Assembly: GCA_020049295.1 (NCBI GenBank)
Contig: JAIFLC010000175.1
Location: forward strand, 1-32,632
Reading direction: 5' to 3'
DNA length: 32,632 nt
Source of the DNA: Bacteroidota bacterium
GTDB taxonomy: Bacteria; Bacteroidota; Bacteroidia; Bacteroidales; UBA12077
The notes under the pieces are model-generated. The model did not search any database. It was not told the origin of the DNA and worked only from the letters and a program-made list of their open reading frames with translations. The translations under genes were made by a program, and so were the position numbers. Numbering within the stretch: position 1 is the stretch's first letter; each line of letters starts with the position of its first letter. Below are positions 1-32,632 of this stretch, piece by piece.

Positions 1-460
1 ACAAAAAAATAAAATGGCAATAATAATATTCTTTTCATATTAGATGGTTTTTGAAGAACAATGAAAAATTCTTAAAAAGATACGCAAGGATTATAGAAAG
101 ATTAACTTAGTGTCTAAGTATTATACTTTCTGTTGTTCATCGAACAAACAGAGGATTCTTCTTTTGCAAGAAGCAAGGCAAAGTGTCAATACAATTAGGG
201 AATTATTATATTTATATAGCAAATAAATACTATATTATTTTTAAAATTAATAATAAATTTAAAAAAAATCAATAATGGGGAATAATTTTATATGAATTAT
301 TTCATACCTTCACTTTTTGGTGTATTATATTCGAAAAAGAAATTTTGAATTTTGTGTGTTTAAAACATATAACACGCAATGCTTTGTAGAATAAAGCATA
401 CAGACGTAATTATTTATTGAAAATTGGTCAAGTAGGGTTTTTAAAGTCCGGTTTAAAAAC
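1..460. other. Non-coding region with several hairpins
   Basis: I find no credible gene here; the longest ATG-started frames are under about 20 codons. The DNA is very AT-rich but holds several inverted repeats. One at 129-152 has a stem of about 10 bp with a single bulge and an ATC loop. A second follows at 158-173 (CTTCTT/AAGAAG, loop TTGC). A third lies at 291-306 (TATGAA/TTCATA) and a fourth at 379-399 (ATGCTTT/AAAGCAT). They may belong to the untranslated end of a gene left of the window or to a small RNA; neither can be decided here. Confidence 0.5.
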
Positions 461-492
461 AAAAAAAGATGAATTAGAAATTCATCTTTTTT
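461..492 (-). terminator. Intrinsic terminator downstream of tRNA-Arg
   Basis: A 14-bp perfect stem (462-475 with 479-492) has a 3-base loop and A/T tracts on both sides. Read on the minus strand it sits just after the tRNA and ends in a run of T. By symmetry it could also stop plus-strand transcripts arriving from the left edge. Confidence 0.8.
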
Positions 493-508
493 GAGTATTA
501 AAATTATG

Positions 509-580
509 TAGCCCCACCAAGAATCGAACTTGGATTTAAAGTTTAGGAAACTTCCGTTCTATCCATTGAACTATGGGGCC
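509..580 (-). tRNA. tRNA-Arg (anticodon CCT)
   Basis: The minus strand folds into a full 72-nt cloverleaf. The acceptor stem is GGCCCCA with TGGGGCT, closing with a G-T pair, and the discriminator is A. The D stem is GTTC/GAAC with an 8-base loop. The anticodon stem GAAGT/ACTTT carries the loop TTCCTAA, giving anticodon CCT, which reads the arginine codon AGG. The T arm is CCAAG/CTTGG with loop TTCGATT. The 3' CCA is not encoded. A strong terminator follows at 461-492. Confidence 0.95.
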
Positions 581-619
581 AAAATAAATAATTACATTAA
601 AAAGTTTTTCATCCAATGA

Positions 620-649
620 GCCCTGCCTACCTGATGGCAGGTATGGGGC
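620..649. repeat. Palindromic GC-rich intergenic hairpin
   Basis: TACCTG and CAGGTA (628-633 and 638-643) form a stem around ATGG, flanked by GCCC and GGGC that can extend it. The GC-rich island in AT-rich spacer DNA resembles the CCTGCC-type palindromes scattered between genes in many Bacteroidota. It lies between the divergent tRNA-Arg and DUF5686 genes. Confidence 0.55.
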
Positions 650-755
650 CTTTATTCTGGCACAAAATTAGGGTTTTTAATCGGATTACCAAACATCAAA
701 TAATAAATCTCCCTTTATAGAGTTTAGGTTAAAGAACAAAAAGATTTAGTGAAAA

Positions 756-786
756 TTTGAAGTAAGAAATTTACTATGTAACTTTT
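756..786 (+). promoter_or_regulatory. Bacteroidota-type promoter for the DUF5686 gene
   Basis: TTTG at 756-759 is followed after exactly 19 bases by TAACTTTT at 779-786, close to the consensus TTTG-N19-TAnnTTTG. Transcription would begin near 793, about 28 bases before the start codon. Confidence 0.6.
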
Positions 787-820
787 CGCTACTGAAAACG
801 TCTTTAGTTTTTAGTAATAA

Positions 821-3451
821 ATGAGAAAAATGATGAAAAAAATTACCCTTTTAGGATTATTATTTCTAAATGCATTCTTTATTAATGCTCAGTGTATCGA
901 AGGTAAAATAATTGATGCAAACAATAATCCCATTCCGTATGCAACCATTTTTTGCAAGGAGATTTCAAAAGGAACGACATCTAATGTTGAAGGATATTAT
1001 AAACTCGATTTACCCAAAGGGGATCATGAAATTGTTGTCCGATATCTGGGATACAAAACAAAAGTACTTACAATCCAATGTGCAAAAAAAACTCAAAACA
1101 TTGATATCGTTTTACAAGAGCAAGCTTTTAAAATACCTGAAGTAAGAATTCTGGCCAGCGGCGAGGATCCTGCATATTCTATTATGCGTAAAGCTGTTGC
1201 AATGAGTTATTATTACTTAAATCAGGTTGAAGAATATAATTGCCGGATTTATCTTAAAGGATCAGGAAAAGCAGTTGAAATACCAAAGATTCTTCAGAAA
1301 ACGTTTAAAAAAGAAGGAATAGAGGAGGGCAAACCAATTGTGATTGAAAATATTACAGACATGCATTTTAAACTGCCTGATATTGTTGAGGAGAATACCG
1401 TGTCTATGAGAAGTACAATGGAGGGAAACGATGTTTCACCAATGGGTTATATAACACTATCCCTATACAATGATATTGACGGAGTAATTTCTCCCCTAAG
1501 CAGAGATGCTTTTGCTTATTACAAATTCCAACTTGCTGCATCATTCTACGATCAGGATTACCTGGTTCATAAAATCAAGATTATTCCTCGCCGCGAGGGA
1601 TATGATTTATATTCGGGACATATCTATATTGTTGAGGGATTCTGGCACTTGCATAGCGCAGAGCTTTTCTTAAAGCAGAAAATGTTTCAAATAAAAATTA
1701 ACCAGGTTTATACTCCTGTTGGCGATGATATTTGGATGCCGGTTAGTCACGATTTTGATATTGAAGCCGGAGTAATGGGAATAAAATTCAAGTTTAAATA
1801 TGTTGCCTCGGTATCAAATTATAAAGTAAAACTAAACTCTAAACTAGATCATTCAGTTTATAGAAACCTATTAGTAGAATCAAAGGAGTATGCCGATGAG
1901 GTTAATAAAATTGAACAACAGCAACAAAAGGAAATTCAGGATCTTGTGAAAAAGGAAAGTTTATCAAAAAAGGAATCACGAAAATTAAAGAAACTTGTTA
2001 AGGAAGATGTTTCTAAATCCATTCCTAAAAAGGAACTCGAAATAAAAGATCATAATCATGTTGATGATAGCGCTGCGTTAAGATCAGTTGAGTATTGGGA
2101 TTCGATTCGGCCCATTCCTCTTACTCTTGATGAATTCGAAGGATACATAGTAAAAGATTCAATTCAGGGTAGAGCTGAAAAGGATTCTGTTTTTAGAGAC
2201 TCTCTTAAACATAAGGATTCTCGGTTTAGTTGGAATAAACTTTTAATGGGAGGTACTTTTAGTTTCGAAAAGGGTCACTCATTCCGATATGGGGGGATTA
2301 TTGACTTTAGTCATATTGATTTTAATACGGTTGATGGACTTAAATATGGAATGGAATTTTCGTATATTCATCAGGCTGATAGTGGTAAGTATTTTAGAAT
2401 TACTCAATTCTCGGATTATGCATTTGCACGGGAACGAATGACAAGTTATTTAGATGTTTTTTACAGATATAATGGACTAAAACGGGCGTATTTAAACCTT
2501 AATGGAGGAAGAAGAACAATTGATTTTAATTCACAAACAGGAATTACCAAAAATCTAAACGCGATAACAACGCTTTTTCTTAAAGAAAATTATCTGAAAT
2601 TATATCAGAAAGATTATGTAAATCTTGGGCATAGAATAGATTTAGCCAATGGACTAGATTTGTTTACCGGATTTGAGTTTGCTAAACGACAGGAACTGAT
2701 TAATCATTCGGATTATAATCTGTATAATCCATTTAAAAAGGAGTATACAACAAATATTCCTCCAGTAAATCAATTTGATCAGGATTTAATAAGTAATCAT
2801 AATGCATCAATTCTTTCTATTAGAGTAAGTTATACACCAGAGTATTATTATACAATTGATGAAGGGATTAAATGGAATTCATATTCACGTTTTCCAACAT
2901 TTGGCCTGAATTATAGAAAAGGGATTAATAATCTTTTTGGTAGCGATGTTAATTATGATCATTTGGAAGTAACAATAAGACAACGAAAAAATATTAGAAG
3001 GGTTGGAACCCTAAACTATAGAATCGCGGCCGGCTCTTTTTTAAATTCAGACAAAGCGTATTTTGCAGATTATAAGCATTTTGGAACAAACTATCCATTT
3101 CTTATTGGCACATCAGAAGAAACACTTTTCAGATTAATCAATTATTATGATTACAGTACAAATAAAAATTATTTTGAAGGGCATGTCTGGTTAGAAAATG
3201 ACAGAATTCTTTTAAAGAGGTTACCCGTTCTGAATAAAACACTAATGAGAGAATTTATTTATGTTAACTATTTATCAACTACAGGCAATTATCCCTATTA
3301 TGAAGTTGGTTATGGACTAAACCAAATTTTTCTGATGTTTAATCTCGAAGTGTTTGCCGGATTTAAAGGATCTTCGCATGAATATACCGGGATAAAGATT
3401 GGAATACCATTCGTTGGTCGTAATGGAAACTCAATAACTATTGGAGGATAG
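821..3451 (+). CDS. DUF5686 / carboxypeptidase-regulatory-like outer-membrane protein
   Basis: This 876-residue protein has a signal peptide at residues 1-23, probably cut after FINA. Next comes a carboxypeptidase-regulatory-like beta-sandwich (about 25-105, with PIPYATIFCK and SNVEGYYKLDLP). The central and C-terminal DUF5686 part ends in a run of alternating aromatic and polar strands typical of an outer-membrane barrel. A lysine/glutamate-rich linker lies near residues 360-400. Family members are Bacteroidota outer-membrane proteins of unknown precise role. The start at 821 is chosen because it follows a good promoter; ATGs at 830 and 833 are also possible and would leave the signal peptide intact. 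The gene appears monocistronic. Confidence 0.85.
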   Translation: MRKMMKKITLLGLLFLNAFFINAQCIEGKIIDANNNPIPYATIFCKEISKGTTSNVEGYYKLDLPKGDHEIVVRYLGYKTKVLTIQCAKKTQNIDIVLQEQAFKIPEVRILASGEDPAYSIMRKAVAMSYYYLNQVEEYNCRIYLKGSGKAVEIPKILQKTFKKEGIEEGKPIVIENITDMHFKLPDIVEENTVSMRSTMEGNDVSPMGYITLSLYNDIDGVISPLSRDAFAYYKFQLAASFYDQDYLVHKIKIIPRREGYDLYSGHIYIVEGFWHLHSAELFLKQKMFQIKINQVYTPVGDDIWMPVSHDFDIEAGVMGIKFKFKYVASVSNYKVKLNSKLDHSVYRNLLVESKEYADEVNKIEQQQQKEIQDLVKKESLSKKESRKLKKLVKEDVSKSIPKKELEIKDHNHVDDSAALRSVEYWDSIRPIPLTLDEFEGYIVKDSIQGRAEKDSVFRDSLKHKDSRFSWNKLLMGGTFSFEKGHSFRYGGIIDFSHIDFNTVDGLKYGMEFSYIHQADSGKYFRITQFSDYAFARERMTSYLDVFYRYNGLKRAYLNLNGGRRTIDFNSQTGITKNLNAITTLFLKENYLKLYQKDYVNLGHRIDLANGLDLFTGFEFAKRQELINHSDYNLYNPFKKEYTTNIPPVNQFDQDLISNHNASILSIRVSYTPEYYYTIDEGIKWNSYSRFPTFGLNYRKGINNLFGSDVNYDHLEVTIRQRKNIRRVGTLNYRIAAGSFLNSDKAYFADYKHFGTNYPFLIGTSEETLFRLINYYDYSTNKNYFEGHVWLENDRILLKRLPVLNKTLMREFIYVNYLSTTGNYPYYEVGYGLNQIFLMFNLEVFAGFKGSSHEYTGIKIGIPFVGRNGNSITIGG

Positions 3452-3473
3452 GGATTTCTGCGCTCGGAATGAC
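3452..3473. repeat. Fragment resembling a dispersed Bacteroidota intergenic repeat
   Basis: Directly after the stop codon of the DUF5686 gene, the minus strand reads GTCATTCCGAGCGCAG followed by AAATCC. This resembles one arm of the GTCATTCCGAGCG...GGAATC repeat common between genes in Bacteroidota. The second arm is not seen, so this is a half element or remnant. Confidence 0.5.
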
Positions 3474-3522
3474 TTAATGTTGTTTTGCTAACCATTTAAC
3501 CGATAGATTTGTTCTATATTAT

Positions 3523-3582
3523 GACCCCGCAGGGGTCCGAACTATTAACCGACATTAGATAAAGATACCGCAACGAGGTTGC
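3523..3582. repeat. Pair of short GC-rich palindromes
   Basis: Two perfect small hairpins lie close together: GACCCC-GCA-GGGGTC at 3523-3537 and GCAAC-GAG-GTTGC at 3570-3582. Both stand out in AT-rich spacer DNA. Neither is followed by a clear T run, so they look more like repetitive palindromes than terminators, though they may stop transcripts from the upstream gene. Confidence 0.5.
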
Positions 3583-3666
3583 TTTAATAATTATAAAAAC
3601 CTCTTGTTACAAAGATCCTTATTCACAGTTAGAATCAACAATAGGTAAACCAAATCAAAGCACCAT

Positions 3667-3696
3667 TTTGTCTCCCAAATCTTTTTATTACTTTTA
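3667..3696 (+). promoter_or_regulatory. Bacteroidota-type promoter for the cvpA-like gene
   Basis: TTTG at 3667-3670 and TACTTTTA at 3689-3696 are separated by 18 bases, one off the usual spacing. The predicted transcription start near 3703 is about 20 bases before the ATG at 3723. Confidence 0.5.
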
Positions 3697-3722
3697 CACT
3701 TTCTAATCCGAAATTGTAAAAT

Positions 3723-4256
3723 ATGAATACTATCGATATTGTTTTTATCGTATTATTTATCTGGAGTATTTACAGAGGATATACAAAGGGCTTTATTATT
3801 CAATTGGCTACACTTGTCGGATTGTTACTTGGAATTTATGGAGCGCTCAAATTTTCAGATTTTACTGCAAGTATACTTGCAAATAGAATGGATATTAATG
3901 AACAGACTCTTTCAATTCTGTCATTTGCTTTAACTTTTTTAATTATACTGGTGATAGTAATTCTTATAGCAAAACTTATTGAAAAATTTACCGAAGCCAT
4001 TGAGCTTAGCCTTGTAAATAAGTTGCTTGGTGTTTTATTGTCAATGCTAAAAATGGCTTTTATTATAAGTGTTATTTTGGTTTTAGTAAATAAAGCAGAC
4101 AACAAATACAATTTAATTTCAAATAACACCAAAGAAAAATCATTATTATACAAACCTTTGTCTAATTTTGCACCCATCATTTTTCCTTATCTGAAATTTG
4201 ATAAGATTAGAGAAAAGTTCGAAGAAAAGAAAAACGAAACAGAAGGATATATTTAA
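3723..4256 (+). CDS. CvpA family inner-membrane protein
   Basis: This 177-residue protein matches the CvpA (colicin V production) family in length and layout. An N-terminal hydrophobic stretch contains the family-like sequence RGYTKGFI followed by a glycine-rich helix. Two further membrane segments lie near residues 60-85 and 98-120, and the tail is charged and soluble. CvpA proteins are inner-membrane proteins linked to colicin V export and envelope stress; the molecular function is not settled. The gene lies 35 bases before the PLP-enzyme gene and may be cotranscribed with it. Confidence 0.8.
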   Translation: MNTIDIVFIVLFIWSIYRGYTKGFIIQLATLVGLLLGIYGALKFSDFTASILANRMDINEQTLSILSFALTFLIILVIVILIAKLIEKFTEAIELSLVNKLLGVLLSMLKMAFIISVILVLVNKADNKYNLISNNTKEKSLLYKPLSNFAPIIFPYLKFDKIREKFEEKKNETEGYI

Positions 4257-4291
4257 TATACATAAAAAACATTAATTAATTTAATAATACA

Positions 4292-5473
4292 ATGGATACA
4301 AAAAACGCAGGATTTAACACAAAACTTATTCATGCCGGTGATTTTCATGATGAATATGGAAGTGCAGTAACACCAATTTACCAAACATCAACCTTTGCTT
4401 TTAAAAATGCACAGCATGGTGCCGATTTATTTGCAGGAAAAGAAAAAGGGTTTATATATACACGAATTGGAAATCCAACAATTGGAGCATTAGAAAACAA
4501 ACTTGCCGAACTTGAAAATGGTTGCGGCGGAATTGCATTAGCATCAGGAATGGCTGCTGTAACTACCGTATATATGACATTCCTTGGTCAGGGTCAACAC
4601 ATTATTTGTACAAGTGCTGTTTATGGTCCTAGTCGTGCAGTATTAGAATCTCATTTTGCTAAATTTGGAGTTGAGTCAACATTTGTAGATTCTTCAAATT
4701 TAAAAGAAATTGAAGATGCTATTCGTCCGAATACAAAACTATTGTATTTGGAAACACCTGCTAATCCTACAATGGCATTAACTGATATTAAAAAAGCTTC
4801 AGAAATAGCACATAAACATAACATTATTGTTGTTGTTGACAATACTTTCAGCAGTCCATATTTACAAAAACCACTTGATTTAGGTGCTGATGTTTCATTA
4901 CATTCATTAACCAAGTTTATTAATGGTCATGCCGATATAGTTGGAGGAGCTTTAATTGCAAAAGATCCGGAAATTTATGCAAAACTTCGCAAAACAATGG
5001 TTTACATGGGTGGCAATATGGATCCTCATCAGGCTTACCTGGTTATTCGTGGTGTAAAAACCTTGACATTACGAATTGATCGTGCTCAGGAAAATGCGAT
5101 GAAAGTTGCTGATTATTTAGAGAAACATCCCAAAGTAGCATGGGTAAAATATCCAGGATTAAAATCATTTCCACAATACGAATTAGCAAAAGAGCAAATG
5201 AAAGGTCCGGGAGCAATGATAAGCTTTGAACTAAAAGGAGGATATGAAGCAGGTGTTACTTTAATGGACAACGTACATTTAGCATTATTAGCTGTTTCAT
5301 TGGGAGGCGTTGAATCATTAATTCAACATCCTGCATCAATGACTCATGCTGGCGTTCCAAAAGAAGCACGATTACAGGCGAATATTACCGAGGGACTTGT
5401 TCGTTATGCTGTAGGTATCGAAAACGTAGAAGATATTATTGCTGATCTGGATCATGCTTTAGCAAAAATTTAA
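4292..5473 (+). CDS. Cys/Met-metabolism PLP enzyme, methionine gamma-lyase-like
   Basis: This 393-residue protein is a full-length member of the Cys/Met PLP-dependent family. The PLP lysine is K208 in SLTKFINGH. The phosphate-binding YTR of the partner subunit is at 56-58 (YTRIGNPT), the ring-stacking tyrosine is Y111, the PLP aspartate is D183, and a carboxylate-binding arginine lies in GLVRYAVG. Length and local sequence (DLFAGKEKGF, QHPASMTH) fit methionine gamma-lyase or cystathionine gamma-lyase better than the longer O-acetylhomoserine sulfhydrylases. The cysteine that follows the tyrosine-glycine in well-studied methionine gamma-lyases (YGC) is proline here (YGP). The substrate is therefore open: methionine, cystathionine, homocysteine or O-acyl-homoserine. 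Confidence 0.8.
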   Translation: MDTKNAGFNTKLIHAGDFHDEYGSAVTPIYQTSTFAFKNAQHGADLFAGKEKGFIYTRIGNPTIGALENKLAELENGCGGIALASGMAAVTTVYMTFLGQGQHIICTSAVYGPSRAVLESHFAKFGVESTFVDSSNLKEIEDAIRPNTKLLYLETPANPTMALTDIKKASEIAHKHNIIVVVDNTFSSPYLQKPLDLGADVSLHSLTKFINGHADIVGGALIAKDPEIYAKLRKTMVYMGGNMDPHQAYLVIRGVKTLTLRIDRAQENAMKVADYLEKHPKVAWVKYPGLKSFPQYELAKEQMKGPGAMISFELKGGYEAGVTLMDNVHLALLAVSLGGVESLIQHPASMTHAGVPKEARLQANITEGLVRYAVGIENVEDIIADLDHALAKI

Positions 5474-5486
5474 GAATTTAACGGAT

Positions 5487-5570
5487 TGTCAAGCTGAGCC
5501 AGTCGAAGCGTGAAGTGGCGCAAGTCGTGTTAGACAAGCCTGCCTGACGGGAGTCAGGCTCAACATGACA
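5487..5570. repeat. 84-bp palindromic intergenic element
   Basis: The ends are near-perfect inverted repeats: 5487-5500 (TGTCAAGCTGAGCC) pairs with 5557-5570 at 12 of 14 positions. Inside is a perfect stem-loop, GCCTGAC at 5542-5548 and GTCAGGC at 5553-5559 with loop GGGA. The left end followed by GTCGAAGC resembles the dispersed TGTCATGCTGAGC...GTCGAAGC repeat found in many Bacteroidota. It fills most of the gap between the PLP-enzyme gene and tyrS and could act as an RNA hairpin or weak terminator. Confidence 0.7.
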
Positions 5571-5593
5571 GTTCAATAAAAACAAAGGATACA

Positions 5594-6871
5594 ATGAATT
5601 TTGTTGAGGAATTAAAGTGGAGAGGCATGATCCATGATGTTATGCCCGGATCAGAGGAACAATTTCAAAAAGAAATGACATCGGCATATATTGGATTTGA
5701 TCCAACAGCCGATTCTCTGCATATTGGTAGTCTGGTACAAATAATGATTTTAGTACACTTGCAACGCAGTGGCCATAAACCCTATGCTCTTGTTGGTGGC
5801 GCTACCGGAATGGTTGGAGATCCTTCCGGAAGATCGGAGGAAAGAAATCTGCTTTCAAAAGAGGTGCTTGAGTTTAATCTTGCAGGAATAAAGAAACAAT
5901 TGGAGAAATTTCTTGATTTTAATTGTGGAGCCAATTCTGCCGTAATGGTAAATAACTACGATTGGTTTAAGCAATATAATTTTCTTGATTTTATTCGTGA
6001 TGTGGGTAAGCATATAACAGTAAACTATATGCTAGCCAAAGATTCTGTTCAAAAAAGACTCGAAAGTGGAATGTCGTTCACAGAGTTTACATACCAATTG
6101 GTGCAGGGATATGATTTTTACCATTTGTATAAAAATCATAATTGTAAGGTTCAGCTGGGAGGATCTGATCAATGGGGAAACATTGTAACAGGAACAGAGT
6201 TAATTCGTCGTATGGATGGCGGACAGGCTTGGGCTATTACAACTCCACTTATTAAAAAGGCAGATGGTTCTAAATTTGGCAAAACAGCCGAAGGGAATGT
6301 ATGGCTCGATCCCGAAAGAACATCCCCATACAAATTCTATCAATACTGGATTAATGCTTCTGATGAGGATGCAGAAAACTATATAAAAATTTTTACACTT
6401 TTATCGAAAGAAGAAGTAGAAAAATTAATCGAAGAACACAAGCAGGCACCACATTTACGCATTTTACAAAAACGTTTGGCAGAAGAAGTAACAACGCTTG
6501 TTCACTCAAAAGAAGATTTGCAATCAGCCATTGAAGCATCCGATATTTTATTCGGAAAAGGAACAACGGAATCACTGCAAAGAATGGACGAAAAAACGAT
6601 TCTCTCTGTATTCGAAGGAGTTCCTATGTTTGATGTTGAAAAATCAAAAATTGCTGCAGGAATTAACGTACTCGATTTACTAGCTATTGATACACAAATA
6701 TTCCCTTCCAAAGGGGAGTTGCGCAGAACAATTCAGGGTGGAGGAGTAAGTATAAATAAGCAAAAAATAGAGGGTGAAGAAATAACCATTAATACAGATC
6801 GTTTATTAAATGGAAAATATATACTTGTTCAAAAAGGAAAGAAAAACTATTATTTAATTAAAGCAATTTAA
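5594..6871 (+). CDS. tyrS: Tyrosyl-tRNA synthetase
   Basis: TyrS attaches tyrosine to tRNA-Tyr. All class I landmarks of the bacterial enzyme are present in 425 residues. HIGS at 43-46 is the HIGH motif, and KFGKT at 227-231 is the KMSKS equivalent. The tyrosine-pocket segments [12 protein letters not shown] and GGSDQWGNI are intact. An S4-like RNA-binding domain fills the last 60 or so residues. An AAAGGA sequence at 5584-5589 may serve as ribosome-binding site. The next gene begins three bases after its stop, so tyrS heads or joins a tightly packed run with three envelope-related membrane-protein genes. Confidence 0.97.
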
Positions 6872-6874
6872 AAC

Positions 6875-7285
6875 ATGGCACGAATAATCATTAGTCGAAA
6901 AAAAGAATGGTCGAACAGAGCCCGTAAATTTGGAGTTTATGTTGATGGCGAAAAAAAAGAAACCATTTTAAATGGCGAGATAAAAGACGTTGAAGTACCT
7001 GCAGGCAAGCATAAGATAATGTTTAAGGTTGATTGGTGCAGCAGTCCTGAGCTGGAGATTGATGTAAAAGAGGAAAAATCAAAAACAGTTGAAGTTTCGG
7101 GTTTTAAAGCAAACGCCTGGTTATTGATAGCAATGTATGTTGTTCTTGGTATTTATTTCATTTCAGAGTTTTTCCTACAACAACGATTTAAAGTAGTTAT
7201 GTATCTGGTTTTCCCAATAGCATTAGCATATATTTATTATCTAACACTTGGCAGGAAAAAATATCTCGAAGTAAAGGAGCTTTAA
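6875..7285 (+). CDS. Small membrane protein of unknown function with beta-rich N-terminal domain
   Basis: I do not recognise this 136-residue protein. Residues 1-75 form a basic, beta-rich segment. VYVDGEKK followed by VEVPAGKHKI resembles the pattern of PEGA-type surface domains, in which a short strand pair ends in a G-x-H/Y turn, but the match is weak. Two hydrophobic helices follow, near 80-98 and 105-126, then a charged tail. The gene starts three bases after tyrS and stops ten bases before the Wzz-like gene, so cotranscription is likely. It is probably an inner-membrane protein. Confidence 0.7.
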   Translation: MARIIISRKKEWSNRARKFGVYVDGEKKETILNGEIKDVEVPAGKHKIMFKVDWCSSPELEIDVKEEKSKTVEVSGFKANAWLLIAMYVVLGIYFISEFFLQQRFKVVMYLVFPIALAYIYYLTLGRKKYLEVKEL

Positions 7286-7295
7286 GCAAAAAACA

Positions 7296-8192
7296 ATGAG
7301 TTTGCAGAATCAATCATATAATTTCAATTCTATGGATATTATTCGGTTTGTATTTAAACACAAATGGCCAATAATTTTTGTAACCATTTTTGCAGCAATT
7401 GCTTCGGTAATTGTATCGTATATGATAACTCCAAAATTCAAATCTTCGGTAATTTTATTTCCAAAAACACAAGTTTCTGCTTCTCAGGCTTTAAATACTT
7501 CAGAGTTGATAAATACCGATAATCATATCATGAATTTTGGTGATGAGGAAGCAACAGAACAATTAATACAAACGCTTTATTCAGAAGAAATCCGTTTTAA
7601 AATAATCGAAAAATTCAATCTTCTGCATCATTATAAAATTGATGAAAAAGGAGGATACCCAATGACAAAGCTTCATGAAATATTTTCAAAAAATATAAGG
7701 TTTAGGCGTACCGAATATATGGCTATTCAAATTGAGGTTATGGATACCGATGCACAAATGGCAGCCAATATTGCTAATGAAATAGCTGTATTGCTTGATT
7801 CCACATTAAATGAAATGCAACGCAATGTGGCTATAGAAATATTTAAAATGGTTGATAATCAGCATAAAAACCTACAAGAAGAAATAAAGCAGATTGAAGA
7901 ATCTCTAATGAATACGAACAAATCAGAACCACTATATATTTCACTAACCGAGCAACTGATAAACGAAAACAAACGATTAAGTGAGATGAAATCGAAGTTG
8001 GTTGAGGCCGAAGTTAATGCCAGTCAGAATTTGCCACGAAAATTTATTGTTGCCAATGCATATGCAGCTGAAAAAAAGGCTTATCCAGTACGATGGTTAA
8101 TTTGTTCTGTTTCGACAATGTCTGCTTTTATTTTTGCGGTTTTACTAATGTTATTCCTCGAAAAATACAAAGACCTTTTTAAATTTAATTAA
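7296..8192 (+). CDS. Wzz-like chain-length determinant protein
   Basis: This 298-residue protein has the architecture of polysaccharide co-polymerases of the Wzz/Wzc N-terminal family. A first membrane helix lies at about residues 24-46 (after KHKW), then a large periplasmic part with a coiled-coil segment near 180-240. A second membrane helix follows at about 267-290, with a short charged end. There is no C-terminal tyrosine kinase domain, so it resembles Wzz rather than Wzc. Such proteins set the length of surface polysaccharide chains. The next gene encodes an O-antigen ligase/polymerase-like protein, supporting a role in surface-glycan assembly, although no sugar-handling genes are adjacent. 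Confidence 0.8.
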   Translation: MSLQNQSYNFNSMDIIRFVFKHKWPIIFVTIFAAIASVIVSYMITPKFKSSVILFPKTQVSASQALNTSELINTDNHIMNFGDEEATEQLIQTLYSEEIRFKIIEKFNLLHHYKIDEKGGYPMTKLHEIFSKNIRFRRTEYMAIQIEVMDTDAQMAANIANEIAVLLDSTLNEMQRNVAIEIFKMVDNQHKNLQEEIKQIEESLMNTNKSEPLYISLTEQLINENKRLSEMKSKLVEAEVNASQNLPRKFIVANAYAAEKKAYPVRWLICSVSTMSAFIFAVLLMLFLEKYKDLFKFN

Positions 8193-8195
8193 GAT

Positions 8196-9644
8196 TTGTT
8201 AAAACTTGAGAACAAGGGTTCATTCTATTTCTTCTCTTTGCTTTTTATAGCAATAAACATTGGATTTATTGCTTTTAATGTTTATTATGTTGCTTTTTTA
8301 CCGATAATTTTGCTTTTTCTTTTTGCTTCTTTTATAGCATTGGATAAAATCCTTTTAGCAATTGTTTTTTTAACTCCATTATCTGTCCAACTTAGAGATT
8401 TTCTGCCAGGTATTTCTTTCAACGTATCAATTCCAACAGAACCCTTTCTTTTAGGTGTATTGATCCTTTTTGTGTTTAAAATGCTGCTTGACGAAAGAAT
8501 AGATCGTCGCATTTTAACTCATCCGATAAGCATAGCAATATATATTCATTTATTATGGATGCTAATGACAAGCATAACCAGCACAATGCCAATTGTATCA
8601 TTTAAGTTTTTGTTATCAAGAATTTGGTTTATTGTTTCTATGTATTTTTTGGCAGCCCAAATGTTTAAGAACAAAATTTATATTAATCGATTTATTTGGC
8701 TGTATGTCATTGCTCTGATTCTGGTTATTGGTTATACAAATTATCGGTTATCTGGTTATGGATTCAACAATCAGCTTGCTTCTAACTGGGTCGTTTGGCC
8801 TTTTTTTAGCGATCATACTTCATATGGAGCAATGCTCGTTATGTTTCTTTTTCCTATTTATTATTTTATATCCAGAAAAAATACAGATCTTTTTAAAAAG
8901 GCAATAATATTACTTGTTTTCTTGGTCTTTATTTGTGCAATTGTTTTTTCATTTACCAGGGCAGCATGGTTGAGTTTATTTGCAGGGATTGGTTTATGGA
9001 TTATAATTAAACTTAAACTGAACATTAGAACAATTATAATTGCTGGTTTTATTTCAATAACACTGCTTGTTGTTTCTTATACATCATTTGTAAGAAATCT
9101 CGAAAAGAACGAATCAGAATCATCAGGCAAATTTTCTGAACATATCGAATCCATGGTAAATATTACGAGTGATGCATCGAATCTGGAAAGACTAAATCGA
9201 TGGAAATGTGCTATCAGGATGTTTAAAGAAAAACCGGTATTTGGTTGGGGACCTGGAACATATATGTTTCAATATGCTCCATTCCAATTTTCTTACGATA
9301 AAACCATAATAAGTACTGATTTTGGTGATTTGGGAAATGCCCACAGCGAATATCTTGGACCATTGGCCGAATCAGGAGTGCTTGGATTATTATCAGTTAT
9401 TTTTATTATCGTAATGGTTTTTATTACTGCTTATCGTGTTTTCAGAAATACCACAGGAGAAACAAAGAATCTTTCGTTATATATTTCGTTGGGTTTGGCA
9501 ACCTATTTTATTCATGGATTCTTAAACAACTTTCTCGATTCCGATAAAGCATCCGTTCCTGTATGGGGCTTTATGGCGATGCTTTTAGCGATGGATGTTT
9601 TTTATAATGAAAAAACCAAGATGAGTGACAATAATGAAATCTAG
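8196..9644 (+). CDS. O-antigen ligase / Wzy-type polymerase-like membrane protein
   Basis: This protein of about 482 residues is almost entirely hydrophobic, with ten or more predicted membrane helices. It carries the Wzy_C-type landmark NAHSEYLGPLAESG preceded by FGWGPGTY, as in O-antigen ligases and polymerases, which join or polymerise undecaprenyl-linked glycan at the periplasmic face. The start is unusual. No ATG occurs before the first membrane segments (the first in-frame one is near residue 96), so TTG at 8196 is the best candidate. It lies in the same frame as the preceding gene, separated from its TAA by a single GAT codon. Transfer to lipid A versus polymerisation cannot be told from sequence. 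Confidence 0.8.
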   Translation: MLKLENKGSFYFFSLLFIAINIGFIAFNVYYVAFLPIILLFLFASFIALDKILLAIVFLTPLSVQLRDFLPGISFNVSIPTEPFLLGVLILFVFKMLLDERIDRRILTHPISIAIYIHLLWMLMTSITSTMPIVSFKFLLSRIWFIVSMYFLAAQMFKNKIYINRFIWLYVIALILVIGYTNYRLSGYGFNNQLASNWVVWPFFSDHTSYGAMLVMFLFPIYYFISRKNTDLFKKAIILLVFLVFICAIVFSFTRAAWLSLFAGIGLWIIIKLKLNIRTIIIAGFISITLLVVSYTSFVRNLEKNESESSGKFSEHIESMVNITSDASNLERLNRWKCAIRMFKEKPVFGWGPGTYMFQYAPFQFSYDKTIISTDFGDLGNAHSEYLGPLAESGVLGLLSVIFIIVMVFITAYRVFRNTTGETKNLSLYISLGLATYFIHGFLNNFLDSDKASVPVWGFMAMLLAMDVFYNEKTKMSDNNEI

Positions 9645-9738
9645 TTTTTTTCAATGAATCATTTCACAATTATTCACTCATTAATTGAATTGTATTAAAA
9701 AGAGAACTATTTTTATATCCTATTCTAAGTTAATCTCC

Positions 9739-12003
9739 ATGAAAAAATTATTTCTTTTCAGCCTATTTATATTTTTAAATCTTTGTGTTGCTTTGGCTAT
9801 TGATCAGCAGGATAGTCTGAAAACAAGTGAATCTGAGATCGGAATAAAAGAAAAGATAAATGAATTTCTTGAGTTCTCTGAGAAATCAAGAAACCGCAAT
9901 AACGAACAGGCGGTGGAATATGCACAAAAAGCAATTGTATTATGCCAACAAATACAAAATGAGGAATTGTCATATCAAGCAGAATTTGCTCTTGGATATG
10001 CCTATTATTCGCAAAATGATTACGAAAAAGCTATTTTACATTTTACTAATTCTTTGAAATTAAGTCAGAAAATTACGAACAGATCAGGAGAAGCAGCCTC
10101 TTTAAATCGCATTGGAAACACACTGCAATTGATGGGTAAGTATCAGGATGCGCTGACATATTATGAATTGGCACAAAGTATTAACAAAGAGCTTGATAAT
10201 ACAATTGAAATTGCTCGCACTCTTACTAACCTTGGAAGTATTTTTCGTTTATATGGAAATTACGAGAAAGCAATTAATCTTCATCTGGAGGCATTAGAGC
10301 TTTATGAAGGAGTTCAGAATAATGAAGGCATTGCTTGGTCGGCCTTAAATATTGCCCGATTATTCAGAATGATGAAAAACTATCCAAAAGCATTTGATTA
10401 TGTAAACCAATCCTTGGAAATATATCAGAAAATAGCATTCGAATACGAAAACAACACAGGAGTAACGCTCTGTTTAAAAGAGATCGGAGATATTTATTAT
10501 GAAAAAGGAGATCTTGACAAAGCAATTGAATATAGCGAGCAGGTTTTGCAAATTAATAAGCAGTCAAAAAATTGGCAGGGGTATTCAAATTCCTTAAGCT
10601 CTATTGGTAAGATATATTTTCAATCATCAAATTTTCAAAAATCAAAAGAATATTTCTCTGAAGCACTGCAAATTAAAGATTCTTTAAACGACGACACAGA
10701 AAAAGCCTCAATTTTGCGCCATTTAGGGTTAATTGATTTACGAAAGGGGAATCTGTCCAAAGCAGAAATAAGTCTAAAAAACAGCCTTGATTTTGCTAAA
10801 AAACAAAACCTTAAAGAAGATGTTAAGGAAAGTTATTTTTCCCTATCGGAGTTTTATGAAAAAAGAAAGAACATATCTGGAGCCTTAAGCTATTATAAAT
10901 TATATATCAATCTTAAGGATAGCCTTAATAATCAAAAGATTAACGAACTCGAATTGCAATATAATTTTGATAAAGAGCAACGTATTAAAGAGTTTGATCA
11001 ACGGCAAAAAGATTTAGAACAAAAAGCTCGATTACAGCGACAAAAAATTCTTACCTGGGTTTTTATTACAGGATTTATTTTCATGGGATTATTGGTTTAT
11101 ATTATTTTTAATAATCTTCAGCGCAAGAAAAAAACAAACATTTTACTTACAAAACAAAAGCAGGAAATTGAAAATCAACGAGATGAAATTGAGGCTCAAC
11201 GTGACTTTGTAACCAAGCAAAGAGATCAGATTGCACAGCAGAATACAATTATTACCGATAGCATTGAGTATGCAAAAAGAATTCAAACTGCTTTGCTACC
11301 TCAGGATAAGTTCATGAAAAGAATTCTTTCTGATTATTTTGTATTTATGAAACCTAAAAACATTGTAAGTGGAGATTTTTATTGGGTTTCAGAAAAAAAC
11401 AACAAAATCATTGTGGCGGTTTCTGATTGTACGGGACATGGAGTACCCGGTGCTTTCATGAGCATGTTAGGCGTAGCGTTTTTAAATGAAATAGTGAATA
11501 AAAATGATATTAATGAACCCAATCAGATATTAAATCAATTGCGGGCAAGTATTATTGAATCATTGCATCAGGAATATGGTATAATGGGCTCTAAAGACGG
11601 AATGGATCTTGCTCTTTGTATTATTGACAAACAAACCATGAAACTTCAGTTTGCCGGAGCTTATAATCCTTGTATTATTATTCGTAATAAAGAAATATTC
11701 GAGTTATTACCTGATAAAATGCCCATAGGAATTCATGCAGTTAAAGTTGATAGAGATTTTACCAATAAAGAATTTGATTTACAAAAGGAGGACGTAATAT
11801 ACTTATTTACAGATGGTTATATTGATCAGTTTGGTGGAGAAGACGGACTTAAATTAAGACAAAAACCATTCAGAGAGCTCCTTTTAAAAATATCGGATAA
11901 GGAAATGAGTAAGCAAAGAGATATGCTTGAAAAAAATATGAGCAAATGGCAAGGCAACAGATCTCAGCTTGACGATATGATGATAATGGGGATTAAAATC
12001 TAA
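9739..12003 (+). CDS. TPR sensor protein with C-terminal SpoIIE/PP2C-type phosphatase domain
   Basis: This 754-residue membrane signalling protein starts with a signal peptide (1-20). About eight tetratricopeptide repeats cover roughly 45-410, a single membrane helix lies near 436-460, and a charged coiled coil runs to about 505. A SpoIIE/RsbU-type phosphatase domain reaches the C-terminus. Metal-binding aspartates are visible in VSGDFYW, SDCTGHGVPGAF and the closing SQLDDMMIMG. The TPRs should lie in the periplasm and the phosphatase in the cytoplasm. Relatives dephosphorylate anti-anti-sigma-like proteins, but no such partner is adjacent. A TTG 54 bases upstream would add 18 residues before the signal peptide; ATG at 9739 is preferred because it puts the signal peptide at the N-terminus. 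Confidence 0.85.
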   Translation: MKKLFLFSLFIFLNLCVALAIDQQDSLKTSESEIGIKEKINEFLEFSEKSRNRNNEQAVEYAQKAIVLCQQIQNEELSYQAEFALGYAYYSQNDYEKAILHFTNSLKLSQKITNRSGEAASLNRIGNTLQLMGKYQDALTYYELAQSINKELDNTIEIARTLTNLGSIFRLYGNYEKAINLHLEALELYEGVQNNEGIAWSALNIARLFRMMKNYPKAFDYVNQSLEIYQKIAFEYENNTGVTLCLKEIGDIYYEKGDLDKAIEYSEQVLQINKQSKNWQGYSNSLSSIGKIYFQSSNFQKSKEYFSEALQIKDSLNDDTEKASILRHLGLIDLRKGNLSKAEISLKNSLDFAKKQNLKEDVKESYFSLSEFYEKRKNISGALSYYKLYINLKDSLNNQKINELELQYNFDKEQRIKEFDQRQKDLEQKARLQRQKILTWVFITGFIFMGLLVYIIFNNLQRKKKTNILLTKQKQEIENQRDEIEAQRDFVTKQRDQIAQQNTIITDSIEYAKRIQTALLPQDKFMKRILSDYFVFMKPKNIVSGDFYWVSEKNNKIIVAVSDCTGHGVPGAFMSMLGVAFLNEIVNKNDINEPNQILNQLRASIIESLHQEYGIMGSKDGMDLALCIIDKQTMKLQFAGAYNPCIIIRNKEIFELLPDKMPIGIHAVKVDRDFTNKEFDLQKEDVIYLFTDGYIDQFGGEDGLKLRQKPFRELLLKISDKEMSKQRDMLEKNMSKWQGNRSQLDDMMIMGIKI

Positions 12004-12013
12004 ATCTATTTAA

Positions 12014-13705
12014 TTAATTCTTATTTATTTCTTCAACTGCTTCGGAAACATTAATTACATAATCAGCGCATTTTTCGCATTCAGAAAATAAATCAGAATA
12101 AATTACACCTGTTTTATAATCGTATTGCTTTTTCTCGATGTCTTTTAAATGATCTTTCTTTAATCTGTCTCGGTAATTATTAATGTTTTGTTCCAATTCA
12201 ACGGCACGCACAATATTAATATTTAAATATCCATGTTCTACATTTTTTTGCATCTCAATAATCGATTCCTTAACCAATCCCATCATTTTTCTAATATTTG
12301 AAGAAAGGGTTTCATTTAAAACAACCTTACTGTCCTTTTTTCTCAGCATTGTTTTTGCCAGATTATAACAACAGTCAGCAACACTTTCCAGTTCCGAAAC
12401 AATGGTTAATTGGGCTTTTATTCGCTTAGACCCTAATGGACTTAACTCGTCTTCTGAAATTTTTGTTAGATAATTTGCTATTTCAACCTCCATGCGATCA
12501 CTTATTCCTTCGTATTTTTCGATTTTATCGTATAGTTTATAAAATTTCTTTTCATTCTTTTCATTAAACATTTCTTCGACCATTTCAAAGGTTTTCTCTA
12601 CCCGTTGAGTAAAAATCAAAATTTCCTTTTTTGCCTGATAAATAGATAATTCGGGAGTGGACAATAAACCGGCTTGAATATACTGTAACCTGAATTCTTC
12701 AGAATCTTCTTTCTGAGGCACCATTTTAGTAACAATAAAAGCAATTGTTTTTGTAAACCAGATAAATAGTAATGTGTTTGCAATATTGAAAGCTGAATGA
12801 AATATAGATAACGCTATAGGAATGGCATGAGGATCGTTATATGGAGATGATCCACCTGTATTTAATACAAAATCAGCAATTAGTCGAAGAAAAAACGGGA
12901 AAAACAACGAAACCCAGATAACTCCCATCAAGTTAAAAAGGAAGTGGGCCCGGGCAGCTCTTTTCGCCGAGACGTTTGCAACTGCTGCAGCAAGATTTGC
13001 TGTTATTGTTGTTCCTATATTTTCACCTAAAACCATAGCTGCTGCAATATCAAAAGAGATCCATCCATTATTACACATAACAAGAGTTAGAGCCATGGTG
13101 GCGCTTGATGACTGAATAATCATCGTTAAAAGAGTTCCAATAGTAAGAAATAGAAGAAATGACCAAAAACCATGAGAAGTATAATTTGAAAGAAATGACA
13201 ATATTTCTGGATGACTATTTATATCCGGAACGGAATTTTTTAGAAAATCTAACCCAATAAAAAGCAATGCAAATCCAATAATAAATTCACCCCATGATTT
13301 TCGATTCTTTTTACTCGAAAAAAGCAAGGGGAATCCCAATCCTATTAATGGAAGAGAGATGATGCTTATGTTTATTTTAAATCCAAGCAATGAAATAAGC
13401 CAGGCTGTTACGGTTGTTCCAATATTGGCTCCCATAATAACACCGATAGATTCGATAAGCGATAACAATCCGGCATTTACAAAGCTAACTACCATTACGG
13501 TAGTTGCCGACGAAGACTGAATAATACCCGTTATTAGCAGACCCGTAAGTACTCCTTTAACAGGATTGGAGGTCATTTTTGCTAATATTGATCTCATTTT
13601 ATCTCCTGCAACTTTTTGCAAGGATTCACTCATTATCTTCATTCCATAAAGGAAAAAGCCAAGCGAGCCAACAAGTGTTAAAAAATCAATTATGCCATAT
13701 TTCAT
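12014..13705 (-). CDS. Na/phosphate cotransporter family protein with PhoU-like tail
   Basis: This 563-residue protein has the NptA/YjbB architecture. Two inverted membrane repeats each carry the signature QSSSAT (IIQSSSATTVMVV near 60-72 and MIIQSSSATMALT near 195-207). About 200 cytoplasmic residues follow, rich in helices and charge, resembling PhoU. Such proteins move sodium with inorganic phosphate, often outward in bacteria. It converges with the TPR-phosphatase gene (10 bases apart, with no obvious terminator) and diverges from the polyprenyl synthetase gene. Confidence 0.88.
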   Translation of the reverse strand: MKYGIIDFLTLVGSLGFFLYGMKIMSESLQKVAGDKMRSILAKMTSNPVKGVLTGLLITGIIQSSSATTVMVVSFVNAGLLSLIESIGVIMGANIGTTVTAWLISLLGFKINISIISLPLIGLGFPLLFSSKKNRKSWGEFIIGFALLFIGLDFLKNSVPDINSHPEILSFLSNYTSHGFWSFLLFLTIGTLLTMIIQSSSATMALTLVMCNNGWISFDIAAAMVLGENIGTTITANLAAAVANVSAKRAARAHFLFNLMGVIWVSLFFPFFLRLIADFVLNTGGSSPYNDPHAIPIALSIFHSAFNIANTLLFIWFTKTIAFIVTKMVPQKEDSEEFRLQYIQAGLLSTPELSIYQAKKEILIFTQRVEKTFEMVEEMFNEKNEKKFYKLYDKIEKYEGISDRMEVEIANYLTKISEDELSPLGSKRIKAQLTIVSELESVADCCYNLAKTMLRKKDSKVVLNETLSSNIRKMMGLVKESIIEMQKNVEHGYLNINIVRAVELEQNINNYRDRLKKDHLKDIEKKQYDYKTGVIYSDLFSECEKCADYVINVSEAVEEINKN

Positions 13706-13731
13706 TTTTTGGAGTTTTTATAATTGAGATA

Positions 13732-13739
13732 CAAATCTA
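13732..13739 (-). promoter_or_regulatory. -7 element for the Na/phosphate cotransporter gene
   Basis: The minus strand reads TAGATTTG, an exact TAnnTTTG match, 26 bases before the start codon. No TTTG is found at the usual distance upstream. Confidence 0.5.
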
Positions 13740-13812
13740 TAAAAATCAAGTCAAAAATTAACACTAAAGAAATATTTACTTAACAATAAATTAACTTTCG
13801 CAGGTAATTATA

Positions 13813-13843
13813 TTTGATAAATGTATTAAGTGTTCTATTTTTG
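13813..13843 (+). promoter_or_regulatory. Consensus Bacteroidota promoter for the polyprenyl synthetase gene
   Basis: TTTG at 13813-13816, exactly 19 bases, then TATTTTTG at 13836-13843: both halves match the Bacteroidota primary sigma-factor consensus. Transcription should start near 13850, only about 13 bases before the ATG, so the leader is very short. Confidence 0.75.
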
Positions 13844-13862
13844 ATCAAGAAAATTAATAATC

Positions 13863-14837
13863 ATGTATCAGATACAAGAACTTCAAGAATTAATTAACTC
13901 AAAAATTGAAAACGAAGAAATTGGAAGAGAACCAATCTCCCTTTATGAGCCAATAAATTACACCCTTTCCAATGGTGGGAAAAGAATTAGACCAATTCTT
14001 ACTTTGATGTCTTGTAATTTATTTTCAGATGATGTTAACCAGGCTATTGATGCAGCATTTGCGATTGAAATTTTTCACAATTTTACATTGTTGCATGATG
14101 ATATAATGGATAAAGCAGATATTCGTCGTGGAAATCCAACAGTTCATAAAAAGTGGAATGAAAATACTGCGATTCTTTCAGGAGATGCAATGTTTATTAA
14201 GGCCTATGATTATTTATTTAAATGTAAATCGCCCGTATTTAAACAAATAATAGAGCTTTTTAATGTTACTGCACTCGAAGTTTGCGAGGGGCAGCAATAT
14301 GATATGGAATTTGAAAACAGGATGGATGTTTCTGAGAATGAATATTTACGAATGATTGAATTAAAAACATCTGTTCTTCTGGCTGCAGCATTAAAAATTG
14401 GAGCTTTAATCGGAGGCGCAAAAGATACTGATGCTGAGCTTTTGTATGAATTTGGAAGAAATATAGGCCTTGCTTTTCAAATTCAGGACGATTTACTCGA
14501 TGTATTCGGCGATTCCAAAACATTTGGTAAAGAAATAGGTGGGGATATTGTGGCAAATAAAAAAACGTTTTTATTAATAAAAGCAAAAGAACTCGCAAAT
14601 AAAAACGAAAAGGAGTTAATCGAAAAATACCTGAATAATAAAGAAATAACCCGCGAAGAAAAAGTTATGGGAATTACAACGATTTACAACAATTTAAAAA
14701 TCAAAGAATTAGCTGAAAAATTAATAGCTAGTTATCATCAAAAGGCAATAATCAGCTTAAACAGGGTAAATGTTTCTCCGGAAAAGAAGAATGAGCTTAA
14801 AAACCTAGCTGAAAAGCTGATAAGAAGGAATTATTAA
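13863..14837 (+). CDS. Polyprenyl synthetase (trans-isoprenyl diphosphate synthase)
   Basis: This 324-residue enzyme condenses isopentenyl diphosphate units onto an allylic primer. The first aspartate-rich motif is DDIMD at 79-83 followed by RRG, and the second is DDLLD at 209-213. GGKRIRP near 38-44 binds diphosphate. The residue five before the first motif is phenylalanine (F74), a position where bulky residues usually limit chain length, so a C15-C25 product is plausible. A long quinone side chain cannot be excluded. The stop lies four bases from the stop of the convergent beta-barrel gene. Confidence 0.9.
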   Translation: MYQIQELQELINSKIENEEIGREPISLYEPINYTLSNGGKRIRPILTLMSCNLFSDDVNQAIDAAFAIEIFHNFTLLHDDIMDKADIRRGNPTVHKKWNENTAILSGDAMFIKAYDYLFKCKSPVFKQIIELFNVTALEVCEGQQYDMEFENRMDVSENEYLRMIELKTSVLLAAALKIGALIGGAKDTDAELLYEFGRNIGLAFQIQDDLLDVFGDSKTFGKEIGGDIVANKKTFLLIKAKELANKNEKELIEKYLNNKEITREEKVMGITTIYNNLKIKELAEKLIASYHQKAIISLNRVNVSPEKKNELKNLAEKLIRRNY

Positions 14838-14841
14838 AAGA

Positions 14842-15402
14842 TTAAAACTCGTATATTAAACCAGGGGTAAATACCAACTGGCTTGAATTTGAAACAATGT
14901 ATTTTACATCCGCAAAAACACCCAATTGTCTTGTAATTTTTATTTCAATTCCTGCTCCAATGTTCGCAGCAACATCTATTTTAAAAGCAGAATTATCTAC
15001 TTCTCCGTCAGTCATTTCTATGTGTTTATCCTTAATATTCCAGCCTCCAATGTGAAATCCTCCTATTGCATAAAAATCAACTTTTTTGCTGGATGCAAGA
15101 ATAAAATGACCGTTTACGTCTAATGCTAAAAGAGTTGTTTTAGATTCTCCTCCGACAGGATATTCAAATGTGTTAGGAAGAAAAATCTGAAAATCGGGTA
15201 CGATTTTAATGTTTTTGGTAACATCAAATTCAGCACGTATATCAAAACCAATGGATTTATTAAAATATTCAAAATCATTGTAAATATATTGGCCACTTGT
15301 AGCCAAACTAAAACCTCCACCTATTTTGGTTAGCTGGGCGTTTCCTTTGAATGAAGAAAAAAATAGAAGAAAAAACGATACTATAATTACAATGTTTTTC
15401 AT
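14842..15402 (-). CDS. Small outer-membrane beta-barrel protein (paralogue 3)
   Basis: This 186-residue protein has a signal peptide (about 1-22, ending GNAQ), then IGGGFSLATSG and a series of short amphipathic strands ending in an aromatic residue (LIYEF). That is a typical outer-membrane barrel of eight or so strands. It shares the start after cleavage (xxIGGG), a DVNGHF strand and FYAIGG with its two upstream neighbours, but is the most divergent. No promoter is visible between it and the terminator of the upstream gene. The function is unknown; OmpW/opacity-type small porin-like proteins are the closest general class. Confidence 0.75.
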   Translation of the reverse strand: MKNIVIIVSFFLLFFSSFKGNAQLTKIGGGFSLATSGQYIYNDFEYFNKSIGFDIRAEFDVTKNIKIVPDFQIFLPNTFEYPVGGESKTTLLALDVNGHFILASSKKVDFYAIGGFHIGGWNIKDKHIEMTDGEVDNSAFKIDVAANIGAGIEIKITRQLGVFADVKYIVSNSSQLVFTPGLIYEF

Positions 15403-15420
15403 ATGAATCTGATTTTATTA

Positions 15421-15450
15421 AAAAGAAAAAGGGGGTTTTTAAACCCCCTC
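15421..15450 (-). terminator. Intrinsic terminator between beta-barrel genes 2 and 3
   Basis: Seven G/C-rich base pairs (15431-15437 with 15442-15448) are followed on the minus strand by a T-rich run (complement of 15421-15430). It lies 16 bases after the stop of the 163-residue gene and 18 bases before the start of the 186-residue gene. Confidence 0.8.
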
Positions 15451-15465
15451 AAAGATCGAATAATT

Positions 15466-15957
15466 TTACAATTTAAACAAGACACCTAGCGTTAAAGCAG
15501 CTTCGCCATATCCAAAAAAAGTATTTTTTATTTCGCTATAGGCCTTCATGTTATCGGTTAAATCATAAAAAACGCCCGCTCCAGCAGTTAGTCCTGGTAA
15601 AAATCCCTTTGATAAAGTGCTGTTATAATAAGTAAAATTCAATCCAGCAATGGCGTAAAAATTAAATCCTTCAATTGAATAAAAATCATAATTAGCATCA
15701 ATGTTTAAAAATGCACGGTTAAATGTTCTCGTATTAACGGTTTGTGGAAACATAAATCCTAAATCTACCGAAATTCTCGATTTTTCGATAATAAAATCAG
15801 TATTATAGGTTCCTTTTACTTGCAAACCAAATGGAGGACGACCAGTTTCTAATATTAATCCTCCACCGATGGTCATTGGTTGAGACTTCGCAAAAGAAGA
15901 TAAAATAAATACTCCAAAAACAAGTACAATACCAAATTTAATTGTTTGTGTTTTCAT
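15466..15957 (-). CDS. Small outer-membrane beta-barrel protein (paralogue 2)
   Basis: This 163-residue protein has a signal peptide ending near SFAKS, then QPMTIGGGLILETG and short alternating strands to a C-terminal LGVLFKL. It is clearly related to the upstream 176-residue protein: both have QPxxIGGGL, PxFGxxVxGTY, a NFYAIAG/DFYALAG strand, GAGxxxxxxDNMKA/DNIKA and the LGVLF ending. It is probably an outer-membrane barrel of unknown function. Intrinsic terminators lie on both sides. Confidence 0.75.
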   Translation of the reverse strand: MKTQTIKFGIVLVFGVFILSSFAKSQPMTIGGGLILETGRPPFGLQVKGTYNTDFIIEKSRISVDLGFMFPQTVNTRTFNRAFLNIDANYDFYSIEGFNFYAIAGLNFTYYNSTLSKGFLPGLTAGAGVFYDLTDNMKAYSEIKNTFFGYGEAALTLGVLFKL

Positions 15958-15970
15958 ATCTTAACTAAAT

Positions 15971-16000
15971 AAAAAAGGGAATACCCGTTTGGATATTCCC
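15971..16000 (-). terminator. Intrinsic terminator between beta-barrel genes 1 and 2
   Basis: A 10-bp stem (15977-15986 with 15991-16000, one wobble pair) with loop AAAC on the minus strand is followed by six T. It ends only 13 bases before the start codon of the next gene, so that gene must be transcribed by read-through or from a start inside the hairpin. Confidence 0.8.
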
Positions 16001-16020
16001 GGGTAGTAAATAATGATTTC

Positions 16021-16551
16021 CTACAATGCAAAAAGTACGCCAAGAGTTATTTCAGCCTGATCGTATCTTCCCATTATATATTTAAACTCACCAAATGCTT
16101 TAATATTATCACTAATTCCGAAAAGAGCTCCCGCGCCAGCATTTACACCTGGTTTCGTTCCGCTGGTTTTATCAACATGTGTATTTCCAAGAAAATCATT
16201 CCATTCATACTTTGTAGAATATTGGGCGATGTTGATACCCGCCAAAGCATAAAAGTCAAATTTATTAAGTGTGTAAAATTTATAATGACCATCAATATCA
16301 ATTGCCCATCTGCTATATGTTGTGGAAGCTGGAGTGGCGGGGATAAAGAATGTAAAAGCGGCAGATGCGCTTAGATTTTCTAATAAAAAATCCATTCCGT
16401 AAGTGCCATTTACTTTTACCCCAAAATGAGGATAACTAGTACCAATTACTAATCCTCCACCAATATTTATTGGTTGTGCATTCGAGGTATTAATAAATAA
16501 AGCTCCAGCAAATAAAATAATAAGTGAAATTTTTAAAACTAACTTTTTCAT
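16021..16551 (-). CDS. Small outer-membrane beta-barrel protein (paralogue 1)
   Basis: This 176-residue protein is first in the minus-strand array. The signal peptide covers about 1-25, ending NTSNA, then QPINIGGGLVIGTS and strands of a small barrel to a C-terminal LGVLFAL. Compared with the next gene it carries extra residues in one loop region (about 115-135, YEWNDFLGNTHVDKTSGTK), where surface loops of such barrels vary. The function is unknown. No good match to the Bacteroidota promoter was found upstream in the 170-base gap to atpD. Confidence 0.75.
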   Translation of the reverse strand: MKKLVLKISLIILFAGALFINTSNAQPINIGGGLVIGTSYPHFGVKVNGTYGMDFLLENLSASAAFTFFIPATPASTTYSRWAIDIDGHYKFYTLNKFDFYALAGINIAQYSTKYEWNDFLGNTHVDKTSGTKPGVNAGAGALFGISDNIKAFGEFKYIMGRYDQAEITLGVLFAL

Positions 16552-16661
16552 ATTTTTTAAATTTAAGTTTAACTTTAAGTTATTCGTTTCGTATTAACTG
16601 TGATTTTAAATAACGAACGAAATTATTAAAAAGTTCGTATCGATGTATCAAAAAAACATAA

Positions 16662-18245
<1,584 letters not shown>

Positions 18246-18276
18246 TTTTTGACAATTAGATTGAAAACTCTAAAAG

Positions 18277-18522
18277 ATGTATCTTGAAATAATAACACCC
18301 GATAAAAAAATATTTACTGGTAAAGTAAATGTTGTTCAGGTTCCTGGAAGCAAAGGGCTATTCGAAGTGTTAGAATATCATGCGCCATTGATATCAACAC
18401 TTGAAAAAGGACGAATTAAAATTGTTGAAGGAAATACTGAATCATTTTTTCAAATACAAGGAGGCGTTATTGAAGTAAAAGATAACCATGTTATAATTTT
18501 GGCAGAAACTATTAATAAATAG
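18277..18522 (+). CDS. atpC: F-type ATP synthase epsilon subunit, short form
   Basis: At 81 residues this holds only the N-terminal beta-sandwich of epsilon (MYLEIITPDKKIF, then YHAPLISTLEKGRIKI and a GGVIEVKDNHVIILAE end). The helical hairpin of the usual 130-140-residue subunit is absent. The stop is followed directly by the next gene, with no sign of a broken remainder, so the short form is native, as in other Bacteroidota. It should bind the c-ring/gamma contact but cannot give the helix-based inhibition known from longer epsilons. Confidence 0.92.
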   Translation: MYLEIITPDKKIFTGKVNVVQVPGSKGLFEVLEYHAPLISTLEKGRIKIVEGNTESFFQIQGGVIEVKDNHVIILAETINK

Positions 18523-18535
18523 ATTAGCTGATTCT

Positions 18536-19261
18536 ATGAGAATTGTTTACTTATTTCTTTTTGTTTTATTATTTTCTGGATTAGTAAAATCACAGGAAAA
18601 AGTAACATTTCTCGCCGAAGATGGATTGATGATTACAGCTGATTTATATGAAATTGATCCTAAAAAGCCCTATATACTTTTATTTCATCAAGCTGGATTC
18701 AGCAGAGGAGAATACAAGGAGACAACACAAAGAATTCTTAAATATGGCTACAATTGTTTAGCAGTTGATTTAAGATCGGGAGGAGAAGTAAATTATATAC
18801 AGAACCATACAGCCCTTTTAGCTACACAAAAGGGATTTCCAACAGACTTTTTAAGTTCTCAAAAAGATATTTTAGCAGCCATAAAATGGGTAAGGCAGCG
18901 TACAAGAAAGCCCGTGATTTTATTTGGTAGTTCTTTTTCTGCTTCATTATGTCTCCTTATTGCAGATAATAATCCAGATGTAAAAGCAGTAATTGCATTT
19001 AGTCCTGGTGAGTTTTTTGTTGATCAAATAACGGTAAAAGACAATCTTGCAGGCTTAAAGAAACCGGTTTTTGTTGCATCTTCAAAAAGAGAAAATCCAT
19101 ATGTTACCGACCTATTAAGTCTTGCGCCCTCATCATTTAAAACCATATTTGCACCAAAAGAAGGACCTGGCGAACATGGTTCTAAATCGCTGTGGAAAAG
19201 CAATCCAAATAACAATGAATACTGGTTTGCTTTAACCCTGTTTTTCAGCAAAATAAAATAG
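18536..19261 (+). CDS. Secreted alpha/beta hydrolase
   Basis: This 241-residue protein has a signal peptide (about 1-19, ending LVKS) and a dienelactone-hydrolase-like alpha/beta fold. The nucleophile elbow is GSSFSAS, with the second serine in the G-x-S-x-S pattern. The catalytic histidine is likely in GEHGSKSLW near the end, and an aspartate/glutamate lies between them. HQAGFSRGEY near 50-60 is the oxyanion-loop region. The substrate is unknown. It starts 13 bases after atpC and ends 13 bases before the glycosyltransferase, so it appears part of the atpD operon. Confidence 0.8.
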   Translation: MRIVYLFLFVLLFSGLVKSQEKVTFLAEDGLMITADLYEIDPKKPYILLFHQAGFSRGEYKETTQRILKYGYNCLAVDLRSGGEVNYIQNHTALLATQKGFPTDFLSSQKDILAAIKWVRQRTRKPVILFGSSFSASLCLLIADNNPDVKAVIAFSPGEFFVDQITVKDNLAGLKKPVFVASSKRENPYVTDLLSLAPSSFKTIFAPKEGPGEHGSKSLWKSNPNNNEYWFALTLFFSKIK

Positions 19262-19274
19262 TTTATCCAATCCA

Positions 19275-20261
19275 ATGCAAAAGGTTAAATTCTTAGTTAT
19301 TCGCTTTAGCTCTATTGGCGACATAGTGCTTACTACCCCTGTTGTAAGAAATTTAAAAAAACAAGTCGATAATGCAGAAATACACTTTCTGACAAAGCCT
19401 CAGTTTAAATCTTTGTTGGAGAATAATCCTTATGTTGATAAAATTCATACATTAAAGAAATCATTTAATGAGATGATTGAAGATTTAAAACATGAGCAAT
19501 TTGATTATATAATTGATTTGCATCATAATCTTCGTACATTCAGGGTTAAGAACAAATTAAAAGTGGTTTCTTTTTCTTTTGATAAACTAAACTTTGGAAA
19601 ATGGCTATTGGTTAATTTTAAAATTAATAAACTTCCAGATATTCATATTGTTGATCGGTATTTTAAAACAATTTCCTTATTTGATGTTATAAATGATGAA
19701 CAGGGATTGGATTATTTTATCCCCGAGAAAGACGAAGTTGGATTAACTGATTTGCCAGAAATATTTAGAAATGGGTATGTCGCAATTGTTATAGGTGCAT
19801 TTCATAACACAAAGAGGCTTACTTCAGAAAAAATAATTGCCATTTGTAAAAAAACAAACCTTCCGGTTATTTTACTTGGTGGGCATGAAAATAAAGACGA
19901 AGCAGAAATAATAAAGAATGATATTGGCGAAATGGCATATAATGCTTGCGGTAAATATAACATTAACCAATCTGCTTCTTTGGTAAAACAATGCAATGTA
20001 ATACTTACTCCAGATACAGGATTAATGCATATTGCCTCAGCGTTTAAAAAGAAAATAATTTCGGTTTGGGGAAATACGGTTCCTGAATTTGGCATGTATC
20101 CATATAAGGCACATCCAGGTTCGGTAATATTTGAAATTAAAGGATTAAAATGCCGTCCATGTACAAAAATAGGATTTAAGAAGTGTCCCAAAAAGCACTT
20201 TCGATGTATTAATGATTTAGATGATGATGCAATTGCACAGAAAATAAGGGAATTATTTTGA
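19275..20261 (+). CDS. Glycosyltransferase family 9 (heptosyltransferase-like)
   Basis: This 328-residue protein has the GT9 two-domain layout. The N-terminus is RFSSIGDIVLTTPVVRNLK, with the acidic residue used as catalytic base in heptosyltransferases. A donor-binding PDTGLMHIASA is near 253-263. A cysteine-rich end (CRPCTKIGFKKCPKKHFRC) is common in these Bacteroidota proteins. Members add heptose or related sugars to the lipopolysaccharide core at the cytoplasmic face. It is last in the atpD operon, before a strong terminator. Confidence 0.88.
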   Translation: MQKVKFLVIRFSSIGDIVLTTPVVRNLKKQVDNAEIHFLTKPQFKSLLENNPYVDKIHTLKKSFNEMIEDLKHEQFDYIIDLHHNLRTFRVKNKLKVVSFSFDKLNFGKWLLVNFKINKLPDIHIVDRYFKTISLFDVINDEQGLDYFIPEKDEVGLTDLPEIFRNGYVAIVIGAFHNTKRLTSEKIIAICKKTNLPVILLGGHENKDEAEIIKNDIGEMAYNACGKYNINQSASLVKQCNVILTPDTGLMHIASAFKKKIISVWGNTVPEFGMYPYKAHPGSVIFEIKGLKCRPCTKIGFKKCPKKHFRCINDLDDDAIAQKIRELF

Positions 20262-20272
20262 TAGATACAACT

Positions 20273-20302
20273 AAAAAATCCGGAAAAATATCCGGATTTT
20301 TT
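20273..20302. terminator. Bidirectional terminator between convergent operons
   Basis: A perfect 12-bp stem (20273-20284 with 20291-20302) contains TCCGGA and is flanked by A and T runs, with a 6-base loop. It lies between the glycosyltransferase and fabH stops and can end transcripts from both sides. Confidence 0.88.
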
Positions 20303-20319
20303 AGTTTTTTGGTATTGTT

Positions 20320-21330
20320 TTATTTCTTAACGTTTTTTCCATCATATCCCCATTTTAGGTACATGGCACCCCATGTAAATCCAGCACCAAAAGTAGCCAG
20401 AATGATATTATCACCTTTCTTCAGTTGCGATTCCCATTCCCATAAACACAATGGAAGAGTTGCAGCGGTAGTGTTTCCATATCTTTCAATATTAATCATT
20501 ACCTGCTCCTTTTTTATTCCCATACGATTAGCTGTTGCTTCAATAATTCTCATATTTGCCTGGTGAGGAACCAGCCAGGTTAATTCCTCTGGTGCAATTC
20601 CGTTTCTTTCCATCACTTCAATTGAAACATCAGCCATTTTTGAAACAGCCCATTTAAAGACAGGTTGTCCTTCCTGATAAATAAAATGTTGACGGGCATC
20701 AATTGTTTCATGAGATGATGGATTAACAGATCCTCCAGCTTTTTGATGCAAATGAACACGACCAACACCATCAACTTGAAGTTTTGAATCCATAATTCCA
20801 AATTCTTCAGTAGTTGGCTCTAATAAAACCGCTCCTGCTCCATCACCAAAAATTGGACAAGTTGATCGGTCTTGATAATCAACAATTGACGACATCTTTT
20901 CTGCTCCAACAACAACCACTTTTTTGCAACTACCAGTTTCAATAAATTTTGAAGCAGTAGTAAGTGCAAACAAAAATCCAGAGCATCCAGCATTTAGATC
21001 AAAGCTAAAAGCGTTTTTGATACCAACTTTATCACTTATAATATTTGCTGTTGCAGGAAATTGGTGATCAGGAGTTACCGTGGCACAAATTAATAAATCA
21101 ATTTCTTCGGGAGATGTTTTTGTTTTTCTAAGTAATTCTTTGACTGCATTTGTTCCAACGAATGAAGAACCCTCTCCTTTTTCTTTTATTATATGTCGTT
21201 CTTTAATACCGATTCGAGTCATAATCCACTCATCGGTAGTATCAACCATTTTACTTAATTCTTCATTAGTAAGGATATATTCAGGTACGTATGCACCAAT
21301 ACCAGTTATTGTTGCTCGTATTTTTGTCAT
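20320..21330 (-). CDS. fabH: Beta-ketoacyl-ACP synthase III
   Basis: FabH starts fatty-acid synthesis by condensing acetyl-CoA (or a branched acyl-CoA) with malonyl-ACP. The triad is complete in 336 residues: C116 in [10 protein letters not shown]256 in VPHQANMRI and N286 in ERYGNTTAA. The start codon overlaps the plsX stop (ATGA), so the two are translationally coupled. It is last in the yceD-rpmF-plsX-fabH operon. Confidence 0.96.
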
Positions 21331-22268
21331 TTAAAAGCCTCCTTAATTTTTTCTGCAAGATTAGCTTCTGCAACATGTTTGGTGTGCAGAATCATGTTTT
21401 TAATTGCTTTTTCGCGTGAAATTCCATGGCCAATAACGATGTTTTTATTAACTCCTAAAATGGGAGTTCCTCCGTAGTTTTCGAAATTTAGTTTTTCGAA
21501 AAACTCATCAACCATTTTCCTTTTCTTAAATAAAACATAAAAGGCTTCAGCTGTTTTAAGGATAATATTTCCAACAAAACCATCACAAACAATTACATCT
21601 GCTTTATTTAATTCGAAAAGGTCATTACCTTCAATATTACCAACAAAATTAAATTCATTGGTATCTTTCATTAATTCATAAGTAGCCTTTGAAACAAGAT
21701 TTCCCTTTTCTTCTTCAGAACCAATATTCATTAAAGCAACTTTGGGATTTTTAATGTTATAAACATTTTCAGCATAGATTGACCCTAAGATTGCATATTG
21801 GTAAAGAACATCTGGTTTTGCATCGGGATTGATACCTACGTCTAATATGATAGAAAAATTTCCATCGGGTTTTGGAATTGCGGCTGTAATTACGGGTCTA
21901 ATAACTCCCGGAATGGATTTAACTGCATGCATTGCACCAACTAACATCGCTCCGGTATTACCAGCACTTGCAAAACCATCAATTTTTCCTGCTGCTAACA
22001 TATAAAATCCCTTAGTAATGCTAGAATCCAGCTTTTTAGAAAAAGCTTTTGCAGGATGATCTCCCATTTCGATTACTTCTGTTGCATGAACAATTTCAAA
22101 ATTTGTTGAAGGGAAATTTTCCCGTTTCAATATTTCCAAAACTTTTTGTTCATCACCAATAAGCACCAAACGATCGTTTTGTGATAATTCCTTATGAGCT
22201 AAAATTGCTCCTAAAACAGTAGCTTCAGGAGCAAAATCACCTCCCATAATATCAATTCCAATCCTCAT
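21327..22268 (-). CDS. plsX: Phosphate acyltransferase PlsX
   Basis: PlsX turns acyl-ACP into acyl-phosphate for the first step of phospholipid synthesis. The 313-residue protein begins [20 protein letters not shown], the family hallmark, and continues with [19 protein letters not shown] and [12 protein letters not shown], all conserved PlsX segments. It lies between rpmF and fabH, the classic gene order. Confidence 0.96.
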
Positions 22269-22290
22269 ATGGGTATTATTAAGCTTAAAT

Positions 22291-22476
22291 CTATGCTTTA
22301 GCTTCTTTTTCTACAGCTAATTGTCCTTTATAGTGTCCGCACTCTGGACAAACTCTGTGATAAAGATGTGTAGCACCGCAGTTTGAACAGGTTGCAATAG
22401 TTGGAACAACTGCTTTAATATGAGTTCTTCTTTTGTCTCTTCTTGTTTTCGATGTTTTTCTCTTTGGATGTGCCAT
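22291..22476 (-). CDS. rpmF: Ribosomal protein bL32
   Basis: This 61-residue basic protein of the large ribosomal subunit begins MAHPKRKTSKTRRDKRRTH. It has the zinc-binding pattern CSNCG...CPECG, so it is the zinc-containing form. It starts five bases after yceD stops and precedes plsX, as in many bacteria. Confidence 0.96.
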   Translation of the reverse strand: MAHPKRKTSKTRRDKRRTHIKAVVPTIATCSNCGATHLYHRVCPECGHYKGQLAVEKEAKA

Positions 22477-22481
22477 TTCTT

Positions 22482-23021
22482 CTAATTATTATTGTTTTCC
22501 ATTAATTTTTTTAACTCGTCCCACCTTGGATCAACATCCTTTTCAGCTGGGTTATTTAATTCAAGTTCTTTTAATTTTTTTATCATTTCAGGATTACACA
22601 AAGGTCTTCCTTTTTTATCCAATGGATGTACTCTTTTTAAAGGTATGCTTAAACTAATACTTTCGTATAAATAATGTGCAATATTTATTTCATTTTCTTC
22701 AGGAGATAAGCAGATGACATCGTCATCAAGATCTTCTTCTGAAGCCGAAAATTTAACAAATAATTTTCCGGTAAAATCAATTGGGTAATTAAAATTTTCA
22801 AGACAACGATCACAGGTTGTTTCGACTGTCCCAATGATTTGGATGGAAAACTCCAGCAGCTGTGGTTTTTTATTTAAAACAACATGTACCTGAAGGTTTC
22901 CCTTTTTAATTTCAGAATATTCTAAATTCTCAAAGAACGGATCATTTATTTCAAAATCAAACTCATGTAAACCATCGGTTAAACCCTGATAAGCAATACG
23001 ATATTTATGCAAATAGTCCAC
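22482..23021 (-). CDS. yceD: YceD / DUF177 family protein
   Basis: This 179-residue protein has the DUF177 signature CDRCLENFNYPI near 105-116 and an acidic middle, followed by a second conserved stretch with RPLCNP near 150-156. YceD proteins are linked to 23S rRNA processing or large-subunit assembly, and the gene almost always precedes rpmF, as here. It is first in the operon, 22-32 bases downstream of an exact -7 promoter element. Confidence 0.9.
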   Translation of the reverse strand: MDYLHKYRIAYQGLTDGLHEFDFEINDPFFENLEYSEIKKGNLQVHVVLNKKPQLLEFSIQIIGTVETTCDRCLENFNYPIDFTGKLFVKFSASEEDLDDDVICLSPEENEINIAHYLYESISLSIPLKRVHPLDKKGRPLCNPEMIKKLKELELNNPAEKDVDPRWDELKKLMENNNN

Positions 23022-23045
23022 CTTGGCTCAAAAAATTACATCGTG

Positions 23046-23053
23046 CAAAAGTA
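23046..23053 (-). promoter_or_regulatory. -7 promoter element of the yceD-rpmF-plsX-fabH operon
   Basis: The minus strand reads TACTTTTG, an exact TAnnTTTG. At the usual -33 distance there is TTTT in place of TTTG. Transcription would begin near 23039, giving a leader of about 18 bases. Confidence 0.65.
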
Positions 23054-23185
23054 TAAATTATAATTTGAATAAAAAAAGAAAATTTAACTAAAGGTTATAA
23101 TAATAAAGAAGCCAAGTGCTAAAATTATATTATTAGGTTATTAAATCCACGCGGAATAAAAAGAGAAATAGATTGATTATTTGCA

Positions 23186-24340
23186 TTATGTTTTTTTCAA
23201 TATAATACGCATTGTTGTACCCTTATTTATTTCCGAATGATTAACAAAAATACGACCTCCGTGATACGATTCAATGATTCTTTCAGAAAGAGAAAGGCCC
23301 AATCCCCAGCCACGTTGTTTTGTTGTATAGCCTGGTTGAAAAATTGTTTTGAATTTTGATTTGGGAATACCTTTGCCTTCATCTGTTAAATCAATAAAAA
23401 GAAACTGTATACGATCATCTAAGTGAATTTTAATTTTCCCAGATCCACCCATCGAATCGATAGCATTCTTGCAGATATTTTCAATAACCCACTCAAACAA
23501 ATGCACATTCAAAGGTAAAAAGAGTTGATCATTTTCAGAAAAATTGTATTCAAAGATTATTTTTTCTGAAGATCTTGCTTTTACATATTTTATAGAATCA
23601 ATGAGGACTTTAATAATATTTTCACGTTGTAATTTAGGAACAGATCCAATTTTAGAAAACCGATCAGTAATTTTTTCCAAGCGATGAACATCTTTTTCAA
23701 GCTCAGAAATCAGGTTTTCGTCAACATTTTTCAAACGAAGCAATTCCAAATTAGCCAAAAGAGATGATGTTGGTGTACCAAGCTGATGGGCTGTTTCTTT
23801 CGACATACCTACCCATACTTGGTTTTGTTCAGCTTTTCGTGAGGTACTAAAAGCGATATACGAAACAAGTAGGAATAAAGCAATTACTGCAAACTGAATT
23901 ATGGGAAAGTAGAATAACTGGGTTAATAAGGTTGACTCCTTGTAATAAATAAAATTTTTATCCCCATCGAGTAAATTAATTACAATTGGCTCGTTGGCTG
24001 TTTTCATTTTTGAAAGCTGTTTCTGAAGGTAAACGGTATCTTTTTCTTTATTAAGATCAAGATTTCTGCTTGAAATAATGTTGCCATTCTTATCTGTTAA
24101 AATAACAGGAACAGTTTCGTTATTTTTTACTACTTCAATAATAAATGAATAATCCCTTTCATCGCTTTCTATACCCGATAATTGTCGCGTTCCAAGAGCC
24201 CAAAGTTCAACCTTTTTGCGTTCTTCAACAGATAGTTTTTTTACAAGGTTGTTGGTTGTAAAAAACGAAGCAACACCTATGAAAATGGCGAATACTAATA
24301 AAATTAATTTCCAAATTTGTTTTTTCGAATAGATATTCAA
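23186..24340 (-). CDS. Membrane sensor histidine kinase, orphan
   Basis: This 384-residue protein has membrane helices near 10-28 and 143-165 enclosing a periplasmic sensor of about 115 residues. The phospho-acceptor histidine is H185 in KETAHQLGTP. The ATP-binding part has an N box (WVIENICKNAIDSMGG), a G1 box (DEGKGIPKSKF) and a G2 box (RGWGLGLSL). There is no HAMP domain, and the second helix runs almost directly into the H box. No response regulator lies nearby, so the partner is encoded elsewhere. It has its own -7 element. Confidence 0.88.
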   Translation of the reverse strand: MNIYSKKQIWKLILLVFAIFIGVASFFTTNNLVKKLSVEERKKVELWALGTRQLSGIESDERDYSFIIEVVKNNETVPVILTDKNGNIISSRNLDLNKEKDTVYLQKQLSKMKTANEPIVINLLDGDKNFIYYKESTLLTQLFYFPIIQFAVIALFLLVSYIAFSTSRKAEQNQVWVGMSKETAHQLGTPTSSLLANLELLRLKNVDENLISELEKDVHRLEKITDRFSKIGSVPKLQRENIIKVLIDSIKYVKARSSEKIIFEYNFSENDQLFLPLNVHLFEWVIENICKNAIDSMGGSGKIKIHLDDRIQFLFIDLTDEGKGIPKSKFKTIFQPGYTTKQRGWGLGLSLSERIIESYHGGRIFVNHSEINKGTTMRIILKKT

Positions 24341-24365
24341 AGTAGATTTTTTATTGATTAATTTA

Positions 24366-24373
24366 CAAAAATA
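24366..24373 (-). promoter_or_regulatory. -7 promoter element for the histidine kinase gene
   Basis: The minus strand reads TATTTTTG, an exact TAnnTTTG, 25 bases before the start codon. No TTTG is seen at -33. Confidence 0.5.
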
Positions 24374-24414
24374 GCAATCATAACTAATAGACTCCTAAAA
24401 AGTAATATTATTCT

Positions 24415-27057
24415 TTATAATAAATTGTTTGATGTAGAATCCTCATCAAATGTAATTTGAAATTTTTGATCTGTTTTTATATCTTTTTCTATAGAATTTA
24501 ATTCTTTATTTGGAAGGTTTTCTTCCCATTCAATTATAAATGTGTTTGATTTTTTAGGAGGAAAAGTATCTTTCAATATCAACGAATCGTTTTTAAACCA
24601 TCCAAACTCATCATTAAAAATTTTCTTAAGCTGTGTTTTTTCTTTTTGTAGTTCAGTTTTTCTTGCTTCACGGGCTTGTTTGCGATCATAACTTATCTTG
24701 TAATTGTCAGGGTTTCCATAAATTTTCAAGTAAATATTTGTTTTACCTAATCCATCATCTTCGAGGAATTCGTCTGTGTTATTTTGTTTGGCTTTGTCTT
24801 TTGCATTTTTTGCCAGCAAATCGGACAATAAAACACGGAGACTATATTCAAACGTATTATCAAAACTATGTGTTCCGGATATAGAAATATTTATTGCAGA
24901 CGAATTAATATCCATTTTTGGGATATAAACTTTTTCGTCTCTTACATTTATTTGATTTTGTAAGGTTGAAAATTTTATATGCTCTAGTTCTTTTATATCA
25001 ATAAATTTTGATAATTGTCTCATAGGCTCAAAACCGATAAGAGCTCCATTCTGGATTACAAAGGTACTCTCGCTTTTTACTGATTTCTTGTTTATTTCAA
25101 GTCTATCGTTAAAAAATGATGAAAAATACAAATCTCCTGATATATCGCCCGTTATATTTTTTGCTGGCAAAAAGGTTTGTCCAAAGTTATTGAATGAAAA
25201 AAACAACTTGTTTATGTCAATGTTTTTAAGGGAACTTTGAAATTTTACAATAAAATCGTTCTTATAATCCTGAACTATAACACCTCCAATTTTAGCAGAG
25301 CCATTCATCGAATTGAATGAGATTTCATGGAGTGAAAACATTTTAGGTTTATAATTAAGACTACCTTTAATTTGAGTTGCATTAAATTTTCCTACACAAA
25401 AATTTTGGATCTGTAGATTTAAAAAGAGACTTAATCTCTCTGGAAACTTATATGATGGATCTTTTTTTTCTGTTTTGTCAGAAAAAAACAATGGAGATAA
25501 CTGGTTTAAATCAAGAGAGGTTGATGTTAATTCTGCCAAAACCGATGTTGTGCCTTGCGAGGAGAAGTACTGATAAAGATTTGTTGCTTCACCGTTAAGC
25601 ATAATATCATTGTCGAGAATTTTAAAACACAGGCTATCGGTGTATAATGTTTCATTAATAGCGAGTAATCCATTTATTCCTTCAACAATTAAAGAATTTC
25701 CCTTGATTTTTAGTTGTCCATTTTTTATTCGCAGATTAAATGCAAACTCCTTTTTAAAGAAATTATAAAATTGAAAATCTTTGATTTCCTTTAGATTTCC
25801 AGAAAAAGTCCCGTTAATTTTCCCTGTTCCTGATAAAATCTCAAGAGTGTCGATCGCAAAGGTGTTGTGTATCTCTCTAAAATCAAGATCTGCAGAATAG
25901 TTAATCAGGACAGACGGATCAGAAAAATCAGAAATTAATAATGAACCAGAACCAGTGCTTTTATCAAGAGCAACACTAAAAGAATTCAATTTAATATATG
26001 ATGTTTTAATGCAATTTCCATTTCCGTTGGAAAATTCTCCTTCTGTATAAATTTGCTTAATTGCTATACTTTTAGAGAAATCATTAAAAACGGCATTCTT
26101 AATTTGAAATTTGCCAGTTATTTTTGGATTTTTGAATTTTGATAACTCCCCAGTTATAGTCGAATTTACTTTTATATATCCTTCATTAACTTGTATTGTT
26201 GAGATTTCATTTCTGAAATTTAAGGGGATTATATTCATTAAGCTTTCAAGCAACTGATCTTCTGCGGCTATTTTTAAATCAAGTATCAGAATTTCCTGAT
26301 TTGTAATACTTCCAGTAATACTTGTGCTAAAGGACCCGAGGGTAATATTTCCCATTGAAAACGCAATAAGGTTATCATCTATATTTAATAAAAAATCAGC
26401 AGCAAGCTTTTTATTGACAATATATTTATACTTTGCAACTGAAAAAAGGGAGATAAACATTGAAGAATTTACCTCTAAACTAAAATTTTCATTATATAAC
26501 AATCCTTTAAGATTCGCTTTATCAATTTTAGAACAAAGGTGAATATTACTTTTTTCATCGCAAAACTGTATGTCGGTTTGGGTTAGTTTTACTTTGTTCA
26601 ATTCTAGTTTAAATTCATTATCTGAAGGACTCTCAGAATCCCAAAATCTAAAATTTTCATTACCAAATTGATCAATAAACACATTTATTTTACCCTGATC
26701 AAAGTGAATGTTTTTTATTGTGTAGTTTTGAGTTAATAAATCCAAAATATTGAATTGCAGAAAAAGTCTGTGAGCATAAAATAGGGTGTCAGTTTTTAAT
26801 CCACAAATAACGTTGGAAAATATTGATGGGCTGTAAGCTGTAACTGACCTAAATTCAATCGAAGCATTAGGAAATTTTCGAAGCAAGGAAAACTTAGAAT
26901 CTTCAACATTTATTTTAACATCAATGCTTTCATTAAGTTCTTCAATAATGTATTGCGTAACCTCTTTTTCATATATTAAAGAAACAGAAATAGCAATTAT
27001 TAAAAGAAAAACAAAACTTAAAACTAATCCTAAAAGTAGTGATTTGATAAGTTTCAT
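24415..27057 (-). CDS. AsmA/TamB-like inner-membrane-anchored protein
   Basis: This 880-residue protein has one N-terminal membrane helix (about 8-28), then a long beta-rich periplasmic body with many short repeating strands (for example IKNIHFDQGKINVFID and LSISGTHSF-type segments). A charged C-terminal end (near 780-880) is rich in lysine and glutamate. This is the layout of AsmA-family proteins, which are thought to form grooved beta rods helping phospholipids reach the outer membrane. Family membership is inferred from architecture and motifs such as INISISGTHSFDNTFEYSL near the C-terminus. It has its own promoter element. Confidence 0.82.
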   Translation of the reverse strand: MKLIKSLLLGLVLSFVFLLIIAISVSLIYEKEVTQYIIEELNESIDVKINVEDSKFSLLRKFPNASIEFRSVTAYSPSIFSNVICGLKTDTLFYAHRLFLQFNILDLLTQNYTIKNIHFDQGKINVFIDQFGNENFRFWDSESPSDNEFKLELNKVKLTQTDIQFCDEKSNIHLCSKIDKANLKGLLYNENFSLEVNSSMFISLFSVAKYKYIVNKKLAADFLLNIDDNLIAFSMGNITLGSFSTSITGSITNQEILILDLKIAAEDQLLESLMNIIPLNFRNEISTIQVNEGYIKVNSTITGELSKFKNPKITGKFQIKNAVFNDFSKSIAIKQIYTEGEFSNGNGNCIKTSYIKLNSFSVALDKSTGSGSLLISDFSDPSVLINYSADLDFREIHNTFAIDTLEILSGTGKINGTFSGNLKEIKDFQFYNFFKKEFAFNLRIKNGQLKIKGNSLIVEGINGLLAINETLYTDSLCFKILDNDIMLNGEATNLYQYFSSQGTTSVLAELTSTSLDLNQLSPLFFSDKTEKKDPSYKFPERLSLFLNLQIQNFCVGKFNATQIKGSLNYKPKMFSLHEISFNSMNGSAKIGGVIVQDYKNDFIVKFQSSLKNIDINKLFFSFNNFGQTFLPAKNITGDISGDLYFSSFFNDRLEINKKSVKSESTFVIQNGALIGFEPMRQLSKFIDIKELEHIKFSTLQNQINVRDEKVYIPKMDINSSAINISISGTHSFDNTFEYSLRVLLSDLLAKNAKDKAKQNNTDEFLEDDGLGKTNIYLKIYGNPDNYKISYDRKQAREARKTELQKEKTQLKKIFNDEFGWFKNDSLILKDTFPPKKSNTFIIEWEENLPNKELNSIEKDIKTDQKFQITFDEDSTSNNLL

Positions 27058-27088
27058 ATTTAGTAAAGCGATATTTTGAATTAAAACG

Positions 27089-27096
27089 CAAAAATA
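27089..27096 (-). promoter_or_regulatory. -7 promoter element for the AsmA-like gene
   Basis: The minus strand reads TATTTTTG (exact TAnnTTTG) 31 bases before the start codon. No -33 TTTG is visible at the expected distance. Confidence 0.5.
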
Positions 27097-27171
27097 TAAA
27101 ACTTATGGTGGAAGTGCGCAATCTTATATCAGATATTGAAAATAAAACAAATCAGCAATTGCTGGGTAGTT

Positions 27172-27885
27172 TTATAACTGACTTTTTCTAATTTCTTCAA
27201 GATAAGCCCTTTGTAAAAGTTTAATCCGTTCCGGGTTTTTTTCCTGGTCGTAAATCCTCACTAAGTCCAATATTCCTTCATTGCGATAAAAGGCTCCTTG
27301 GGCAGCATCAAAATTATTATTATCAATATTATGTTTAATATTTTCGGTGTATCTTTTAAATTGTTCCCAGGTTAAAAAAGAAGGTAATTCAATATAACAT
27401 TTTGATTCTTCTTTTAGATCTTTATAAAGACCGTCCCCTTTATCAGAAATGAAAAAACTCTTATTAATAACAATTATTGCCGATGAATTTATGTGAGTTT
27501 GTTTTGCAAATTTTATTCCTGCATCTTTAAATAGGGTTTGTAACTCAGGAATGAATGTAAAGCTCCTTAAATATTTAATTCGAATGCAAGGCAATGTTTC
27601 TGATTTGAAATGAAGATGTCCTTGTGAAGCATTAAAATTAAATTTAATTGATTCGCACATATTTTTTGTAATACGAGCTACCTCCTCAAAAGAATAGTCC
27701 TTTGTTGTAATAAGAAAAAGAGATTGAGGTTGCGATTTATCAGGGAAATTTCCATGATAACCGGGAAAGGGTTGTCGGCTTTCAAGAACTAGTGTATTTG
27801 GAATAATATTACTTTCAACAGTTACCAAAGATTCTTCTTTCTTAATATACCCGAAGGTTTCTATTTTAATTTCAGAATGATTCAT
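27172..27885 (-). CDS. Unrecognised 237-residue protein with two similar halves
   Basis: I do not recognise this protein. It has no signal peptide or membrane helix and should be cytoplasmic. It contains an internal duplication. Residues 65-89 (SFEEVARITKNM... ending FNASQG) align with 172-197 (TWEQFKRYTENI... ending FDAAQG) with one gap and about 10 of 24 identities, including the N-x-F-x-A-x-Q-G end. Each copy is preceded by a strand-like hydrophobic run (TLVLESRQPF; SAIIVINKSFF) and followed by an I-R-I / V-R-I strand. This suggests two copies of an alpha/beta domain of about 75-100 residues. The gene is divergent from the U32 gene, with a -7-like TATCTTTT at 27902-27909. Confidence 0.75.
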   Translation of the reverse strand: MNHSEIKIETFGYIKKEESLVTVESNIIPNTLVLESRQPFPGYHGNFPDKSQPQSLFLITTKDYSFEEVARITKNMCESIKFNFNASQGHLHFKSETLPCIRIKYLRSFTFIPELQTLFKDAGIKFAKQTHINSSAIIVINKSFFISDKGDGLYKDLKEESKCYIELPSFLTWEQFKRYTENIKHNIDNNNFDAAQGAFYRNEGILDLVRIYDQEKNPERIKLLQRAYLEEIRKSQL

Positions 27886-28027
27886 AATGTATATTTTAGT
27901 AAAAAGATAAGATATTAAATTAAGGCGTGGAAGTCAATAATTTAACCAAAAAAATATTTCCCGATTATGTTGTAAACAAAAAATGATTATGAATAGTTCA
28001 TTATAAACATTTTCAATTTGAATACGT

Positions 28028-28035
28028 TAAATTTG
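28028..28035 (+). promoter_or_regulatory. -7 promoter element for the U32 gene
   Basis: TAAATTTG, an exact TAnnTTTG match, lies 28 bases before the ATG at 28064. The sequence at the usual -33 distance is not TTTG. Confidence 0.5.
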
Positions 28036-28063
28036 CACAGAAAAATTTGAAGTTATTATTGTG

Positions 28064-29320
28064 ATGAAAAGAGAAGATATTGAAATAATGGCTCCAGTAG
28101 GTTCGTACGAATCGCTTATAAGCGCAATTCAAGGTGGAGCAAATTCTGTTTATTTTGGAATAGAAAAGATGAATATGAGAGCCAACTCATCGAATAACTT
28201 TACTTTCGAAGATCTAAGTAAAATATCAAAACTTTGTAAAGAAAATGGCATAAAATCCTATCTCACTGTAAATACAGTCGTTTACAATAATGAGTTAGAT
28301 TTAATTAAAGAGATTATTGATGCTGCGAAGGAAAATGATATTTCTGCAGTTATTGCTGCTGATATCGCAGTTATTAATTATGCAAGAAGTATTGATGTTG
28401 AGGTTCATATTTCGACACAGTTAAATGTTAGTAATATTGAAAGTGTAAAATTCTTTGCCCAATTTGCTGAGGTAATTGTTCTGGCCAGAGAGTTAACACT
28501 TGAACAAATTGCCGATATAGTAAAAACCATAAAATCAGAAAACATTAAAGGACCATCAGGGAAACTTATAAAAATAGAACTCTTTGTTCATGGTGCATTA
28601 TGTATGGCAATCTCTGGTAAATGCTATTTAAGTTTACACGAAAAAAACCATTCAGCAAATAGAGGTTCTTGTTTACAAACGTGCCGGAAAGCTTACATTG
28701 TTAAGGAAAAGGAGTCGGGTTATGAACTCGAAATCGACAATGAATATATTATGTCTCCTAAAGATTTAAGTACAATTAAATTTTTAAATAAAATTTTGGA
28801 TGCAGGAGTAAGTGTACTAAAAATAGAAGGGAGAGCTCGCCCTGCCGAATATGTAAAAACAGTATCTGAATGTTATAATGAGGCTGTTAATGGGTATTTA
28901 GCAAATGATTTTACGGATGCAAAAATCGAGGATTGGGAAAAACGGCTAGCAACTGTTTTTAACCGTGGTTTCTGGGGAGGCTACTATCTTGGACAAAAAA
29001 TAGGTGAGTGGAGTCACCGATATGGTTCTAGAGCAACTAAGAGAAAAATTTATATTGGCAAGGGTACAAATTATTTTACCAAACTTAATGTTGCGGAGTT
29101 TTTAATCGAAACGAACAGTCTTAGTGTTGGAGATGAAATATTAATTACAGGACCTACAACAGGAGTAATACAGACTTCCGTTAAAGAGATCAGGGTCGAT
29201 TTAAAATCTGTACAATCAGCAACTCAGGGAGAGAGGTGTTCAATACCAATTGACCAGATTGTTCGAAGATCAGACAAGCTTTATCTCATAGTTGATTCAG
29301 ATAAAATTAAACAACAATAA
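28064..29320 (+). CDS. U32 family protein, TrhP/YegQ-like RNA hydroxylation enzyme
   Basis: This 418-residue protein matches the U32 family historically called collagenase-like peptidases, several of which are now known to hydroxylate RNA. It has a TIM-barrel-like N-terminal half (IMAPVGSYESLISAIQGGAN) and the cysteine cluster GKCYLSLHEKNHSANRGSCLQ followed by TCRKAY, likely iron-sulfur ligands. The conserved SPKDLSTI and KIEGRARPAEYV follow. Length and these motifs fit TrhP (YegQ), which makes 5-hydroxyuridine at position 34 of tRNAs. RlhA, which acts on 23S rRNA, is much longer. GTG at 28061 is directly before the chosen ATG and could also be the start. Confidence 0.82.
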   Translation: MKREDIEIMAPVGSYESLISAIQGGANSVYFGIEKMNMRANSSNNFTFEDLSKISKLCKENGIKSYLTVNTVVYNNELDLIKEIIDAAKENDISAVIAADIAVINYARSIDVEVHISTQLNVSNIESVKFFAQFAEVIVLARELTLEQIADIVKTIKSENIKGPSGKLIKIELFVHGALCMAISGKCYLSLHEKNHSANRGSCLQTCRKAYIVKEKESGYELEIDNEYIMSPKDLSTIKFLNKILDAGVSVLKIEGRARPAEYVKTVSECYNEAVNGYLANDFTDAKIEDWEKRLATVFNRGFWGGYYLGQKIGEWSHRYGSRATKRKIYIGKGTNYFTKLNVAEFLIETNSLSVGDEILITGPTTGVIQTSVKEIRVDLKSVQSATQGERCSIPIDQIVRRSDKLYLIVDSDKIKQQ

Positions 29321-29338
29321 GATAGGTTAATTAATTTT

Positions 29339-29743
29339 CTATTTATTAAAGCTCTGAAACCACTTAATTGCTTCTTCTTCAGTATTGAATAGTTTCATTG
29401 GAATTCCATATTTATTTACAACAAGGAGAATCATATTTAAATAGTGTTTTTTAAAAACATTTCCATCAAATACTACCGCTCCGTGTTTAACCCCTAATTC
29501 AATCGCTTGCGGTATAATAACTGATTCAAACCACTTTCTGTTTTCAGGCGAAACAACACCTTGATATCGGATATCGGATAAAAAATTTACCATTGGGTTT
29601 TTCTTAATATGCTCAAGCAGGACTTGAAAGGCATGTTGATATTCGGTGTTGGATGCTTTTTGCTTCCATGCAACCATTCCCATTTTTAACGAAGGGTCAT
29701 ATGAAACATGAGCATAATTATTATCAAGAATTGTATTTTTCAT
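29339..29743 (-). CDS. SpoIIAA/SEC14-like 134-residue protein, copy 1
   Basis: This 134-residue soluble protein alternates strands and helices as in STAS/SEC14-like (SpoIIAA-like) domains. Landmarks are NFLSDIRYQGVVSPENRKWF near 53-72, a G-V-K-H-G-A-V-V-F-D strand near 84-93 and an EEEAIKWFQSF end. About 88 of 134 positions are identical to the upstream gene, with no gaps, so the two arose by tandem duplication. A phosphorylatable serine as in true SpoIIAA is not evident. The role is unknown. An almost consensus -7 (TAATCTTTG on the minus strand, 29768-29776) precedes it. Confidence 0.75.
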   Translation of the reverse strand: MKNTILDNNYAHVSYDPSLKMGMVAWKQKASNTEYQHAFQVLLEHIKKNPMVNFLSDIRYQGVVSPENRKWFESVIIPQAIELGVKHGAVVFDGNVFKKHYLNMILLVVNKYGIPMKLFNTEEEAIKWFQSFNK

Positions 29744-29879
29744 AAAAAAACTTATTTTTTTGTTTTACAAAGATTACTTGATTATAAATATACTTTAATT
29801 ATGAAAAATGTTTATAGTTAAATAAGAAAAAACGCTGTTTAATTAAGAAACTAAATATAGAAATAAGGAGTAATGTACT

Positions 29880-30284
29880 TTATTTATAGAAACTTTGAAA
29901 CCACTTAATTGCATCTTCTTCAGAACTAAATACCTTTAAAGGGATTCCATATTTATTAATTACCTGGATGATCATATTTATATAGTATTTTTTAAAAACA
30001 TTACCATCAAAACAAACGGCAGCACGCTTAAGGCCATTATTTATAGCTTTAGGAATCATAACGCTTTCGAACCATTTACGGTTTTCGGGTGAAACAACTC
30101 CTTGATTTCGTATATCAGATAAAAAGTTTTCTATAATATGTTTTTTACTATACTCAATCATTACTTCAAAAGCATTTTGGTATTCGGAATTTTCAGGTTT
30201 GTGTTTCCAAACTACTATGCCTAATTTTAACGAGGGGTCGTGTAAAATCTGTGCATAATCAAAATCAAATATTACCTGTTTCAT
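29880..30284 (-). CDS. SpoIIAA/SEC14-like 134-residue protein, copy 2
   Basis: This tandem paralogue of the following gene has the same length and alignment from first to last residue. The most conserved stretches are NFLSDIR, QGVVSPENRKWFESV, FDGNVFKK, NKYGIP and AIKWFQSF. Differences concentrate in the first 50 residues and around 79-91. The SpoIIAA/SEC14-like assignment rests on the strand-helix pattern and is moderate. The gene has its own exact -7 element and could also be cotranscribed with copy 1 across a 136-base gap that shows no terminator. Confidence 0.75.
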   Translation of the reverse strand: MKQVIFDFDYAQILHDPSLKLGIVVWKHKPENSEYQNAFEVMIEYSKKHIIENFLSDIRNQGVVSPENRKWFESVMIPKAINNGLKRAAVCFDGNVFKKYYINMIIQVINKYGIPLKVFSSEEDAIKWFQSFYK

Positions 30285-30314
30285 AAGTTGGGTTTTTTTT
30301 ATTACTTATAATAA

Positions 30315-30322
30315 CAAAGATA
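30315..30322 (-). promoter_or_regulatory. -7 promoter element for copy 2 of the 134-residue gene
   Basis: The minus strand reads TATCTTTG (exact TAnnTTTG) 30 bases before the start. The related AATCTTTGT occurs upstream of copy 1, suggesting the promoter was duplicated with the gene. Confidence 0.55.
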
Positions 30323-30571
30323 AAGGATTAAAAGTTCTAAATCAACAGAAATTATACTGTTAAAAGAAACAGATGGTTTGAATAATTAGAATAAAAAACC
30401 GACTTATTTTTTTTGATAATTAAAAAAATATATAAATTGCACATAATATTTTAAACAAAATCTGAATCATTAAACAGAAAACCACAGTTTTAAAATTTAA
30501 ATCAGAAATTTTTATTCTTCACAAATAATTATTAATCAAACAATTTAATACTTAACAAATAGTCATTTAAA

Positions 30572-30808
30572 ATGAAATCGAACAAAACTTTTCATAAGAC
30601 GAAAAAAGCTCGTCCGTTTGGTGATGAAAATGAGTTAAAAGGGAAAAAAGTGATTCCTTTAGCAAAAAAGGACAAATACTTCAAACAAGAAATTTTTAAC
30701 GAAATTGATGAGTTCGAAGATATTGAAGATTTTGATTTAGAAGAAAATCAGGATGATTTTGACGATATTGAGGATGATACGGTTTATGACGAAGACGATG
30801 ATGAATAG
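30572..30808 (+). CDS. Small charge-segregated protein of unknown function
   Basis: This 78-residue protein is split by charge. Residues 1-40 are lysine-rich (KTFHKTKKARPFG, KGKKVIPLAKKDKYFK). Residues 41-78 are almost entirely acidic (EIDEFEDIEDFDLEEN and EDDTVYDEDDDE). There is no signal peptide or membrane segment. It stands alone, with a long AT-rich leader and its own terminator 26 bases downstream, which supports it as a real gene. A weak promoter (TTTG at 30412-30415, TAAATTG at 30433-30439) would give a leader of about 125 bases. The acidic tail suggests binding to a basic partner or nucleic-acid mimicry, but this is a guess. Confidence 0.65.
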   Translation: MKSNKTFHKTKKARPFGDENELKGKKVIPLAKKDKYFKQEIFNEIDEFEDIEDFDLEENQDDFDDIEDDTVYDEDDDE

Positions 30809-30833
30809 CCCTTAACCAGGGTTAGTTAAAATT

Positions 30834-30862
30834 AAAAGAGCTGTAAATTTCAGCTCTTTTTT
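30834..30862 (+). terminator. Intrinsic terminator after the 78-residue gene
   Basis: A perfect 10-bp stem AAAAGAGCTG/CAGCTCTTTT (30834-30843 with 30851-30860), with a 7-base loop, is followed by further T. By symmetry it may also serve the convergent head-GIN gene. Confidence 0.85.
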
Positions 30863-30928
30863 AGGTTTTTTAAATTATATTTTTCAGGGGATTTTAACAT
30901 TAACTTAAGATAAAGAATAATACAATAG

Positions 30929-31618
30929 CTATTCATCCCATTTTGAAACAGTAGCTCCGAGAGAGGCTTTTATTTCTTCCATTTCAGGTTTCCCAAAATA
31001 ACTTAAACTTGATTTTGTATTAACTCTAGCTACCAGCTTTTTGGTTACAGTAATCTCTGCTTTGCCTCCTGTATTTAGTTTTATTTTTGCCTCTTCTATA
31101 ACTAAATTAGTTCCAGAAAGTATTCCTCCAGAATTAGCAAAAATATTTGAAAAATGAGATTTTCCCTTAATATCAATTTGTCCACCCTGATAAGCCGTTA
31201 ATTCACTATTTTTTAGTTCGACATTTAAAACGACCCTTGCTCCCCCGATGGATTCAACAATAAGTCTTTCGGCAATAGTCTTGTCTAAAAATTTTAATTC
31301 GGCCGAAGCATTAGCTTTAATGTTAAGAATTTCCTTATAGTTTATTTTTATATTGATCAAAACATCTTTGAAAAGATTTGATCTCATTTTTATTTTAAGA
31401 ACATCCTTATTTACTTCTGTAATTATTTCGTCGAGAGGAACGGAACCAGCATCGATATAAATAGAATTGCTGTCGCTTTTTTGAAGTTCAATTTTAATAT
31501 TTCCCCAAACAGCTATTTTTGTAAAATCGTTAATTGTTCTTTTTTCTATATTTTGAGCAAATCCAAAGTTCGATAATAGAAAAAGGAATATGACAGCAAA
31601 TGAATTGTTTAAATACAT
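30929..31618 (-). CDS. Head-GIN (DUF2807) domain protein
   Basis: This 229-residue exported protein has a signal peptide at 1-21 (ending FGFA) and one DUF2807 'head GIN' domain. That domain is a beta-helix-like repeat of short strands, seen in INDFTKIAVWGNIKIELQKS, LNIKANASAELKF and VESIGGARVVLN. Such proteins are common and usually uncharacterised in Bacteroidota, proposed to be surface or periplasmic. It lies after the ABC transporter ATPase gene in the same direction, 104 bases away. A weak -7 (TACTTTTA, complement of 31697-31704) may give it a separate promoter. Confidence 0.85.
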   Translation of the reverse strand: MYLNNSFAVIFLFLLSNFGFAQNIEKRTINDFTKIAVWGNIKIELQKSDSNSIYIDAGSVPLDEIITEVNKDVLKIKMRSNLFKDVLINIKINYKEILNIKANASAELKFLDKTIAERLIVESIGGARVVLNVELKNSELTAYQGGQIDIKGKSHFSNIFANSGGILSGTNLVIEEAKIKLNTGGKAEITVTKKLVARVNTKSSLSYFGKPEMEEIKASLGATVSKWDE

Positions 31619-31722
31619 AGTTTATTATTCATTTAATTCAACAAATGAAAGCAAGAAAAAGTTAAGTCTCTAAAGCAAGAAACGAAACTTTATTTATAAA
31701 AGTACCAAATAAGAAGAAACGA

Positions 31723-32406
31723 TTAAAGAAGCTTTTTAATATTTTCCGTAACAACATGTCCATCAAATAATTGCACGATTCGATGAGCATATTCTGCATC
31801 TGAAGGTGAGTGTGTAACCATAACAATTGTTGTTCCTTCTTTATTTAGCTCTGTTAAAAGTTTCATTACTTCTTCACCATTAGCAGAATCAAGGTTTCCA
31901 GTTGGTTCATCAGCAAGTATTAATTTAGGATTTGCCACTACAGCTCTGGCAATGGCAACTCTTTGTTGTTGACCCCCGCTTAATTGTTGAGGAAAATGTT
32001 TTCTTCGGTGTGAAATTTTCATTCTTTCAAGAACCGGTTCAACCATCTTCTTTCGTTCTGATGAAGAAATTTTAAGATAAAGCAAGGGAAGCTCAACGTT
32101 TTCGTAAACAGTGAGTTCGTCAATCAAATTAAAACTTTGAAAAACAAAACCAATATTTGCCTTACGCAATTCTGTCCTTTGTCTTTCGCGGAAGGTTGAA
32201 ACATCAATTCCGTCAAACAATAATTGTCCGCCAGAAGGATTGTCAAGTAATCCAATAATGTTTAATAAGGTTGATTTTCCGCATCCCGAGGGTCCCATTA
32301 TAGCTACAAATTCACCTTTTTGAACCTCAAGGTCAACTTTATTCAGAGCAGTTGTTTCAATTTCGTCTGTTCTGAAAATTTTTACAAGTTGATTTGTCTT
32401 AATCAT
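31723..32406 (-). CDS. ABC transporter ATPase, MacB/LolD-type
   Basis: This 227-residue ATPase has Walker A (GPSGCGKST, near 39-47), Q loop (FVFQSFNLIDEL), signature LSGGQQQRVAIARA, Walker B with D-loop (LILADEPTGNLDS) and H loop (MVTHSP). The short spacing and LSGGQQQRVAIARA pattern are typical of the LolD/MacB/FtsE class, which powers FtsX-type permeases that act on the envelope rather than importing solutes. The permease gene is directly upstream and is cut by the window edge. Confidence 0.95.
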   Translation of the reverse strand: MIKTNQLVKIFRTDEIETTALNKVDLEVQKGEFVAIMGPSGCGKSTLLNIIGLLDNPSGGQLLFDGIDVSTFRERQRTELRKANIGFVFQSFNLIDELTVYENVELPLLYLKISSSERKKMVEPVLERMKISHRRKHFPQQLSGGQQQRVAIARAVVANPKLILADEPTGNLDSANGEEVMKLLTELNKEGTTIVMVTHSPSDAEYAHRIVQLFDGHVVTENIKKLL

Positions 32407-32440
32407 AGTATTTTCGTTTTAAGTTGTTTTAAATTTTTAA

Positions 32441-32632
32441 TTATTCATATCGAAGTGTTTCTGCAGGATTTTGTCTTGCAGCCAAATATGCCTGATAAAA
32501 AACTGTTGCCAGCGAAAGAATTATTGTAAATATTGGAATAACGATAAACATTACTAAATCAATATTTACTCTATACGAAAAATCTTGCAACCATTTGTTC
32601 ATTACAAAGTAGGATAAAGGCCATGAAATTGC
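32441..32632 (-). CDS. FtsX/MacB-type ABC permease, C-terminal end (partial)
   Basis: Only the last 63 codons are in the window; the gene continues past the right edge. The reading frame gives AISWPLSYFVMNKWLQDFSY, a final membrane helix (VMFIVIPIFTIILSLATVFY), then QAYLAARQNPAETLRYE and TAA. The ending A-A-R-x-N-P-x-E-x-L-R-Y-E is the hallmark of MacB-like permeases of the FtsX family. It lies 34 bases upstream of its ATPase gene on the same strand, as expected for a permease-ATPase pair. Confidence 0.93.
   Translation of the reverse strand, partial: AISWPLSYFVMNKWLQDFSYRVNIDLVMFIVIPIFTIILSLATVFYQAYLAARQNPAETLRYE

Follow-up and report, generated by a model that had tools for sequence, protein, structure and literature searches.

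The minus-strand gene at positions 27172..27885 of the window (the whole stretch of DNA that was analyzed, 32,632 nucleotides) is an exact open frame of 237 codons plus a stop. Its product, P0001, consists of two halves that are almost certainly homologous; thus, a tandem duplication produced a two-domain protein that is now found in many families of Bacteroidales. Each domain is probably a ferredoxin-like α/β sandwich (β1-α1-β2-β3-α2) with an extra leading strand, an assignment that is supported but unproven. The best overall explanation that we can offer, and which we hold tentatively, is that the duplicated ferredoxin-like domains form a pseudo-dimer that serves as a non-catalytic binder of a ligand or RNA. 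P0001 is a genuine bacterial gene, and its family is new and unnamed, although its structural kind is already known.

Internal duplication

The preliminary description of this region reported that residues 65-89 of P0001 match residues 172-197, and it proposed the duplication of an α/β domain of about 75 to 100 residues. By our count, made by eye, the 10 identities and the single one-residue gap of that match are present, but they span 25 columns rather than 24, and the ending common to the two segments reads N-F-(N/D)-A-(S/A)-Q-G instead of N-x-F-x-A-x-Q-G. The duplication itself is well supported by profile matches of half against half, with about 90 to 95 residues per copy. According to these HHalign comparisons, repeat 1 comprises residues 27-122 (27520..27807, minus strand) and repeat 2 comprises residues 137-233 (27187..27477, minus strand).

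Judged from the P0001 sequence alone, the match between the halves is marginal: its BLOSUM62 local score is 54, the mean of shuffled sequences is 27, and 2 of 2000 shuffles reach at least 54. It is strong once relatives are added, when it reaches about 90 residues per half. The profile self-comparison that had been suggested as a check aligned residues 28-122 with 140-231 (HHalign, full-length 51-row profile, E=2.6e-7). When the two halves were taken out of the 51-row and the 99-row alignment and compared, their E values were 4.1e-8 and 8.2e-8, respectively. Two separately built 29-row half alignments matched over 88 columns at E=1.8e-9, with an identity of about 20%. When the columns of half 2 were shuffled, the best score was 21.5 against a real score of 47.6 for the 51-row alignment (n=200) and 18.0 against 43.9 for the 99-row alignment (200 more), and a reversed half 2 aligned over a single column. 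Furthermore, the half-2 profile matches half 1 in the same frame of a relative (G441) with an E value of 4e-5, and half 1 of two others (G037 and G447) with E values of about 0.03.

Both halves contain the motif F-(D/N)-A-x-x-G. The consensus is also shared at L34/I146, E35/S147 (mostly E in the family), G42/G152, T73/T180, C77/K184 (K), F84/F192, N85/D193 (D), A86/A194, G89/G197, R102/R210, I103/I211, and F119/Y228 (Y). The halves could instead have converged on a common fold pattern without any duplication, as the marginal single-sequence match (2/2000 shuffles) would allow. We consider such convergence very improbable in view of the identity of about 20% retained over 88 columns, the motif found in both halves, and the fact that no shuffle (0/200 in each of the two alignments) came near the real score.

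A search with the half-2 profile through 198 genomes of the order, 78 of which matched at E<=0.05, gave in this loose first look no clear case of a single-domain form. All matches with E values near 1e-8 or lower come from frames that are 231 to 290 residues long, the length of a double domain, with one exception, a 189-aa frame close to a contig start (G402). Eight matches have E values of 0.01 to 0.04; two of these are half 1 of G037 and G447, and the other six, in frames of 38 to 100 or 693 residues, four of them interrupted by stops, look like chance matches.

Predicted fold of the repeated domain

A full-length AlphaFold model built from four close sequences was poor (mean pLDDT 46.4); therefore, its Foldseek list (coproheme decarboxylase, the designed Foldit4, and others) was set aside and not used as evidence. 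We also modeled half 2 (residues 123-237) from eight half sequences taken from the window and three loci. This model has a mean pLDDT of 69, with values of 72 to 87 in ten-residue blocks from model residue 31 onward. It starts with a short low-confidence strand, followed in the confident part by the order strand-strand-helix-strand-strand-helix. DSSP assigns E40-44, H51-65, E70-79, E82-91, and H96-114, and the β-α-β-β-α(-β) order is thus seen for half 2 alone.

In a ferredoxin-like sandwich, which has the order β1-α1-β2-β3-α2, β3 is the central strand. Co-variation in an alignment of 130 sequences (Neff 108), which bears out the model in part, points to the same strand neighbors, β1-β3-β2, in each half. 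The register of the β2-β3 hairpin is identical in the two halves (sums of 189 and 405), and antiparallel pairing of β1 with β3 is detected in both (F57-R102 and Y164-R210). Averaged over the halves, the hairpin sum is 189 and the β1-β3 sum is 159, which places β3 between β1 and β2 in antiparallel orientation, with moderate statistics. The strongest co-varying pair, T73-F119, and the fourth strongest, its equivalent T180-Y228, place one predicted helix-helix contact at matching positions of the two halves.

Equivalent pairs scoring above Z 2 in both halves numbered 11, versus 4.0 expected (p=0.0019), in a test for which four thresholds were tried on a simplified residue map of our own making. 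The excess was 4 versus 1.0 at Z 2.5 and 2 versus 0.2 at Z 3, and at Z>1.5 the overlap was at chance level (19 versus 19.5 expected). Overall, the co-variation scores of one half correlate only slightly with those of the other (r=0.033, a value reached by 41 of 2000 permutations). For a possible fourth strand beside β1, both I59-I124 and Y13-L56 score, with weak co-variation. The N-terminal strand (residues 12-16, G-x-x-x-K; 27838..27852, minus strand), recognized by its conservation and strand-pair scores, co-varies weakly with both halves and may correspond to the strand of the linker at residues 123-128.

Foldseek returned nothing at E<=0.001 for the half-2 model or for the full-length one. 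The best VIA Z score of the half model is 6.7, within the range of common arrangements. Among the structures that VIA lists are 2mq8, which is a designed ferredoxin fold, and the ACT domain 5v0s, but topoisomerase, MscS, and other rows score level with the ferredoxin-like ones. Since there is no significant PDB match and the Z scores are middling, the ferredoxin-like name rests on topology and not on a match.

A family of Bacteroidales

The preliminary description could not name the family, and neither can we, as no Pfam, NCBIfam, or PDB sequence match is convincing. Whole-family and half-2 profiles found no match among PDB sequences; three chains of protein phosphatase 1 regulatory subunit 7 aligned with half 1 at E values of 1.2 to 1.7 over 21 residues, which we took as chance. 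Pfam and NCBIfam searches with 51 members produced scattered weak matches and no consistent family. The DNA mimic DMP12 (PF16779), matched by 7 of the 51 members at E<=1 (best E, 0.0014), was rejected; the single member with a score shown had 16.5 bits, under the curated cut-off of 27 bits. CAS_csx31 was matched weakly by 2 of the 51 members (best E, 0.00054). The best PHROGs and PADLOC matches, for three members only, had E values of 0.074 and 0.049 and were likewise attributed to chance. Chlorite dismutase, HemQ, and DyP carry a conserved proximal heme His. We discarded these families, which are absent from the Pfam matches of P0001 (E<=1) and from the list of 22 families that the 51 members gave; no His position of P0001 reaches 70% among 99 sequences, and the corresponding structural rows had Foldseek E values of 0.1 or more against the poor full-length model. 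In Pfam and NCBIfam, the P0001 protein itself does not match the U32/TrhP, MnmH, or QueA families. Among the titles and abstract openings covered by a literature search, we recognized no paper describing the P0001 family, which leaves the absence of such a paper unproven.

Fifty relatives are 34 to 78% identical to P0001 (alignment A2). Of 59 near genomes, 34 gave a match to the family in protein searches, as did 112 of the 295 Bacteroidales genomes examined; both counts include the source genome. In a phylum sample of 296 genomes, only two others of which belong to the same order, the source genome was the sole match with the 51-row profile and again with a single-protein query. The family looks restricted to Bacteroidales, an order that the phylum sample hardly covers. 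A second, distant paralog of P0001 (22 to 28% identity) is found in loci L055 to L059, from genus g2 of the family to which the source belongs. In four of these five loci, the gene that follows, at gaps of -1 to 21 bp, scores weakly against the LuxE acyl-protein ligase model (47.2 versus 550 bits for one member). The P0001 family is conserved and unnamed, belongs to Bacteroidota that have been little studied, and has an internal repeat that is clear. It merits a family model of its own; by itself, the finding overturns nothing.

Gene neighborhoods

P0001 had been described as standing alone in a divergent position beside an RNA-modification gene. The divergent neighbor is a U32-family gene by Pfam and NCBIfam (28061..29320, plus strand), but its best NCBIfam match, TrhP, reaches 179.9 bits, whereas the cut-off of that model is 534 bits. 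Because this score is far under the model cut-off, an RNA role for the gene is likely rather than established, and the gene may represent a distinct U32 subfamily. P0001 does not clearly stand alone either: a same-strand gene for an 880-aa, putatively AsmA-like protein (24415..27057, minus strand), with no Pfam family over cut-off, lies 117 bp downstream and recurs across loci. Scans of positions 26700-28200 yielded 4 promoter-like sites versus 8.8 in shuffles and, on the plus strand only, 2 terminator-like sites versus 0.3 in shuffles; neither result is taken as evidence here. Just past the U32 gene are two tandem, mutually similar paralogs of 134 aa on the minus strand (29339-29743 and 29880-30284). 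Both have weak, sub-threshold matches to DUF7793, the 29339-29743 copy has a further one to a SpoIIAA-like family, and one cluster of such genes was found again in six loci.

Of 104 loci searched, the 101 in which a family frame was selected served for the neighbor counts, with some genomes giving two loci. No frame was selected in L114, L129, and L151, which were left out (3/104; L114 alone, 1/64, in a smaller set of 64 stretches), although their genomes do hold an intact family match at those places. Frame starts were picked automatically, so some N-termini are uncertain, and each neighbor is named after one scanned member of its cluster. The commonest same-strand partner is an MscS-type channel gene (Pfam on one member), which directly follows the family gene in 13 loci (L089, L090, L096, L109, L121, L122, L124, L126, L131, L134, L136, L139, and L143); the four gaps measured are 15 to 78 bp. 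The 880-aa gene follows in 11 loci including the window, as the very next gene in 10 and next but one in the other, and all 11 are from the source genus or one other genus of its family. A U32/TrhP-like gene occurs within two frames in 14/101 loci, 11 of which are from the source genus and one other genus of the family. By coordinates, MnmH directly precedes the family gene, in the same orientation, in 11 of the 112 family-bearing genomes, the copy in G445 being a fragment; in 7 of these 11, which account for its 7/101 loci, it was confirmed as the adjacent frame. In a twelfth case, G596, it lies about 1.6 kb upstream. In six loci, QueA follows on the same strand, either directly or with one frame in between, and a PssA-like gene lies upstream on the opposite strand, also in six. 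The gene upstream in L083 is a TRAM/tRNA-U5-methyltransferase gene, and L087 has a member of that cluster. Overall, neighbors vary from branch to branch of the family tree; therefore, we rejected the idea of a single fixed partner.

Conserved residues and possible roles

The most conserved charges among 99 sequences are near-invariant (E35 and R102, 0.96 each; D193, 0.92; R71 and R210, 0.91 each), and Y43, D156, and F192 are also at 0.91 or more. No Cys or His position of P0001 reaches 70% in these sequences, 9 of which contain no Cys whatever; this speaks against chemistry based on a metal, heme, or thiol. With a median of 6.85, the isoelectric point is near neutral. We propose that the two domains would pack as a pseudo-dimer and that P0001 would not be a metal, heme, or cysteine enzyme. 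A ligand or RNA may be bound via conserved residues, charged or aromatic, and some of these are repeated from one half to the other; the candidates are E35, R71, and R102; K184, D193, and R210; and Y43 and Y164. P0001 might then act as a binding or adaptor protein. Such a non-catalytic binding role is possible but doubtful, and its link to RNA modification, possibly real, is weak.

The same near-invariant charges (E35, R102, D193, R71, and R210) would also suit an unrecognized enzyme of a known ferredoxin-like superfamily. This seems unlikely to us, as no family matches consistently (with PHROGs and PADLOC run on three members only) and neither Cys nor His is conserved. It is also unlikely that the family is an accessory of tRNA or rRNA modification whose pseudo-dimer holds RNA or one of the modifying enzymes, for instance MnmH, QueA, or the U32 protein. 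In its favor, different branches of the tree keep different RNA-modification genes adjoining: MnmH in 11/112 genomes (one a fragment, 7 confirmed adjacent), U32/TrhP-like genes in 14/101 loci, QueA in 6/101, and the TRAM gene of L083 with its cluster mate in L087. Moreover, 67 of the 112 family-bearing genomes have MnmH, versus 50 of the 183 that lack the family (p=5e-8, uncorrected for kinship). Yet the control is weak: RNA-modification genes make up 3 of 17 recurrent immediate neighbors versus 1 of 20 recurrent clusters 4 to 7 genes away, the latter named by eye and not all by family search, and this difference may be due to chance. The category was, besides, sought because the preliminary description had named it. 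Adjacency to MnmH and to U32 may reflect one inherited block, since L088 and L117 carry both. Finally, 45 of the 112 family genomes, including the incomplete source genome, have no MnmH match at E<=1e-30, for which reason MnmH was rejected as a requirement. On the family tree, where MnmH labels were set by hand from coordinates, the genomes with adjacent MnmH are spread over several separate branches, and this scatter fits an old gene order retained in places.

Given the weak neighbor control, we keep the RNA link as a weak lead only; recurrence beside RNA-modification genes does provide a cheap functional test. A narrower version, in which the two duplicated ferredoxin-like domains of an order-specific family form an RNA or anticodon-loop clamp beside wobble-base enzymes (MnmH, QueA, and TrhP-like) whose partners are swapped between lineages, is improbable. 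Alternatively, the family could serve the cell envelope or the osmotic response together with the MscS-type channel and the presumably AsmA-like 880-aa protein, as suggested by the MscS-type gene directly downstream in 13/101 loci (at 15 to 78 bp in four) and the 880-aa gene downstream in 11, the window among them. We find this quite unlikely, because both partners are confined to parts of the family tree and the start of P0001, read by eye, has no evident signal peptide or membrane segment.

Relation to known systems

The U32/TrhP, MnmH, and QueA enzymes are related to P0001 by recurrent gene neighborhood alone. In the duplicated GyrI-like/SHS2 fold, two strand-helix-strand-strand units form one common sheet; no family of this kind is among the Pfam matches of P0001 and the 51 members. 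The YbjN and type III secretion chaperone-like fold (VIA rows 6vu7, 5fr7, 5frk, 1k3e, 3kxy, 5z38, and 1xkp) aligns with 78 to 88 residues of the half model at Z scores of 5.0 to 5.9, which unrelated folds equal, and these proteins differ from the P0001 half in showing 8% identity or less. As a conserved, unnamed family from environmental genomes, P0001 is similar in kind to those of the FESNov catalogue of novel gene families from uncultivated taxa (PMC10849945). The closest structural likeness proposed here is to tandem or dimeric ferredoxin-like sandwiches such as the ACT-like ones. P0001 differs from them by its extra leading strand and has no significant sequence or Foldseek match to them, but it has in common with them the strand-helix-strand-strand-helix order, the probable strand neighbors β1-β3-β2, and the occurrence of two copies per chain.
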